Source: Pseudomonadota bacterium
GTDB lineage: Bacteria; Pseudomonadota; Alphaproteobacteria; Rhizobiales; MH13
NCBI GenBank assembly: GCA_039024915.1
Contig: JBCCPK010000004.1
Location: 248,001 to 312,000, forward strand
Direction of reading: 5' to 3'
DNA length: 64,000 nucleotides
Part shown: positions 1 through 64,000 of the stretch, one piece after another
Layout of the letters: each line of letters begins with the position of its first letter
How positions within the stretch are numbered: position 1 is the first letter of the stretch
Made by a program: the position numbers and the translations under genes
Notes under the pieces: model-generated
Seen by the model: the letters and a program-made list of their open reading frames with translations, nothing else
The model's database searches: none
What the model was told of the DNA's origin: nothing

Positions 1-434
1 CGCTGCGCAACCATGGCCTTGATTTGATCCGCAACGAAGGCCGTCATCGAGGTCGGGTAGTCTCGGGCGCGTTGGGCGAGACCAACAAGTGCATGAAGCT
101 CGATGGAGCGCGCTAATCTTCCATCACGCTGGATAAGAGACCTCAGAAAGGTCATTTCCTCGTCTGTCAGGTAACCCTCTGGCTCTTCCTCATTGAGAAA
201 ATAGTCGGCGCAGATCTCGGTGAACAGTGCGGGCCAGCCTGCGTCACCTTGTGGAGCACGTTCGGCCAGCTGAAACAGGAGCTCGATCTCTTTGCGATCG
301 ATGATCCCGTCAGGAAAAATCGTACGCCGGAGCTCCAGCATGTCGCTGGACGATATGCGGCCATCATCAGCTAGTGTCTGCAATTTGGCGTGAGCGGCGG
401 CGCGTTCCTCCGGGGTGGCAACGTGATGCGGCAC
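1..434 (-). CDS. Hypothetical protein, 3' end cut by the window edge
   Basis: An open reading frame runs leftward off the window edge from a GTG at 434; an AGGAG lies 6 nt upstream (441-445), so the GTG start is well supported. About 144 residues are visible. Two degenerate EF-hand-like stretches (DDGRISSSDML and FPDGIIDRKEIELLF) are followed by a helical region with a Cys. I do not recognise a named family; a TerB-like or EF-hand-like fold is possible. It is transcribed in the same direction as carD but separated from it by a terminator-like hairpin. Confidence 0.6.
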   Translation of the reverse strand, partial: MPHHVATPEERAAAHAKLQTLADDGRISSSDMLELRRTIFPDGIIDRKEIELLFQLAERAPQGDAGWPALFTEICADYFLNEEEPEGYLTDEEMTFLRSLIQRDGRLARSIELHALVGLAQRARDYPTSMTAFVADQIKAMVAQ

Positions 435-500
435 GAGGGTCTCCTGATATGAGCTGCGTGGCTTCAAGATCGGCGGGACCGTACATGTGTGGGATTAAAG

Positions 501-533
501 AAACGAAAAAGGCCGGCTCACATGGCCGGCCTT
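501..533 (-). terminator. Rho-independent terminator of carD
   Basis: A perfect 9-bp stem (AAGGCCGGC 509-517 with GCCGGCCTT 525-533) and 7-nt loop. Read on the minus strand it is followed by a T-rich run, TTTTTCGTTTCTTT. It lies about 30 nt past the carD stop. Confidence 0.85.
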
Positions 534-561
534 CGTCAACACACTGAGCTGTGAAAGATGC

Positions 562-1143
562 TTATGCTGCGGCGCTCTGGCCTTCTTCACCGGCTTCATC
601 ATCCGGCTCAGCCGCCTTGATGCGGCTGGGGCTCTTGGCGAGGGTCTGCTCTATGAGGCGCACCGCTTCGGTCTCGGTCATGCCATTAACGGCCGCAATT
701 TCTCGCGCCATACGATCCAGAGCGGCTTCGTAAAGCTGCCGCTCAGAATAGGACTGCTCCGGCTGGCTTTCGGCGCGGTAGAGATCCCGGACAACTTCGG
801 CGATCTGAATAAGGTCGCCTGAATTGATCTTCGCTTCGTATTCTTGCGCGCGACGGCTCCACATTGCCCGCTTGATCCGCGCTCGACCCTTGATGGTCTT
901 GAGCGATTTCTCAACGAGGCCATCTTCGGCGAGTTTGCGCATACCCACGCTTTCCACCTTGGCGACAGGAACACGAAGCGTCATCTTGTCCTTATCGAAG
1001 GTGATCACGAACAGTTCGAGAGTAAGACCCGCAATCTCCTGGCTTTCGATCGCAACAATGCGCCCGACGCCATGAGCTGGATAAACGACCTGTTCATTGA
1101 CTTTGAAACCCTGTTTCTGCGTGGTTTTTTTTGCAGTCGCCAT
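562..1143 (-). CDS. carD: CarD family transcriptional regulator
   Basis: A 193-residue RNA polymerase-binding transcription factor. Residues about 10-70 form the CarD/TRCF RNAP-interacting domain (GFKVNEQVVYPAHGVGRI, then the ITFDKDKMTLRVPV strand). The helical C-terminal half carries the conserved W-RR-QEYEAKINSGDL region and matches DNA-binding CarD domains. The acidic Ala-rich tail is probably disordered. The ATG at 1143 is chosen over a longer in-frame extension because the domain begins just after it and an AGGAG lies 11 nt upstream. CarD stabilises open complexes at weak promoters such as those of rRNA genes. Position next to fdxA is usual in Hyphomicrobiales. Confidence 0.93.
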   Translation of the reverse strand: MATAKKTTQKQGFKVNEQVVYPAHGVGRIVAIESQEIAGLTLELFVITFDKDKMTLRVPVAKVESVGMRKLAEDGLVEKSLKTIKGRARIKRAMWSRRAQEYEAKINSGDLIQIAEVVRDLYRAESQPEQSYSERQLYEAALDRMAREIAAVNGMTETEAVRLIEQTLAKSPSRIKAAEPDDEAGEEGQSAAA

Positions 1144-1544
1144 ACGCTGACATACTCCTGTTGGGCCAGCCGGGTGAGGCTTGGCCGTTGATTGCGAGCT
1201 CCGCAAATTATCTTTGCCCACTTACAGCGGTCTGAAGCCTTTCCAATCGCCTTGAATCAATTTCTTCAGGCTAAAGGCGCACGAAAAACCGCCCGGCAAC
1301 AACCATACGGTCGATCCAGAACGGATATCGAATTGTTCAGATAAACTGGTGCACCAAGGCGAAAGGCCAAATGATATTTCTTGGAACGTATGCACTACAT
1401 AGCGCGAAAAGCGGGAAAAATCAATTCCCTGTAAGCTGATGGTTAATGCCGAGCGGGCTGAAATCACCCAGCAATCTGCATTTTCGGGGCGAGCCAATGA
1501 CAGCTGAACAAGGGGTAGCAATCCGCCTGATGGCCGCTAAGCAG
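1144..1544. other. Intergenic region between fdxA and carD
   Basis: About 400 bp. It must hold the carD promoter on the minus strand. A 99-codon minus-strand frame crosses it but lacks any family signature and looks like chance. I saw no tRNA, convincing hairpin or riboswitch. Confidence 0.5.
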
Positions 1545-1880
1545 TCAGTCCCCTTCTCCAGCTTCGGCGGAGAACAACTCTAGCTTTCCGGCCTTGCCAT
1601 CAAATTCCTCCGCCTCGGGCAGCTGGTCTTTCTTCATCGTCAAGTTAGGCCACTCGTCGGCGTATTTTGCGTTGAGTTCCAGCCAACTTTCCAGTCCCGG
1701 CTCGGTATCGGGCTTTATAGCGTCAGCTGGACATTCAGGCTCACAAACCCCGCAGTCGATGCACTCGTCCGGGTGAATAACAAGCATGTTTTCACCCTCG
1801 TAGAAGCAATCGACCGGACACACCTCGACGCAGTCGGTATACTTGCACTTAATGCAGTTTTCCGTGACGACGTAGGTCAT
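1545..1880 (-). CDS. fdxA: FdxA-type seven-iron ferredoxin
   Basis: A 111-residue soluble electron carrier. The N-terminal region has [18 protein letters not shown] and a second cluster motif [12 protein letters not shown]. This is the arrangement of [3Fe-4S]/[4Fe-4S] ferredoxins of the Azotobacter FdI/FdxA type, followed by the usual roughly 50-residue C-terminal extension rich in acidic and aromatic residues (SWLELN, EWPNLT). Length and motifs match alphaproteobacterial FdxA. The neighbours carD and the S4 protein are the common context. The electron-transfer partner is not shown by this locus. Confidence 0.93.
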
Positions 1881-1981
1881 GTGGATTTAGGCTCCTTGCT
1901 GCACATTAAGCGCACCCTGCTGGTGTCAAATTCTTCATACGGTTTGTCTTGTCAAGGCGCAGTGGGGTCGCGCTTGGCACA

Positions 1982-2386
1982 CTATTCCGCCTGTCTTTTC
2001 ATCCTCGAAAGGCGTTCTCGTTCGTGCTTTGTGGGTCGGCGCCCAGGGTTTGGCGCGGTGTTCCCAACATTCAGGTCCTGCTCAGTCTTGGGCGGTGGCG
2101 GCGGGGTTAAATCCTCATAGAGTTGTTGCGCTTCTGGGGCCGGTCCCCTGCGAGATCCACATGCTCTAAGTTTGATGATCTTCACGCCCACCGGCAGGGC
2201 AACTGTTAAAACGTCTTCGGGGCCAATTGTTCGGTTGGACCGATGGGTTTTGGTTCCATTGACACGAACGCCGCCCGCTTCGATCAACTTCGAAGCAAGC
2301 GAGCGGCTCTTGACCAATCGCGAAAAGAACAGCCAGCGATCAAGGCGAATGGTCGGTCGCGGAGTATCGGCGTCGGCGTCAGCCAT
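1982..2386 (-). CDS. S4-domain RNA-binding protein (Hsp15-like)
   Basis: 134 residues. An S4 RNA-binding domain covers residues 10-75 (TIRLDRWLFFSRLVKSRSLA through VRVNGTKTHRSNRTIGPED), as in the ribosome-associated heat shock protein Hsp15. The basic C-terminus probably also contacts RNA. Two in-frame ATGs lie at 2392 and 2386; the second is preferred because an AAGGA sits at normal spacing before it. It overlaps the helicase 3' end by 8 bp, so the two are probably translationally coupled. In the family it recycles stalled 50S subunits; that role here is inferred. Confidence 0.85.
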   Translation of the reverse strand: MADADADTPRPTIRLDRWLFFSRLVKSRSLASKLIEAGGVRVNGTKTHRSNRTIGPEDVLTVALPVGVKIIKLRACGSRRGPAPEAQQLYEDLTPPPPPKTEQDLNVGNTAPNPGRRPTKHERERLSRMKRQAE

Positions 2387-5300
2387 CGCCATCCTTTTTG
2401 TCGAGCAACCCGGCCAGCGCAGCAAAGGGGGAGTCTGGATCCGGACCCCGACCCTTGTTGGGTGGTCCCGCCGAATAATCCTTGGGCTTTCTCTGGTCCC
2501 GTTTATCGTCGCGCCTGGGCGACTTCCCACCTTTAAACGCCTTCCGGTTGTTTCCGCGCCCTTCGTTCCGCCGGTCGCCGTTCGGTTTGGAGGAGGCGTC
2601 TTGGCCGGCGCCCATTTTCCCTTGGCGGCGTCCTTGCGGTCTTGCGCCTTGTCTCCGTCGATTGCCGCCACCTGCCGGCCGCCAAACTTCGATGATCTGT
2701 TCGGTCGGGGGCTCCACTGCCGATGTGCCATCCGCGTCGGTCGCAGCGGGAGGTGTCGTGCTTTCGGCTTGCTCGACCACATCCTCGCTGGCGCTGCCCA
2801 CCGTCTCCTTATGCTCGGTTGGTGGCTCCGGATCTTCAGTCGGTGCCTCGCTCACAGCAGGAGTTCCTGCCGCTGCCGGAACAGTCTTGCGCTCCACGCG
2901 GTAACCGAGCGACTTGAGCACGTTCGCAAAGTCTTCGCCGGCGCAACCCAGAAGGGACGTCATCTCGACCGTGACATAAAAACCGTTGCCGGGCGCTGCA
3001 CCCTCCGGTGCCCTTTCATGAAGCTCTGGTTCGGGCTGTTGTGGTGCGGCGCCAGCGTCCGTGCCCTTTGGCAATTCGCCACCGGCTTTGGGTTCGACCG
3101 AACCATCCGTTGACGATGGATCTTCGCCCATTGTCTGGTTTGGTGAATTAAGGTCCGCCGATTTCTCCCCAGATGCTTCAGGCGGCGGCGAGGGGCGAAA
3201 GGCGATTAGAGGGCGAATGATGTCGGCGAGGCGCTCAAGAATATCGAAGCGCACCGCGCGACCACCGCAGACCCGAAAGCCGCAAATGGGATAAAGGCCA
3301 ACATCGAAGGCCGGATCAACGGGTATCGATGTGCGCCCGGAAGCATTCAGTTGGGGTAGTTCCCGAAGACCAGGTTTGTCGGTGCCGCCGTTGGCGAGCG
3401 CCCACAACAGACTGAGCAGGTTGACTGGGGCCGGTTTCAAAAGATGCGGAACGAAGACCGTGTAGGCACCAAAGCGTACGCCGTGCTTGCGCAGCGTGGC
3501 GCGGGCATCCTGATCTAGTGCTTTCACGTCGTCAGCAATTTCACGGCGATCGATGTTGCCCATCGCTTCGGCAAGCCGGAAACCGATACCGCGGGCCAGC
3601 GCTTCGAGGCCGTCGCCGTCGCGCAGTGCCTTAAGGCTCCCTAGGTGCGTCGTAACTTGACCATCAAGCCATTTGCCCAGCCGCTCGTCGACCATTTCGC
3701 GTGCGCCGCCGGTCAGCTGTTCATCGGCGAGCAGGATGATCTTGGGGCGCAAGACGTCGTCCGATGCTGATAGCTTTGCGATCACCTCGCCAATCCAGCG
3801 AAGTCCACCATCGGCATCAAGGGCAAACGCACCATCATCGGCCAATGCCACCTTTTCGGCGCGGCGCTGAATTTCAGCGGCCAGGGCCTTCTGGGCAGCA
3901 GCCCGCACTGCCTTGCCATCAAGGTCGTCGGCCGTGGAGTCTGGGGTGAACCTAAAACCGGCAAGCCAGCCGATATGCTGGCCCTCCACCTGAACATCGC
4001 CGTTCGGCGCGATGATGGCGTCCAAAACGTCTTTCTCCCGCAAACGCCGCATCAAAACTGAAGTGCGGCGGTCAACAAATCTTTGTGTCAGTTTTTCATG
4101 AAGCGCATCTGACAATCGGTCCTCTAGCGCGCGCGTGCGTTCCTGCCAATGCATGGGGTCCTGAAGCCACGCGTTACGGTTCGCAACAAAGGTCCATGTC
4201 CGGACATGCGCGATTCGTGCCGATAGAGCATCAATGTCACCATCCACCCGGTCGGTGTTCTTGAGCTGGCTCGCCATCCAGTCTTCAGGAACCCGATCGT
4301 GGTCACATAAATGGGCGAAAAGTTGGCCCACGATCTCGACATGCTGCGCGGGCGCGATCTTCCGATAATCGGGGAGCTGACAGGCATCCCACAAGATCCG
4401 CATGCGTGCTTCGGACGTTGCGCGATCCCGCATGGTCTTGTCGCGCAGAACCGCGTCGAGCGTATCGGCATCTTCCTGCGGCAATGCGCGGGTCAGCAGC
4501 GGATGGTCCGGAATATCGTCCAGCGACGCGCGTAACGCTTCAATGGACGCGAAATCAAGGTCGGCGTTGCGCCATTGCAGGCGCTTGACGGGCTCGAAAG
4601 CGTGCGTCTCCAGCTTCTCGACGAGAAAATCGTCGAGCGGCTCGGTCCGCCCGGTAACGCCAAAGGTTCCATCACGCGTATGGCGGCCGGCGCGACCAGC
4701 GAGCTGCCCCATTTCGGCAGCGGTCAGCTCCCGGTAGTCGAAGCCATCGAATTTGTGGCGACCGGCAAACGCGATGTGGTCGACATCAAGGTTTAGGCCC
4801 ATTCCGATGGCATCGGTTGCGACGAGAAAGTCGACATCGCCGTTCTGGTAGAGATCGACCTGAGCGTTCCGCGTGCGTGGGGACAGCGCCCCGAGCACCA
4901 CCGCAGCTCCGCCACGCTGGCGGCGGATAAGCTCTGCGATCGAGTAGACGTCGTTCGCCGAAAACGCGACGACGGCCGTGCGCCGAGGCTGGCGGGTGAT
5001 TTTCTTTGATCCTGAATACGTGATCAGCGACAGGCGAGGGCGCTGTTCGATCGTAATACCCGGCAGCAAGTGGGTCAGCAGTGTCCGGATTGTGGCTGCG
5101 CCGAGCAGCAACGTTTCGAGCTTGCCGCGTACGTTCAGGATGCGGTCCGTGAAGACATGCCCGCGTTCGAGATTGGCGGCGAGCTGAACCTCATCGACGC
5201 AGACGAAATCGACGTCGAGGTCGCGCGGCATCGCCTCGACTGTCGACACCCAGTAGCGGGGCTCAAGGGGGATGATCTTTTCTTCCCCTGTCACCAGAGC

Positions 5301-5495
5301 GACATGCGCTTCGCCCGCCCGCGCGCACAGCTTGAGATAGACCTCGCGCGCCAAAAGCCGCAGCGGCAGCCCAATGACCCCGGTCTCGTGGGTCATCATG
5401 CGTTCGATGGCGCGGTAGGTCTTGCCGGTGTTGGTTGGCCCCAGAATGGCCGTAACGCCAGCACCGGGTGCTTGAGATCTTGGTCGGTAAGGCAT
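2379..5495 (-). CDS. SUV3-like superfamily 2 RNA helicase
   Basis: 1038 residues. Motif I is GPTNTGKTYRAIERM near the N-terminus, motif II is DEVQ in DFVCVDEVQLAA, and motif VI is QLAGRAGRHTRDG. These are the hallmarks of the SUV3/mitochondrial degradosome-type DEAD/DEAH helicases widespread in Alphaproteobacteria. The middle resembles the SUV3 C-terminal region. The last 250 residues are low complexity (Pro/Glu then Arg/Gly/Lys) and probably a disordered RNA-binding tail. The ATG at 5495 is chosen because the conserved domain starts within 15 residues; it lacks a clear Shine-Dalgarno. Coupled to the S4 gene, so a role in RNA or ribosome metabolism is inferred. Confidence 0.9.
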   Translation of the reverse strand: MPYRPRSQAPGAGVTAILGPTNTGKTYRAIERMMTHETGVIGLPLRLLAREVYLKLCARAGEAHVALVTGEEKIIPLEPRYWVSTVEAMPRDLDVDFVCVDEVQLAANLERGHVFTDRILNVRGKLETLLLGAATIRTLLTHLLPGITIEQRPRLSLITYSGSKKITRQPRRTAVVAFSANDVYSIAELIRRQRGGAAVVLGALSPRTRNAQVDLYQNGDVDFLVATDAIGMGLNLDVDHIAFAGRHKFDGFDYRELTAAEMGQLAGRAGRHTRDGTFGVTGRTEPLDDFLVEKLETHAFEPVKRLQWRNADLDFASIEALRASLDDIPDHPLLTRALPQEDADTLDAVLRDKTMRDRATSEARMRILWDACQLPDYRKIAPAQHVEIVGQLFAHLCDHDRVPEDWMASQLKNTDRVDGDIDALSARIAHVRTWTFVANRNAWLQDPMHWQERTRALEDRLSDALHEKLTQRFVDRRTSVLMRRLREKDVLDAIIAPNGDVQVEGQHIGWLAGFRFTPDSTADDLDGKAVRAAAQKALAAEIQRRAEKVALADDGAFALDADGGLRWIGEVIAKLSASDDVLRPKIILLADEQLTGGAREMVDERLGKWLDGQVTTHLGSLKALRDGDGLEALARGIGFRLAEAMGNIDRREIADDVKALDQDARATLRKHGVRFGAYTVFVPHLLKPAPVNLLSLLWALANGGTDKPGLRELPQLNASGRTSIPVDPAFDVGLYPICGFRVCGGRAVRFDILERLADIIRPLIAFRPSPPPEASGEKSADLNSPNQTMGEDPSSTDGSVEPKAGGELPKGTDAGAAPQQPEPELHERAPEGAAPGNGFYVTVEMTSLLGCAGEDFANVLKSLGYRVERKTVPAAAGTPAVSEAPTEDPEPPTEHKETVGSASEDVVEQAESTTPPAATDADGTSAVEPPTEQIIEVWRPAGGGNRRRQGARPQGRRQGKMGAGQDASSKPNGDRRNEGRGNNRKAFKGGKSPRRDDKRDQRKPKDYSAGPPNKGRGPDPDSPFAALAGLLDKKDGDG

Positions 5496-5612
5496 CGTGG
5501 AGGGACGTTCGTGTGCGGTCCTTATGCGGACGCAGAATTGTTCGAGTCTGCTTCTAACGTAAGGATTGCAGCACGTCCAAGTCGGCGCACGCATTCGTGA
5601 GGAGAACCGATC

Positions 5613-6227
5613 ATGATCAAATGCTCACAAGCCGTCTCGGTGCTGCTTGCTGCCGCCTGCGCGCTGGTGACGGCTGCCCCTGCCCAAGCCGATGAAGCCT
5701 GCGCTGAGGCGGTTCGAGCCATCATGACCGAAACGCGGCAGGGCCAGCCTGCGGTGAAACATGTGAGCAGGACCATTGCTGGTGGCGCCGAAACCCTGTC
5801 CTTGTTTTGGTCGACTGGCTTCAATGAAGGCCTGAGTGCGTCCGCCGACGGTGTGCCGCAGTCGCTCTTTCGGGACGGGTCATTCTTTTTCACCACCGAT
5901 GGTGGAGAAAATTGGACGCTTTCGCGCCGCTACGATGACGCGGAGATCGAGGCGATCGTGGACGGCATGATCTGGCAGGCGGAAAACGCCGATAGCTTCA
6001 CCTGCGAAGAGGGCGCGCAGTTCGAGGGGCGCGTCGGCAACCGGTACGAAGTGCTCTACACGCAGAGGTCGACGCAGCAGCCGGTTCGTACCGTCTATTG
6101 GGTCGATCCCGTCAGCGCCTTCGTCTGGCGCACGGAAAACACGTTCGGGGAGGGCGAGGCTGCCATGCAGGTCATTCAGGACAGCGAGCCTGCGCCGGAC
6201 TTCGAGCTACCCGATCCGGGTAACTAA
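5613..6227 (+). CDS. Exported hypothetical protein
   Basis: 204 residues with a clear Sec signal peptide (hydrophobic residues 5-22, cleavage near APAQA-DEA). The mature part has three Cys (DEACAEAV, FTCEEG) and a Trp/Phe-rich beta pattern (LFWSTGFNEG, FFTTDGGENWTL, YWVDPVSAFVWRTENTF). It resembles small periplasmic proteins of unknown function and I assign no family. A GAGGAG lies upstream of the ATG. It is divergent from the helicase, with 117 bp between. Confidence 0.75.
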   Translation: MIKCSQAVSVLLAAACALVTAAPAQADEACAEAVRAIMTETRQGQPAVKHVSRTIAGGAETLSLFWSTGFNEGLSASADGVPQSLFRDGSFFFTTDGGENWTLSRRYDDAEIEAIVDGMIWQAENADSFTCEEGAQFEGRVGNRYEVLYTQRSTQQPVRTVYWVDPVSAFVWRTENTFGEGEAAMQVIQDSEPAPDFELPDPGN

Positions 6228-6602
6228 GCTGATCTCTCTTATTGATCCTCTAACGACTTTCTAACGGCCAGGCGAAAAGCGGGGCCGACCCGTTAACGAT
6301 CAGAACGGTACCCGAACAGAGGGTGTCCGAATCAGCTAGTTCCGCGATTTTCCCGGTCTGTTCACGCAACATCTTGTAGGTCGCTCTGCAAGCAACGCGT
6401 ATTTCCTTTGTGCGCGCATCGGGATGCTCTCGGGCTTGTTAATCCTCTCGTCCCAAAACCGTACACCTGAGAGCCTGCGCAGGTCTCACGCTCTTTTTTT
6501 GGTCTCGTCACCTTGTTGGTTCGTAAGACGTAAGTGTGTCGGCTGCTTCCGTATGCCGCACATCCATGTTTGGCCACGACCCTTTTGTGATTGGAGCCGT
6601 CG
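6228..6602. other. Intergenic region upstream of ndh
   Basis: 375 bp with no ORF of note. A hairpin candidate followed by seven T (see separate entry) lies about 100 nt before ndh. The remainder probably contains the ndh promoter. No known riboswitch was recognised. Confidence 0.4.
6468..6500 (+). terminator. Possible terminator or attenuator before ndh
   Basis: GAGAGC ... GCTCTTTTTTT can pair, and a perfect inner palindrome CCTGCGCAGG lies inside. The run of T follows directly. It lies about 240 nt after the preceding gene and 100 nt before ndh, so it could end a leader transcript or a small RNA. Confidence 0.35.
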
Positions 6603-7997
6603 ATGACGACAGGTGAACGTCCGCGCATTGTTATCATTGGTGCCGGTTTCGGCGGTATCTGCGCGGCCAAGGCCCTCAAGGATGCCCCCGTCGACATCGA
6701 GATAATCGACAAGCGCAATTATCATCTGTTCCAACCGCTCCTGTACCAAGTCGCGACCGCCGACCTGTCGCCCGCGGACATCGCGTGGCCTATCCGCGGT
6801 ATCTTTTCCGGTCAGAAGAACGTTAAAGTGACGCTGTCCAAGGTTCTCGACATCGACACCCAAGCGCAGGAAGTCATCTGCGAAGCCTGCAGGGTGCCCT
6901 ACGATCATCTCATCGTCGCAAACGGTTCATCACATTCCTATTTCGGCAACGACCAATGGTCGGAATACGCGCCGGGCCTCAAACGCATTGTCGATGCGAC
7001 CGAGGTGCGCCGACGGGTGCTCATGGCCTTTGAACGTGCCGAATTGAGCACCGACCCGACCGAACAGGCGCGTGAAATGACATTTGTCGTGGTTGGTGCT
7101 GGGCCGACCGGCGTGGAGCTCGCCGGCTCCATCGCTGAACTTGCTCATGTGTCCCTGAGCGGAGATTTTCGCCAGATTAACGTCAAAGCGGCACGCGTTC
7201 TCTTGGTAGAAGGCGGCCCGCGCGTTCTACCCACGTTCCCTGAAGATCTGTCGGCTACCGCCGAGCGTTCGCTTGAGAAGCTTGGCGTGGAAGTGCTGAC
7301 CAACACGATGGTTGAGGACATCAAAGCGACCCACGTCATGGCGGGAGGCGTAAAAATCCCGACGGCGACGACCATTTGGGCCGCCGGAGTGCAAGTGCAG
7401 GGCGTCGGGGCGTGGTTGGGCGTCGAAACGGACCGAATTGGCCGGGTCAGCGTCTCAAACGACTTGACCGTGCCCGGTCAGCCCAACGTGTCGGTCGTCG
7501 GCGATGCTGCACAGGTTCCATGGCGCGATGGAGCGTTTGTGCCGGGCATCGCGCCAGCGGCCAAGCAACAGGGTACTTACACGGGCGAGCGCTTGCGTGC
7601 TTTGGTCGAAGGCAAGCCCGCACCGGCACCGTTCCGTTACAAACATCTGGGGAACCTGGCGACCATCGGCAGACACGCGGCGGTGATCGACTTCGAACGC
7701 TTCACCATGAGTGGCGGACTGGCGTGGTGGATATGGGGCATCGCCCACATCTACTTCCTCATTGGCGTCAAACGGCCTCTGTTCGTGGCGATCAGTTGGT
7801 TCTACAGCTACGTTTTCCGATCCAAGGGGGCACGGCTCATCACCGGCATGGAGCAATTGCGTGCGCGCAAGCAAGTGCCGCTAGCGAAGAAATCCGCGCG
7901 GAAAGCTTCACCCCGAAAACGGGCGGTCAACGGGGCTTACGCATCGCAGGAGGCAGCGGCGGCCATGGACCGTCAGCCAGTCGCGCGGACCTCGTAG
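6603..7997 (+). CDS. ndh: Type II NADH dehydrogenase (NDH-2)
   Basis: 464 residues. FAD site near the N-terminus (IVIIGAGFGGICAAKAL), NAD site near residue 160 (FVVVGAGPTGVELAGSIAEL), a second flavin-contact stretch (NVSVVGDAAQVPW), and the C-terminal membrane-anchoring amphipathic region (SGGLAWWIWGIAHIYFLIGVKRP) typical of NDH-2. The enzyme passes electrons from NADH to quinone without pumping protons. The start is ATG 6603 with GGAG 7 nt before it; a TTG 12 nt upstream is in frame but less likely. The basic C-terminal tail (SARKASPRKRAVNG) overlaps the convergent cyclotransferase gene by 25 bp. Confidence 0.93.
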   Translation: MTTGERPRIVIIGAGFGGICAAKALKDAPVDIEIIDKRNYHLFQPLLYQVATADLSPADIAWPIRGIFSGQKNVKVTLSKVLDIDTQAQEVICEACRVPYDHLIVANGSSHSYFGNDQWSEYAPGLKRIVDATEVRRRVLMAFERAELSTDPTEQAREMTFVVVGAGPTGVELAGSIAELAHVSLSGDFRQINVKAARVLLVEGGPRVLPTFPEDLSATAERSLEKLGVEVLTNTMVEDIKATHVMAGGVKIPTATTIWAAGVQVQGVGAWLGVETDRIGRVSVSNDLTVPGQPNVSVVGDAAQVPWRDGAFVPGIAPAAKQQGTYTGERLRALVEGKPAPAPFRYKHLGNLATIGRHAAVIDFERFTMSGGLAWWIWGIAHIYFLIGVKRPLFVAISWFYSYVFRSKGARLITGMEQLRARKQVPLAKKSARKASPRKRAVNGAYASQEAAAAMDRQPVARTS

Positions 7998-8326
7998 ATC
8001 GATACGTCGATGACGTCGCCGCTTTCGAGTGTTGCTGGCGCGACCACCCGCCGGTAGCCCTCGCCCTCAAAGGCATCGAGGCGATCCCAGTGGTCCGGAA
8101 GGTCATGGCTCGTGAAGATTAAGACTTCGATGGGCTCACCGTCGGTGCTCAGTATGGCGCCAGGATAGCCGATCCAATGGCCCCATCCCTGCTTGACGAG
8201 CCGGCCGTGGACGATGCCCTTGGTCCACGTCCCCTTGAGCGCATCAAGTTGGCCCGCGTTTTCCCGTCCAGGTGCGAGGGAACCATATGAGGCGAGGCGG
8301 TGTGTGGCTGAATACGTCTCACGCAT
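7973..8326 (-). CDS. Gamma-glutamylcyclotransferase-fold (AIG2-like) protein
   Basis: 117 residues. The substrate loop YGSLAPG (LASYGSLAPGRENAG) and the acidic catalytic region LDAFEGEGYRR are both present, the signature of the GGCT/AIG2 fold. Family members act on gamma-glutamyl peptides or amines; the substrate here is unknown. The gene is convergent with ndh and overlaps its 3' end by 25 bp. Confidence 0.8.
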   Translation of the reverse strand: MRETYSATHRLASYGSLAPGRENAGQLDALKGTWTKGIVHGRLVKQGWGHWIGYPGAILSTDGEPIEVLIFTSHDLPDHWDRLDAFEGEGYRRVVAPATLESGDVIDVSIYEVRATG

Positions 8327-8350
8327 GATGCCAGGACTGGCGGGCGCGCT

Positions 8351-9223
8351 TTAACGCGCGCTCCACTCGACGGCTTGTATCGCCAGCTTACCGAAATCGA
8401 GGCCCAGCTCCATGCGAACGGGCGCCACCAGCGCTTGGTCGGAAACCTGGGTCAGCCAAACATAGATGTTGGGGTTTTCGGCCAGCTCGCGGTTGGTGCG
8501 CCGGTTTTCGCGATGGCCCGCGATCGGCCGGTAGCGTAACCGGCAGACTGCGGCCTGTCCGTTGCCGAACTCGGTTTCTTCCATCCGCACGAATGATAGT
8601 GCGAGATCGTAGCGCTGACGCCCGTCAAACAGCGGGATGGTCCGATCGCAAGCTGCCGGGCCAATCGCAGCTTCCGCGGAGGCGACAGGCATGAGGAGAG
8701 CCGAGACCGGATCCACGACATCGCGGCGGTGCTGCGCCCGAACGGCAATACGGTCGGGCCGCTCAGAAAGTGGGGGCTCGGCGGAAAGCTCTTGGATGTC
8801 TCCTCCCGATAGGCGCATGCGCACCACATTCGTCATTGTGTCTTCGGAGGCTGAAAGATCATAGCTTGCGGGGATAACCGACGCGCGGCGAAAGCTACCT
8901 CTTGCGACAGCTTCGCCCTGGCCACGACTGACCAGTCGACCGAGTGCGCTGGTCCGAGCCTGAAGGCTCGCCGCATAGCGGCTGTCGGCAAGATTGACCG
9001 ACAAGATCCCTGAGCCGATACGCACGCCCGCCAGCCGCGCAGCGTAGCTGATCCGAAGGGTGCCCTCGTCCGCTTGCACCGGTGCTGGGCCGGCGAACCC
9101 GACTTGGGACGTATAATCGATTGGCGCGCTGAAGTAGATCGCAAGACCTAATGCCGTTGCCGCCGCACCCCTGCTCCATTTTCCTATTCGGCGAAGGCGC
9201 GTCGCGGCGAAGTTGGTCTGCAT
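8351..9223 (-). CDS. DUF3108 exported protein
   Basis: About 290 residues. The N-terminus has a basic region, then a hydrophobic segment (GAAATALGLAIYFSAPI), i.e. a signal peptide or anchor. The body (LRISYAARLAGVRIGSGILSVN ... PLFDGRQRYDLALSFV) matches DUF3108, a periplasmic beta-rich family. GTG 9226 and ATG 9223 are adjacent in frame; I take the ATG. It is divergent from rpmB, an arrangement I recall from other Rhizobiales. Function unknown; an envelope role is plausible. Confidence 0.8.
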   Translation of the reverse strand: MQTNFAATRLRRIGKWSRGAAATALGLAIYFSAPIDYTSQVGFAGPAPVQADEGTLRISYAARLAGVRIGSGILSVNLADSRYAASLQARTSALGRLVSRGQGEAVARGSFRRASVIPASYDLSASEDTMTNVVRMRLSGGDIQELSAEPPLSERPDRIAVRAQHRRDVVDPVSALLMPVASAEAAIGPAACDRTIPLFDGRQRYDLALSFVRMEETEFGNGQAAVCRLRYRPIAGHRENRRTNRELAENPNIYVWLTQVSDQALVAPVRMELGLDFGKLAIQAVEWSAR

Positions 9224-9226
9224 CAC

Positions 9227-9613
9227 AAAAAACCCCTACATGGTCCGCAAAAGGCGGATGTCGCGCGAGCCTAACGTCAAGCCGTTATCGCGGCGTTAAC
9301 CATCAGGGTGGAGGTCAGCAACGCTGCCTGTAATGCACCGGTCGGCATCTTTTGTGGCAATTTTTGTACGGCGGGACGATGTTTTGGGTCTTAAACCGCG
9401 TGTACACTGCCTTTTTTACGTCTGCATGGGCGACAGTTCTTGACGAAGGTGGCCCGCGGTGGCACTAGCGGCGCCTGATCTAAATAGTCGGATATATTGG
9501 GACCATCGGCCCAACGCTGAGGCCGGCCCCTGTGGCGCGTTTGCGATTTGTGGCGAAACAGCGATACGGGGCGCCCTGGTAGGTGTCCGCTTCAACACTA
9601 AGGATGATGAGCC
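9227..9613. other. Divergent intergenic region between DUF3108 gene and rpmB
   Basis: 387 bp. It should carry promoters for both genes and the rpmB leader. Several T-rich stretches are present but no stable hairpin I could confirm, and no known ribosomal-protein leader motif was recognised. Confidence 0.4.
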
Positions 9614-9898
9614 ATGGCCCGTCGTTGCGAATTGACCGGTAAAGGTGTGCAAGCCGGCAACAATGTTAGCCACGCCAACAACAAGACGCGGCGTCGCTTT
9701 CTGCCAAACCTCAACAATGTCTCTCTTGTGTCGGATGCCCTGGGAAAGACGGTGAAGTTGCGCATTTCTGCTGCTGCGCTCCGCTCCGTTGAACACCGTG
9801 GCGGGCTGGACGCTTTCCTGATGAAGGCGAGCGATGGTGACCTGTCGCCGACCGCGCTTCAGGTCAAGAAAGACGTTTTGAAGGCGCAGAGCGCGTAG
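9614..9898 (+). CDS. rpmB: 50S ribosomal protein L28
   Basis: 94 residues. [33 protein letters not shown] is the diagnostic L28 N-terminus, followed by the [21 protein letters not shown] segment. The 90-plus length is usual for Alphaproteobacteria, longer than E. coli L28 (78). AAGGATGATGAGCC precedes the ATG. It is convergent with the phytase-like gene, with 3 bp between the two stops. Confidence 0.97.
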
Positions 9899-9901
9899 TT
9901 T

Positions 9902-10954
9902 TTAGCGCAGACTGGCTGGGCGAGCCACGGGCGCAGGCGGCGTCGAGGCGGTGAGCTGATCTAAGGAACCGTTTATCTGAAACCGCAGCAAAACGGTTCG
10001 CTGAAAGAAATTTCCGTTATCGTCGGAAACAAGTGTGATGATCGGGCCATCTGGGTGTTCGGTCGTGGCGACGCCTTCCATATTGTCGATGACCGAACCG
10101 CCGTCGGCGTGCAAAAGACGCCGTCCCTGAACTGCGCCTGAAGCGATTTCGCTGGCACGCAGCAGTCTCAGCCGCATGAAGATTCCATCGTCCCAGCTGA
10201 ACCGGCGCTCGAGCAGGAGGACGTCCCCGTCGGGTAAGGCGGCGGCCCCGGTAATCGCAAAATCGTCCCGCCGCTGAACCGCAAACGGCACGCGTTGCCC
10301 ATTCGGTAGCAGCCGCATCGCCGTCGCTGCCGACGCGCTGCGTGGCGGCTTCTCAAGAAAGATCAGCGTTTCGCCACGCAGCGGACCACGCTCCATGTGA
10401 ACGATGGCCTCGATACCTGCATTGCGCCGGCCCTGAAGAGGCGTTTCGGCGCCGAGGGGGAGTGTCGCCGCCCCTTCAAGGCTCCCGTTTTCCAAAGCGT
10501 AGGTGCGGATAGGCTGGTTGCGTTCCGCCGTGACCCATACCGCATCGCCGATCAGCGCCAAGCCTTCCGCATCGCCGGTCGCCTTGCCGCCGAGAGGGTT
10601 ACCGTCCCCGCCAAGGAGTGGTCCGATCATGGCGTTGGCTAGTCCTAGTGGCACGCCAGTCTCGTTCGCCTCGAGCGTTGCGGTGACCCAATGGCCCTCA
10701 TCGGTCACCATGAGCATCCGGTCGCCCGCCATATCGAGGCCCGACAGCGCTTCAAAATCGCTGTGAGAACTTGAGAGCGACAGACCGCCAAGATAGGTGA
10801 GCGGCCCGAATCGATTGTCGGGAACCGCGCGATCGAACACCGGCAGAGGGGTCGCGCGGATGATCAAACTATCCTGCGCGTTTGCGGCACCGCAAAAAGA
10901 GGAAGCGCCGATCCAAACCGCGATCAAGCCGATCGCGCGGACGCTAGGACGCAC
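9902..10954 (-). CDS. Esterase-like activity of phytase family protein
   Basis: 350 residues from a GTG at 10954. An upstream ATG (11029) is in frame, but the GTG sits directly before an ideal signal peptide ([22 protein letters not shown]) and overlaps the cobT stop by 11 bp, typical of coupling. The mature protein has the beta-propeller-like pattern of the esterase-like phytase family ([55 protein letters not shown]). Exported; substrate unknown. It follows cobT in many Rhizobiales. Confidence 0.82.
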
Positions 10955-12881
10955 GGCGGAAGCCCCGAGAGCGCGCCATCGAGCTGCGACCGGAGACAGG
11001 GGCTGCCTCTTCGTCGAACAGCGCCGCAAGTTGATCGGTCATCGCGCCGGCAAGCTCCTCGGCATCGACGATCGTCACTGCGCGCCGATAGTAACGGGTC
11101 ACGTCGTGGCCGATGCCGATGGCGATCAGGTTGATCGGCGACCGGGTCTCGATCTGGTCGATCACATGCCGCAGATGGCGCTCGAGATAATTGCCGGAGT
11201 TCACCGACAAGGTTGAATCGTCCACCGGCGCGCCGTCCGATATCACCATCAGGATACGCCGCTGTTCTGGCCGCGCGAGAAGCCGCGCGTGCGCCCATTC
11301 CAACGCTTCGCCGTCAATGTTCTCCTTGAGCAGGCCTTCGCGCATCATGAGGCCGAGGTTGCGCTTCGACCGTCGCCAGGGCTCATCCGCGCCCTTGTAG
11401 ATGATGTGGCGCAGATCGTTCAGGCGGCCGGGTAGGGCGGGTTTGCCTGCATCGAGCCACGCTTCTCGCGATTGACCGCCCTTCCAGGCGCGGGTGGTGA
11501 AGCCGAGCACTTCCACCTTGACGCCGCAGCGCTCCAGCGTCCGCGCAAGAATGTCGGCGCAAGTGGCGGCGACCGTGATGGGGCGGCCGCGCATGGAGCC
11601 GGAATTGTCGATAAGCAGCGTGACAATCGTGTCGCGGAACTCGGTGTCCTGCTCCATCTTGAAGGCGAGCGGCTGCATCGGATCAGTGACGACGCGCGTT
11701 AGCCGAGCGGTGTCCAGAAGCCCCTCTTCAAGATCGAAATCCCAGCCGCGGTTTTGCTGCGCCATCAGACGTCGCTGCAATCGGTTAGCGAGGCGCGCAA
11801 CAGCGCCCGAGAGGTTCTGCAACTGCTTGTCGAGAAACGCGCGCAGCCGCTCGAGTTCCTGCGCGTCGCACAGCTCCTCGACCTTGATCTGCTCATCAAA
11901 CTTGGTGATGAAGGCTTTGTAATCGGTGAGCGGCTCGATCAGGCCTTCGTTTGGACGTTGATCTTCAGGGCTTCCAGCCTCTTCTGCCTGATCCGGCGCG
12001 TCGCCTTCCGCCATCTCAGAGATGGTTTCTTCGGAGGCGTCGCTTTCACCCGCTTCATCCTCCTCACCCGACTGCGCCGCTTCAGCTTCAACCTGGCCAC
12101 TCATCTCGTCGCCGGAGGTGTCGTCCTGTTCGTTCTCGTCAGACTGGCCGTCATCGTTGACGTCTGAATCGTCCTCGTCTTCCTCATTATCGCCAGCGTC
12201 AGGTGCCCAGTCATCGCTCATATCGAGCGAAACCAGAAGGTCGCGAATTGCCTTGGCAAAACCTTCCTGATCATCGACCGCGTCGGCGAGCGATTTCAGG
12301 TCTTTGCCGGCTTTGGCTTCCACGTCCTCGCGCCAGATGTCGACGATCTTCTCGGCGCTCTTGGGCACCGGCATGCCGGCAAGCCGTTCGCGAACCATGA
12401 GTGCGACGGCGTCTTCAAGAGGGGCGTCGGCCTTGTCGGTGATCTCTTCAAAATTGCCGCGGTGATATTTGTCTTCGAGCATGGCGGACAGATTGTCATG
12501 CACGCCGCGCATGCGCCCTGCACCGATGGCCTCCACCCGTGCCTGCTCGACCGCGTCGTAGAGCGCGCGGGCGTCCTTGCCCTCCGGAGCGAGTGATTTG
12601 TGCAGCTTCGTGTCATGGCAAGCCAAACGCAGTGCCATAGCGTCGGAAAGCCCGCGCAACACCGCTCCGTCCTCAGCGGTTATATTGCGCGGCGGTTCGG
12701 GCAAACGTGCCGATGTCCCGGCAAGAACGGGGCGATCTGCGGCGAAGGCGACTTCCACATCGTCTCGGCCTGCGATGGCCTTCAGGCAACCTGAAACGGC
12801 AGCTTTAAGCGGCTCATGTTGCGTGGGCGACTTGGCCCCTCCACGCTTGTTGCCGCCGGGCTTGTGGCGCGGCTCAACCAT
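10944..12881 (-). CDS. cobT: Cobaltochelatase subunit CobT
   Basis: 645 residues. The N-terminal CobT domain (residues about 25-200) is followed by a very acidic linker (about 220-310, Asp/Glu-rich), then a von Willebrand A domain with the MIDAS motif DNSGSMRG and a late conserved [18 protein letters not shown]. CobT partners CobS to form the AAA+ chaperone ring that drives cobalt insertion by CobN in aerobic B12 synthesis. It lies 3 bp after cobS. CobN is not in this window. Confidence 0.95.
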
Positions 12882-12884
12882 CGC

Positions 12885-13883
12885 CTAGCTCAGAGCGACG
12901 TTCAGTGCGCTGTCGGGAATCTCTTCGCCAAAGCAGCGCTGGTAGAACTCCGCGACCAGCGGCCGCTCGGTTTCGTCGCACTTGTTCAGGAACGATACCC
13001 GGAACGCGAAACCGATCTCGCCAAAGATCTCAGCGTTCTGCGCCCAGGTGATCACCGTACGTGGGCTCATCACGGTGGACAGGTCACCGTTGATGAAGGC
13101 GTTGCGCGTGAGATCAGCGAGGCGCACCATCGCCGCCACCTTCTCCTTGCCGTCAGCTGTGTCGTAAGCGGTCGCCTTGGCGATCACGATGTCCACTTCC
13201 GTGTCGTGAGGCAGGTAGTTCAACGTTGTTACGACCGACCAACGGTCCATCTGGCCCTGGTTGATCTGCTGCGTGCCGTGATAGAGCCCCGATGTGTCCC
13301 CTAAGCCAATCGTGTTGGCGGTCGCAAAAAGCCGGAATGAGGGGTGTGGGCGGATGACGCGGTTCTGGTCGAGCAGCGTGAGGCGCCCCGAAACTTCGAG
13401 AACCCGCTGGATCACGAACATCACGTCGGGGCGTCCCGCATCGTATTCGTCGAATACGAGGGCCGTATTGGTCTGGAGCGCCCAAGGCAGGATACCGTCC
13501 TTGAACTCGGTAATCTGATTACCGTCGCGAATGACAATGGCGTCTTTGCCTACCAGATCGATGCGGCTGATGTGGCTATCGAGATTGACGCGCACGCAAG
13601 GCCAATTCAGCCGCGCGGCGACTTGTTCAATGTGGGTAGATTTTCCGGTGCCGTGATAGCCCTGAATCATCACCCGACGGTTGTGTACAAAGCCTGCAAG
13701 GATCGCGAGTGTCGTGTCCTTGTCGAAAATATAATCTGGATCGAAGTCCGGCACATGCTCATCGGCCTGGGCGAAGCCCATGACTTGCATATCGGTATCG
13801 ACACCAAAGACCTCGCGAACGTTGATCGGGGTATCAGGAACGGTGTGCTGGGGGGCAGGTGCTGCTGGGACGGCAACGGTCAT
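12885..13883 (-). CDS. cobS: Cobaltochelatase ATPase subunit CobS
   Basis: 332 residues, the usual CobS length. Walker [19 protein letters not shown], Walker [14 protein letters not shown], sensor region [26 protein letters not shown]+ subunit of the aerobic CobNST cobaltochelatase. Cotranscribed with cobT (3-bp gap). The start at 13883 is the only ATG ahead of the conserved N-terminal [13 protein letters not shown] segment. Confidence 0.96.
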
Positions 13884-13965
13884 CGGTGAAATGGTCCTGA
13901 CTGGCGGTCAGCGCGTTTGCTGATTGGCCGCATGAATTGGACGGATTTTGAAACGACGTTGTTTT

Positions 13966-14634
13966 CTAGCAGAAGCCAGAGGCTTTCAAGGTGTTGTAAG
14001 CTTGAATCACGTCGCGGAGGCGCTCTTCTGTCGCACGATCACCCTGATTGAGGTCAGGGTGCAGCCGTTTGGCGAGATCCTTGAAGCGTGCCTTGATAGC
14101 CTCGGCATCGGAATCGGTGTCGAGGCCGAGGGTGGAAAAGCTCTTGCGCGCCGCATTGCCAACCGTCCGGGTCTTCTGGCGGGCACGAGCCGCCTCGGGG
14201 CTCGAAGCAGACGCTCCGCCAAACACGCCGAAAGGATCGGACGCATCGTCCGCCCAGGGGCGTCGCGGCTTTCCCGAAGCAGTGGGACGGGGCCCCTTTC
14301 GCTTCTTGACCGTCTCGGCATTGGCGTTTCGGCCCATCTGCCATGTTGGGCGATGGCCCGTCATTGAGGCCTTCTGGAACTTCGACAAGTCATCATCGGA
14401 CATGCCGGAAAAATAGTTGTAGCTCTTGTTGTAGGCTTGGACGTGCTCGAGGCAGAACCAGAAGAACTCGCCCTCGTGATTGCGCCCCTTCGGCGCGCGA
14501 TGCTCCGCTTTTTTCTCGCAGCCTTCCCAGTCGCAGCAGCGCGTAGTCGGCTTCGCAGGCTTCTCGGCTGCTTTGCGCTTGCCGCCGCGTGGCTTGATGC
14601 GGATGGAATCAAAAAGATCTGAGTTGGACGCCAT
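13966..14634 (-). CDS. J-domain protein (DnaJ-like)
   Basis: 222 residues. The J domain is at the C-terminus (KSFSTLGLDTDSDAEAIKARFKDLAKRLHPDLN): HPD is present and the helix II/III pattern fits. The N-terminal half has Cys motifs (RCCDWEGCEKKAEH ... WFCLEHV) that may bind zinc, plus FFWFCLEHVQAYNKSYNYFSGMSD, a pattern I know from the alphaproteobacterial J protein encoded next to cobS. The ATG 14634 is chosen because homologues start near MASNSDLFDSIRIKPR. It lies 82 bp upstream of cobS. An Hsp70 co-chaperone role is inferred from the HPD motif. Confidence 0.88.
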   Translation of the reverse strand: MASNSDLFDSIRIKPRGGKRKAAEKPAKPTTRCCDWEGCEKKAEHRAPKGRNHEGEFFWFCLEHVQAYNKSYNYFSGMSDDDLSKFQKASMTGHRPTWQMGRNANAETVKKRKGPRPTASGKPRRPWADDASDPFGVFGGASASSPEAARARQKTRTVGNAARKSFSTLGLDTDSDAEAIKARFKDLAKRLHPDLNQGDRATEERLRDVIQAYNTLKASGFC

Positions 14635-15007
14635 GACATCTATTATGGGCAGGCGTGCCCGTCTCACAAGAGCCGAATTGGACGCATGCGGATTGTCTTT
14701 TGGCGGCTTTAGGTGAGTTGGGGGCCAGTCACGCCTCCGAGGACACAAAAGGCGTGTGGTTTGACCCGAAACCGGCGCACACGAAAAAGCTCATGTGCGG
14801 TATTCGAGCGCACTTTGTGAAACTTTCCGCTGCGGCTGGGGCGGTATCACCTATTTTTACATGAAAGTTATGTGGCAGTTGGAGAAGTTCTTCCTCTGGT
14901 AAGGTCTTATTCACAACGTCATCAGTACTTTCACGACTAATCTAACGTCCCTTGGTGGTCCTGCCGTTACCGGGAGAACGGCGCCCCTTTGTTTTGTCGA
15001 GAAGCAA
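14635..15007. other. Divergent intergenic region, J-domain gene to chemoreceptor
   Basis: 373 bp, more AT-rich toward the chemoreceptor. Promoters for both genes must lie here. In many relatives bolA is divergent from this J-domain gene; here bolA is 2.5 kb away. No clear ORF or hairpin. Confidence 0.4.
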
Positions 15008-17008
15008 ATGATGCGCAATTTAAACCTAAAAACTAAGCTTTACGCCGGGTTCGGCGTTACAATCCTCATCGCCGCTGTGCTTGCGGGCTATGCGGTTTGG
15101 TCTGGCCTGAGCAACTCCGGTAGTTTCAACGAGTACCGTCAAGCGGCGCTGAGCACAGCAACATCCACGCGTGCAGCCTCCGCCGCCTTGAACATGCGGC
15201 TTGAAACCAAGCAATTTCGCGCTGGACTGGTGGAGGATCCACTGCCTGTCATCAATGCTGAGGCTGCCACCTTACGTAACATCGAAGCAGAAATGTACGA
15301 GCGCGGCCTGCAGCAGGCAGAGGCATTCGGCGAAGCTTTGCGGTTTGTCGACTTCTACATAGATGCAGTCAACCGAGCACAGCAGCATCAGTCCGATGCC
15401 GATCGCCTTGTGGAAGAACAATTCAATCCGCTCGCTACAAGCATCCGCCAGGTCATAACCGAGCTGCTCGATAGCGCCCACGTTGATCGTCGCTGGTCCG
15501 ACGCTGTGCATGCGGGCCGGGCGGTCCAGGATCTGCTGCTGGCCCGGTCGTATGCTGGCCGCTATTTGCTGGGTGGCGACCCGGAAGACAAGCAGCGGGT
15601 GCTGCGTGAGCTCGACGAATTGGATACGTCCATGCAGCAGCTTGTCCGGCTGAGCACAAACTCCCGGCAGGCTGCCCTTGCTGAGCAGGTGCAAGTGGAT
15701 GCTGCGCGTTACCGCGCTCTGTTCCTTCAGGTTGCCGAGCTCAACGAGCTGCGCAACGCGGTTTACAAGTCCGAACTTGATGCGATGGGCAGTGCCATCG
15801 TCGACCAAGTGTTGCTGGTTGCCGACACTGCACGCGCAGAGCAGGACCGCATCGGCCCAATCTTGCAGGACGGGTTTACCGCGCAGAAGCTCACGTCGGT
15901 GCTTGTCGGCGCAGTCGGGGTTGTTGCGGCTATGGTCATTGGCGTGCTGTTGGCCCAATCGATCTCAGGGCCGATCGTGCAGATGACGGGGGTAATGCGG
16001 GCCTTGCGCGAGAAGGACCTGACCGTCGATGTTCCTGCCACCGATCGTGCCGACGAGATCGGGACGATGGCGCGGTCCGTTGATGTGTTCAAACAGTCGA
16101 TGATCGAAACTGAGCGGCTTCGTGCTGAGCAGGCCGCCGATGATGAGCGCGAGCGCCAGCGCCAAAAAGTCATCACAGACGCCATCGCTGAGTTTGAGGC
16201 GAGTGCTTCCGGGGCTATCACGTCAGTCGTCTCAGCAGCCGGCCAGATGGAGGCGTCTGCTGAAGCTTTGTCATTGATGGCTGATGAGCAGAAAATGCAG
16301 TCGCACACCGTCGCAAGCGCTTCGGAAGAAGCGAGCCAGAATATTCAGACGGTCGCTAGTGCCGCCGAAGAGCTGTCGGCGTCGATCGCGGAGATTGGTC
16401 AGCAGGTCGGCAGATCTGCGACAATGTCACGTGACGCGGTGATCGACTCCGAAAAAACCTCCGAAGAGGTTCGGTCGCTCGCCGAAACGGCTGAAAAAAT
16501 TGGCGAAGTGGTCAACCTCATTCGCGACATTGCTGAGCAGACCAACCTTCTGGCACTGAATGCGACCATTGAGGCCGCACGCGCCGGGGACGCCGGTAAA
16601 GGGTTTGCTGTCGTGGCGACCGAAGTCAAAGCGCTGGCTGAGCAAACAGCCAAGGCAACCGAACAGATCGGTAGCCAAGTGTCAGCCATCCAGTCAGCGA
16701 CTTCCGTGTCCGTTGAATCGATCCAGACGATCACGGGCAAGATCACTGCGATGGATGAGGTTGCTGCGGCCATCGCAGCGGCGGTTGAGGAACAGGGTTC
16801 CGCAACACAGGATATTGCGCGTTCAGTTCAACAGGTTTCTGTCGGTACGGACGAGGTCTCGCGGAATATCACTGGCGTAAGCGAGGTTGCGCTTGAAACG
16901 GGCAGTGCTTCAACGCAAGTGCACGGTTCGGCGCAGACGGTAGCTGCGCAGGCTGCGGACATGCGCCAGCATATCGAAGTTTTCCTGGGACGTATCCGCG
17001 CCGCCTAA
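15008..17008 (+). CDS. Methyl-accepting chemotaxis protein, single large sensor domain
   Basis: 666 residues. TM1 at about 13-33 ([20 protein letters not shown]); a long helical periplasmic sensor region of about 260 residues, the size of a helical bimodular domain; TM2 around residue 300 ([21 protein letters not shown]); HAMP ([23 protein letters not shown]); then the cytoplasmic signalling hairpin with the conserved tip [21 protein letters not shown]. No ligand can be named. Start ATG 15008; no strong Shine-Dalgarno. The 3' end overlaps the convergent VOC gene by 4 bp. Ala/Gln-rich stretches contain probable methylation sites. Confidence 0.93.
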
Positions 17009-17451
17009 AGCGGTGGCGGTCCGCTCCGGTGACCGAGCACAATCCGGTAGCCGTCAGGGTCTTCAATGACCAGTTCTCTCATGCCGTACCAGGCGATGGT
17101 CGGTTGGCGAGCAATGTGCGCCTGCGGGATCTGGCCGATGCGTTCGGTGAAATCGAAGTCGCGCAGATAAAGTGACCCACTCATCACGGGCGCTGGCGGC
17201 GCTGGCTGGCTCACGCCTGCGTCTTCCAGATGCGCACGGGTTTGCAGCATGAGTTGGTCATCACCCCAGGCCATGGTCGCGAAGACAGCCTCAGGGTGGC
17301 CCGGTTCGTCGATCATCTCGTTGGTTGCCGTAAGGACCATCATGAGGTCGAAACCGAGCGCGCTGCGGTAAAACTCGACTGAGCGAGGCAGGTTCGAAAC
17401 CAAGAGATTGGGTACAATCATTGCTTTATTCGTACTTTTGCTGACCGTCAC
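17005..17451 (-). CDS. VOC (glyoxalase/bleomycin-resistance fold) protein
   Basis: 148 residues. One VOC module pair: [24 protein letters not shown] at the start and [21 protein letters not shown] at the end, matching glyoxalase-superfamily beta-alpha-beta-beta-beta units. The substrate is not predictable. The annotated start is GTG 17451; ATG 17421, ten codons in, is equally possible. The stop overlaps the chemoreceptor stop by 4 bp. Confidence 0.78.
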
Positions 17452-17555
17452 TTCGCCCGGAAACCCGAACCACTTTTACCCGCAAGCCGCTTGTTGGCCT
17501 AACCGCACACACTTAGGCCTTCAGCTCAGGTTCAATCCCATATCGGCGGAGTTCA

Positions 17556-17825
17556 ATGTCGGTCAAATCCGTTCTGGAAGCCAAACTTAAGCTCGCCTTC
17601 AGGCCCGATGCGCTGGAGGTGCAAGACGAGTCGCACCAGCACGAGGGCCATTCAGGATGGAAGCCAGGCGGCGAAACCCACTTCAGGGTCTACATTGTTG
17701 CGCCAACGTTCAAGGGCAAATCACGGATCGAGATGCACCGGGCGATCAATGAGGTTCTCGCTGACGAACTGGACGGACCGGTCCACGCTCTGGCGATCCA
17801 TGCATCGGCGACAGGCGAGACGTAA
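17556..17825 (+). CDS. bolA: BolA family protein
   Basis: 89 residues. The class II KH-like BolA fold is shown by HFRVYIVAPTFKGKSRIEMHRAINEVLADEL and the conserved His-rich loop HQHEGHSGWKPGGETHF. BolA proteins bind [2Fe-2S] clusters with monothiol glutaredoxins and can influence transcription and iron homeostasis. It usually neighbours the J-domain/cobST block in Rhizobiales; here a chemoreceptor and a VOC gene intervene. Confidence 0.93.
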   Translation: MSVKSVLEAKLKLAFRPDALEVQDESHQHEGHSGWKPGGETHFRVYIVAPTFKGKSRIEMHRAINEVLADELDGPVHALAIHASATGET

Positions 17826-17840
17826 GCCTCTCGCGGGAAC

Positions 17841-18701
17841 CTAACGGTCTCGCTTTGCAATAGCCTCTGCCATCTCCACGGTTTTGCGGGCCATGTCTGC
17901 ATGCAGCCGTTCGACCATTTTGCCGTCAACGCGGATCGCGCCCTTGTCGGCGTTCTCGGGCTGTTTGAAGGCATCGATGATGGTGCGGGCGAACGCTACC
18001 TCATCGGGATCGGGCGCGAACTTCGTGTTCGCGACCTCGATCTGGCGTGGGTGGATCAGGGTCTTGCCGTCAAAGCCCATGTCCCGACCTTGCGCGCATT
18101 CCCCGGCAAGGCCATCGGCGTCGTCAAGGCTGTTATACACGCCATCGATAACCGAAAGCCCGTGGGCGCGGGCGGCGGCGATGCATGTGCTCAGCCAGCC
18201 CAGCATGGGCGCGCGCCCGGGGATCAGCCGCGCACCGGTATCTTTTGACAGGTCGTTGGTACCCATGACGAAAGCTGACAGCCCTGTGCCATCCGACTGG
18301 CCTTCGCCGGCGATCGCACCGGCATTGAGCATTGCGAGAGGGGTCTCCATCATGGCCCAAAGCGCCGCATCTGGAAGACGCGTGCGGGCGGCGGCGACGT
18401 CAGCGGGCTCGTTGACTTTCGGGATGAGTACGGCATCGGCCGGCACGGAGCGGGCCAACGCCATATCCTCGTCGTGAAGCGGGGTGTCGGCGCCGTTGAC
18501 GCGCAAGATCATGAAGCGATGGCCAAAGCCGCCTTGTTCAAGGGCCTCGGCGACGAGCCGTCGGGCATCCTGCTTGGCGTCCGGCGCGACTGCGTCCTCA
18601 AGATCAAGGATCACGCCGTCGCAATCGAGGGTGCGAGCTTTGTCGATCGCGCGCGCATTGGAGCCGGGCATATAGAGGATGGAGCGGAGGGGCTGACTCA
18701 T
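17841..18701 (-). CDS. HpcH/HpaI aldolase/citrate lyase family, CoA-ester lyase
   Basis: 286 residues. CitE-like TIM barrel: RSILYMPGSNARAIDKA, DGVILDLEDAVAPDAK (metal-binding acidic residues), LIPKVNEPADV, METPLAMLNAGAI, GFDGKTLIHPRQIE. These fit the (3S)-malyl-CoA lyase/thioesterase and citramalyl-CoA lyase families. Which CoA ester is cleaved cannot be told from this sequence, and no citrate-lyase alpha/gamma subunits are adjacent, so it is probably a stand-alone CitE-like enzyme. Convergent with bolA, 15 bp apart. Confidence 0.87.
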   Translation of the reverse strand: MSQPLRSILYMPGSNARAIDKARTLDCDGVILDLEDAVAPDAKQDARRLVAEALEQGGFGHRFMILRVNGADTPLHDEDMALARSVPADAVLIPKVNEPADVAAARTRLPDAALWAMMETPLAMLNAGAIAGEGQSDGTGLSAFVMGTNDLSKDTGARLIPGRAPMLGWLSTCIAAARAHGLSVIDGVYNSLDDADGLAGECAQGRDMGFDGKTLIHPRQIEVANTKFAPDPDEVAFARTIIDAFKQPENADKGAIRVDGKMVERLHADMARKTVEMAEAIAKRDR

Positions 18702-18886
18702 GGCGGCCCTTTCTTGGGTGGGCTTTCGAAGCGGAGACTTGCAAGCTGGAACACGAACCGAATGCTGCGCTGCAATAGCCCGCCGGGGGCCGATCTGCCG
18801 AGGTGGCCATTGGTTGGAAGCTGTGCAACACCGGCCCAGACGCTGTGGGGCGTGATCCCACCGCTAGAATTGGAATGCCCGCTGCT

Positions 18887-19834
18887 ATGAACCTTGCGCC
18901 ATCCCCGCCTGCCGTGCTCGCCATTTCTTCACAAGTCGCGCGTGGCTCTGTGGGCTTGCGCGCGGCGGGTTTTGCCCTTGAGCGCCTTGGTGTGCCGGTC
19001 TGGAAAGTACCGACAATCTATCTGCCTTGGCATCCTGGCCAGAACGCCCGCTACGGTCCTGCGCCGCGCGTGCCCATGTCGGACGGTGATGTCGTTGCAG
19101 CACTCGACGCCCTGGTTGGCGCGCCATTTCTTGAGGAGCTGGGTGTGATCCTGACCGGCTATTTTGCCTCTGCCGGGCAGGTGGCGGCTGTATGCCGGGC
19201 CATTGATCGGGCGCGCGAAAGCCGGGACCAACTCCTCGTTATCTGTGACCCGGTCTGCGCAGACCATCATGGTACCTACGTTCCCGCCGAGGTGGTTGAC
19301 GCGATCCGCGCCGAGCTTCTGCCGCGCTGTGACCTGGCCACCCCTAACCGTTTTGAACTCGCGATCCTCGCCGGTACGCAGGATGAGGCAACCGATAACG
19401 CCGGTTTGATCGCGCTGGGAGAAAAACTGCCGCCGGACGCCATCATGGTCACATCCGCGTTCGGCCTGATGCACCAGTCAACCGGTGTGCTTCTGGTCGA
19501 GAAGGCCCGAGATCGGGCGATCCTGGCCGAACACACACGCGTCGACGGCGCTCCCCACGGGACGGGGGACCTGTTCTCTGCACTCATCGCGGCCCATTTG
19601 GCCCTCGGTGCGCCCATGGATGCCTCGATGAACGCGTCGATCGACAAAGCCATGATGCAGGCCACGGCCTCGGTCTTCGAGATCGTCGCACGCTCCGTCA
19701 AAGCCGGCAGCTCGGAGCTGACAATTGCCGCCGAGCAGAACGCCCTTGTCCGGCCGATGGCCATGGTTACGCAGCGCCAACTGGCGCGGGGCAAGCCGCG
19801 TGGTGCTCGTGCCGTTCCCACACCCCTGACCTGA
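18887..19834 (+). CDS. pdxY: Pyridoxal kinase (PdxY/PdxK family)
   Basis: About 315 residues. Ribokinase-fold pyridoxal kinase: SSQVARGSVGLRAAGFALERLGVPVW at the N-terminus, TIYLPWHPGQ (the substrate region, where E. coli PdxY has a Thr-Val-Gln-Phe-Ser-Asn stretch), VICDPVCADHHGTYVP, TPNRFELAILAG, and the anion-hole motif APHGTGDLFSALIAAH. It salvages pyridoxal to pyridoxal 5'-phosphate. ATG 18887 and ATG 18875 are both in frame; homologues start close to the conserved VLAISSQV segment, so the shorter form is preferred. The DUF429 gene follows 9 bp later. Confidence 0.87.
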   Translation: MNLAPSPPAVLAISSQVARGSVGLRAAGFALERLGVPVWKVPTIYLPWHPGQNARYGPAPRVPMSDGDVVAALDALVGAPFLEELGVILTGYFASAGQVAAVCRAIDRARESRDQLLVICDPVCADHHGTYVPAEVVDAIRAELLPRCDLATPNRFELAILAGTQDEATDNAGLIALGEKLPPDAIMVTSAFGLMHQSTGVLLVEKARDRAILAEHTRVDGAPHGTGDLFSALIAAHLALGAPMDASMNASIDKAMMQATASVFEIVARSVKAGSSELTIAAEQNALVRPMAMVTQRQLARGKPRGARAVPTPLT

Positions 19835-19843
19835 GCGATACGG

Positions 19844-20614
19844 ATGCGTCAGCTCGTCGGGGTCGATGGCTGCAAGGCTGGGTGGGTTGCGGTCTCTGGC
19901 TCACGCAGTGCCGACCTCAGTGCTGCGGTGTATTCCGACTTCGAAGAACTGATGGCCGCTATGGGCGAGGGCGCCATCGTCGCTATCGATATGCCTATCG
20001 GCTTGCCGGAACGCATTGATGGAAGCGGCCGGGTCGCGGAACAGGCAGTACGGTCCCTGCTTGGTGCGCGGCAGTCGAGCGTGTTCACCATTCCCGCTCG
20101 CGCTGCCGTTGAGTTGGGCGTGCGCATGACAGGGCGGACCGGTGACGATTATCCGCTTCATCAAAAGGCGAGCGCTTTGGCGAAAACGCTGTCTGACCCG
20201 CCGAAAGGCGTTTCGATCCAGGCCTTCTATCTGTTTCCGAAGATCCTCGAGGTCGACACCTATCTGAGGGACAACCCGGAAGCCGTTTCCCGCGTCTTTG
20301 AAAGCCACCCAGAAGTGGCATTTCGTGCGCTGAACGATGATCGGCCGATGGCTTTGCCCAAGAAAATCAAAGGGAAAGTCAATCAAGCAGGTATGGCTGA
20401 GCGGCGCGAGCTTCTTACGCGCCACGGTCTTGATGCCGCGTCGAACGCACCCTTTCTGCATGGTCCTGCGCCGCGCGGAGCGGGGCTTGATGATGTCATG
20501 GATGCGAGCGTCTGCTGGCTGATCGCGCAGCGGATCGCTGGGGGTTTGGCGCGTCCGTACCCTGACCCACCAGGCCGCGACGCCCATGGTTTGCCAATCG
20601 CTATCTGGGCTTGA
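19844..20614 (+). CDS. DUF429 domain-containing protein
   Basis: 256 residues. The N-terminus VGVDGCKAGWVAV with conserved Asp, followed by IDMPIGLPE and RQSSVFTIPAR, is the DUF429 (predicted RNase H-like nuclease) pattern. VFESHPEVAFRAL and GLDDVMDASVCWLIAQRI supply further acidic residues that could complete a metal site. Probably cotranscribed with pdxY (9-bp gap). Molecular function not established. Confidence 0.82.
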   Translation: MRQLVGVDGCKAGWVAVSGSRSADLSAAVYSDFEELMAAMGEGAIVAIDMPIGLPERIDGSGRVAEQAVRSLLGARQSSVFTIPARAAVELGVRMTGRTGDDYPLHQKASALAKTLSDPPKGVSIQAFYLFPKILEVDTYLRDNPEAVSRVFESHPEVAFRALNDDRPMALPKKIKGKVNQAGMAERRELLTRHGLDAASNAPFLHGPAPRGAGLDDVMDASVCWLIAQRIAGGLARPYPDPPGRDAHGLPIAIWA

Positions 20615-20635
20615 TCCTGCCATCCTCCTGAAAGG

Positions 20636-20659
20636 CTCCTGACACTAAGCTGTCAGGAG
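20636..20659. promoter_or_regulatory. Perfect palindrome, probable operator for the WYL/YafY-type regulator
   Basis: CTCCTGACA-CTAAGC-TGTCAGGAG: 9-bp arms around a 6-nt centre, 105 bp before the VOC start. TGACA-N6-TGTCA sites are typical in front of VOC/YafY-type operons. It could instead be a terminator of the DUF429 gene, but there is no T run. Confidence 0.55.
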
Positions 20660-20763
20660 GGGTGTGTCATACAGGTGATCGCCGCACGGGCCCTGCGGCG
20701 TCAACCAAGGCTGCGATCAGCCGATCACAACCATTGCCAGCCAACCTATGAAAGGGTCACCTC

Positions 20764-21159
20764 ATGTCTGAAGCCTCCTCGCATCCCGAGCACCGCCTTG
20801 TCTGGGCGGAAATTCCCGTCAGCGATCTGGAAGCCGCGCGCGTCTATTATGGTTCAGTCCTCGGGACCGACCTGCCCATCAACAATGACGGGCCCAACCC
20901 GATGGTCGATTTGCCGATCGCCGATATGGGGCGAGGCATCTCGGCGCATCTGTATCCGGGAAAGCCGGCGCCCGATGGCATCGGGCCGACCATTCATCTG
21001 CTTGCCGCTGGCACGCTGGAAGAAACGGCTGATCGTGTGGTCGAAGCGGGCGGTAAGGTGTTATCTCCGCCTATCGATATTCCCGTCGGCTCGTTCATCT
21101 ACACGCTGGACCCGGACGGCAACTCCGTCGGCTGGTTCCGCTTCAAGGGGGCTTCGTAA
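20764..21159 (+). CDS. VOC family protein (glyoxalase-like)
   Basis: 131 residues. RLVWAEIPVSDLEAARVYYGSVLG at the start and the C-terminal FIYTLDPDGNSVGWFRFKG are the two metal-site-bearing strands of a VOC enzyme. AAGGGTCACCTC precedes the ATG. A WYL-type regulator gene follows 6 bp downstream, a pairing common in Proteobacteria, so expression is probably controlled by it through the palindrome at 20636-20659. Substrate unknown; small toxic electrophiles are usual for such pairs (inference). Confidence 0.82.
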   Translation: MSEASSHPEHRLVWAEIPVSDLEAARVYYGSVLGTDLPINNDGPNPMVDLPIADMGRGISAHLYPGKPAPDGIGPTIHLLAAGTLEETADRVVEAGGKVLSPPIDIPVGSFIYTLDPDGNSVGWFRFKGAS

Positions 21160-21165
21160 GCTCAG

Positions 21166-21870
21166 ATGCGGCGCGCAGACCGCCTTTTTCAGATTGTGCA
21201 GTTGCTTCGCGGGGGCCGTCTGGTCACCGCGAAGAAGCTTGCCGATCAGCTCGAAGTTTCCGAGCGCACGATCTACCGCGACATCGCTGACCTGCAAGGG
21301 TCAGGTGTGCCGGTCGAAGGTGAGGCGGGTGTTGGCTACCTGATGCGCGAAGGCTTCGATCTGCCACCGCTGATGTTCACGCGCGACGAGATCGCCGCGC
21401 TGGTCGCCGGCGCGCGGATGGTGCGCGCGTGGGGTGGCCTTTCCATGGCACGGTCTGCAGAGGAAGCCCTGGTCAAGATCGGTGCCGTTTTGCCTGATAA
21501 TGCGAAGCCGGCGGTCGAGACAACGGCGATTTTTTCGCCGACCTATGATTTCCCGCAAGAGCAGCGCAGGACGTTGGACGTGCTGGATCGGGCGATCGAC
21601 CGGTCGGAACGCCTGACGGTGGCGTACACCGACCTGAAAGATGTGGCCACTCAGCGGACGATCCGTCCTCTAGGCTTGTATTTTTGGGGTAAGGTCTGGA
21701 CGCTGCTCGCTTGGTGCGAGTTGCGCGACGATTTCCGGGCTTTTCGCGTTGACCGGATCGTTGATCCGGTGGCCGAGGGGTCGCGGTTCAAGCCTGAGCG
21801 CGGCAAACAACTGATCGATTTCTATCGCCGTATGGAAGCGCAGGGCATGCCCGCTCTCGATGGCCTTTAG
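21166..21870 (+). CDS. YafY/DeoR-type HTH regulator with WYL domain
   Basis: 234 residues. N-terminal HTH_11 (RLFQIVQLLRGGRLVTAKKLADQLEVSERTIYRDIADLQ); central linker; C-terminal WYL domain (RPLGLYFWGKVWTLLAWCELRDDFRAFRVDRI). WYL domains sense ligands or nucleic acid ends. Six bp after the VOC gene, hence one operon and probable autoregulation. Confidence 0.88.
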   Translation: MRRADRLFQIVQLLRGGRLVTAKKLADQLEVSERTIYRDIADLQGSGVPVEGEAGVGYLMREGFDLPPLMFTRDEIAALVAGARMVRAWGGLSMARSAEEALVKIGAVLPDNAKPAVETTAIFSPTYDFPQEQRRTLDVLDRAIDRSERLTVAYTDLKDVATQRTIRPLGLYFWGKVWTLLAWCELRDDFRAFRVDRIVDPVAEGSRFKPERGKQLIDFYRRMEAQGMPALDGL

Positions 21871-21876
21871 TCCGGC

Positions 21877-22023
21877 TTAGCGGCGGTGCGATCTTCTCTC
21901 GCGCTCGGCAATTTTTCGCTCGAGCCGCCGCTCATCCAGCATGGCTGCCCAATAAGCAAGCCCGGCGAGGACGAGCGCGCCAACTGGCGCAACAAGCATT
22001 CCGATGATGTCCAACGTTGTCAA
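21877..22023 (-). CDS. Small membrane protein, 48 aa
   Basis: One hydrophobic segment (IIGMLVAPVGALVLAGLAYWAAML) followed by a charged tail (DERRLERKIAERERRSHRR). The start is inferred as TTG 22023: a GGAGG lies 8 nt before it, and the TTGA overlaps the stop of the upstream gene, the usual sign of coupling. A longer frame reaches an ATG at 22086 but would run inside the upstream gene. No recognised family. Confidence 0.5.
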   Translation of the reverse strand: MTTLDIIGMLVAPVGALVLAGLAYWAAMLDERRLERKIAERERRSHRR

Positions 22024-22283
22024 AATCGCAACCTCCGTAGATGCCGCCTTGCTCCATAATGTAAGGCAAATGCAACCAAAATACAAAGAAGGCTGATTAT
22101 CAGCGTCGCTGGCTGGACGCCTTGCGGCCCATAGACGCTTGAAAACAGCGGTGCGAGGCCGCCGACAGCAAACAACGCGATGCCAAGACCGTTGAGAAAG
22201 GTTGCATAGAGCTTCACGCGCTCATTATGGACGAGCTTCTCATCGTCCGTCATGGCGATCTTTGGCCGTTTGCGATCAGCCAT
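22020..22283 (-). CDS. Small membrane protein, 87 aa
   Basis: Short charged N-terminus (DRKRPKIAMTDDEKLVHNERVKLY), then two hydrophobic segments (ATFLNGLGIALFAVGGLAPLF and PATLIISLLCILVAFALHY) and a basic C-terminus. It is probably an inner-membrane protein of unknown role. Its stop overlaps the TTG of the following 48-codon gene; it lies 12 bp downstream of the OhrR-like gene and may be in its transcript. Confidence 0.6.
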   Translation of the reverse strand: MADRKRPKIAMTDDEKLVHNERVKLYATFLNGLGIALFAVGGLAPLFSSVYGPQGVQPATLIISLLCILVAFALHYGARRHLRRLRF

Positions 22284-22295
22284 GCGGCGTTGCGC

Positions 22296-22772
22296 TCACC
22301 TTATTCCGTCGAGATTGAGCTTGGGCGGATTGGCATCGTCGACCACCTCACGGGTTGTTTCGAGGAAAGCGATGGCGTCCGCCAAGCTGTTTCCTTCGAG
22401 GTTCAGGCTCGCAAATCCTTCATAGACGACCTCTTGCGCGCGCTGCAGGACAGCTTCGCCTTTCGCGGTGATCTCGAGCTCGACCCGGCGCTCGTCATCG
22501 TTTGCCCGTTGCCGGGAAATGAGATCGAAACCAGCCATTTTCTTGACAATTGGAGACAGTGTGTTGGGTTCGACGCCGGCGCGCAGAGAAAGCGTTGAAA
22601 CCGACATTGGCCCTTCCTCTTTTAGCGCCATGAGGATCACGAACTTAGGGTACGTGAGGCCGGTCTCGGAGAACGCTGACTGGTAAAAGCGACCAAAGCT
22701 GCGGTTCAACGCGTACACGTTGAAGCACAAAAGCGCCTTCAGTTGGCCGTCATTGTCTGCGCCCTTTGTCAT
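22296..22772 (-). CDS. MarR-family regulator, OhrR-like
   Basis: 158 residues. Winged helix with YPKFVILMALKEEGPMSVSTLS, LRAGVEPNTLSPIVKKMAGFDLISRQR and DERRVELEITAKG. The N-terminal LLCFNVYALNRSFGRFY places a Cys (Cys16) where OhrR has its peroxide-reactive Cys, and the GLTYPKF stretch also matches OhrR. It is divergent from a metallo-hydrolase gene, with a strong palindrome between them. Redox sensing is inferred from the Cys. OhrR usually controls Ohr; here the neighbour is a different enzyme. Confidence 0.82.
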   Translation of the reverse strand: MTKGADNDGQLKALLCFNVYALNRSFGRFYQSAFSETGLTYPKFVILMALKEEGPMSVSTLSLRAGVEPNTLSPIVKKMAGFDLISRQRANDDERRVELEITAKGEAVLQRAQEVVYEGFASLNLEGNSLADAIAFLETTREVVDDANPPKLNLDGIR

Positions 22773-22810
22773 CCATCCTACGTAATAAAGTTGCCTCCAA
22801 AGCGAAAGGG

Positions 22811-22850
22811 TTGACTTCGATTAAATCGTATACGAATAATTCGTATACGA
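22811..22850 (+). promoter_or_regulatory. Operator overlapping the metallo-hydrolase promoter
   Basis: Arms TCGTATACGAA (22826-22836) and TTCGTATACGA (22840-22850) flank a 3-nt centre; each arm also contains the self-palindrome TCGTATACGA. A -35 like TTGACT (22811) and a -10 like AATAAT (22835) bracket or overlap the left arm, so binding would block transcription. It lies within the 99-bp gap between ohrR-like and MBL genes. Confidence 0.7.
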
Positions 22851-22871
22851 GATAAATGAGAGGAACCTGTC

Positions 22872-23840
22872 ATGACTTCCATCACCCGCCGTGTTTTTGG
22901 CCTATCCGCATTGGCCGCTCCCGCACTTGCGACCCCGGCCATCTTAGCTGCGACTGCGCGCCCGACGTTCGCAATGGATGCCGCTGATTCAGCTCCAGCC
23001 CTTTTCGATGCACCGCTTGGCAATTACCGCATCACATCGTTGTTCGATGGCATGGCGCCGATCCAGAAAGGCTTCTTCTTTGGGGATGCAGCGGCCATCG
23101 ACGCGGCTCTGGAAGCGGGCGGTATCACGGGTGACGCGCTTCCGGCACCGGTTAACGCCTTCCTTTTGCAATCCAACGATCAAACGATCCTGATAGACGC
23201 CGGCCTTGGCGAGTTTGAGGCCCTTGGACCGGGGTTTGGGCGTATGGCGGATGCTCTGGCGGCTACCGGCGTTGCGCCCGCTGATGTCGATCTTATCGTG
23301 CTGACCCATGCTCATCCCGACCATATAGGCGGCATGGTCAGCAATGGTGCCGCGGTTTTCGCCAACGCGGAAGTTGTCATCAATGAAACCGAGATCGGTT
23401 TCTGGGGGGATACGGGCATTCAGGCACAGGCGCCGGAGGAAGCGCAGGGTCTGTTCGAGGCAGCGCAGCTGATCTATCGCGTCTACGGCGATCAGATCCG
23501 GCCTGTCTCTGCAGGGGCTGAGGTCGCGTCCGGTCTGACACTCGAACTGTCGCCAGGTCACACGCCGGGGCACTGCCTTGTGCACATCGATGGAGGCGAT
23601 CGGGAGCTGTTGATGATCGCCGACACGTTGCACAGCTCGGTGCTGCACACCGCGCTTCCGGACGTGGGCTTCGGCTTTGATATCGACCCCGAGGTTGCCG
23701 CCCAGTCCCGCCGGCGCGTTTTCGAGCGGGCGATTGCCGACAACGCCCTCGTCGCCGCGACCCACGTGCCGTTCCCCGGCTTCGGTAGGATCATTCGGGC
23801 TGGTGATGCTTACGCCTACGCACCAGCAAGCTGGCTCTAG
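22872..23840 (+). CDS. Tat-exported MBL-fold metallo-hydrolase
   Basis: 322 residues. The N-terminus SITRRVFGLSALAAPALATPAILA has a twin-arginine motif (TRRVFGL) followed by a hydrophobic stretch. The metallo-beta-lactamase site is LTHAHPDHIGGM, with LSPGHTPGHC, MIADTLHSS and ATHVPFPGFG supplying the other ligands. Similar proteins include lactonases and other hydrolases; no substrate can be named. AGAGGAAC precedes the ATG. Controlled by the divergent OhrR-like regulator (inference). Confidence 0.87.
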   Translation: MTSITRRVFGLSALAAPALATPAILAATARPTFAMDAADSAPALFDAPLGNYRITSLFDGMAPIQKGFFFGDAAAIDAALEAGGITGDALPAPVNAFLLQSNDQTILIDAGLGEFEALGPGFGRMADALAATGVAPADVDLIVLTHAHPDHIGGMVSNGAAVFANAEVVINETEIGFWGDTGIQAQAPEEAQGLFEAAQLIYRVYGDQIRPVSAGAEVASGLTLELSPGHTPGHCLVHIDGGDRELLMIADTLHSSVLHTALPDVGFGFDIDPEVAAQSRRRVFERAIADNALVAATHVPFPGFGRIIRAGDAYAYAPASWL

Positions 23841-23849
23841 GGCGTTGAG

Positions 23850-23877
23850 ACCGGCGCGGTCTGCTGGCCGCACCGGT
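23850..23877 (+). terminator. Hairpin after the MBL gene
   Basis: ACCGG-c-GCGG pairs with CCGC-a-CCGGT around an 8-nt loop, 10 bp after the stop; only a weak T-rich tail (TTTCGTTTCG) follows. Confidence 0.5.
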
Positions 23878-23970
23878 TTCGTTTCGCGCTTCGGCCTTAC
23901 GTGGTCCGCAACGCATAGGTGCGGCTTTCCCATCTGCCTACCTGCGACCAGGGTCTAACCGAGGTAAGGC

Positions 23971-24798
23971 CTAACCCAGGGCGCGGCTGAGGATCTCGCG
24001 CATCGCTTGCGCTTCGCTCTCCTCTCCGGTGAGAGAGAAAAATGCAGCTTCGAGACGCTCGTCGATCTCGGGGCTTGTCAACCAGGTGCCGAGCCTGACG
24101 CCCGTCCATTTATCGTTGAGCCAGACCGAGTCCAGCGTGTCGCATTTGGTCTCGGTGTCGTACCGAATTGATCGCCGTGCCTCGGCGATGTGGATGGCCG
24201 CGTTCGGGTCGGGTGCGGCCTCCCACAGCTCAATGATCCGCTCTTCATCGATCCCAAGGATGATCAGCGCAATGGCTGCGTCCTGACCGTCTGTGTCGAG
24301 GGCCAACACGGGCCCGATGGGTGCCCGCGCGAACGCGGCGCGATTGATAGACGCCAGAAAGAAGGCTTCGGCGAACCTTTGGACGAAGGCGCGTTCGGCT
24401 TCCGGCCAGTCTTGCCAGCCCGCTGAGCCAATAGTCCGGAACGTGTTCTCGACACCGAGATTGGACGGTTGCGTTCCTTCCGCAACGGCCTGCGCGATCC
24501 TTGGAAGCAGCGCACGAACCTCGGTAGACCAAGCGTCAATCTGCGCCGCGCCGGGCTCCATCTCGCCGTTGCGCCTGGCGACCGCGACGGATGCTGCGGC
24601 GGATTCCTCCCAGCTGGTCAGCAATCCAAGGTCCAGCAACCTCAGGGGGGTGCGGATGAACTTTTCCTGTAGCGTCGCGGGCAAGCAGTTTTCGCAGCCG
24701 CACGCGTGCAGTGGCAGCGAAAGCCTGTGGGCGGCGAAAAGATCGTACGCCTCATCGACGAGCGGGTCCAAACTCGGCAGAGGGTGGGCGCGGGCCAT
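23971..24798 (-). CDS. Hypothetical protein with CxC..C motif
   Basis: About 275 residues. I do not recognise the family. No signal peptide or TM segment is evident. LPLHACGCENCLP near residue 35 could bind metal. The middle is helix-rich with many Trp (SWEES, GWQDWPEAERAF, IELWEAAP, VWLNDKWTGVRLGTWL). ATG 24798 is preferred over ATG 24816 because GGGG lies at normal spacing. It is divergent from nothing obvious; asd lies 127 bp upstream in the opposite sense of distance and may not be cotranscribed. Confidence 0.6.
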   Translation of the reverse strand: MARAHPLPSLDPLVDEAYDLFAAHRLSLPLHACGCENCLPATLQEKFIRTPLRLLDLGLLTSWEESAAASVAVARRNGEMEPGAAQIDAWSTEVRALLPRIAQAVAEGTQPSNLGVENTFRTIGSAGWQDWPEAERAFVQRFAEAFFLASINRAAFARAPIGPVLALDTDGQDAAIALIILGIDEERIIELWEAAPDPNAAIHIAEARRSIRYDTETKCDTLDSVWLNDKWTGVRLGTWLTSPEIDERLEAAFFSLTGEESEAQAMREILSRALG

Positions 24799-24925
24799 GA
24801 GAGAAACCCCATGCAAGCTTTGGTCAGGTCAGCCCCAGTCCAGCCAGCAAGCCGGCTCCCGCTTTCGCGGTGGCGCAAAGCAAAGGCGTCCTAACCTTCG
24901 CTTGCGCGACCCGGAGGAGCACTAA

Positions 24926-25960
24926 CTATGCCGCTTCGCGCTTCGGCGTAATGAGCCCGCGATTGACGAGCACCTCGGCGATCTGGACCGTGTTCAACGC
25001 CGCGCCCTTGCGCAGATTGTCCGACACGCACCAGAACGACAGGCCGTTCTCGACGGTGATGTCTTCGCGGATACGCGAGACATAGGTCGCGTCTTCGCCC
25101 GCCGCCTCGTGCGGTGTGACGTAGCCGCCATCTTCGCGCTTATCGACGATGAGGATGCCGGGTGCATTGCGCAGAATGGCGCGCGCTTCGTCCGCCGTGA
25201 TGGGCTTGTCGAACTCCACGTTCACCGCTTCGGCGTGGGACACAAAGGAGGGGATGCGCACGCAGGTCGCGGTGAGCTTGATCTTGGGGTCGAGAATCTT
25301 CTTGGTCTCGGCCATCATCTTCCACTCTTCCTTCGTGAAGCCATCCTCCATGAAGGTGTCGATGTGCGGGATGGCGTTGAAGGCGATGCGCTTGGTGAAC
25401 TTTTCGGGCCGGATTTCACCGGCCTGGTAAACCGCCTTGGTCTGGTTGAACAATTCATCCATCGCGTCTTTGCCAGCGCCCGACGTCGACTGGTAGGTCG
25501 CCACAACCACGCGCCGTATCGTCGCCGCATCGTGCAGCGGCTTGAGCGCCACCATCAGCTGGATCGTCGAGCAGTTGGGGTTGGCGATGATGTTCATCTC
25601 GCCAAAGCCGTCCACCGCATCGGCGTTTACTTCCGGCACGATGAGCGGCACGCGCGGGTCCATCCGCCACGTCGACGAGTTGTCGATGACGACGCAGCCT
25701 GCCGCGCCGATCTTCGGCGCCCACTCCTTCGAGATCGCGCCGCCCGCGGACATGATGGCGATGTCGATGATCGAGAAATCAACGTTGTCGAGGGCGACAA
25801 CCTTCAGCTTCTTGTCCCCGAAGTAAGCCTCCTGTCCAGCGCTGCGGCGCGAGGCGACCGCGATCACTTCATCGGCCGGGAACCCGCGCTCGGCGAGAAT
25901 TTCGAGGGCCTCGCGGCCGACATTGCCGGTCGCGCCGACAACTGCAACGGTGAACCCCAT
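24926..25960 (-). CDS. asd: Aspartate-semialdehyde dehydrogenase
   Basis: 344 residues. NADP-binding start VAVVGATGNVGREALEILAERGFP; catalytic Cys in NPNCSTIQLM; substrate region STSGAGKDAMDELFNQT; histidine region AEAVNVEFDKPITADEAR. It converts aspartyl phosphate to the semialdehyde, the branch point to lysine/DAP, threonine and methionine. The downstream partner for DAP synthesis, dapF, is at 45.8 kb. Standard length. Confidence 0.96.
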   Translation of the reverse strand: MGFTVAVVGATGNVGREALEILAERGFPADEVIAVASRRSAGQEAYFGDKKLKVVALDNVDFSIIDIAIMSAGGAISKEWAPKIGAAGCVVIDNSSTWRMDPRVPLIVPEVNADAVDGFGEMNIIANPNCSTIQLMVALKPLHDAATIRRVVVATYQSTSGAGKDAMDELFNQTKAVYQAGEIRPEKFTKRIAFNAIPHIDTFMEDGFTKEEWKMMAETKKILDPKIKLTATCVRIPSFVSHAEAVNVEFDKPITADEARAILRNAPGILIVDKREDGGYVTPHEAAGEDATYVSRIREDITVENGLSFWCVSDNLRKGAALNTVQIAEVLVNRGLITPKREAA

Positions 25961-26346
25961 GGTTCTGCTCCTTCATCAAACGTGGCTCTGAGCCTTCCGC
26001 CCAACCGCGTTGTCTGCCCGGTTTGTGTTCGATGCGCGGCGCGCGCGCAAGATCGCCCTTTTACGTGTTTGCTCCGTGCCTATCTTTGTCTGCTCTGGGT
26101 TTTCAGCCCAACCGCAGCAGGCATGATCGCTTGTTGCCCCCTCCGGTTCCGGGTTGGGCACAAGGTCCGAACGCGCGGAAGGAGCGGGCTGGTTAAAGCT
26201 CGGTCGTCTTCGTCTTGGTGGTGGTTTTTGGCGCGCGCAGCATCAGGGCCGTCGTGAGCGAGGTCACGGCGACGGTGTAGGCTTGGGTCAAGATTCTTTG
26301 CATGCGCATGGCGCGCTTAGGGTCACAGAAGCTCGTTGAAGTCAAG
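25961..26346. other. Intergenic region between asd and leuB
   Basis: 386 bp holding the asd promoter (minus strand), GC-rich with an unusual run of alternating GCGC near 26040. It also holds one possible 38-codon ORF listed separately. No attenuator hairpin with T run was found for leuB on the minus strand. Confidence 0.4.
26193..26309 (-). CDS. Possible 38-aa membrane peptide
   Basis: ATG at 26309 (a second at 26303) to TAA. The translation has one hydrophobic stretch (ILTQAYTVAVTSLTTALML) and a Lys/Thr-rich tail (APKTTTKTKTTEL). No good Shine-Dalgarno. It lies 38 bp downstream of leuB, in the same direction. It may be chance; conservation between asd and leuB would decide. Confidence 0.22.
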   Translation of the reverse strand: MRMQRILTQAYTVAVTSLTTALMLRAPKTTTKTKTTEL

Positions 26347-27471
26347 CTAAGCGGCTTCAAGAACGCCTTGCAGCTCGGTCAAGAGTGCATCGCCCATCTC
26401 CGCGGTCGAGACGGCGTTGAAGCCGGGGCCGGCGAGGTCGGCGGTGCGGACCCCCTTGTCGAGAACGTTGGCAATGGCGGTCTCGACCTGGGTTGCCAGA
26501 TCGCCAAGGCCGAGCGAGTAGCGCAGCATCATTGCAAAAGATGCCACCATCGCAATGGGGTTCGCTTTGCCCTGCCCAGCGATGTCGGGCGCGGAGCCGT
26601 GGACTGGCTCATACATCGCCTTGCGCTTGCCGGTCTCGGCGTCTTCCGCACCCAGCGACGCAGATGGCAGCATGCCGAGCGATCCGGTCAACATGGCCGC
26701 GACGTCGGAAAGCATGTCGCCGAACAGATTGTCGGTGACGATCACGTCGAACTGTTTTGGCGCGCGGACAAGCTGCATGCCGCCCGCATCGGCGAGCATG
26801 TGGGACAGGTCGACATCGCCAAATCCGTCGGCATGGGTGGCGGTGACCACCTTGTTCCAAAGGACGCCCGAGCGCATCACGTTGCGTTTTTCCATCGAGC
26901 AGACACGCCCCGTCCGCGTGCGGGCTAGTTCGAACGCAACGCGAGCGATCCGGTCGATCTCGTGAGTGGTGTAAACTTGTGTGTCGACGGCGCGCTGCTC
27001 GCCGTTCTCCAGCGTCACCACCTCCTTGGGCTCGCCGAAATAGACCCCGCCGGTGAGCTCGCGCACAATCAGGATGTCGAGGCCCTCGACCAATTCCGGT
27101 TTCAGCGAGGAGGCTGAGGCGAGGGCGGGGTAGCAGATCGCGGGCCGCAAATTGGCAAACAGGGCCAGGTCCTTGCGCAGGCGCAGAAGCCCGGCTTCGG
27201 GGCGCGCCTCGTAGGGCACGTCATCCCATTTCGGACCACCCACCGCGCCGAACAGCACCGCGTCGGCCTTCAGCGCACTGTCCATGGCGGCATCGGTGAT
27301 AGCTTCCTCGTGGGCGTCATAGGCCGCGCCGCCCACCAGATCGACCTCGGTTTCGATGTCGGTCAGGCCCTGTCCGTTGGTGAAAGCGACAAGCTTGTCG
27401 ACCTCGGCCATCGCTTCGGGGCCAATACCATCACCTGGCAGAACGAGAATGTCGGAGCGGGCAGCAGCCAT
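26347..27471 (-). CDS. leuB: 3-isopropylmalate dehydrogenase
   Basis: 374 residues from ATG 27471; a longer frame upstream is not supported by the family. Start [28 protein letters not shown]; the active-site loop [28 protein letters not shown]; metal site [28 protein letters not shown]; coenzyme loop [18 protein letters not shown]. Oxidative decarboxylation step of leucine synthesis. leuC is at the far right of the window, so the pathway is split. Confidence 0.96.
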
Positions 27472-27560
27472 AAGGGCCTCGCATGATTGGTTGACCTTGT
27501 CGCGCCGGTGTGTACTGGCGGGTACAGGGAAGTGCAAGGGGGAAGGCTGAGCGTCGCCTG

Positions 27561-28253
27561 CTACCCGTCCAGATGCATGAGAAGCGAGTCTTTCGCGCCG
27601 TTGATATGGTCGGCCGTGCGGGACGCCGCGAGCTCGGCATCGCCGCTCTCGCAGGCTTCCAGAATGCCCAAATGTTCCCGGCCAGCGCGTTCCATACCGT
27701 CGCTGAGCACAAGCTGCGCCCTGAGATACCGGTCGACCCGGTCCATCGCATTGTCGATCACATCGAGATGGAACTTTAGCCCGCTGCTCGCATACAGCAT
27801 CGCATGAAAATCGCGGTTGAGATCGCCCCATGTCATTGGATCGGCGGAGCTTGAAAACGCTTCGCAAGCCGAACGGGCGTTTTCGAGATCGTCATCCGTC
27901 ATCAGCGGGACCGACCGCCGGATGATCGCCGGCTCGATGATCGATCTGAGATCAAAGATCTCTGCTGCCTCTTCCGCCGATAGCCCGGAGACAACCGCGC
28001 CGCGGTAGCGCTGTGTGGTGACCAGCCCGTGTTCTTCAAGACGCGAGATCGCTTCACGAACCGGGATTCGACTAGCGTTGAACATCTTGGCAATGTCATC
28101 CTGCCGAAGCGGCTGACCCACTTCCAGCTTGCCGCCGACGATGGCTTTGCGCAGCGCGTCGAAAACGATCGTCGAGGCGGACGCCGTCTTGGAAATGTCC
28201 ACGCGGCCGATGTCTATCGCCGAAAGGTCTTCTTTTGCAGACTTCACCTTCAC
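27561..28253 (-). CDS. GntR-family regulator, FCD (FadR-like) subfamily
   Basis: 230 residues. N-terminal wHTH ([34 protein letters not shown]) and C-terminal helical FCD domain ([18 protein letters not shown] ... [44 protein letters not shown]) with His/Asp metal-ligand candidates. Start is GTG 28253; no clear Shine-Dalgarno. Divergent from the hydroxyproline transport/catabolic operon, so a repressor released by a pathway ligand is the natural inference. Confidence 0.88.
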
Positions 28254-28340
28254 TGACCCCAGTTGCCCGCATTTCCGGTGATCCGATGCGGATGAAGCAA
28301 TCCACTGGACAAGACCCTAGCATGGTGCTTGAGTGCGATT

Positions 28341-28353
28341 GGATACAATATCC
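28341..28353. promoter_or_regulatory. Short palindrome in the GntR/ABC operon intergenic region
   Basis: GGATA-CAA-TATCC, extended imperfectly on both sides (ATTGGATA / TATCCGAA). It lies in the 149-bp divergent gap and is a candidate GntR/FCD operator. Confidence 0.4.
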
Positions 28354-28402
28354 GAAATGAAAATAGCAATGCGCTGTCACGTTATCAACCAGGGAGAACG
28401 AC

Positions 28403-29203
28403 ATGCTACGGAAACTTGTTGCGGCTGGGGCCGTGCTGCTGGCAGTTGCTGCGCCAGCCTCTGCAGACACGCTCGATGAGGTTATCGATCGGGGGACCTT
28501 GCGCTGCGGGGTTGTGCTGGACTTTCCGCCCATCGGGTTCCGCGATTCAAACAATGAACCAGCGGGTTTCGATGTCGACTATTGCGCCGATCTCGCGGCT
28601 GCCCTTGACGTTGATCATGAGATTCTGCCGCTGACATGGGCCGAGCGCCTTCCGGTGATCGTCACGGGCCGTGCGGACGTGGTCTTTGGCGCAACCTCGG
28701 ATACGCTTGAGCGTGCCCGCACGGTCGGCTTCACCATCCCTTACGCGATCTATTTCGCTCAAGGCGTTGTCGGCGTGGACAGCGGTATCGAAACCTTCGA
28801 AGACATTCGCGGCAAGCGCGTTGCAGCCGCCGTTGGCACCGTCCCCGAGCAGGAGTGGCTGGAGATCGCCGCCGAATGGGGCGAGGAGGACCTGTACCAG
28901 GGCTATCAGTCGGAGAACGAAGTGTTCCTCGCAGTCGCACAAGGGCGCGCAGACATCGGGATCACGACCAACACCGCCGTTCTGCCGATTACTCAGCAGT
29001 ATGACACCGTCATCGCCGGTCCGCGCATGCCCTGGACGACCGATTACACCTCGGTTGTTGCCGACCGCAAAGATGTCAGCTGGCTCAACTACCTGAACCT
29101 TTTCGTGACCCATCAGGTTCGCTCGGGCCGCTATCAGGAGCTTTGGGGCCAGTATGTCGGCGGCGAGGCACCTGAGCTGCGCATCCCCGGCGTGCTCTAC
29201 TAA
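28403..29203 (+). CDS. ABC transporter amino-acid substrate-binding protein
   Basis: 266 residues. Signal peptide LVAAGAVLLAVAAPASA; then the family 3 solute-binding pattern LDEVIDRGTLRCGVVLDFPPIGFRDSNNEPAGFDVDYCADLAAAL, DVVFGATSDTLERARTVGFTIPY and GKRVAAAVGTVPEQ. Arg and Asp residues at the usual alpha-amino-acid clamp positions are present. Context with hydroxyproline enzymes suggests a hydroxyproline ligand. First gene of the operon; AGGGAGAACGAC precedes the ATG. Confidence 0.9.
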   Translation: MLRKLVAAGAVLLAVAAPASADTLDEVIDRGTLRCGVVLDFPPIGFRDSNNEPAGFDVDYCADLAAALDVDHEILPLTWAERLPVIVTGRADVVFGATSDTLERARTVGFTIPYAIYFAQGVVGVDSGIETFEDIRGKRVAAAVGTVPEQEWLEIAAEWGEEDLYQGYQSENEVFLAVAQGRADIGITTNTAVLPITQQYDTVIAGPRMPWTTDYTSVVADRKDVSWLNYLNLFVTHQVRSGRYQELWGQYVGGEAPELRIPGVLY

Positions 29204-29272
29204 GCCCGTCTAGCGTCATGATCATGCCTCTCCCGTCTGACTTGCGCGGGGGAGGCAGAGACTGTCACGGCT

Positions 29273-29935
29273 GTGTTTGATTACAACTTCCATTGGCGAC
29301 CGGTCTTTCGGGACCTGCCCGATCTGATCGCGGCGAGCCTGGTCACGCTCCAAGTGGCGGCGCTTGCGATGCTCTTGGGCATCGTCATGGGTCTGGTGCT
29401 TGCGCTGATCCGTTTGCATGGCAAAGGCCCACTACGCTGGTTCGCCACGGTCTGGGTGGAGCTTGCCCGCAACACGCCAGCCCTCATCCAGCTGTTCTTT
29501 TTCGGGTTTGGCCTCGGCGCTTTCGGCATTCACCTGTCGCCCTTTCTGATCGTCTTGATGGGCCTGACCTTCAACTGCGCTGGCTATCTGGCGGAGAACT
29601 TCCGGGGCGGATTTCAAGCTATCCCGGATACACAGCTGCGCGCGGCACGATCGCTGGGTATGACGGTCTGGCAGGCTTACACGCGGATCATCGTCCCGCA
29701 GGTTCTGCGCATCGTCTATCACCCGATCACCAACCAGATGGTCTGGGCGGTGTTGATGTCGTCGCTCGGTATGCTGGTCGGCTTCCGGGAACTGTCTGGC
29801 GAAACCCAGTTCTTCGCCTCGAGAACGTTCCGTATCTTTGAGTACTTCGCCGTGACGGCGGTCCTTTATTACGCCATCGTCAAAATCATCCTGCTCGGTT
29901 CGCGCGTGCTCGCGACGCGGCTTTTCCGGTACTGA
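29273..29935 (+). CDS. Amino-acid ABC transporter permease (1)
   Basis: About 220 residues from GTG 29273. HisM/HisQ type: five hydrophobic segments, N-terminal SLVTLQVAALAMLLGIVMGLVLALIR, ELARNTPALIQLFFFGFG, and the EAA-like loop QLRAARSLGMTVWQAYTRIIVPQVLRIV. Pairs with permease 2 to form the membrane core. The Shine-Dalgarno GGAGG is farther than usual from this GTG, so the exact start is uncertain. Confidence 0.9.
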   Translation: MFDYNFHWRPVFRDLPDLIAASLVTLQVAALAMLLGIVMGLVLALIRLHGKGPLRWFATVWVELARNTPALIQLFFFGFGLGAFGIHLSPFLIVLMGLTFNCAGYLAENFRGGFQAIPDTQLRAARSLGMTVWQAYTRIIVPQVLRIVYHPITNQMVWAVLMSSLGMLVGFRELSGETQFFASRTFRIFEYFAVTAVLYYAIVKIILLGSRVLATRLFRY

Positions 29936-29945
29936 GGGCGTCGGC

Positions 29946-30611
29946 ATGGAACCAACCGTCCAGTTCTTCAGCGGATTTGCAGCCAGCGACATGTGGTTCA
30001 TGGCCGAAGCGGCCTGGAGGACGCTGCTGATATCGGTTGTGTCGATTTCGCTGGGAACCTTGCTGGGGGTCGTTTTTGGCTGGCTTTTGTACGAGGGCAA
30101 GTTCTGGGCGACGGCAGGTCTGGCGGCGTTTCTGGACGTCTTCCGCTCTGTGCCGCTTCTGATACAGCTTGTTCTGTTCTTCAACTTCGCGCCCATCGTC
30201 GGGCTCAATCTCGACGCGTTTGCGTCCGGTGTCGTCGTGCTGACGATCTACACCGCCGCGCTGGTCGCCAACGTCGCAAGAGGTGGTCTCGAAGCGGTCG
30301 GCGCGCCCATGCGGCGCGCGGCGCGAAGTCTCGGCATGAGCTATTGGCAGACCCTACGCCATGTCGTCTTTCCCATCGGTGGGCGCGCGGTGTTTCCGTC
30401 CTGGATCGGTGTTGCGCTCGGCGTCATGAAGGACAGCGCGCTGGTTTCGGTGCTCGGCTATGTCGAGCTTCTACGGGCCAGCCAGATCTTGATCACGCGC
30501 ACGCAGGAACCCTTCCTGATCCTCGCGATCGCGGGGGCGTTCTATTTCGCTCTGTCCTACCCGGTGGCGCGGTATGCAGAGAAGCTTGAGCAACGGTGGG
30601 CGACACAATGA
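29946..30611 (+). CDS. Amino-acid ABC transporter permease (2)
   Basis: 221 residues. RTLLISVVSISLGTLLGVVFGWLL, DVFRSVPLLIQLVLFFNFAP and the EAA loop APMRRAARSLGMSYWQTLRHVVFPIG. Second HisM/HisQ-type permease. The stop overlaps the ATPase ATG (ATGA), which supports coupled synthesis. Confidence 0.9.
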   Translation: MEPTVQFFSGFAASDMWFMAEAAWRTLLISVVSISLGTLLGVVFGWLLYEGKFWATAGLAAFLDVFRSVPLLIQLVLFFNFAPIVGLNLDAFASGVVVLTIYTAALVANVARGGLEAVGAPMRRAARSLGMSYWQTLRHVVFPIGGRAVFPSWIGVALGVMKDSALVSVLGYVELLRASQILITRTQEPFLILAIAGAFYFALSYPVARYAEKLEQRWATQ

Positions 30612-31330
30612 TCGAGGTTCGGAACCTGCATAAGAGCTTCGGTGATCTTCAGGTGCTCAGGGGTATCGACCTCGATGTTGCCAACGGCGAAGTCGTCTCC
30701 GTGATAGGTGCGTCGGGCTCCGGCAAGTCAACCTTGTTGTACTGCATCAACGCACTTGAGCCGATCAATGATGGCTCGGTGAAGGTCGATGGTGTCGACG
30801 TGCATGCCAAGAGTACCGACATCAACAAGTTGCGTCAGAAGCTTGGCATGGTGTTCCAGCAGTGGAACAGTTTCCCGCATCTCACCGCGCTTGAGAATGT
30901 GGCCCTTGCACCAAAAATCGTGCGTGGCCTGTCCAAGAAGGAGGCCGAGGAGATCGCGGCGGAGCGGCTCAACCATGTCGGGCTCGGCGACAAGCTCAAG
31001 GTGTTCCCAGGCGCACTCTCCGGCGGGCAGCAGCAGCGATTGGCGATCGCTCGTGCTTTGGCGATGGAGCCTCAATACATGTTGTTTGATGAAGCAACCT
31101 CGGCGCTCGACCCTGAACTGGTGGGCGAGGTGCTCGATACCATGAGGCTGCTGGCCGAGGACGGAATGACCATGATTTGCGTGACCCATGAGATGGGCTT
31201 TGCGCGCGATGTGTCTGACCGTGTGGCCTACTTTCATGATGGCCTGATGGAGGAGATCGGCCCGCCATCGCAGATCTTTGGTGAGGCCCAATCGGAGAAC
31301 ACACGAAGGTTTCTGTCGAAGGTCCGCTAG
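30608..31330 (+). CDS. Amino-acid ABC transporter ATP-binding protein
   Basis: 240 residues from ATG 30608, overlapping the permease stop as ATGA (a GTG 12 nt upstream is less likely). Walker A GASGSGKSTLLYCIN, Q loop VFQQWNSFPHLTALEN, signature LSGGQQQRLAIARAL, Walker B YMLFDEATSALDPE, H loop CVTHEMGFARDVSDR. GlnQ/HisP type. Energises the importer. Confidence 0.94.
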   Translation: MIEVRNLHKSFGDLQVLRGIDLDVANGEVVSVIGASGSGKSTLLYCINALEPINDGSVKVDGVDVHAKSTDINKLRQKLGMVFQQWNSFPHLTALENVALAPKIVRGLSKKEAEEIAAERLNHVGLGDKLKVFPGALSGGQQQRLAIARALAMEPQYMLFDEATSALDPELVGEVLDTMRLLAEDGMTMICVTHEMGFARDVSDRVAYFHDGLMEEIGPPSQIFGEAQSENTRRFLSKVR

Positions 31331-31418
31331 AGCAGCGTTGCTGCTCACGCACGCCGATTGACGGCCAAGAGCGCCGCCCAACAAGCGGGCTGGCGCCGAC
31401 GAAAAGGAGGAAAGGGTT

Positions 31419-32378
31419 ATGCATCCATCACTGTTTTACGGCTGTGTTCCGGCCCTGATGACACCGTGTCTTGCGGACCGGACGCCCGATTACGATACGC
31501 TCGTGCGCAAGGGGAAAGAGCTCGTCGCCAAGGGCATGTCCGGGGTGGTCTATTGTGGGTCGATGGGCGACTGGCCGCTGCTGAGCGATGAGCAGCGCAA
31601 GGAGGGTGTCAGGCGTCTTGTTGAAGCCGGTGTGCCAACGCTGGTGGGCACCGGCGCGATCAACACGAATTCCGCTGTGGGCCTTGCCGCGCATGCCGCA
31701 GAGGTTGGCGCAGTCGGGCTGATGGTTATTCCGCGCGTGCTGTCGCGCGGCACATCGGCTGCGGCTCAGAAGGCGCATTTCTCCGCCGTCCTCGAAGCTG
31801 CAAACGGGCTACCATCGATCATCTACAATAGCCCCTATTATGGCTTTGCGACGCGCGCGGAGCTGTTCTTCGATTTGCGCAGGCAGTACCCTAATCTGAT
31901 CGGTTTCAAGGAGTTCGGCGGTGCTGCCGACCTGCGCTATGCCGGCGAGAACATCACCTCGCAGGACGAGGACGTCCTGTTGATGGTTGGTGTCGATACC
32001 GAAGTCTATAGCGGCTATGTCCACTGCGGGGCGCAGGGCGCGGTTACCGGCATCGGCAACGCCCTGCCCGATGAGGTTCTGCACCTCATCTCGCTTTGCG
32101 AGAAGGCGGCGGCGGGCGATGCGCACGCGCGGGTGCGCGCCAAGGAGCTTGATGAGGCTCTGCACGTTCTGTCCACCTTCGACGAGGGTCCCGATCTAGT
32201 GCTCTTCTACAAGCATCTGATGGTCTTGAATGGTGGCGAAGAGTACGCGCTACACCTGAACGAGACCGACAAGCTGTCGGACAGCCAGCGCGGCTATCTG
32301 GAGGCGCAGTACCAGCTCTTCCGGCAATGGTACGCGCAGTGGAACAGTGAGCCTGCCGTCCTTGCAAAGTCCGCGTAG
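31419..32378 (+). CDS. DHDPS-family lyase; probable 1-pyrroline-4-hydroxy-2-carboxylate deaminase
   Basis: 319 residues. DapA/NAL superfamily TIM barrel: Tyr136 in IIYNSPYYGF and Schiff-base Lys164 in IGFKEFGG. The family has several activities. Within this operon (D-amino acid oxidase-like enzyme, 4-hydroxyproline epimerase) the likeliest is deamination of 1-pyrroline-4-hydroxy-2-carboxylate to 2-oxoglutarate semialdehyde. AAAAGGAGGAAAGGGTT precedes the ATG, an exceptionally good Shine-Dalgarno. Lysine-pathway DapA is unlikely because of the context and the length. Confidence 0.82.
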   Translation: MHPSLFYGCVPALMTPCLADRTPDYDTLVRKGKELVAKGMSGVVYCGSMGDWPLLSDEQRKEGVRRLVEAGVPTLVGTGAINTNSAVGLAAHAAEVGAVGLMVIPRVLSRGTSAAAQKAHFSAVLEAANGLPSIIYNSPYYGFATRAELFFDLRRQYPNLIGFKEFGGAADLRYAGENITSQDEDVLLMVGVDTEVYSGYVHCGAQGAVTGIGNALPDEVLHLISLCEKAAAGDAHARVRAKELDEALHVLSTFDEGPDLVLFYKHLMVLNGGEEYALHLNETDKLSDSQRGYLEAQYQLFRQWYAQWNSEPAVLAKSA

Positions 32379-32399
32379 GCGCGACACGGGCGCGCCTCA

Positions 32400-33653
32400 G
32401 TGGCCAGTGAGATAGCCTTTGACCAATGTGTCGTTGGTGCAGGGATCATCGGGGTGACGATTGCCTTGAAGCTTAGCGAAGCCGGTCAGTCTGTGCTGCT
32501 TGTCGACGCCAAGGGCATGGGTGAGGAAACAAGTCGGGGCAACGCGGCCGCCTTCGCATTTGCTGACGTGGAACCTCTGGCGTCGCCTTCGACTTTGCTC
32601 AAGTCGCCGCGCTGGCTTTTGGATCCGCTCGGACCGCTATCGGTACCGCCATCCTACGCGCTCAAAATGGCACCCTGGATGATGCAGTTCGCCCGTGCCT
32701 GTCTTCCCGCAGCGCATGCCGCTAGCGTCAAGGCGCAAGCCGCGCTGATGGAGCTCGCCAAGCAGGAGACCGAGCCCATGTTCGAGGCTGCTGGCCTTTC
32801 CCACCACCTTCGGCATGAGGGTTCGCTTTATCTCTACGAAGGACGAACCGCCTTTGATGCAGCGGCGCCGGTTTGGGAGCTGAAGGCGCGCCACGGGGTG
32901 GAATTCGAGCCCGTGAGCGGTGACCGGCTTGCGGACCTGCAACCAAACCTCGGTGCGGCCTACACACACGCCATACATGTGCCCCGTTGGATGACGGTCT
33001 CCGATCCCTTCGATGTCACGGTTGCTCTGGGACAGAATGCTGTCGAGCGTGGTGCCACGTTTCAGCGCAGGCGGATCAGGTCCATCAGGCCGGACGAGCG
33101 GGGAGTAACGCTCGCATTCGCAGACGGTGAGAGCGTGGTCGCGAAGCAGGCGGTGATCGCTGCCGGAGCCTGGTCGAAGACGCTGACGGAGATGGTGGGC
33201 GACTGGGTGCCGCTGGAAGCGGAGCGCGGCTACAACACCACCCTGCCTCCCGGCTCTTTCGACTTGAAGCGTCAACTGGTGTTGCCTGCTGATGGCTATG
33301 TGATCACGCCGATCGAAGCCGGGATCAGGGTGGGGGGCGCGGCGGAGTTTGCCGGCCTTCACACGCCGCCGGATTATCGCCGGTCAGATATCCTCCTGAA
33401 GAAGTCCACGCGCGTGATGAAGGGCCTGAAGACCGAAGGCGGCAAGCAGTGGATGGGCGTGCGTCCCAGCATGCCCGACACGCTGCCTGTGATTGGCCGT
33501 GCGCCATCGCATCCACGCATTTTCTACGCATTCGGGCACGGACATCTTGGTCTCACTCAAAGCGCCGCCACGGCGCGTATCATCCGCGATCTGGTTCTAG
33601 GACGGCCGCCCCCAATCGATCCGCAGCCCTACCGAGCGCAGAGGTTCCACTGA
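32400..33653 (+). CDS. FAD-dependent D-amino acid dehydrogenase family; probable D-hydroxyproline dehydrogenase
   Basis: 417 residues from GTG 32400. FAD site CVVGAGIIGVTIALKLSEAGQSVLLVDAKGMGEETSRGNAAAF; the DAO-fold C-terminal part MGVRPSMPDTLPVIGRAPSHPRIFYAFGHGHLGLTQSAATARII. DadA-like flavoenzymes encoded with hydroxyproline epimerase oxidise cis-4-hydroxy-D-proline. The last base of its TGA is the first base of the next ATG (TGATG). Confidence 0.83.
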   Translation: MASEIAFDQCVVGAGIIGVTIALKLSEAGQSVLLVDAKGMGEETSRGNAAAFAFADVEPLASPSTLLKSPRWLLDPLGPLSVPPSYALKMAPWMMQFARACLPAAHAASVKAQAALMELAKQETEPMFEAAGLSHHLRHEGSLYLYEGRTAFDAAAPVWELKARHGVEFEPVSGDRLADLQPNLGAAYTHAIHVPRWMTVSDPFDVTVALGQNAVERGATFQRRRIRSIRPDERGVTLAFADGESVVAKQAVIAAGAWSKTLTEMVGDWVPLEAERGYNTTLPPGSFDLKRQLVLPADGYVITPIEAGIRVGGAAEFAGLHTPPDYRRSDILLKKSTRVMKGLKTEGGKQWMGVRPSMPDTLPVIGRAPSHPRIFYAFGHGHLGLTQSAATARIIRDLVLGRPPPIDPQPYRAQRFH

Positions 33654-34654
33654 TGGCCTCGCACACCTTCTTCTGCGTTGACGGACACACCTGCGGCAAC
33701 CCCGTGCGCATGGTCACGGGCGGCGCGCCGCCGCTTGAAGGCGCGACGATGCTGGAAAGGCGTGCACACTTCCTTGCCGAGTACGACTGGATACGCCGCG
33801 GGCTGATGTTCGAGCCACGCGGTCACGACATCATGTCGGGCTCGATCCTCTATCCGCCGACGCGAGACGACTGCGATGTCGCGATCCTTTTCATCGAGAC
33901 GTCCGGCTGCCTGCCCATGTGTGGCCACGGCACGATTGGCACGGTGACGATGATGATCGAGCAGGGGCTGGTGACGCCCAAGACCTCCGGCGTTGTGCGG
34001 CTCGATACGCCCGCAGGCCTTGTTCTTGCAGAGTATCGCCAAGAAGGGGAGCACGTCGAGGAGGTGAAGCTCACCAACGTTCCAGCGTTTCTCCACTCGG
34101 AGGGGCTGACTGCTGAGGTTGAGGGGCTGGGTGAGGTCCGGGTGGACGTCGCGTATGGCGGGAATTTCTACGCCATCGTCGACCCTCAACCCGCCTTCCG
34201 GGACATGGCTGACTTTAGTGCGCTCGACCTGATCCGCCTCAGCCCAAAACTGCGTGCCGCTCTCAACGAGGCATACAGGTTTGAGCACCCGGAACAGCCT
34301 TCAATTAATGGCCTGAGCCACATTCTGTGGACCGGAAAACCGACGGTGGATGGTGCAACGGCGCGCAACGCGGTCTTCTATGGCGACAAGGCCATCGACC
34401 GCTCGCCATGTGGCACGGGCACATCGGCCCGGATGGCGCAATGGGCGGCACACGGAAAACTGGCTGTGGGCGAAGCCTTTGTCCATGAGAGCATCATCGG
34501 CTCGACCTTCACCGGGCGGATCGAAGGGAACGCCAAAGTCGGCCAGTTCGACGCGATCATCCCCTCGATTTCGGGCTGGGCCCGCATGACCGGCTACAAC
34601 ACGCTGTTCATCAATGATCGCGATCCCTACGCCCACGGGTTCGACGTCACATGA
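33653..34654 (+). CDS. 4-hydroxyproline 2-epimerase (proline racemase superfamily, Cys/Cys)
   Basis: 333 residues. Both catalytic cysteines are present: Cys90 in MCGHGTIG and Cys253 in [11 protein letters not shown]. This Cys/Cys pair is typical of 4-hydroxyproline 2-epimerases and proline racemases; the operon points to the former. It converts trans-4-hydroxy-L-proline to cis-4-hydroxy-D-proline. ATG 33653 overlaps the preceding stop by one base, so translation is coupled. Confidence 0.87.
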
Positions 34655-34679
34655 TGAAACCACCCATGAAAGACACGCC

Positions 34680-35786
34680 ATGAAGATTACTGCCATCCGG
34701 GCTTACCAGGTCGATCTGCCGCTCAAAGAGGGTCGCTACAGCTGGTCCAACGGCAACTATGTGGAGGTTTTCGACGCCACGGTTGTCGAGGTGGAAACCG
34801 ATGCCGGCATCACCGGTTATGGCGAATGCTGCCCGCTTGGGTCGGCCTATCTGCCAGCTTATGCGCTAGGCGTGCGCTCGGGCCTCGCGGAGATCGCGCC
34901 TCAGGTGATCGGCTTCGACCCCCGCAATCATGCGGTGCTCAACCGGCACATGGACGCGGTTCTGCGCGGGCATCCTTACGTGAAGGCGGCAATCGATGTC
35001 GCCTGTTGGGACATTCTGGGCAAGGCCACCGGCCTTCCAGCCTATCAGCTTCTTGGGGGCAAGGCGCAGGACGACGTCACGCTCTACCGGGCGATCTCGC
35101 AAATCGAACCGTCCGCCATGGCGACCAACGTCGCGGGTTATCGCGACGAGGGCTACACCAAGTTCCAGCTGAAGGTCGGCGCGGATGCGGACAGCGATAT
35201 CGAGCGTATCCATCTGTGCGCAAAGGAAATGCGTCCCGGCGACGTCCTTGTGGCCGATGCCAACACCGGCTGGACGATGCATGAAGCCGCTCGGGTCGTG
35301 AACGCGGTACGTGACGTGGACGTCTATATCGAGCAGCCCTGTCCAACCTACGAGGAATGCCTCGTCACACGGCGGCGCACGTCTTTGCCGTTTGTCCTCG
35401 ATGAGGTCATCACCGGCGTGGACAGCCTGACCCGTGCTCTTGCCGATGGGGCGATGGACGTCATCAACCTCAAGATATCCAAGGTGGGTGGGCTGACCAA
35501 AGCGCGGCTGATCCGCGACATCTGTATCAATGCGGGCATACCCATGACGATTGAAGACACATGGGGCGGCGACATCGTTACCGCGACGATCGCGCATCTG
35601 GCACAGTCGACACCCGAAGAGTTCACCTTCTCCGCCACCGATTTCAATTCCTACGGGACTGTCGATATCGCCGACGGTGCCCCAAAGCGCGTCAATGGCA
35701 AGATGAAGGCATCCGATGCGCCGGGCCTTGGCATCGCACCGATCAAAGATGCGCTCGGCGATCCTGTCTTGGATGTGCACGCGTGA
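34680..35786 (+). CDS. Enolase-superfamily (MLE subgroup) enzyme; probable hydroxyproline dehydratase or hydroxyproline-betaine epimerase
   Basis: 368 residues. Muconate-lactonizing subgroup: Lys165 in KFQLKVG (the first Lys of the usual KxK is Gln163), metal ligands Asp193 (DANTGW), Glu218 (IEQPC) and Asp241 (VLDEV), and a second Lys in NLKISKVGG (Lys265/Lys268). Family members with this context include cis-3-hydroxy-L-proline dehydratase and 4-hydroxyproline betaine 2-epimerase (HpbD type); sequence alone does not decide. Start ATG 34680, 26 bp after the epimerase stop; its own stop overlaps the next gene. Confidence 0.78.
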
Positions 35787-36808
35787 GGAGCAAGGCCTCA
35801 ATCCACCTCGTTGGTTGTCACGCTGAAGGTGAGGTTGGCGATGTCATCGTCGGCGGTGTTGCGCCGCCGCCGGGTGATACGCTGTGGGAGCAGTCGCGCT
35901 GGATCGCGCAGGACGATCACTTGCGCAATTTTGTTCTCAACGAGCCCAGAGGCGGCGTCTTCCGCCATGTCAATCTACTGGTCCCGCCCAAGAACCCCAA
36001 GGCGGCCATGGGTTTCATCATCATGGAACCGGTGCACACCCCGCCCATGTCCGGGTCCAACTCGCTGTGCGTTGCGACAGTCCTGCTTGATACTGGCATC
36101 ATCGCGATGGACGAGCCGGAGACGCGGTTCACGCTTGAAGCGCCAGGCGGTTTGGTGGAGGTGGTGGCCAGCTGCGCCGATGGCAAAGCCCAGTCGGTCC
36201 GCGTCACCAACCACCCCAGCTTCGCGCAGCACCTTGATCATCGGCTTGAGGTCGAAGGGCTTGGCACGCTGATGGTCGACACCGCCTATGGCGGCGACAG
36301 TTTCGTGCTGGTCGATGCCTCCAAGCTGGGGTTTTCCGTGCGGCCCGATGAAGCGCGCGACCTGTCCGAAACGGGGATGGCGATCACGAAGGCGGCCAAC
36401 GAGCAGATCGGCTTCTCACACCCCAACAATCCCGACTGGTCGCACATCTCGTTCTGCCAGTTCACGATGCCCGTCACCGTCAAAGACGGCGTCAAGACCG
36501 GCCGCAATGCGGTGGCCATCGAGCCGGGGAAAATCGATCGCTCGCCGACGGGTACCGGTTGTTCGGCGCGTATGGCTGTTCTGCATGCTCGTGGGCAGCT
36601 TGAGGTCGCAGAGCGCTTTGTGGGGCGGTCGATTATCGGCAGCCAGTTCGACTGCCGGATCGAGGGCGAGACCACGCTCGAAGGGACGCCGTGCATCATC
36701 CCGTCCATCAGCGGGCGCGCCTGGATCACCGAAACCAAGCAGCTGATGCTGGACCCGTCGGACCCTTGGCCGGAAGGCTACCGGGTCGGCGACACCTGGC
36801 CAGGCTAG
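35783..36808 (+). CDS. Proline racemase family paralogue lacking the catalytic Cys pair
   Basis: 341 residues from GTG 35783, overlapping the preceding stop as GTGA. The two active-site loops read MSGSNSLC (Ser90 in place of the first Cys) and [11 protein letters not shown] (Thr256 in place of the second Cys; a Cys sits three residues later). Cys/Thr members are trans-3-hydroxy-L-proline dehydratases and Ser/Cys members also act on hydroxyprolines. This Ser/Thr combination would favour dehydration over racemisation, if active. Last gene of the catabolic operon. Confidence 0.78.
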
Positions 36809-36991
36809 CGCCCGGCGCGCAGCTGAAGCAAGCGAGACCCTGTCAGCCTGGCATTTTCGTGATTGCCATCACATCGGATGCACCCGGTTTTCGCTAGGCA
36901 TTGGGACGGCAACATCGCCGCTAACGCACTTGTCCATCCAGTCGAACCAAGCGTTCACCAGACTGGGCACATGGCAAAGGGAACCAGGACA

Positions 36992-37219
36992 ATGAGTGAC
37001 GATATGAAATTCGGCTTCGACCTCAAATCGAAAGACAAGCAGGACCTGACGGGCCGCAGCCAGGTCGATGGCTTTGACTTCACTGACTACATCATGCCGA
37101 GAACCTCTGATTTCTCCCGCCACGACAAGACCTCCAGCTACGACAGCGGTGGGCCGATGGCGTACGACGGTGGAATGTATGATTTCGGCGACATAGGAGA
37201 CGATGGCTTGCTGTTCTGA
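36992..37219 (+). CDS. Small acidic Gly/Tyr/Asp-rich protein
   Basis: 75 residues from ATG 36992 (MAKGTRTM upstream is in frame from 36971, but AGGGAACCAGGAC lies closer to the second ATG). Highly charged and without hydrophobic segments: DFTDYIMPRTSDFSRHDKTSSYDSGGPMAYDGGMYDFGDIGDDGLLF. No family recognised. It lies 183 bp after the operon end and may have its own promoter. Followed by a long-looped inverted repeat. Confidence 0.55.
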   Translation: MSDDMKFGFDLKSKDKQDLTGRSQVDGFDFTDYIMPRTSDFSRHDKTSSYDSGGPMAYDGGMYDFGDIGDDGLLF

Positions 37220-37238
37220 TGGTCAGCCCAACATCAAC

Positions 37239-37319
37239 AGGCGGTGTCGGAGCCTGCCGCAACTCTCCCCCCCCTGCTCAGTAGCCCTGGCAAGGACGCT
37301 GAACCACCTGACACCGCCT
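37239..37319. repeat. Inverted repeat with 61-nt loop between convergent genes
   Basis: AGGCGGTGTC (37239-37248) and GACACCGCCT (37310-37319) are perfect 10-bp inverted arms. The loop has eight consecutive C. It lies between the small acidic gene and the convergent sulfotransferase gene and may serve as a shared transcript end, although no T run follows on either side. Confidence 0.5.
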
Positions 37320-37330
37320 TCTTCTGCGCG

Positions 37331-38200
37331 CTACTCCTGCCGCCAGCTTTCTGGAAGGTCGCTGCCGAACCGGTTTCTGCAATAGGCATATTGTTCGTCC
37401 AGCAGTGATCTCATTGACGAGGCGACCTCATCGGGCAGATCGGCCTTGCCATCCGTCGCATTCTCGCGTGTCCCTGCTTCAATCGCGGGCGGCGTCAGGT
37501 TCAGGTCCGCGCACAGCCGGGCGAACCCGCTTTCAAACAGGTCTTCATAAAACAGGGTGATCACGTGATCCCTGTCGAACGCCCCCTCCACCGCCTCCAA
37601 TGTCCCCTTGTAATCGCAGCGCGCCAGCGTCGTCGGATCACGAATGACCTCGTGCCAATTCTCAACAGGATCCCGGTCCGGTTTGAATTGCCGCAGCAGA
37701 TGCAGGTGCGACCACAGGCGCTCCACCGGGTCTCGAAGGACGAAGAGAACCTTGGTTGTGATCGCTTGGCTGTCGCAGAGCCGCCGCATGAACCGGAAGC
37801 CGTCTCCCTCGATCGCCGCGTAGGCGGGGGTCAGGTCGGCGAACACCGATGTCTCCGGCTCCACAAGGCGTGCGAAATGGCCAAAGTAGGCGTTGTCGTC
37901 GTAGACCATCTGCGCGCGATCGATGCTGGCCTGGAACGCCGGGCGGTCGCGAAGGTTGTCGGCCCGGTCACCTTTCTGTGCCAGATGAAAGGCGAGGCGT
38001 CTCATCGCCAGCAGGTCGGCGTCGAAGAGGGCGTTCCGAGTGTATCTCGCGTTGAAGAACTGCACCTCCTTCAAAGGTGAAACCACAACGCCTGAGGTCT
38101 TCGACAGATGCTTGTACAGCCACGACGTCCCCGTTTTCATCGCGCCGATGCAGACGAGGAACGTTTTGCCGTCCAGCTCCGGGTATCGCCTCAGCTCCAT
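37331..38200 (-). CDS. Sulfotransferase family protein
   Basis: 289 residues. The 5'-phosphosulfate-binding loop FLVCIGAMKTGTSWLYKHL near the N-terminus and the 3'-phosphate motif VLFVLRDPVERLWSHLHLL identify a PAPS-dependent sulfotransferase. The acceptor is unknown; polysaccharide, glycolipid or Nod-like acceptors are possible. No capsular genes are nearby. Confidence 0.83.
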   Translation of the reverse strand: MELRRYPELDGKTFLVCIGAMKTGTSWLYKHLSKTSGVVVSPLKEVQFFNARYTRNALFDADLLAMRRLAFHLAQKGDRADNLRDRPAFQASIDRAQMVYDDNAYFGHFARLVEPETSVFADLTPAYAAIEGDGFRFMRRLCDSQAITTKVLFVLRDPVERLWSHLHLLRQFKPDRDPVENWHEVIRDPTTLARCDYKGTLEAVEGAFDRDHVITLFYEDLFESGFARLCADLNLTPPAIEAGTRENATDGKADLPDEVASSMRSLLDEQYAYCRNRFGSDLPESWRQE

Positions 38201-38524
38201 TCCTCGTCCCCTGGCTTTGCTCGATCATAGAGCAGCGCGGATTGCGATGTGAAGGATCGAAGTTGGGGCTGGCGGGTGCGCCGTGTGAGCCGTCTACCAT
38301 GCGCGTGCGGGGGCTTGTTTGCCCCATCCCGGCAGCCCCAATCGCAATGGCCAGTTTGTTTCCAATTGGTATTACGCGCCGTCGGACCGCGGTCGTGATT
38401 TGCGCTTTCAAAGTAACCGTAACGTTATGTGCGAGCATCTGTTCGAAAGGAGATAACCATTACAATATTTAACCAAAACGCAATCATACTATTCAATATT
38501 GAGCCGCCTTAATTGAGGGGTACC
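38201..38524. other. Intergenic region before the small exported protein/chemoreceptor pair
   Basis: 324 bp. A distinctly AT-rich stretch at about 38455-38505 (two copies of CAATATT) fits a promoter or a protein-binding site. No ORF is convincing. Confidence 0.4.
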
Positions 38525-38827
38525 ATGTCTGTCCCAGTGGCTCTTTCGGCGGCGTTGGCGCTTGCAGGTGTTGGCGCCGTTGCAGCAGCGCCCAAACCGG
38601 GCCAACCGGTCATGGCGCTTTTCCCGCCGGCGACTGCACAGTCGCAGGTGCTCAGCAGTATGGCTGCGTCCGGCGGGCACCTGATCTCAACCACAAACGT
38701 ATCCTGGGCCGTTCTGACCCAGGCCGATGACCCGGCCTTTGCCGAGCGCCTTCGGCAGCACGGCGCTCTGCTTACGATCGACCCCAGGGTGGCGGCCTGG
38801 TGCTTTGGAGGAGCCTACTCGTTATGA
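38525..38827 (+). CDS. Small exported or membrane-tethered hypothetical protein coupled to a chemoreceptor
   Basis: 100 residues. N-terminal hydrophobic stretch ([18 protein letters not shown]), then a short alpha/beta-like region ([72 protein letters not shown]). GAGGGG lies 5 nt before ATG 38525. Its TGA overlaps the chemoreceptor ATG (ATGA). I know similar small ORFs ahead of receptors in rhizobia but no function. Confidence 0.65.
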
Positions 38828-40329
38828 TTTCTCGTGTGATGGCCTCAACGGCACACAACTCTTTGCATCTCAGTACGCTGCGCCAGAAATCGTTGCGTGG
38901 TCTTCTGATCTTTCTTTGGGTAAACGCGGCGATGGTTATCGGTGCGAGCGCGCTGCAGGGCACCGTGAACGTCCTGCTGGTGGCGGTCTTGGCCGTTAGC
39001 TTGGCTGCGGTGCCACTGGGCGCGCAGGTGATGAAAAGTGATTACAAGACCATCGCGATCTCCGTCGGGATTAGCTTTGCCGGTCTCATCGCGCTTCTCG
39101 TCTACGGCATGTCCTGGTCTGGCGAGGGCAAAGCGCTGCAGATCGACATGCACATGTATTTCTTTGCCGGTCTGGCCATTGTCGCTGTCCTCATAGACTG
39201 GCGACCGCTTCTGGCCTTCACGCTGATTGTCGCCGTGCATCATGTTGGCCTGACCGTCCTGCTGCCCGGCGCAGTCTTCCCCGATGGAGCGAGTATCCTG
39301 CGTGTTGTCATCCATGCGGTGATTTTGGTTCTTCAATGCGCGGCCCTCATTGGGCTGACTGTCATTGTTGCTGAGGCAATCAAGTCGGTGGAAGCGCAGA
39401 AGGCCGAAGCTCTGTCTGCCAGCGAAGACGCGCGCCGGGCTAATGATGAACGGCATGCCGCGAACGCAAAGCAGACTGAGCAGGCGGAGCAGGTGGCGCA
39501 GATCATCAAGGCGTTCCAGTCGGATGTGAACGAGAAGCTGCGCCGTGTCGCAAGCAACACAACCGATATGCAGGACGTCTCAACGGCCCTTGCACAGAGC
39601 GCCGAGAACGCCAACGTTCAAGCGAACATGACCGCCGACGCGGCCAAACGCACCTCCGATGCGGTCACCACGGTCGCGTCCGCCTCCGAGGAGATGTCCG
39701 CATCGGTTGGCGAAATTGCTGGCCGGATCGAGGAGACATCTGCCGACATTACCGAAGCATCCGAGCGGGCACGATCGACCAACGAGAAGGTTGCCATTTT
39801 GGCAAGCGCGGCAGAGAAAATCGGCACCGTTGTTCAGCTCATCCAGGATATTGCGGAGCAGACCAACCTGCTTGCCCTCAACGCGACCATCGAGGCCGCA
39901 AGGGCCGGCGAAGCGGGCAAAGGCTTCGCGGTTGTTGCGTCCGAGGTCAAAGGACTGGCGAGCCAAACCGCGAAGGCCACCGAAGAAATCTCCGCCCAGA
40001 TCAACGCGATCCAATCATCGACCGGTGATGCGGTCAGCTCAATTGAGGTGATCACCAGTTCCATGTCAGAGGTTCGCGGGAAGATGGAAAGCATCGCCGA
40101 GACCATGGCGCAGCAGGGCCAGGCCACCTCAGAGATCAGCCATAGCGTTGCCCAGGCAGCTGATGGAACGGGTACCGCGGTTGAGAGCATTGACGTGCTG
40201 CACGGTGCAACGAACGAGACTTTGCAGTCGGCCACCAGGGTTGGCGAGGCAGCCTCGAGCGTCCGGGACGAAACCGAGCAGCTCGAAGTGCTTATCTCCT
40301 CGTTCCTGAAGAAGGTCGCCGCTGCGTAA
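38824..40329 (+). CDS. Multi-TM methyl-accepting chemotaxis protein with membrane-embedded sensor
   Basis: 501 residues from ATG 38824; GGAGGAG about 10 nt upstream. Instead of a periplasmic domain, residues 25-185 contain about six hydrophobic segments. Conserved charged or His residues lie within or between them ([41 protein letters not shown]), as in a known class of 6-TM receptors. The cytoplasmic part has the tip [21 protein letters not shown] and ends in a normal signalling hairpin, without an obvious HAMP. A membrane or respiratory-state signal is plausible (inference). Coupled to the upstream 100-aa gene. Confidence 0.9.
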
Positions 40330-40558
40330 CACTGCTCGGGCCGGGCTGTTTCTTGGGGCTGTTCGGATGGCCGCCTCCCTAAACAGTGTCTGCGGCGTGC
40401 AGACTGCGGCGGTGCCGTCTTTACGGTCGGGCCCCAGCGGACCTGCCAAGAAGGTCAGGCCTTCCGGTCAGAATGATGAGCCCTCAGATTGCGGTGAAGG
40501 CTCGTCGGAACCCCCAGCGCCCAACCCTTTCACGCGCATGCAAGCGTTTGTCTGAGTA

Positions 40559-40954
40559 TCAGACCGCCTGTTGCGTTTGCTGTGCCCTGGCGTTCGCTCG
40601 CAACGACAGGCCGACAAGAACGAGCAGGGTGACCGCCGCAATCTGCCCAGCAACCACCGCCGGCCAGATCTCGCCGATGGCCGGGTCGAAGTATTTTTGC
40701 GGCCCATAGGACAGCAGCGCGCAAAAAGCTGCCACCACGCTCAGCGACCGGCCGGTGCGGGTCGTGTCCGGTCCGCAAATGAGCGCCGCGACTGCGATCG
40801 CCAGCGAGGTGCCGAGAAACGGTCCCATCGCAAACAGTGGTATCGCGCGGGGAGGGTGGGGCTGAAGACCAGCTAGGAGAAACATCAGCATGGTCAGTTG
40901 CAGGATGATGAGGACGCCAAGCGCGGCATTGGCGGCGTTGTTTGAGGTTTGCAT
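40559..40954 (-). CDS. Integral membrane protein, four TM segments
   Basis: 131 residues with four hydrophobic segments (ALGVLIILQLTMLMFLLAGL, MGPFLGTSLAIAVAALICG, SLSVVAAFCALLSYGP, AVVAGQIAAVTLLVLVGLSL). No family recognised. It is divergent from a TetR regulator, with two operator-like repeats between, so it is probably the regulated gene. Confidence 0.7.
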   Translation of the reverse strand: MQTSNNAANAALGVLIILQLTMLMFLLAGLQPHPPRAIPLFAMGPFLGTSLAIAVAALICGPDTTRTGRSLSVVAAFCALLSYGPQKYFDPAIGEIWPAVVAGQIAAVTLLVLVGLSLRANARAQQTQQAV

Positions 40955-40974
40955 TTTAGGTCCTTCTCATAAAC

Positions 40975-41017
40975 GTACAAAACTATACGCTTGACGAACA
41001 TGTACAGAACTTTACGG
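40975..41017. promoter_or_regulatory. Two tandem operator-like dyads between the membrane gene and tetR
   Basis: CGTACAAAACTATACG (40975-40990) and TGTACAGAACTTTACG (41002-41017) share 12 of 16 positions and sit 27 bp apart. Each is an imperfect dyad of outer CGTA/TACG. They fill most of the 106-bp divergent gap. Confidence 0.6.
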
Positions 41018-41060
41018 TTCTCTGCAAGATTTTTTCGAACACGCCTTTTAGAGGTGCACC

Positions 41061-41690
41061 ATGTCAGAGGCGGACGACGCCGTTCGGTCAGCGCGCAGCC
41101 GCAAGGAGGCAAGACGCGAGGCTATTGAACAGGCGGCCTACAAGGTTCTTGTTCGCGACGGCTACAAAGCCGCGTCCCTTCTGGCCATTGCCAAGGAAGG
41201 TCAGGCGTCCAACGAAACGCTCTATCGGTGGTACGGCAGCAAGCAGGCCCTTTTTGCGTCTCTGGTGGAGGGAAACGCCGAAGACGCTCGTGCATTGCTG
41301 GACCGCGCCTTTGACGAGGGAGACGATCCGGCGGAGACCCTCACAGCCCTCGGGCCGGTGCTTCTCAAGGTCGTCACGAGCGAGCGTGCGGTCGCGCTCA
41401 ACCGGGCGGCGGCAGGCGACGTCTATGATAGCGGAAAGATGGGCGAAGCGCTTGGAAAGGGTGGTCGCGCCGCCATCGTGCCGCGCATCGCCAAGCTGAT
41501 CGCGCGGCTCGCTGACAAGGGGGTGATGCGGGTCGACGATCCCGAGGAGGCCGCCGATGTGTATGTCGCGCTTTTAATCGGCGACCTGCAGATCCGATTG
41601 GTGACCGGCGCCTTGGCTGGCGTGACCGAAGACGACCTTTCGCGGCGAAGCGCGCGCGCCCTCGCGCTGTTGCACAGGCTTTATGGGTAG
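41061..41690 (+). CDS. TetR/AcrR family regulator
   Basis: 209 residues. HTH EAIEQAAYKVLVRDGYKAASLLAIAKEGQASNETLYRWYGSKQALFASLVE is canonical. The C-terminal domain (ending ALALLHRLYG) resembles the AefR/TetR_C group. It probably represses the divergent membrane-protein gene and itself through the paired dyads at 40975-41017. Confidence 0.88.
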   Translation: MSEADDAVRSARSRKEARREAIEQAAYKVLVRDGYKAASLLAIAKEGQASNETLYRWYGSKQALFASLVEGNAEDARALLDRAFDEGDDPAETLTALGPVLLKVVTSERAVALNRAAAGDVYDSGKMGEALGKGGRAAIVPRIAKLIARLADKGVMRVDDPEEAADVYVALLIGDLQIRLVTGALAGVTEDDLSRRSARALALLHRLYG

Positions 41691-41726
41691 GGCCTATCCC
41701 TATTGTGTCACTGCTACAGTGTTCGC

Positions 41727-42014
41727 ATGTCGGGAACGGTCTACATCATGGCCTCGAAGCCCTTCGGCACGCTGTATATCGGCGTGACCAACGACATCCG
41801 TCGCCGCGCCTTCGAGCACCGGGAAGGCTTGGTCGAGGGGTTCACGCGGATATACGACTGCACGCTGCTGGTTTGGTACGAGCAACACGCCACGATTGAA
41901 GCTGCCATCCAGCGGGAGAAGTCGCTGAAGCGTTATCCACGCCAGTGGAAGCTGAATTTGATCGGCGAGATGAACCCCGATTGGACCGATCTATATGAGA
42001 CGCTGAACCAGTGA
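41727..42014 (+). CDS. GIY-YIG domain protein
   Basis: 95 residues from ATG 41727. The GIY-YIG core is seen as GTVYIMASKPFGTLYIGVTNDIRRRAFEHREG (Tyr, Tyr-Ile-Gly, Arg), with a late catalytic-type Glu in AAIQREKSLKRYPRQWKLNLI. These small UPF0213-like proteins are predicted nucleases with unknown function in Alphaproteobacteria. Two palindromes, REP-like in form, follow (see repeat entry). Confidence 0.8.
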   Translation: MSGTVYIMASKPFGTLYIGVTNDIRRRAFEHREGLVEGFTRIYDCTLLVWYEQHATIEAAIQREKSLKRYPRQWKLNLIGEMNPDWTDLYETLNQ

Positions 42015-42017
42015 ATG

Positions 42018-42118
42018 GACCCTCGCCACAAGGGCGAGGGTGACGGACTGAGGGTTGATCATTGTTCCGGGCTTCGGCCGCGACACCGAGCGTCACCCTA
42101 GGCCTTGTGCCTGGGGTC
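42018..42118. repeat. Pair of 27-nt REP-like palindromes in inverted orientation
   Basis: Copy 1 (42018-42044, plus) and copy 2 (42092-42118, minus) align end to end. Both start GACCC, end GGGTGAC and have the loop ACAAG, while the stem interiors differ in a compensating way: CTCGCC/GGCGAG in one, CCAGGC/GCCTAG in the other (one wobble). Copy 1 has a perfect 9-bp stem and may also end the GIY-YIG transcript. Confidence 0.7.
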
Positions 42119-42213
42119 TATGGGAGCGCGGCGCATTCCCGGTGTTTGCAGACAGCGCATGGATCGTCGGGCTAGCGCCGGCAGTGTCCCATCTCATCGT
42201 GGCGGCGCTGGGA

Positions 42214-42669
42214 TTAAGCAGTCACCTCTGGTACAAATATCGTGAGGACGGCAATGGCCGCACACACCCCAGAACCGATACCAAAAAGCAGGGACAACCA
42301 GTGAGTTACGGAAATCCAACGATTTGACTCGGGTCGGACGTAGTATTGAATCCCAATCGCTAGGTTTGGACTAGAGCATTTGTCATACATGCTAGCTATC
42401 AAACCCCAGTTTGCCCACGCAGAAAGGCCGCTTAACAACACCCCTGCAAACATTCCGACCACTAACCAGCCATCTGCCGAACTGTTAAGATCATCCCGAA
42501 TTGCGAAAGTGATGGCGGCGTTCACGGCAAACAAGGTTGCGATGGTCCACTTTCCATAATCGATTGCGGCTTGGTGTGCTTGACGACGCATCTCCAAGTT
42601 ATCTTCTCGGAAGGCCTTGCCAATCGAGCGTTTCTGCTCATCGCTTAGGTGGCTATACGGATCATCCAT
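42214..42669 (-). CDS. Hypothetical membrane protein, about three TM segments
   Basis: 151 residues. Charged N-terminus (DDPYSHLSDEQKRSIGKAFREDNLEMRRQ), hydrophobic segments WTIATLFAVNAAITFAI, GWLVVGMFAGVLLSGLSAWANWGL and WLSLLFGIGSGVCAAIAVLTIFV. No family known to me. Codon usage is visibly less GC-rich than its neighbours, which suggests it was acquired. Ends 39 bp before ispZ on the same strand, but no coupling is evident. Confidence 0.6.
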   Translation of the reverse strand: MDDPYSHLSDEQKRSIGKAFREDNLEMRRQAHQAAIDYGKWTIATLFAVNAAITFAIRDDLNSSADGWLVVGMFAGVLLSGLSAWANWGLIASMYDKCSSPNLAIGIQYYVRPESNRWISVTHWLSLLFGIGSGVCAAIAVLTIFVPEVTA

Positions 42670-42707
42670 TTTTCTCTCGTGTATGTGCAGATCGCCTAGC
42701 TCCTCTT

Positions 42708-43382
42708 CTAGCTAGCTGTCTCCTCCTCCCCATATTTCTGCATCACGCCGATCTGGGCCATGGCGAAGACGAACGTGATCGGCATGACGCCCCAGACCTT
42801 GAAGGCGACCCAGAAATCGGTGGTCTGCGTGCGCCAGACGACCTCGTTGAGGACGGCGAGGAAGACGAAGAAGACGCCCCAGCGCAGCGTCAGAATACGC
42901 CATCCTTCGGGGTTCAGTTTGAAGGCGTCGTCGAACACGTAACTGAGCAGCGACAGCTTGAAGATCCACAGCCCACCCAGAAGCGTCACCGCGAACAGCA
43001 TGTTGACGATGGTCGGCTTCATCTTGATGAACAGATCATTGTTGAGCCAAAGGGTCAGTGCGCCGAAGAACAGGACCATCACGCCTGAAACCAGCGGCAT
43101 CATGGGCAGTTTGCCCAAAAGAATGCGCGAGAGGATAAGCGAGATGGTAATCGCCACCATGAAAACCGCGGTGGCGAGGAAGATCGGTTCGCCAAAGCCA
43201 GCGAGCGCGGGGTAGCTGTCCATCAGCGATTGCCCGCGCGCGTTGACGAAGAAGAAGATCACCAGCGGACCCAGCTCAAGCGCCAGTTTCGCCAGCGGAT
43301 TGACCTGCGTTTTGTCGGCGGTTTCCACTGCCTCCTCAACCTGTTCGGTTGGCTCGGCTTTTCCGGTCGTTTCGTCTGTCAC
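42708..43382 (-). CDS. ispZ: Septation protein A / YciB-type inner membrane protein
   Basis: 224 residues from GTG 43382. The conserved start [12 protein letters not shown], then [48 protein letters not shown]-like [22 protein letters not shown] and [21 protein letters not shown] are diagnostic of the YciB/IspZ family. It affects cell envelope and septation in enterics. GTGA overlap with the ftsY stop. Extra Glu/Thr-rich N-terminal 30 residues are common in alphaproteobacteria. Confidence 0.93.
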
Positions 43383-44431
43383 GCGGGCTCCGCTTGCTCG
43401 GTCGTATCATCAAGCCCGGCGATGGCGCGGGCAAAGCTGTCCGGGTCGAAGGCTTCGAGATCGTCAACCGCCTCCCCGACTCCGATCAGGTGCACGGGGA
43501 TTTGGTGCTTCTTGGCGATGGAGACAAGGATGCCGCCTTTTGCCGTCCCGTCGAGCTTGGTCATGACGAGACCGGTGACGCCAGCGGTCTTGCTGAAGAC
43601 TTCAACCTGCTGCAGCGCGTTCTGGCCCGTCGTTGCGTCGAGCGTCAGGATGACGTCGTGGGGGGCGTCGGGGGCCAGCTTCTTGATGACGCGCACGACT
43701 TTTTCCAACTCCGCCATCAGTTCCGCGCGGTTCTGCAGCCTGCCCGCCGTATCGATCAAAAGAACGTCGACATCCTCGTGCCGCGCTCGCTCTAGCGCCT
43801 CATAGGCAAGACTGGCGGCGTCCGAGCCTTGCGGCTTGGTGACGACCGGCGCGCCGGTGCGCTCCCCCCAGATTGCCAGTTGCTCGATTGCGGCCGCGCG
43901 GAACGTGTCGCCGGCGGCGAGCATCGGCTTCATACCCAGCGCGGTGATCTTGGAGGCAAGCTTGCCGATCGTTGTGGTTTTACCCGCGCCGTTGACGCCG
44001 ACCATCAGGATGACGTGCGGCTTGCGGGCGGGCGCGACCTTGAGGGGGACGGCGACCGGCTCCAGCACCTTGGCGACCTCGGATGCGAGCACGGTCTTGA
44101 TCTCGTCTTCAGAGACTTCCTTCCCGAAGCGCTCATCCTCGAGCCGTGTGGTGATGGCGACCGCCGTGTCGACGCCCAGATCCGCCTGGATCAGCACGTC
44201 TTCAAGGTCTTCGAGCGCCTCGGCGTCCAGCTTGCGCTTGGTGACGACGGATACGACGCTGTCGGTCAGGGAGGACGCCGACTTCTTGAGGCCGGAGGTC
44301 AGGCGCGAAAACCAGCCTTTCTTTTCCGGTTCGGGCGCCGCTTCGGGCTGCTTCTCGGGGATAATCGAGACGAAGTGCAGATCGTCGGTCACAGAGAGGT
44401 TGGTTTGGGGTGCGCCTGGCTGATCGCTCAT
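43379..44431 (-). CDS. ftsY: Signal recognition particle receptor FtsY
   Basis: 350 residues. N-terminal acidic A-domain remnant, then the SRP GTPase NG domain: [64 protein letters not shown], and the C-terminal [23 protein letters not shown]. The usual alphaproteobacterial short A domain fits. Overlaps mtaB upstream (ATGA) and ispZ downstream, so the four genes dapF-mtaB-ftsY-ispZ form one coupled unit. Ffh, its partner, is at 54 kb. Confidence 0.96.
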
Positions 44432-45753
44432 GCTGCGCGCGCGTCCTCGTTCGCACGTTCGCCGGTCAGGCGCTGGCCCTCGTGTCCGGTGATCGTCACA
44501 TCGACGATCGCGCCGCTCGCCGGGCCATTGCCGGAGACGGGGAAGGCGACCTCGGTGTAGGCCGGAATGCGCCCGCGGGCGATGCCGTCGGCCACGCGCT
44601 CGACGAGGACCGGTTGGGTCGTACCATGCTGCGCCTCGAGGTGCGTTCGCAAAGCTAAGCGGCCCTTGGCGCGCAGGCGTTCGGCGCGTTGTTTGACGGT
44701 CGTGCGATCAAGCTGCGGCATGCGCGCGGCGGGCGTTCCCTCGCGCGGTGAAAACGGGAAGACGTGCAGGAAGGTCAGCCCGCAGGCGTCGACAAGGGCG
44801 AGCGTGTTGTCGAACATTGCCTCGGTTTCGGTGGGGAAGCCGGCGATGATGTCGGCCCCGAAGACGAGGTCCGGCCTCGCGGCGCGCAGATCGGTGCAGA
44901 AGCGGATCGCATCCTCGCGCAAATGGCGGCGCTTCATCCGCTTGAGGATCATGTTGTCGCCGTTCTGCAAACTCAGATGCAGGTGGGGCATGAGACGCTG
45001 CTCGGATGTGATGGCCTCGATGAGCGCGGGGTCGGCCTCGATGGAATCGATCGACGACAGCCGCAGCCTTTCAAGGTCCGGCACGTGCCTGAGGATCTGC
45101 TGCACAAGGTCGCCGAGCTTCGGCGCGCCGGGCAGGTCCGGGCCGTAGCTCGTCAGATCGACGCCCGTCAGAACCACTTCGCTATGCCCATCGCCGACCA
45201 GACGCTTGATCTGTTTGACGGCGAAGCCCATCGGCACCGAGCGGGCGTTGCCGCGTCCGTAAGGAATGATGCAGAAGGTGCAGCGATGGTCGCAGCCGTT
45301 TTGCACTTCGACGAACGCGCGGGTGCGTTCGGCATAGGCACCGATCATTTGAGGCGCGTTCTGTTTTACGCGCATGATGTCGGTCACATGAACTTTTGTC
45401 GCGACAACTTCGCCGTTTGTCGCGACAGAACCGGCCTTTGTCGCGACAAAACCCGCCCATATGGACGGGCTTGATTTTGCTTCGTTTCCGAGCACCAGGT
45501 CAACTTCATCCATCGCGCCGAACGTCCCCGGCTCGACCTGTGCGGCGCAACCCGTCACGACGAGCTTGGCGTTGGGGTTCGACCTGCGCGCCTTGCGGAT
45601 GGTCTGTCGCGCCTGCCGGACCGCTTCGCTGGTCACCGCGCAGGTGTTGACGATGATCGTATCGCGGTGACCTGCCGCCTGCGCGGCCTGGCGCATCTGT
45701 TCGGATTCGACCGTGTTGAGGCGGCAGCCCAGCGTGATGACGTCAACGCTCAT
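44428..45753 (-). CDS. mtaB: tRNA (t6A37) methylthiotransferase MtaB
   Basis: 441 residues. N-terminal UPF0004 Cys residues (VITLGCRLNTVESE, NTCAVTSEA, GCAAQVEPG), radical SAM motif GCDHRCTFCIIPYGRGN, and C-terminal TRAM domain. It converts t6A to ms2t6A in tRNA. Between VLGNEAK and TDIMRVK, where the family has a variable linker, the protein reads FVATKAGSVATNGEVVATK; this is encoded by three palindromic DNA repeats (see repeat entry). ATGA overlaps on both sides. Confidence 0.93.
   Translation of the reverse strand: MSVDVITLGCRLNTVESEQMRQAAQAAGHRDTIIVNTCAVTSEAVRQARQTIRKARRSNPNAKLVVTGCAAQVEPGTFGAMDEVDLVLGNEAKSSPSIWAGFVATKAGSVATNGEVVATKVHVTDIMRVKQNAPQMIGAYAERTRAFVEVQNGCDHRCTFCIIPYGRGNARSVPMGFAVKQIKRLVGDGHSEVVLTGVDLTSYGPDLPGAPKLGDLVQQILRHVPDLERLRLSSIDSIEADPALIEAITSEQRLMPHLHLSLQNGDNMILKRMKRRHLREDAIRFCTDLRAARPDLVFGADIIAGFPTETEAMFDNTLALVDACGLTFLHVFPFSPREGTPAARMPQLDRTTVKQRAERLRAKGRLALRTHLEAQHGTTQPVLVERVADGIARGRIPAYTEVAFPVSGNGPASGAIVDVTITGHEGQRLTGERANEDARAA
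45396..45469. repeat. Three palindromic repeats at 21-bp period inside mtaB
   Basis: TGTCGCGACA occurs at 45397, 45418 and 45439, each flanked by T and A runs (TTTGTCGCGACAA, second copy with G). An imperfect palindrome CCCGCCCATATGGACGGG follows at 45452-45469. The period of 7 codons keeps the frame. Confidence 0.85.
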
Positions 45754-46637
45754 GCAGCCACTCCGCCGAGCATCTGCTCGGTCAAAACCACATCGCGCTC
45801 GTGCTCGACCGGTCCCGTCATAAGCACATGATCATTGCCGTCCCACGTGATGTGGAGTGTGCCGCCGGGCTGGTGGACGCTCACGCTTCGCCCCGTCCGC
45901 CGAAGACGCGCCGCGCAAACCGCCGCGGCGCAGGCGGCGGACCCGCAGGCAAGGGTCAGCCCGGCACCGCGTTCCCAGGTGCGCATGATGACCGTTTGCT
46001 CATCCATGACCTGAACGATGGAGATGTTGCAGCGCTCGGGAAAAAGCGGGTGGTACTCGAGGATGGGTCCGATCTTATCAAGCGCAATCGTGTTGACGTC
46101 ATCGACCCAGAACACTGCATGGGGATTGCCCATACTCACCACCGCCGGAGACGACAGCACCGGCTCGCCCACTGGCCCGACGTGCAGCTCGATGAAGCGC
46201 GTATCCTGGAACGGCTCAGACAACGGGATCTCCTGCCAGCCGAACTTTGGCGGACCCATGTCCACTGTATAGGAAAGGGGTTCGACACCTGGCACGATCG
46301 ACAACAGCCCACCGGCGGTCTCGACAAGCCGGTGCTGTTTTGCGCCTTTGACCTGGTCAAGGTGCCAGCCCACGCAGCGGGTTCCGTTACCGCAGGCCTG
46401 AGCTGGCGAACCGTCGGTATTGAAGATGGCCACATAGGCGTCGGTGTCTGGCGTGCGTGGCGGCTCGATGACCATCAGCTGGTCAAAGGTTGTCGCCGCA
46501 TTGTGCGCCAACGCCCGCGCGTCCGCTTCGCTCACCCGAAGGTCCGTGGACAACAGATCGAGAACGCTGATGCGGTTTCCCGCTCCGTTCATGACCCGGA
46601 CGGTGTGCCCGGCCAAAGGGGAGGCTGTCTTCATCAT
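45750..46637 (-). CDS. dapF: Diaminopimelate epimerase
   Basis: 295 residues. Both catalytic Cys contexts are present: ACGNGTRCVGWH (first) and LTLACGSAACAAAV (second). Starts MMKTASPLAGHTVRVMNGAGNRISVLDL. It interconverts LL- and meso-DAP for lysine and peptidoglycan. Head of the dapF-mtaB-ftsY-ispZ unit; the ATGs at 46637 and 46634 are adjacent. Confidence 0.95.
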   Translation of the reverse strand: MMKTASPLAGHTVRVMNGAGNRISVLDLLSTDLRVSEADARALAHNAATTFDQLMVIEPPRTPDTDAYVAIFNTDGSPAQACGNGTRCVGWHLDQVKGAKQHRLVETAGGLLSIVPGVEPLSYTVDMGPPKFGWQEIPLSEPFQDTRFIELHVGPVGEPVLSSPAVVSMGNPHAVFWVDDVNTIALDKIGPILEYHPLFPERCNISIVQVMDEQTVIMRTWERGAGLTLACGSAACAAAVCAARLRRTGRSVSVHQPGGTLHITWDGNDHVLMTGPVEHERDVVLTEQMLGGVAA

Positions 46638-46942
46638 CAGATTTGTGTGTCAGGTTCGCCGCCCTTCGAGGGCCTCGCAATGCTCGCCTTATGCCGCAAG
46701 CGGTATCGATTGCAAAGATGTTGAGGCTTACGCAGCAAAAACAAGAGGCAAGCAAATCATGTACCTTGTGCAGCGCACACCTTGCCAGTTTTCTACTTTC
46801 TGCTATCTTTTGAGTACGTGCGGCGGCATTTTTTAATGAGCCTACCCCTGCCAGGTGCAGTCGGAACGCCAAAAGATCGCCGGTGTTAGACACGCGGCTC
46901 CGTGCACGTCGGACCGCGATATGCCACGGCAGGAGACGTTTC
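46638..46942. other. Divergent intergenic region dapF / cold-shock gene
   Basis: 305 bp containing the dapF promoter and the long leader of the cold-shock gene. A candidate promoter for the latter is listed separately. Confidence 0.4.
46782..46809 (+). promoter_or_regulatory. Candidate promoter of the cold-shock gene
   Basis: TTGCCA and TATCTT separated by 16 nt in an AT-rich stretch; a start just after would give a leader of about 125 nt, as is usual for cspA genes. Confidence 0.4.
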
Positions 46943-47155
46943 ATGGCAACAGGTACAGTTAAGTGGTTTGATGCCACGAAAGGTTTCGGGTTCATCGTAC
47001 CCGATGAAGGCGGTAAGGATGTGTTCGTGCACATTTCTGCCGTCGAGCGCGCGGGTCTGCAGACGCTCAAGGACAACCAGAAAATCTCCTACGAGCTTGA
47101 AGAAGGCCGTAACGGTCGCATGGCGGCCGCTCAGCTGGAATTACGCGACGAGTAA
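46943..47155 (+). CDS. CspA-family cold-shock protein
   Basis: 70 residues, the normal single CSD size. RNP1 is KGFGFI in VKWFDATKGFGFIVPDEG and RNP2 is VFVHIS. It binds single-stranded RNA/DNA. CAGGAGACGTTTC precedes ATG 46943. A strong terminator follows. Whether it is cold-induced cannot be told from the sequence. Confidence 0.95.
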   Translation: MATGTVKWFDATKGFGFIVPDEGGKDVFVHISAVERAGLQTLKDNQKISYELEEGRNGRMAAAQLELRDE

Positions 47156-47182
47156 GCTTTCTCATCCGCGTTTAGCGAGACA

Positions 47183-47207
47183 AGCCGGGCCAACGCCCGG
47201 CTTTTTT
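47183..47207 (+). terminator. Rho-independent terminator of the cold-shock gene
   Basis: AGCCGGGC-CAAC-GCCCGGCT followed by six T: perfect 8-bp GC stem. Confidence 0.92.
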
Positions 47208-47280
47208 GTTGCTTTGCCGGCTTGTGACGCGCACGTTGACCCAGCGATTCGTACACCGATCCATTCGCTGGGAGCCTTGC

Positions 47281-48390
47281 ATGCCCGACCGGCGTCTTGC
47301 TGACCTTTGCAGACTTTCCGATCTGGCGGATGTCGCGATCTTTGTCCTGAAAGTTGGCGAAGGGGAGGAGCTTACGTTCCTCAAACTGAACAGGTGCCAC
47401 GAGCAGACTACCGGCATGCGCAGTGAGGACATCGCGGGTAAAACCCCGTCGGAGATCCTGCCCAAGCGGATGGCGGAGAATGTCACCGCAAAGTATCTCA
47501 CATGCGTTCGCTCAAAGCAGATGTTCCAATATGAGGAAGTGCTGGAGCTACCAAAAGGTGAGATCTGGTGGCAGACGAGCCTGTCGCCAATCCTGTTCGA
47601 AGATGGCCGAGTGATCGGTATTCTGGGTGTTGCGATTGATATTACCGATCGCAAGACCATGGAAATTGCAAACGCTGCGCTGATCGCCGATCTACGGGAT
47701 GTCAACGAAAAGACCACCACCTACGCATCGATGGTTGCGCATGATGTTCGTGGACCCTTGCGGAAGATCAAAATGATCGCCGAGATGGCGCTTGACCCAA
47801 ACACGGCGCGAAGTGACGGGCAGGGCGGCCTGGTGTTGAACGCGTCCCAAGTCCAGTTGCTGGGCTTGCTAAATGACATCTCCGAGAAAGCGCTGGAACA
47901 TGTCGATACGATGCTGAGCTATGCCCATTCGTTAAACAATGTCGAAAACATTGCCGAAGAGCGCATTGAGATCGGCCTTTTGATTACCGACATCGTCACG
48001 CTGCTTGATGCGGATGGGACGCTGGATATCAGCTTTCCATCAGGGCAACTGATTGCTGAGAAGCTGGTTCTGCAACTTGCGTTGCGGAACCTGATCGCCA
48101 ACGCCATCCACCATGGGCGCCCGCCATGCGCGGTGAACATTCGGCCCTCCGAGGGGACGCCGGGACATCTGGAATTTCGGGTGAGCGACTCTGGGGAGGG
48201 CTTTCTAGACCCGTCCGTACTCTATGAACCGGAAAAGTCGCGGGCAATTACACCAACATCTGGCTTTGGATTGGCGGGAGTTCGCAAGACAGTCGAACTT
48301 CGCGGTGGCCGATTGTGGATCGAGCAATCCAGCCGTTTGAGCGGAACAGAGTTGGTCTTTACTGTTCCCGGTAAGCTACTTAGCGATTAG
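47281..48390 (+). CDS. PAS sensor histidine kinase, soluble
   Basis: 369 residues from ATG 47281 (GGGAG 7 nt upstream). No TM segments. PAS domain at about 15-125 (FLKLNRCHEQTTGMRSEDIAGKTPSEILP ... ILGVAIDITDRK); phospho-acceptor His in YASMVAHDVRGPLRKIK; ATPase domain with N box LRNLIANAIHHG, G1 DSGEGF and G2 GFGLAGVRKTVELRGGRLWIE. A cytoplasmic sensor. Two single-receiver genes follow on the opposite strand; its 3' end overlaps the first by 11 bp. Confidence 0.87.
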   Translation: MPDRRLADLCRLSDLADVAIFVLKVGEGEELTFLKLNRCHEQTTGMRSEDIAGKTPSEILPKRMAENVTAKYLTCVRSKQMFQYEEVLELPKGEIWWQTSLSPILFEDGRVIGILGVAIDITDRKTMEIANAALIADLRDVNEKTTTYASMVAHDVRGPLRKIKMIAEMALDPNTARSDGQGGLVLNASQVQLLGLLNDISEKALEHVDTMLSYAHSLNNVENIAEERIEIGLLITDIVTLLDADGTLDISFPSGQLIAEKLVLQLALRNLIANAIHHGRPPCAVNIRPSEGTPGHLEFRVSDSGEGFLDPSVLYEPEKSRAITPTSGFGLAGVRKTVELRGGRLWIEQSSRLSGTELVFTVPGKLLSD

Positions 48391-48790
48391 TCGGTAGTAC
48401 ACTGTCTGCGCGACAAGCGGTGTTGAGAACACCGTTGCGTATTTGCGATGCAAGCTCGGATTTATCGATAACCCATTCATCGCCTGGCAGGTTGCCTGGT
48501 TCAAGTTCTGGAACCGAGGTGTCCGCCGAGACGACAATGGTCGTGCCCTGGAAGTCCGTTCCACGCTTTATGACTTCGTAGGGTTCCAGGAAGCTGCGAA
48601 ACGGCGGCATCTTGTTGTCAATGATCAGCGCATCGTATGTGCCGCTGTTCAAGGCGCGCAGCGCTTCTTCAAGTGTCAGGCAAGGTGTCAGCGTGTAGCT
48701 GTTCTCATCATCGAGCTGAAGATAGCTATCGAGCAACCGGTGATCAATTTCACAGTCATCGAGATACACAATACGGATCGGTTTCGACAT
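48380..48790 (-). CDS. Single-domain response regulator (1)
   Basis: 136 residues from ATG 48790 (GGAG 8 nt upstream). Receiver only: acidic pair in VYLDDCEIDHRL, phospho-Asp in ALIIDNKMPP, Thr/Ser in IVVSADT, Lys in VIDKSEL. No output domain. Probably acts within a phosphorelay with the adjacent kinase. Overlaps the kinase 3' end on the opposite strand, so antisense effects between them are possible. Confidence 0.83.
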   Translation of the reverse strand: MSKPIRIVYLDDCEIDHRLLDSYLQLDDENSYTLTPCLTLEEALRALNSGTYDALIIDNKMPPFRSFLEPYEVIKRGTDFQGTTIVVSADTSVPELEPGNLPGDEWVIDKSELASQIRNGVLNTACRADSVLPTNR

Positions 48791-48866
48791 GACCGATGCT
48801 CCGTCGTCGCAGGGTGATTGATGTGGGGGGAACTGGGGAAATCGGGGGGAGAAATTCAACCTTAAT

Positions 48867-49289
48867 TCAATTCTGGATCTTGTCTGACCGGCTAGAATAC
48901 GCCGACCTGATATCATTCGCCAAAGCCCGATAACCATCGAGAGATGAGGGCTTCACGTGGTAAGCGCTCGCGCCCAGCTTCATGGCGCGATCACGATCAA
49001 CAACATACGCGGAACTGGACAACATCATTACGGGTGGAGCCGAACGGCCACCTAGCGCGATAAGCACATCAAATCCGCTCATCATCGGCATCTGTATATC
49101 GAGCAAAGCGAGAACAGGTGTGCGTTCATCAATCGTCTGAACCGCCTGCCGAGGGTCGCTTACCTCGATGACTTCAACCGTTTCGTCGATCTCCTTGAGG
49201 CTTCGTATGAGAACATGCCGGTCCATCGGATCGTCATCGATGACAACAATGCAGGGTCCTAACGCGCCGTCGCCATCCTGTTCTGTCAT
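48867..49289 (-). CDS. Single-domain response regulator (2)
   Basis: 140 residues. Acidic cluster IVVIDDDPMDRHVL, phospho-Asp in ALLDIQMPMMSG, Ser in MMLSSSAY, Lys in AYHVKPSSLDGY. A CheY-like receiver of the small Rcp1-type group. ATG 49289 is chosen over an upstream GTG (49307). Located 76 bp before regulator 1, same strand, probably cotranscribed. Confidence 0.85.
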   Translation of the reverse strand: MTEQDGDGALGPCIVVIDDDPMDRHVLIRSLKEIDETVEVIEVSDPRQAVQTIDERTPVLALLDIQMPMMSGFDVLIALGGRSAPPVMMLSSSAYVVDRDRAMKLGASAYHVKPSSLDGYRALANDIRSAYSSRSDKIQN

Positions 49290-49434
49290 CTGTCCAAACT
49301 TCCACACGGAACCTTTGCAGATAACGCGAAACTGGAGGGTGAGTTACTCCTAATTGATATAGACAATAACCCTTACTTTGCCCAGCCAATCAACCGGTTT
49401 TTCGATGCCCGGGAGTGAAACCGCCCGCTTGTCG

Positions 49435-50718
49435 TTACGTCGGCTTACATTTTTTTGCTTTTCGAGTGAGGTACGCGCGCGTCGCTGGGTCCCGCGTCAG
49501 GGCGATTGCCCCTTCAAAAGCGGCCAAGGTAGCCGAATCACTTGCCCCTTGTGACAACAGGTGAGCCCGGGTCGCCCATGCTGGCTGAAACGTCAGCAAG
49601 GCATCTTGATCAAGTCGATCGAGAGCGTTCAGGCCTGCTTGTGGACCGAAGGCTTCCCCAACCGCTGCTGCATGGGCGACGGCAGCTCCCAAGGTCGGAA
49701 CCTGCGAAAGCAAACCCTGGTACAGTTGTACGATGGCGGGCCAGTCTGTCTCGCCGGTGCGTTTGCGATCCGCATGCACACATTGAATGGCCGCCTCAAG
49801 TTGAAACCGGCCAATCTGCCCAAAAGCGCTGGCTCTGTTCAGTAACGCGTGCCCGCGGGCTAAGGCCAAGCGATCCCAGCCTGCGCAGTCCTGTACGCTT
49901 ATGGGCACCAGCTCGCCGTCGACACTAACCCTGACGGCGCTGCGCGAGCGGATGAACCAAAGCAGCGATGCAAGCCCTAGCGCTTCGGCATGGTCGGGCA
50001 TGCATTCCACCAGAAGGTCGGAAAGGAAAAGTGCCTCATCACAAAGATCACGTGCGTTTTCGGTGTCGGGGTTGTCCGACAGGAGCCATTGGCTTGCGTA
50101 AGCACCGTAGATTGCCTCCAGAACGTATTCGAGCCGCTCGTCGAGTGCATCCCGACCCGGAACCTCAAAAGGGATGCCGGCTTGCTTGATCTTTCTCTTG
50201 GCCCGCACCAGACGCTGCGCCATGGTCGAGGTCGGTACAGCGAAGGCAGCTGCAATGTCCGCGGCCTCAACTCCCAGGACCGTTTGGAGCATCAGCGGGG
50301 TCCGTACCGTTTCATCGATTGCCGGGTGTGCACACACAAACATCAGTTTGAGACGTTCATCGGGAAGGCTGTCCGTGGTCAGCGTTTGCATTGTCTTTGC
50401 GATGGCCGCATCGGAGCGGCGCTCCATGTCTTCAAGCGTATCACCGGCCAATGACGTTTTGTGTGCACTTGAACGAAGCCGGTCGTTTTCGCGGTTATGT
50501 GCCACCGTCAGAAGCCAGCCTTCTGGGTTGGACGGGATGCCGTCTTCGGGCCAGCGAACCAAGGCCCTTGAGAACGCATCGGCGATTGCGTCCTCGGCGG
50601 CTGCAATGTCGCCGGTTCTCTTGGCAAGGACGGCGACCAGGCGGCCATAAGCGGTGCGTGCCACCTGGTCGACGGTGTTGAACGGGGCGGCGGTCGGCGG
50701 AAGGTTCAAGGCCGTCAT
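49435..50718 (-). CDS. ECF42-type RNA polymerase sigma factor with C-terminal extension
   Basis: 427 residues, much longer than a normal ECF sigma factor. Sigma-2 region ARTAYGRLVAVLAKRTGDIAAAEDAIADAFSRALVRWPEDGIPSNPEGWLLTVAHNRENDRLR and sigma-4 region ADIAAAFAVPTSTMAQRLVRAKRKI, then about 240 residues of helical SnoaL-free, TPR-like extension (VQDCAGWDRLALARGHALLNRAS). ECF42 factors are encoded beside YciI/DGPF proteins, exactly as here, and have no classical anti-sigma factor. Confidence 0.88.
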   Translation of the reverse strand: MTALNLPPTAAPFNTVDQVARTAYGRLVAVLAKRTGDIAAAEDAIADAFSRALVRWPEDGIPSNPEGWLLTVAHNRENDRLRSSAHKTSLAGDTLEDMERRSDAAIAKTMQTLTTDSLPDERLKLMFVCAHPAIDETVRTPLMLQTVLGVEAADIAAAFAVPTSTMAQRLVRAKRKIKQAGIPFEVPGRDALDERLEYVLEAIYGAYASQWLLSDNPDTENARDLCDEALFLSDLLVECMPDHAEALGLASLLWFIRSRSAVRVSVDGELVPISVQDCAGWDRLALARGHALLNRASAFGQIGRFQLEAAIQCVHADRKRTGETDWPAIVQLYQGLLSQVPTLGAAVAHAAAVGEAFGPQAGLNALDRLDQDALLTFQPAWATRAHLLSQGASDSATLAAFEGAIALTRDPATRAYLTRKAKKCKPT

Positions 50719-50742
50719 CCGCCGGCCACAGCTGCTCGGGGT

Positions 50743-51108
50743 TTAGGCGCCGTTTCGTCCCTCTGGCATGGCAGACGGCCGTACTTCGATGATGCCGTAA
50801 TGCACCGATGGGCATTTCTCAGCCCATTCAAGGGCCGCATCGAGATCGGCAACATCAATGACAAAGAAGCCCCCTAGCTGCTCTTTGGTCTCAGCATACG
50901 GCCCATCTTGCACTCGCTTTTCGCCGCCTTTCAAGGTGATGGTCGTGGCCGTGGGGGAGGGCTGCAGCCAATCGGTCTCGACGAGAACACCGGCCTGTTT
51001 GAGAGCGCCGATGTAGGCGCCGAACGCTTGCATGGACTGCTGCATATCGTCTTCGCTTGCGTCGGCGAAGTCGGCTTCGTTGTTGTAGAGAAAAAACGTG
51101 TACCGCAT
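50743..51108 (-). CDS. YciI/DGPF-domain protein, ECF42 partner
   Basis: 121 residues. YTFFLYNNEADFADASEDDMQQSM ... LKGGEKRVQDGPYAETKEQLGGFFVIDVADLDAALEWAEKCP is the YciI-like/PCG-type DGPF pattern (here DGPY). Directly precedes the ECF42 sigma gene on the same strand (24-bp gap). These proteins are thought to work with ECF42 factors, though the mechanism is not clear. Confidence 0.87.
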   Translation of the reverse strand: MRYTFFLYNNEADFADASEDDMQQSMQAFGAYIGALKQAGVLVETDWLQPSPTATTITLKGGEKRVQDGPYAETKEQLGGFFVIDVADLDAALEWAEKCPSVHYGIIEVRPSAMPEGRNGA

Positions 51109-51180
51109 GGGTCTGATCCTTAATCGTAGAAGTGTTGAGCAGCGCGGGCGAGAGTGCCCGGCCGTTGTCTGGCGTGGTGA

Positions 51181-51705
51181 TCAGGCCGGCTCGGCGACCA
51201 CGTTTGCGAGGTTGGATAAGCCACGCTCGTAGATCGGGCCCAACATGCCATCCATGAACAGCCCAAACACCCGTCCGATCGGATTGAGGCCGAACTCACT
51301 TTCAACGGACCAGACAATCTGTGTCCCGTCTGCGTGGGCGTTTAGTGTGAAGGTCTGCACGGGCTGGCCCATGGCACCAAGGTCGATCAGCATTTCAACT
51401 TCGGTGTTCTCCTCAAGGCGCGTGATCGTCTGCGTGCCTTCCCCTTCTTTACCCTTGAACGCGAAGGCCGCACCAATTCCGGCCTCTGGACCCATCGGCG
51501 TGATTGCGAGATTGGGATCGGTGTCTCGGTAAGGGTTGAAGGTCTGGAAGCCTTGCGTGCTTGCCAGCAGCGCATAGATGTCCGAGGGGTCTGCGTCGAC
51601 GATTGCCGTGCGCTCGACGGTTTTGCTGCTTGGCAGTGCAAAAGGTGCGATGGCTGCAAGGGCGATAAGGCTGGCCGCGATGGCTGCGATGGTCGTGAAG
51701 GTCAT
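51181..51705 (-). CDS. SRPBCC (START-like) family protein with N-terminal anchor
   Basis: 174 residues. N-terminal hydrophobic segment (TIAAIAASLIALAAIAPFAL), then an SRPBCC/polyketide cyclase fold (VERTAIVDADPSDIYALLASTQGFQTFNPYRDTDPNLAITPMGPEAGIGAAFAF ... VWSVESEFGLNPIGRVFGLFMDGMLGPIYERGLSNLANVV). AGGAGT precedes the ATG. First gene of the YciI-sigma unit; ligand unknown. Confidence 0.82.
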   Translation of the reverse strand: MTFTTIAAIAASLIALAAIAPFALPSSKTVERTAIVDADPSDIYALLASTQGFQTFNPYRDTDPNLAITPMGPEAGIGAAFAFKGKEGEGTQTITRLEENTEVEMLIDLGAMGQPVQTFTLNAHADGTQIVWSVESEFGLNPIGRVFGLFMDGMLGPIYERGLSNLANVVAEPA

Positions 51706-51866
51706 GGCTTTTACTCCTAGCTGTGTTTGGCCTGAGGGGCCTTTTCGATCGTGAAAGCGTGTGTTGGTTCCCCCGCGCTTTCACAGCCATGACGAATGAG
51801 GCAGCTGCCAATCGACAGGTCCCTGAACTTTTTTTGTTGTGTCGGAGATTTTTTTCCGAAGACCGT

Positions 51867-51907
51867 CTTGGGGCGTGTTTCTTGGGGCGTGTTTCTTGGG
51901 GCGTGTT
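51867..51907. repeat. 14-bp tandem repeat, about 2.9 copies
   Basis: CTTGGGGCGTGTTT at 51867 and 51881, and a third copy truncated by one base from 51895. It lies upstream of the SRPBCC operon promoter region. Confidence 0.85.
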
Positions 51908-51963
51908 GATGACCAAGCAAACCCAGCACGCTGGCCCTTATCTGTTGTTCAAGCGTACGTGCG

Positions 51964-51991
51964 AAAAACCCGGCCAGCAGGCTGACCGGGT
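51964..51991 (-). terminator. Rho-independent terminator of the BON-LysM gene
   Basis: On the minus strand ACCCGGTCAGC and GCTGGCCGGGT pair (one G-U) around a short loop, followed by TTTTT. It lies about 35 bp after the gene's stop. Confidence 0.9.
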
Positions 51992-52025
51992 CTAAGAGCT
52001 TGACTTGGAAGATTGGCGTTGGGGC

Positions 52026-52454
52026 CTAGGCAAGCTTCGGAAGGCGCAGAACCTGGCCAGGATAGATCTTGTCCGGGTCGGAGAGCATCGGCTTGTTGGC
52101 TTCAAAAATGGCGGTGTATTTGGAGCCATCCCCATAAGCCTTGGTCGCCACCGCCCAAAGAGTGTCGCCCTTCTCGACCGTGTGATATTCGGCCTCGTCG
52201 CCGCCGTCACCAGCCTCGATGCTGTCATCAACAGCTGCGATACCCTCAACGTTTCCTGCGGCAAGCACAATTTTCTCGCGCAGTTCCTGTGTGGGCGCCG
52301 ATCCGCCGATCTTGACCGTGTCGCCGTCGACTTCGACGGTCACGTCACCCTCCAGCCCAAGTTCCGCGACCTCTTTCTCGATCGCCTCTGCGGGGTTGTC
52401 GCCGCCGCCGAACAGCCGCTTGCCAGCGTCTTTTACGAATGAAATGAGTCCCAT
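52026..52454 (-). CDS. BON and LysM domain protein (YgaU/Kbp-like)
   Basis: 142 residues. BON domain (AIEKEVAELGLEGDVTVEVDGDTVKIGGSAPTQELREKIVLAAGNVEGIAAVDD) then LysM (EYHTVEKGDTLWAVATKAYGDGSKYTAIFEANKPMLSDPDKIYPGQVLRLP). This is the architecture of E. coli YgaU/Kbp, a cytoplasmic potassium-binding protein. The length fits (E. coli 149 aa). No signal peptide. Followed by a strong terminator. Confidence 0.92.
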   Translation of the reverse strand: MGLISFVKDAGKRLFGGGDNPAEAIEKEVAELGLEGDVTVEVDGDTVKIGGSAPTQELREKIVLAAGNVEGIAAVDDSIEAGDGGDEAEYHTVEKGDTLWAVATKAYGDGSKYTAIFEANKPMLSDPDKIYPGQVLRLPKLA

Positions 52455-52570
52455 GTCGGGTTTCCTTTGTTCCCCTGTTTTCCCCTGATGGCGGATTGCG
52501 CCATTCCGCGTCCGCTCAGCCGACGCCTATAGAGCGCCAGCGTCGCAATGAGAACCTCCTTCATGTGCGG

Positions 52571-53794
52571 TTAGTCTGGATAAGTCCTGCTGAGCACATC
52601 CGCCGCCCGCCCGACCAGCGTCTCGTCATCGAGCTCTGCGAGCGCCAGAGCCGCCGATGCGGCATTGAATGCCATGAGGATCGGCTCTCCCAAGTAGGGC
52701 ATGAGGTTGAGCCACTGGTTGAACTGGCCCCGCGGCAGGCCCGTATCCGGTGTCAAAATCCAGGTGGTGTCCGCATCCCAAAAGGCCTCATCGAACCGCA
52801 GATAGAGCTTGTCGAGCGTGCCCATTCCCATGCGCTGGATGGCCTGCTGTTTGTTCGCCGGCAGCGGTGGATCGAACGCCAGTTTGCCGGCCTTGAGCAC
52901 ACCCAGGGGTACGGTGACGAGGACAGCGTCCAACAAGACTGTAGTCGAGCCATAGCGCAGGACTGCCCCGCCCTGGTCGAGGACGACCCCGTCGATCTCC
53001 GTGCCGAGTGTGACTTCATAGTCGCCCGCTAGCGTCTGAAGGATCGTCTCGTAGCCGGACGGAAACATGAGGTCATCTCCCTCATAATCATCCTGCTGTT
53101 CATAGGCCTGCCAATCGACCAGCGCATAGTCCGCGCCCGTTGATGCTTCCCACGACGCGACCGTTTCCAGCCAACCCGGTGTCGATAGCCAGCCCAGGCG
53201 TCGCCCGCCATCGCCCCGGACGATGTAGTCTTCGTCTGTGACCAAGGTGTCGGCGTCCGCCTTTGCAGCCAGCCCAACCAGCGGATTGCCTTCATCGCCG
53301 TGTATCCAGCTACCGCCGAGATCAAGTGGGACGCCGAGCGTATTATCGGTCCATATGCGGCCCCCGGTCCGATCGCGCGCTTCGAAGACGCGGACGTCGA
53401 GCCCCGCTTTGGAAAGCGCATGGGCCGCAGACAGACCGCTTATGCCTGCACCAATAACGCCCACCGATCGGTGGCTGTCACGCGTGATCGCAGCCGCTGC
53501 ATTAAGGCCCGACTCATACGCGGCGTGGACCGTCCCCTCGTAAGGCGGATGGGCAGCCTCGCCCGCGAAGTAAATGCGGTTGCCGACCGGTGCGTTGAGG
53601 ATTGTGCGGTCGGCTGGTGGCGAACCGTTGGCGATGTAGGAGTATGAACCGAGAGAGTAGGGATCGCGGCTCCAATTTGTGCGCAGGTAGCCGCTGGGCC
53701 GATGGGCGGCACCTGCAGCAGCGGAGCGGGAAGCAGGTAGAAAACGGGCGAGCAGGGCGCTTGCCCCGGAGGCGAGAAGCGCACGGCGTTGCAT
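52571..53794 (-). CDS. Flavin amine oxidase with circularly permuted domain order
   Basis: 407 residues. N-terminal twin-Arg-like export signal MQRRALLASGASALLARFLP. Residues 37-105 then carry a block that is normally at the C-terminal end of polyamine oxidase/LSD1-like enzymes (RTNWSRDPYSLGSYSY, then VGNRIYFAGEAAHPPYEGTVHAAYESGLNAA). Only after this comes the FAD Rossmann motif (VGVIGAGISGLSAAHALSKAGLDVRVFEARDRTGGRI, 111-147). The protein ends at DETLVGRAADVLSRTYPD, the point where ordinary members continue into the RTNWSRDPY block. The frame is intact throughout. Substrate unknown; probably an exported amine oxidase. Confidence 0.85.
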   Translation of the reverse strand: MQRRALLASGASALLARFLPASRSAAAGAAHRPSGYLRTNWSRDPYSLGSYSYIANGSPPADRTILNAPVGNRIYFAGEAAHPPYEGTVHAAYESGLNAAAAITRDSHRSVGVIGAGISGLSAAHALSKAGLDVRVFEARDRTGGRIWTDNTLGVPLDLGGSWIHGDEGNPLVGLAAKADADTLVTDEDYIVRGDGGRRLGWLSTPGWLETVASWEASTGADYALVDWQAYEQQDDYEGDDLMFPSGYETILQTLAGDYEVTLGTEIDGVVLDQGGAVLRYGSTTVLLDAVLVTVPLGVLKAGKLAFDPPLPANKQQAIQRMGMGTLDKLYLRFDEAFWDADTTWILTPDTGLPRGQFNQWLNLMPYLGEPILMAFNAASAALALAELDDETLVGRAADVLSRTYPD

Positions 53795-53994
53795 GGCATG
53801 CAGCTAGTGGTTTCACCTTGACTTCGCAACAGCATGCCCGCATAGACCGCGAATTCTTGCTGATGCACGTTTTTGCATGAGCCGACCGGTGCGCTTACAT
53901 CTCAAGCGATGCCGGAGGTGAACTCCCGCCAGCGCGATGCGCCCGCGGGAGCTTTATGCTTTGGCGATTATCTGCAAGCCAACGGGAACCGATC

Positions 53995-55560
53995 ATGTTC
54001 GATAGTCTTTCAGACCGCCTTTCCGGTATCTTCGACAGCCTCACCAAACGAGGGAGCCTGTCCGAGAAAGATGTCAACGAGGCATTGCGCGAGGTGCGCC
54101 GGGCGCTTCTGGAAGCCGATGTCGCGCTTGAGGTGGTGCGCGGCTTTGTAGATCAGGTTCGCGCAAGGGCTGTCGGGTCGGAAGTCCTGAAGTCGGTCTC
54201 TCCAGGGCAGCAGGTCATCAAGATCGTCCATGACGAGCTTGTTGCCGTGCTGGGATCGGATGCCGAAGTCATCGACCTGCAAGCGGTTCCGCCGGTGCCG
54301 ATCCTGATGGTCGGCTTGCAGGGTTCGGGAAAGACGACCACCACCGCGAAACTTGCCAAGCGCTTGGTCGAGCGTGAGAAGAAGAAGGTCCTTATGGCCT
54401 CGCTCGACACGCGCCGTCCCGCTGCGATGGAGCAGCTGCGCGTGCTCGGTGAGCAACTTGAGGTACCGACGCTTCCCATCGTCGAGGGTCAGAGCGCCGT
54501 CCAGATCGCCAAGCGTGCGATGGATGCGGCGCGCCTGGGTGGCCACGACGTGGTGCTGTTGGATACCGCAGGTCGGACGACCGTCGACGAAGCCTTGATG
54601 GCGGAAACGGCTGACATCCAGTCCGTGGCGCAGCCGCACGAGGTGCTGCTGGTTGTCGATGCGCTCACCGGTCAGGACGCGGTCAACACGGCGCGTGCCT
54701 TCGATCAACGCCTCAATGTGACGGGTATTGTTCTGACCCGCGTCGATGGTGATGGTCGCGGTGGTGCGGCGCTGGCCATGCGGGCTGTGACGGGCAAACC
54801 GATCAAACTTATCGGGACCGGTGAGAAGACCGACGCGCTGGAAGAGTTTCATCCCGAGCGGATTGCAGGGCGCATTCTGGGACAGGGCGACATCGTCTCG
54901 CTGGTCGAGAAAGCGGCCCAGCAGATCGATCAGGACAAAGCGGCCAAGATGGCCAAGCGGATGCAGAAGGGTGCATTCGATCTGAATGATCTCGCCGAAC
55001 AGATGCAGCAGATGCAGAAGCTCGGTGGCATGGGTGGGCTGATGGGCCTGATGCCCGGCATCGGCAAGATGAAAAAGCAGATTGACGAGTCTGGCATCGA
55101 CGACAAGACGATCACGCGCCAGATCGCGATCATCCAATCCATGACGCCGAAGGAACGCGCCAAGCCAGATCTTCTGAAAGCGAGCCGAAAGAAACGCATA
55201 GCTGCGGGTTCCGGTATGGCAGTGGCCGACGTGAACAAACTGCTGAAGATGCATCGCCAGATGGCCGACATGATGAAGGCTATGGGCAAGAAAAAGGGTG
55301 GGATGCTTTCGGGCCTGTTCGGCGGCGGAGCGCCGAGCCCAGAAGAGATCGCAGCTGCGCAACAAGCGGCCGGTGGCGCTGGTCAAATGCCCAATCTTGA
55401 TCCCGATGCGCTTTCCAAGATGGCGCAAGGCGGCGGTATGCCGGGCCTACCGGGTCTTGGCGCTCCGGGCGCTTTGCCTGGTCTGGGTGGGGGCGGAATG
55501 CCGGGCCTTCCGGGGCTCACCGGCCCTGTTCGTGGCGGCAAATCAAAGCGGCGCAAATGA
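53995..55560 (+). CDS. ffh: Signal recognition particle protein Ffh
   Basis: 521 residues. N domain from MFDSLSDRLSGIFDSLTKRGSLSEKDVNEALREVRRALLEADV; GTPase motifs MVGLQGSGKTTTTAKLAKRL, DTRRPAAMEQL, VVLLDTAGRTTVDEALM, TRVDGDGRGGAAL, FIGTGEK-like LIGTGEKTDALEEFHP; methionine-rich M domain (MQQMQKLGGMGGLMGLMPGIGKMKKQ) and SRP RNA-binding helix-loop-helix. The tail is Gly/Pro/Met-rich and longer than in E. coli (453). GGGAA precedes ATG 53995. Overlaps the GNAT gene (ATGA). Confidence 0.97.
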   Translation: MFDSLSDRLSGIFDSLTKRGSLSEKDVNEALREVRRALLEADVALEVVRGFVDQVRARAVGSEVLKSVSPGQQVIKIVHDELVAVLGSDAEVIDLQAVPPVPILMVGLQGSGKTTTTAKLAKRLVEREKKKVLMASLDTRRPAAMEQLRVLGEQLEVPTLPIVEGQSAVQIAKRAMDAARLGGHDVVLLDTAGRTTVDEALMAETADIQSVAQPHEVLLVVDALTGQDAVNTARAFDQRLNVTGIVLTRVDGDGRGGAALAMRAVTGKPIKLIGTGEKTDALEEFHPERIAGRILGQGDIVSLVEKAAQQIDQDKAAKMAKRMQKGAFDLNDLAEQMQQMQKLGGMGGLMGLMPGIGKMKKQIDESGIDDKTITRQIAIIQSMTPKERAKPDLLKASRKKRIAAGSGMAVADVNKLLKMHRQMADMMKAMGKKKGGMLSGLFGGGAPSPEEIAAAQQAAGGAGQMPNLDPDALSKMAQGGGMPGLPGLGAPGALPGLGGGGMPGLPGLTGPVRGGKSKRRK

Positions 55561-56093
55561 CCGAAGCCGTTCCAATACTTGAGACGACGCGCCTTCGCTT
55601 GCGCGGTTGGCAGCTGGATGATTTCGAGCCGCTTGCGGACTTTCTCGCCGACGACGATGCCAACCGCTATCGCGGCGGCGAAGTCGACCGTTCGCGCGCG
55701 TGGGAGTTGTTCGAAGGCTTCGCCGGCGGGTGGATGCTGCGCGGCTACGGCATTTTTGCCGTTGAAGACATCGAGACCGACGAGCTGGCCGGTTGGGCCG
55801 GGCTCTGGCATCCGCATAATCTGGATGAGCCAGAGCTGTGTTGGTCGGTCTTTCCTGAATTTGCGGGTAAGGGCTACGCGCCTGAAGCTGCAGGTGCTGC
55901 ACTGGTCTGGTGGACGCAGATGGAAGGTCAGGACGCACCGTTTTCCTTTATGCATCCCGACAACAAAGCGTCACAGAGGGTTGCGGAAAAGCTTGGCGCA
56001 CACCGTGAAGAGGATTGCCTGTTCCGCGGTCGGCCTTCGCTGCTCTATCGGCATAAGGTACCCGATGAAGCGCACTGGGAGCGGAAATCGTGA
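55557..56093 (+). CDS. GNAT N-acetyltransferase (RimJ/RimL type, 1)
   Basis: 178 residues. RimJ-like: LETTRLRLRGWQLDDFEPLADFLADDD at the start; the acetyl-CoA loop in WSVFPEFAGKGYAPEAAGAALVWW and HPDNKASQRVAEKLGAHRE. Overlaps ffh by 4 bp and the second GNAT by 4 bp. Paralogue of the next gene. A target among ribosomal or small molecules is not resolvable. Confidence 0.87.
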   Translation: MTEAVPILETTRLRLRGWQLDDFEPLADFLADDDANRYRGGEVDRSRAWELFEGFAGGWMLRGYGIFAVEDIETDELAGWAGLWHPHNLDEPELCWSVFPEFAGKGYAPEAAGAALVWWTQMEGQDAPFSFMHPDNKASQRVAEKLGAHREEDCLFRGRPSLLYRHKVPDEAHWERKS

Positions 56094-56623
56094 CCGAGTA
56101 TCGCTTCACTGTGCCCACGCTTGAGACATCGCGGCTGCTGTTGCGCGATTGGCGTGAGGATGACCTTGATGGTCTCACTGAGATTTGTGCTGACGAGAAC
56201 CACACCCGCTACATTGGTGGGGCAATGCCCCGCTACGATGTCTGGCGTATGATTTGTCAGCGCATCGGCCAATGGGCGATCCGCGGCTACGCGATGTTTG
56301 CGCTGGAAGAGAAGGAAACCGGCGCGTTCGCTGGATATTGCGGACCGCATTTTCCTTTCGGTTGGCCCGAGCCGGAAATCGGATGGACGCTGCATCCTGC
56401 CCATCAAGGAAAAGGCTACGCTACCGAAGCTGCACGTGCATCTCTTAAGTTTGCTTATGAGGTTCTGGGTTGGGAAACCGCCATGAGCCTCATCGACAAG
56501 GACAACTTGGCGTCACGCGGTGTCGCCCAACGGCTTGGTGCGACGTACGAGTCAACCCAAGAGGTCACAAGTTTCACCGCCGATCTCTATCGGCACCTCC
56601 CCCCATCACAGTTTCTTCAATAG
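56090..56623 (+). CDS. GNAT N-acetyltransferase (RimJ/RimL type, 2)
   Basis: 177 residues from GTG 56090. [87 protein letters not shown]. Same fold and layout as the previous gene, so tandem duplication is likely. Directly before rpsP (22-bp gap), where it is inserted into the ffh-rpsP order usual in relatives. Confidence 0.87.
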
Positions 56624-56645
56624 CTCAAACCAAAGGAATTCATCC

Positions 56646-57128
56646 ATGGCTATCAAACTGCGTCTCGCCCGCGGCGGGTCGAAAAAACGCCCTTACTACT
56701 CCATTGTCGCTGCCGATGCGCGCGCGCCGCGCGATGGTCGCTACATCGAGAAAGTTGGCAGCTACAATCCGATGCTCGCCAAGGACAATGACAATCGCGT
56801 CCAGCTCAATACCGACCGTATCCAGCATTGGCTCTCCGTTGGTGCGCAGCCAACCGATCGCGTGCTTCGTTTTCTCGATGAAGCCGGGCTGGCCAAGCGC
56901 GAGCCGCGCAACAACCCGCAAAAGGCCGAGCCGGGTGCAAAGGCTAAAGAGCGCGCGGAAGAGAAGACCGAGAAAGAACGGATGAAGGCTGAGGCGGCAG
57001 CTGAAGCCGCCGCTGAGCCAGAGGCGTCGGCGGAAGAAACGCCGGCGGAGGAAGCGCCAGTTGAAGACGCTCCCGCGGAAGGCGCCGCAGAAGAGGCACC
57101 CTCGGAAGACGCCGAGAAGGCCGAATAG
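56646..57128 (+). CDS. rpsP: 30S ribosomal protein S16 with long acidic tail
   Basis: 160 residues. S16 core [44 protein letters not shown] ... [25 protein letters not shown] (residues 1-80). The last 65 residues are Glu/Ala/Lys-rich ([27 protein letters not shown]) and low complexity; S16 is normally 80-120 aa, so this tail is notable. ATG 56646 follows AAAGGAATTCATCC. Confidence 0.95.
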
Positions 57129-57138
57129 TTCGGCAGCG

Positions 57139-57699
57139 ATGGCGGGGTCAGACCCTTTTGTGATCCTCGCCCGCATTGGCGCGCCCAACGGGGTGCGCGG
57201 TGCGGCGCGGGTGAAACTGTTTGGTGACAACCCCGATTGTCTGACCGTCTATGGGCCGCTCTCGCGGGCGGACGGAAAAGGGTCTTTGGAGGCGGAAAGC
57301 ACCCGGGCGGGGAAATCGCCGGACATGGTGATCGCGCGTTTCAAGGGCATAAACGACCGCGATGCCGTCGCAGCCCTCAACGGTGTGGAGCTCGGATTGC
57401 CGCGCTCCGCCCTGCCTGATCCCGACGACGCTGACGATTTCTACCATGCCGATTTGATCGGAATGGAGGTGCGCCTGCTTGATGGTGCGCGTTTCGGTGT
57501 GATCGTTCAGGTCGCCAATTATGGGGCCGATGATCTGCTCGACATCAAGCCGGATCGCGGCGGACCGTCGGTTCTTGCGCCCTTTACCAAGGCTGTGGTT
57601 CCAGAGGTGAACGTCGCTCAAGGTTATGTCGTGCTCGACCCGCCGGACGGCCTGCTCGATCCGCCGGGTGCAAAGCCTGACGAGGCGGATGGTGTTTAG
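57139..57699 (+). CDS. rimM: Ribosome maturation factor RimM
   Basis: 186 residues. RimM N-domain [34 protein letters not shown] and the PRC-barrel domain [39 protein letters not shown] ... [28 protein letters not shown]. Needed for 30S 3' domain maturation; binds S19. ATG 57139 is 10 bp after rpsP; the stop overlaps trmD. Confidence 0.94.
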
Positions 57700-58369
57700 G
57701 GCCTCCGTCTTCACCTTGTACCCCGAGATGTTCCCGGGCACGCTTGGTATGGCGTTGGCCGGCAAAGCGCTGGCGGATGGTGTGTGGTCGCTGGACGTTC
57801 ACAGCATCCGCGATGCTGCGACCGACAAGCACCGGTCGGTGGACGATACACCGGCCGGTGGCGGCGCGGGTATGGTGCTGCGGCCCGACGTTTTGGCCCG
57901 CGCGCTTGATGCCCAGCTCCTCAAAGATGATGCGCGCCCGCGTCTCTTGATGTCTCCTCGTGGGGTACCCCTTACCCAGACAATGATCCGAGATTTCGCG
58001 CAAGGACCCGGCGCCGTCATCGTCTGTGGCCGGTTCGAAGGCGTCGACGAGCGGGTCATCGAAGCGCGGAGCCTTCAAGAGGTCTCGATCGGCGACTACG
58101 TTTTATCCGGTGGCGAGGTGGCCGCACAGGTGTTGATCGATGCGGTTGTGCGGCTGCTGCCGGGTGTCATGGGAAACACCCAATCCGGCGCGCATGAGAG
58201 CTTTGAAGACGGGCTGCTTGAGCATCCGCACTACACCCGGCCAGTCGAATGGGAGGGGCGCAAGATCCCCGACGTGCTGCGCTCCGGCGACCACAAGAAA
58301 ATCGCCGATTGGCGCCGTGAACAGGCCGAGGCGCTGACCCGAGCACGCCGCCCGGATTTGCTGCCCTAG
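57689..58369 (+). CDS. trmD: tRNA (guanine-N1)-methyltransferase TrmD
   Basis: 226 residues from ATG 57689, 11 bp inside rim[40 protein letters not shown]; the knotted SAM site [16 protein letters not shown] and [28 protein letters not shown]; late [34 protein letters not shown]. Makes m1G37 in tRNA, which prevents frameshifting. Length is near E. coli's 255 minus an extension; typical of this group. Confidence 0.96.
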
Positions 58370-58595
58370 ACCACTCGACAAGCTCGGGCACCTCGTGTAC
58401 ACGACCGCCCTGACTGCGAAGCGGTCACCCACCAGTTTACAGCAAGCCTGTGCACCCGGGTCGCTCGATGCGGGTAGGTCATCTTGGCCGCTCACCGACG
58501 GGCTTTTTTGAGAACACGCATGCATCCCGTGGCTCCCGGATACATCCGCGCACGGCCCTTGTGATGCCTCTGGATCAGACCATGGAGATCAGCCG

Positions 58596-59111
58596 ATGAA
58601 CATCATCGCTGAACTTGAAAAAGAACATGCCGCGGAGCTTGAAGCCAAGCGGCCCATTCCGAAATTTTCGCCGGGCGATACACTCAAGGTGAACGTCCGC
58701 GTGACCGAAGGCACGCGTACCCGTGTGCAGGCCTATGAAGGTGTTTGCATTGCGCGCTCGGGCGGCGGCCTGAACGAGAGCTTCACGGTTCGCAAGATTT
58801 CTTATGGCGAGGGCGTGGAGCGTGTCTTCCCGCTCTACTCACCGCTCCTCGACAGCATCGAAGTCGTCCGTCGCGGTAAGGTTCGCCGCGCGAAGCTGTA
58901 TTATCTGCGCGATCGCCGCGGGAAGTCAGCCCGTATCGCCGAAGCGACCAACACGCGGGCGCGGGCGCTCAATGATGAGGTGCGCGCAGGCATTGCTGCC
59001 GAGAAAGCTGCTGCGGCTGCCGCGAAAGAAGAGGCGAAGGCCGCCGAGGCAGCTGCCAAGGAAGCCGAAGCGGCTGCTGAAGTGAGCGAAGCTGAAGCAA
59101 CCGAAAACTAG
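58596..59111 (+). CDS. rplS: 50S ribosomal protein L19
   Basis: 171 residues. L19 core: [93 protein letters not shown]. As with S16, an Ala/Glu/Lys-rich tail of about 45 residues follows. GGAGATCAGCCG precedes the ATG. Terminator downstream. Confidence 0.96.
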
Positions 59112-59134
59112 GCTGAGCAAGCCACAGTACGATC

Positions 59135-59166
59135 AAGGGCGGCCAGGCGGTCGCCCTTTTTTGTTT
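59135..59166 (+). terminator. Rho-independent terminator of rplS
   Basis: AAGGGCGGCC-AGGC-GGTCGCCCTT, 10-bp stem with one G-U pair, followed by six T and more T after one G. Confidence 0.9.
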
Positions 59167-59178
59167 TCGGCTTCACTA

Positions 59179-59718
59179 TCAGCGTCTCGACAGCGCCATG
59201 TGCTGCAACAGGATGATCGTTTTCGCGTCGACGATCTCGCCGCTCATAACCATGTTCATCGCGTCATCGAATCGCAGGTGAAGCACCTCGATGTCTTCAC
59301 CTTCATCCAAGGCCCCTCCACCCTCACCGGCACGCTTAGCGCGGTCATAGTTTCCAACGAATAGGGCGAGCCGCTCGGTGACCGAGCCGGGGCTCATGAA
59401 GCTGTCGAACACGCATTCGAGTGCGCCGATGCGGTAGCCGGTCTCTTCGAACAGCTCGGTGCGCATGTGCGCGGCCGGATCGTCGCCTTCCATCTTGCCT
59501 GCCGGTACCTCGATCAGGTCGCCAGTATGGCCATTCAGCAAAGCTGGCAGCCGAAACTGTTTGATGAGGAGCACCGTATCGCCGGCCGGGTCGTGCAGGA
59601 GTGCAGCGACGCCATTGCCGCGATCGTAAGCTTCGCGAACCTGCAGCTGCCAGTTACCGTCATGCCGCAAGTAGTTGAACTCATACCGCGTCAGCCGGCC
59701 CCAATTGTCGGCAAGCAA
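59179..59718 (-). CDS. NUDIX hydrolase (NudK/AdpP-like), 5' end shifted by a tandem duplication
   Basis: 179 residues from an internal TTG (59718). NUDIX box IEVPAGKMEGDDPAAHMRTELFEETGYRIG, SFMSPGSVTERLALFVG; close to the GDP-mannose/ADP-ribose pyrophosphatase group. The family usually begins about 12 residues earlier, and reading upstream gives RYQPVAQTLLADNW in frame but no start codon before a stop. Removing one copy of a 16-bp duplication at 59734-59765 would bring the GTG at 59773 into frame and yield 192 residues. So it is either a recent frameshift mutant or uses TTG. Confidence 0.72.
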   Translation of the reverse strand: MLADNWGRLTRYEFNYLRHDGNWQLQVREAYDRGNGVAALLHDPAGDTVLLIKQFRLPALLNGHTGDLIEVPAGKMEGDDPAAHMRTELFEETGYRIGALECVFDSFMSPGSVTERLALFVGNYDRAKRAGEGGGALDEGEDIEVLHLRFDDAMNMVMSGEIVDAKTIILLQHMALSRR

Positions 59719-59733
59719 CGTTTGCGCGACCGG

Positions 59734-59765
59734 CTGATAGCGGGGATGGCTGATAGCGGGGATGG
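59734..59765. repeat. 16-bp perfect tandem duplication at the NUDIX gene start
   Basis: CTGATAGCGGGGATGG occurs twice in direct succession (59734-59749 and 59750-59765). Sixteen bases is not a multiple of three, so one copy shifts the frame. Confidence 0.95.
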
Positions 59766-59785
59766 CTTGGCACCTACGCCTTCAA

Positions 59786-60088
59786 TCAGCAGGAGACGAT
59801 GCGGAACGTCCCATCGCCGTTCGAAATGGCGCATTCGTCGCGCGTCGCATGACGGGCGTAAAGCGCGCCTGCGGTTGCGCCAGCGGCGCCAGCGACAATA
59901 ACCCAGCCAGTGCTTGCACCGAATGCAGCGGCGGTCAGTGCACCCAGTCCGCCCCCGACAACGCCGCCAGCCAGAGTGTTTTGGTCAAGTCGGCTCATCG
60001 ATTGGCAGCCTGCCGTGGCGAGCGCGCCGGCAACAACCAGTGTGGCGATCACAGGCTTACGGTTCCGTTGGCGAAGGGTGAGGGCCAT
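59786..60088 (-). CDS. Glycine-zipper lipoprotein
   Basis: 100 residues from ATG 60088 (AAGGAAA upstream). Lipobox in VATLVVAGALATAGCQSMSRLD type signal: lipidated Cys follows ATAG. A Gly-rich zipper (TLAGGVVGGGLGALTAAAFGASTGWVIVAGAAGATAGALYA) spans the hydrophobic middle. Outer-membrane-associated small lipoproteins of this type are common; role unknown. Confidence 0.83.
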   Translation of the reverse strand: MALTLRQRNRKPVIATLVVAGALATAGCQSMSRLDQNTLAGGVVGGGLGALTAAAFGASTGWVIVAGAAGATAGALYARHATRDECAISNGDGTFRIVSC

Positions 60089-60162
60089 GTTGTTTCCTTT
60101 TCTAGGAGGGGATGACGTTTTGATGGGCGCTGAGCGCAAGCTCCGTTTGAACTGACGCCCGG

Positions 60163-62340
60163 CTATTTCTTACCACCACCGGGAACATTTGGAGGGGTTG
60201 GGGATGCAGCATTTATATCGCGAACTGACAACATGGCCGGAGCGTGACCGACGCTTGAAAAAGTGCCCAACCAGACCTGATAGGACCCTCTTTCTGCTGC
60301 TGACAGGGTAACAAGCGGATGAAACTCACCACCTGAATCATCGTCGCAGGAGTAACTGCCTGACGGCGCACGCACCACAAGCGTGGTGTCTTCGGATGAG
60401 CGCACAGTCACTTCGACATCCAGCCCGCCTTCGCTGACATCAACGGTGAAGTCTGCCGCACGGGATACGTAGCCGGGGCAGCCAGTGGGTGCAAAGTCCG
60501 AGGCGAGAAAGGTGCCTCCGGCAAGCAAGTCGAAATCCTGACGTGTGGCGCCTGCTGCCACCGTCATCTGTGTCACCGCATCGGGCGGCAGGTCTTTTTG
60601 GTCGACCAGTTCAGTGACAGCAATGGTGGCGTTCGGGCGCCCACCGTCTTGACTGAAAGTGCCAACGAAAACCTCATAGTCTCCTGACGATGGGACGCTC
60701 ATAGCCACAGACGGGTTCAAGCCATCAAAATCGTCGTTGCAGCGGATCGAGCCATCAGGCAATCGGACCGCCATTGTGGTGTCAGCGTCCGAGACGACGT
60801 AGATGCGGAGGGGCCAGTCGCCGGCATTATAGCTGAGAACGAAATTGGGATCCCTTGCGATAAAACCGACGCAGGTTTCATCGAGCGCCGAAGCATCCAT
60901 GGACCCGCCAACTTGAAGATCCGTTGTAAACGGATCGTCTTCAAAGCCTGCAGTGAGTGTGGTGCGTACCGCGGCTTGGCTGGGGTTCGAGCCTTTGCTG
61001 CCGGCTTCCGTGATGTTCAACGTCGCGTCAGGAAAGTCGCCAGCTTCAAATGTGCCAACCCAGATCGCATAGGCGCCCGGCACCCCATCAGCAAGCGTGA
61101 TGGCGGGGTTGAGGCCTTCGGTGTCGTCGTTGCAAAAGACCGTGCCATCAGGTGCGACGATCGCCATCGTTGTATCGCTTTCAGACCGGGCGGAAATGCG
61201 CACGCCCGCTGGCGCGTCGAGCCGCGCGACGTAGTCGGGTGCCTCCGCAATGAACCCGGCGCAATCGCTGCCCAGCTCAAACGCTTCGAAATCACCGCCT
61301 GCTTGTAGGCTGATACTATGCTCACCGAAACCGGCGTTCAGGGTGATTGAACCGAAGGCGGGTTCGATGCTCGCCCTGGCGTTGCCGAACGTACCGGGTA
61401 TGTCTGCCCCTCCATCGCCAGAGAATGCGGTCACGGTCGCGTTTGGATAAAAATCGTCGACGATTGGCTCAAAGGTCCCGACAAATACCGCGTAGTCACC
61501 TGCTTGTGCACCGGCGATGCGCAGCCCTGGATTGAGATCGACATTGTCGTCGTTGCAGTAGGTCAGGCCATCGGGGCCGACCACAACCAGCGTTGTGTCC
61601 GTTTCGGAGACAACATCGATCTGGAGGACGCCTCCAACATGGCCAATAACCGTATCGGGAACGTCGGCGACAAAACCGGCACAATCGACGTTTTGGATCA
61701 CCGCCTCGACTGGTCCGCCCGCTTGCAGGTCGAGCGACGCGGGTTCGGCGCCGATGAGATCGAGACGCCCGAATGTCGGCTCCGCGCCAGCGTTGAACGG
61801 GAGGTCAGTTGCCACATCTGGCGCAGGCACGGCTGGAGCGATTGTGTCCGAGCCTGCCACCTCTCGCACAATAATGTCGGCGTCGGGATATGTGTTGTTT
61901 ACGATGGGTGCAAAGGTACCCACCCAGATCGCGGTGAAGCCGAAGGCGTTGCCGCTAATGGTGACCTGGGGATTGACCTCGTCAAAATCGTCATTGCACA
62001 GGAACTCGCCGGAGGGATCCTGGACGAGAATGGTCGTATCTTCTTGTGAGTTTGCTGCGATCTCCAGCTCTCCAGTGCCAAGATACTCGATCAGGTAATC
62101 AGGTGCTTCAGCGATGAAGCCGTTGCAGCCGGGGCCTGCAGACGCGGCATCGAATTCGCCGCCCGCCTGAATGGTCAGAACATGTTCACCAAAGCCTTGC
62201 TCGAGTTGCGAATCTCCAAAAGTTGGCGCTAGCTCGGCGTCTTGAGCCTGTGTTGGTGCGATTGCTGCTGCAAGTACCGCCCCTGCGGCTACCCCCGTGC
62301 GTAACCTCTTGATGGTGCGGATGGACTGTAACGACGGCAT
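60163..62340 (-). CDS. Exported protein of five tandem PPC-like beta domains
   Basis: 725 residues. Signal peptide at 16-32 (GVAAGAVLAAAIAPTQAQ). Five repeats of about 120 residues (about 38-160, 187-306, 327-445, 460-577, 590-707). Each has Cys-x-Gly-(Phe/Tyr), a S-x-x-DTT motif, (C)-N/D-D-D after a Gly turn, and ends Tyr-x-(Ile/Val)-(Trp/Phe)-(Val/Leu)-GTF. The paired Cys suggest one disulfide per domain, and the NDD/DDD clusters suggest calcium. The layout resembles bacterial pre-peptidase C-terminal (PPC) domains but no peptidase domain is attached. Function unknown; surface or periplasmic binding is likely. Confidence 0.8.
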   Translation of the reverse strand: MPSLQSIRTIKRLRTGVAAGAVLAAAIAPTQAQDAELAPTFGDSQLEQGFGEHVLTIQAGGEFDAASAGPGCNGFIAEAPDYLIEYLGTGELEIAANSQEDTTILVQDPSGEFLCNDDFDEVNPQVTISGNAFGFTAIWVGTFAPIVNNTYPDADIIVREVAGSDTIAPAVPAPDVATDLPFNAGAEPTFGRLDLIGAEPASLDLQAGGPVEAVIQNVDCAGFVADVPDTVIGHVGGVLQIDVVSETDTTLVVVGPDGLTYCNDDNVDLNPGLRIAGAQAGDYAVFVGTFEPIVDDFYPNATVTAFSGDGGADIPGTFGNARASIEPAFGSITLNAGFGEHSISLQAGGDFEAFELGSDCAGFIAEAPDYVARLDAPAGVRISARSESDTTMAIVAPDGTVFCNDDTEGLNPAITLADGVPGAYAIWVGTFEAGDFPDATLNITEAGSKGSNPSQAAVRTTLTAGFEDDPFTTDLQVGGSMDASALDETCVGFIARDPNFVLSYNAGDWPLRIYVVSDADTTMAVRLPDGSIRCNDDFDGLNPSVAMSVPSSGDYEVFVGTFSQDGGRPNATIAVTELVDQKDLPPDAVTQMTVAAGATRQDFDLLAGGTFLASDFAPTGCPGYVSRAADFTVDVSEGGLDVEVTVRSSEDTTLVVRAPSGSYSCDDDSGGEFHPLVTLSAAERGSYQVWLGTFSSVGHAPAMLSVRDINAASPTPPNVPGGGKK

Positions 62341-62538
62341 GCGATTCCCCCGGGCTGACGCGTTTGCGCGGCACCGTACGCCCGCCCGCGCTCAAATGTC
62401 CACCGGCCTCGTCAATCCGATCATCTCCCCTTGGCTATTGGTGGGTTGATGCCACCGCGAAGCCTATCAAGGCGTTGCAAGTAAAAGCTAATGAAGCTAT
62501 TTGAAGCCTCCCGCATACCATCATTATAGGACTGCCCG

Positions 62539-63951
62539 ATGACCGGTTCAGCCGCTCCGCGCACGATGTACGACAAAATCTGGGATGATCATCTTGTTCA
62601 CATGCAAGATGACGGCACAGGGCTGCTTTATATCGATCGGCATCTTGTCCACGAGGTTACCAGTCCGCAGGCGTTTGAGGGTCTGCGCATGAGCGGGCGG
62701 AAAGTGCGCGCCCCCGAACGCACATTGGCCGTTGTCGATCACAACGTTCCGACCACTGATCGGTCGAAAGGCATTGATGATCCCGAAAGCGCCCTTCAGG
62801 TCGATACGCTCGGTCGGAACGCTGCCGAGTTCGGGATCGAATATTACGATCCGGTCGATATTCGGCAGGGCATCGTCCACATCGTTGGGCCCGAGCAGGG
62901 CTTCACGCTGCCAGGCATGACCATTGTGTGCGGCGACAGCCATACCTCGACGCACGGTGCGTTTGGTGCGCTGGCCCACGGGATCGGCACGTCGGAAGTC
63001 GAGCATGTTCTGGCGACGCAGACGCTGATTCAGAAAAAGGCGAAGAACATGCGCGTCACCGTCAATGGCGCGCTGCCCGACGGGGTCACCGCCAAGGACA
63101 TCATCCTCGCCATCATCGGCGAGATTGGCACTGCCGGCGGGACTGGCTCGGTGATCGAGTACGCCGGCGAGGCTATACGGTCCTTGTCGATGGAAGGCCG
63201 CATGACGGTCTGCAACATGTCGATTGAAGGCGGCGCGCGCGCAGGCCTCATCGCACCGGATGAGAAAACCTATGACTACATCATGGATCGCCCGCGAGCG
63301 CCGAAAGGTGCGGCTTGGGAGATGGCCAAGACCTATTGGCAGAGCCTGCCTACCGATGATGGAGCCTATTTCGATCGCGAGGTTGTGCTCGACGCTGCCA
63401 ATTTGCCGCCGATCGTCACCTGGGGGACGAGCCCGGAAGATGTGATCTCGGTGACCGGTGCCGTCCCCGATCCTGCGGCTATTGAAGACCCCAATACGCG
63501 GGCATCCAAGGAGCGGGCTCTGGCCTATATGGGGCTGGAGCCAGGCATGCGCATGACCGACATCAAGCTCGATCGCGTGTTTATAGGGTCCTGCACGAAT
63601 GGACGGATCGAAGATTTGCGCGAGGTCGCAAAGGTCGTGAAGGATCGTAAGGTTGCGACCACCCTCAGCGCGATGATCGTTCCCGGTTCGGGGCTCGTGA
63701 AGCAGCAGGCCGAGCAGGAAGGCCTCGATGTGATCTTCAAGGAGGCTGGCTTCGATTGGCGTGAGCCGGGTTGCTCGATGTGTCTTGCGATGAACGCCGA
63801 CAAGCTGACCCCCGAGGAGCGTTGCGCCTCGACATCGAACCGCAACTTCGAGGGCCGCCAGGGCTTCAAGGGCCGCACGCATCTGGTCTCGCCGGCGATG
63901 GCCGCCGCCGCCGCTATTCACGGGCACTTTGTGGATATTCGCGAGGGGTGA
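62539..63951 (+). CDS. leuC: 3-isopropylmalate dehydratase large subunit
   Basis: 470 residues, normal length. Aconitase-type [4Fe-4S] ligands in [13 protein letters not shown] and GCSMCLAMN; substrate region [32 protein letters not shown]-terminal [14 protein letters not shown]. Isomerises 2- to 3-isopropylmalate with LeuD. The rplS-leuC neighbourhood is as in Rhizobiales; leuD would be expected past the window edge. Confidence 0.97.
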
Positions 63952-64000
63952 AGTTGAGCTCCGTCTGCTGAGGTTAGCAAGGCCGACAGTCCCTGGTCAT

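Follow-up and report, generated by a model that had tools for sequence, protein, structure and literature searches.

The closest described relative of the protein discussed here is E. coli NudK, a GDP-mannose pyrophosphatase (PDB 3o52, 3o6z, 1viu), which is the best solved-structure match and aligns over the whole domain with an E value of 2e-41. Short direct repeats of the AGCC-12 bp-AGCC kind are a common slippage substrate for tandem duplication. Tandem-repeat copy number has been described as phase-variable in promoters of Mycobacterium tuberculosis (PMC12817950), and CC[C/U]-[C/U] motifs near start codons are known shift-prone sites (PMC6335274). An open-access search of the literature on bacterial short-duplication spectra returned nothing specific. 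The locus described below lies in a stretch of 64,000 nucleotides, referred to in its entirety as the window, from an alphaproteobacterial draft genome of 3.9 Mb in 35 contigs. A perfect 16-bp tandem duplication is found there near the start of a nudK-like gene, and the likely explanation is a recent slippage-type duplication that breaks the gene and would leave a null or strongly reduced allele.

Duplication and reading frames at the gene start

Two adjacent and identical copies of AGCCATCCCCGCTATC are present on the minus strand, the first at 59752-59767 (sequence inspection and TRF) and the second at 59736-59751 (TRF), followed by AGCC at 59735-59732. The perfect direct duplication reported in the initial annotation is thus confirmed, and the maximal 16-periodic run is 36 bp long (59767-59732, minus strand; TRF score 72, 100% match). 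Read along the minus strand, a GTG at 59773-59771 is followed by CCA, by AGCCATCCCCGCTATC twice and then by AGCCGGTC; the array begins 3 bases past the GTG and the duplication falls in the first dozen codons of the nudK-like gene. The unit was not found elsewhere in the 3.9-Mb genome. In three first-order Markov simulations of the genome's composition (452 kb each), perfect tandem pairs never had a period above 11, so the 16-bp duplication is not a product of chance. RNA folding at the repeat is no stabler than that of shuffled sequences (z -0.5), and a regulatory hairpin is not claimed here.

The GTG (59771-59773, minus strand) is the inferred native start codon. It lies 12 nt past the upstream stop with an AGG (59781-59779) 5 nt ahead of it, as fits its earlier description as a well-placed start, and congeners start at the equivalent codon. 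As assembled, it opens a frame of only 30 codons (59681-59773, minus strand) that encodes VPSHPRYQPSPLSAGRANVACRQLGPADAV and ends at TGA 59683-59681. The initial annotation had proposed that removal of one copy would bring the GTG into frame and give 192 residues, close to the length of E. coli NudK; frame computation returned exactly 192 codons, against 191 for NudK chains. Apart from this break the gene is intact, with 179 codons of NudK/YffH-type NUDIX hydrolase sequence at 59179-59718 on the minus strand. On that strand no stop interrupts the NUDIX frame up to 59781, and no ATG, GTG or TTG was found between its upstream stop and a TTG at 59716-59718, the first canonical start in this frame. 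Translation as written would therefore need an internal TTG or fail, as had been annotated. Further canonical starts at 59670, 59574, 59541 and 59493 all lie inside the NUDIX domain. An ATC start in the NUDIX frame was set aside as non-canonical; ATC start codons are generally very weak.

Strand slippage is the probable origin of the duplication, with a pair of AGCC tetranucleotides as the sites, as the inferred single-copy sequence holds AGCC-N12-AGCC. With the nudK-like frame shifted by this apparently recent event, ribosomes starting at the native GTG would terminate after 30 codons, and the NUDIX domain would be made only through weak initiation at TTG 59718 or rare frameshifting. From the two-copy allele, no function or a strongly reduced one would be expected. 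The annotation has been corrected here, since automatic gene calling would begin a 179-residue protein at the TTG and mask the likely frameshift.

A rescue of the two-copy allele through +1 ribosomal frameshifting at an in-frame CCC-C, with an output responsive to the tRNA m1G37 made by TrmD, is extremely unlikely. The CCC-C forms codon 5 of the GTG frame, a +1 shift there gives a 197-residue protein, and approximately 0.8 kb separates the 3' end of the NUDIX gene from trmD. The CCC-C occurs in the one-copy reading too, and beyond the shift-prone motif and the frame arithmetic nothing favors such a rescue.

Protein family, predicted fold and the TTG start

By sequence, the NUDIX gene is a member of the YffH/AdpP-type family (TIGR00052, 124.3 bits against a cut-off of 79.55) and its product passes the PF00293 cut-off (33.4 against 21.1), and the allele is broken as assembled. 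The score against the NudK equivalog NF011585 falls below its cut-off (154.7 against 234 bits); the protein is described here as NudK-like only, since such a score does not fix substrate specificity. A fold model with a mean pLDDT of 92.7, built from 34 sequences of the window and the loci, places the first beta strand at residues 5-14 of SHPRYQPVAQTLLADNW, in which the TTG is residue 12. The LADNW motif, previously taken as the start of the fold, is indeed conserved, but the modelled strand begins about seven residues earlier. TTG 59718 lies inside predicted strand 1, and the assembled gene does not provide a complete N-terminal strand from a proper start; initiation at the TTG would truncate the protein and probably impair it.

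The duplication could instead sit within a leader, with the gene of this lineage naturally starting at TTG 59718. TTG is among the legal start codons, the frame downstream of it is intact, and E. coli NudK aligns locally from about this position onward; however, no Shine-Dalgarno match precedes the TTG, a TTG-started form would drop 7 of the 10 residues of strand 1 in the model, and homology reaches at least eight codons upstream of the TTG in alphaproteobacterial relatives. The residues RYQPVAQT ahead of the TTG align with RFRPVSET of the congener G002, and [FY]RP[IV] is found at the equivalent place in several other alphaproteobacterial relatives. The residues before the TTG match those of relatives, so this stretch was coding and the true start lies at or near the GTG. 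A natural TTG start is accordingly considered very improbable, and the broken GTG frame is retained as the preferred reading. A genome search at E 0.001 returned only one match and no second homologue of the enzyme. If the allele is real, the strain is probably without its only NudK-like hydrolase.

Comparison with congeners and age of the break

The genus comparison covered four genomes including the host's own, one per species and with approximately 63% protein identity; one congener is the metagenome-assembled genome 'Devosiaceae bacterium MH13'. The NUDIX gene is present in the congeners G001 and G002, where it adjoins the same lipoprotein-like gene near trmD-rplS. It starts with GTG in G001 (VKETEFFRPIEQL) and with ATG in G002 (MSDQSRFRPVSET), in each case exactly 13 codons ahead of LxxxW, and the one-copy reading of the window (VPSHPRYQPVAQT) likewise starts 13 codons ahead of LxxxW. 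Removal of one copy thus restores the start position of the family, in agreement with the interpretation first given to the locus. The 16-bp repeat is absent from G001 and G002, which are both too diverged to display the exact one-copy junction, and the single-copy state of the window lineage is inferred rather than directly observed. Relatives that share both copies along with a conserved start further downstream, the refuting observation named in the initial annotation, were not found in these two syntenic genomes.

No stops or further indels are found in the 179 codons. The window protein keeps 50 of the 51 columns that are invariant among 17 relatives, and its identity to the congeners (63-64%) equals that between the congeners themselves (62.6%). 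With the gene otherwise conserved and intact, the break is either recent or not real. Long-standing pseudogene decay was rejected in view of this conservation.

The upstream gene (59786-60088, minus strand) encodes a small glycine-rich lipoprotein-like protein, with a glycine-zipper match below cut-off, and is likewise the neighbor of the NUDIX gene in both congeners. The gap between its stop and the NUDIX start is 12 nt in the window (59774-59785), as compared to 83 nt in G001 (L104 10387-10469) and 66 nt in G002 (L105 5927-5992). A strong terminator-like hairpin occurs in the 83-nt gap of G001, whereas none was found at the same place in the window, and the NUDIX gene may be co-transcribed with the upstream gene in the window lineage. 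Given the shorter intergenic region, more than one change has affected the 5' end in this lineage, and this counts against the best explanation. Further upstream, at 60163-62340 in the window, a secreted-type protein of 725 residues contains several repeated modules (around DTT..V..P.G...CNDD) and a match to the Pfam PPC domain; in congeners, too, a gene similar to it precedes the lipoprotein-like gene.

Other repeats and the origin of the duplication

A survey of tandem arrays covered 852 kb of the host genome, sampled by stretches, and gave 13 perfect arrays with a period of at least 10. The other arrays with a period above 10 that is not a multiple of three are an intergenic 14-bp triplet and a 50-bp pair, for which the sole overlapping open reading frame is a putative frame of 103 codons; some 10-bp pairs overlap candidate open reading frames. 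The 14-bp unit (TCTTGGGGCGTGTT) occurs in perfect triplicate at 51866-51907 of the window, upstream of a minus-strand gene at 51181-51705. No comparable frame-breaking duplication in a recognised gene was found elsewhere in the 852 kb. The single case gives no sign of a systematic duplication artefact, though it could itself be an isolated error.

A separate group of short repeats is formed by the palindrome TTTGTCGCGACAAA, which is clustered at a spacing of approximately 21-22 bp (window 45395-45450; L103 6293-6350; L084 16585; L092 3602; L129 3941). All three sites in the window fall within the gene of an MtaB-like methylthiotransferase (44428-45753, minus strand), where they code for VAT[KN]-type repeats in frame. 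Exact palindromes number eight in the host genome; three congeners have none. The half-site TTGTCGCGAC outnumbers its reversed control in both the host genome (81 against 30) and G001 (41 against 17), and many 21-bp pairs of it occur in G001 too. These palindromes may form a family of small dispersed repeats or else mark a binding site.

An assembly or consensus error, in which the chromosome is single-copy and the gene intact, is ranked second to recent mutation and is considered unlikely. In its favor are the draft state of the genome and the apparently full constraint on the remainder of the gene, as expected if it were unbroken. However, ordinary reads are longer than the 36-bp array, and recognised genes in the 852 kb of the same assembly hold no other frame-breaking duplication of such size. 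Short-read assemblers tend to collapse short repeats, not to create them. Much less probable still is reversible slipped-strand variation, in which the population would switch between a one-copy on state and a two-copy off state. Slippage is able to remove a copy from perfect direct repeats, but the rate expected for a pair of 16-bp copies is low, the congeners do not carry the repeat, and a housekeeping sugar-nucleotide hydrolase is atypical as a phase-variable gene. The phase-variable repeats of M. tuberculosis also have units longer than the 16 bp of the window.

Recent mutation is ranked first. Compared to E. coli NudK, the window gene has the same length with one copy, whereas its reading frame is broken near the start. 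With slippage tandem duplications as a general class, from which nothing sets the window case apart, it shares perfect adjacent copies, a 4-bp junction repeat and a single locus, and the duplication looks like an ordinary frameshifting mutation rather than a new mechanism.
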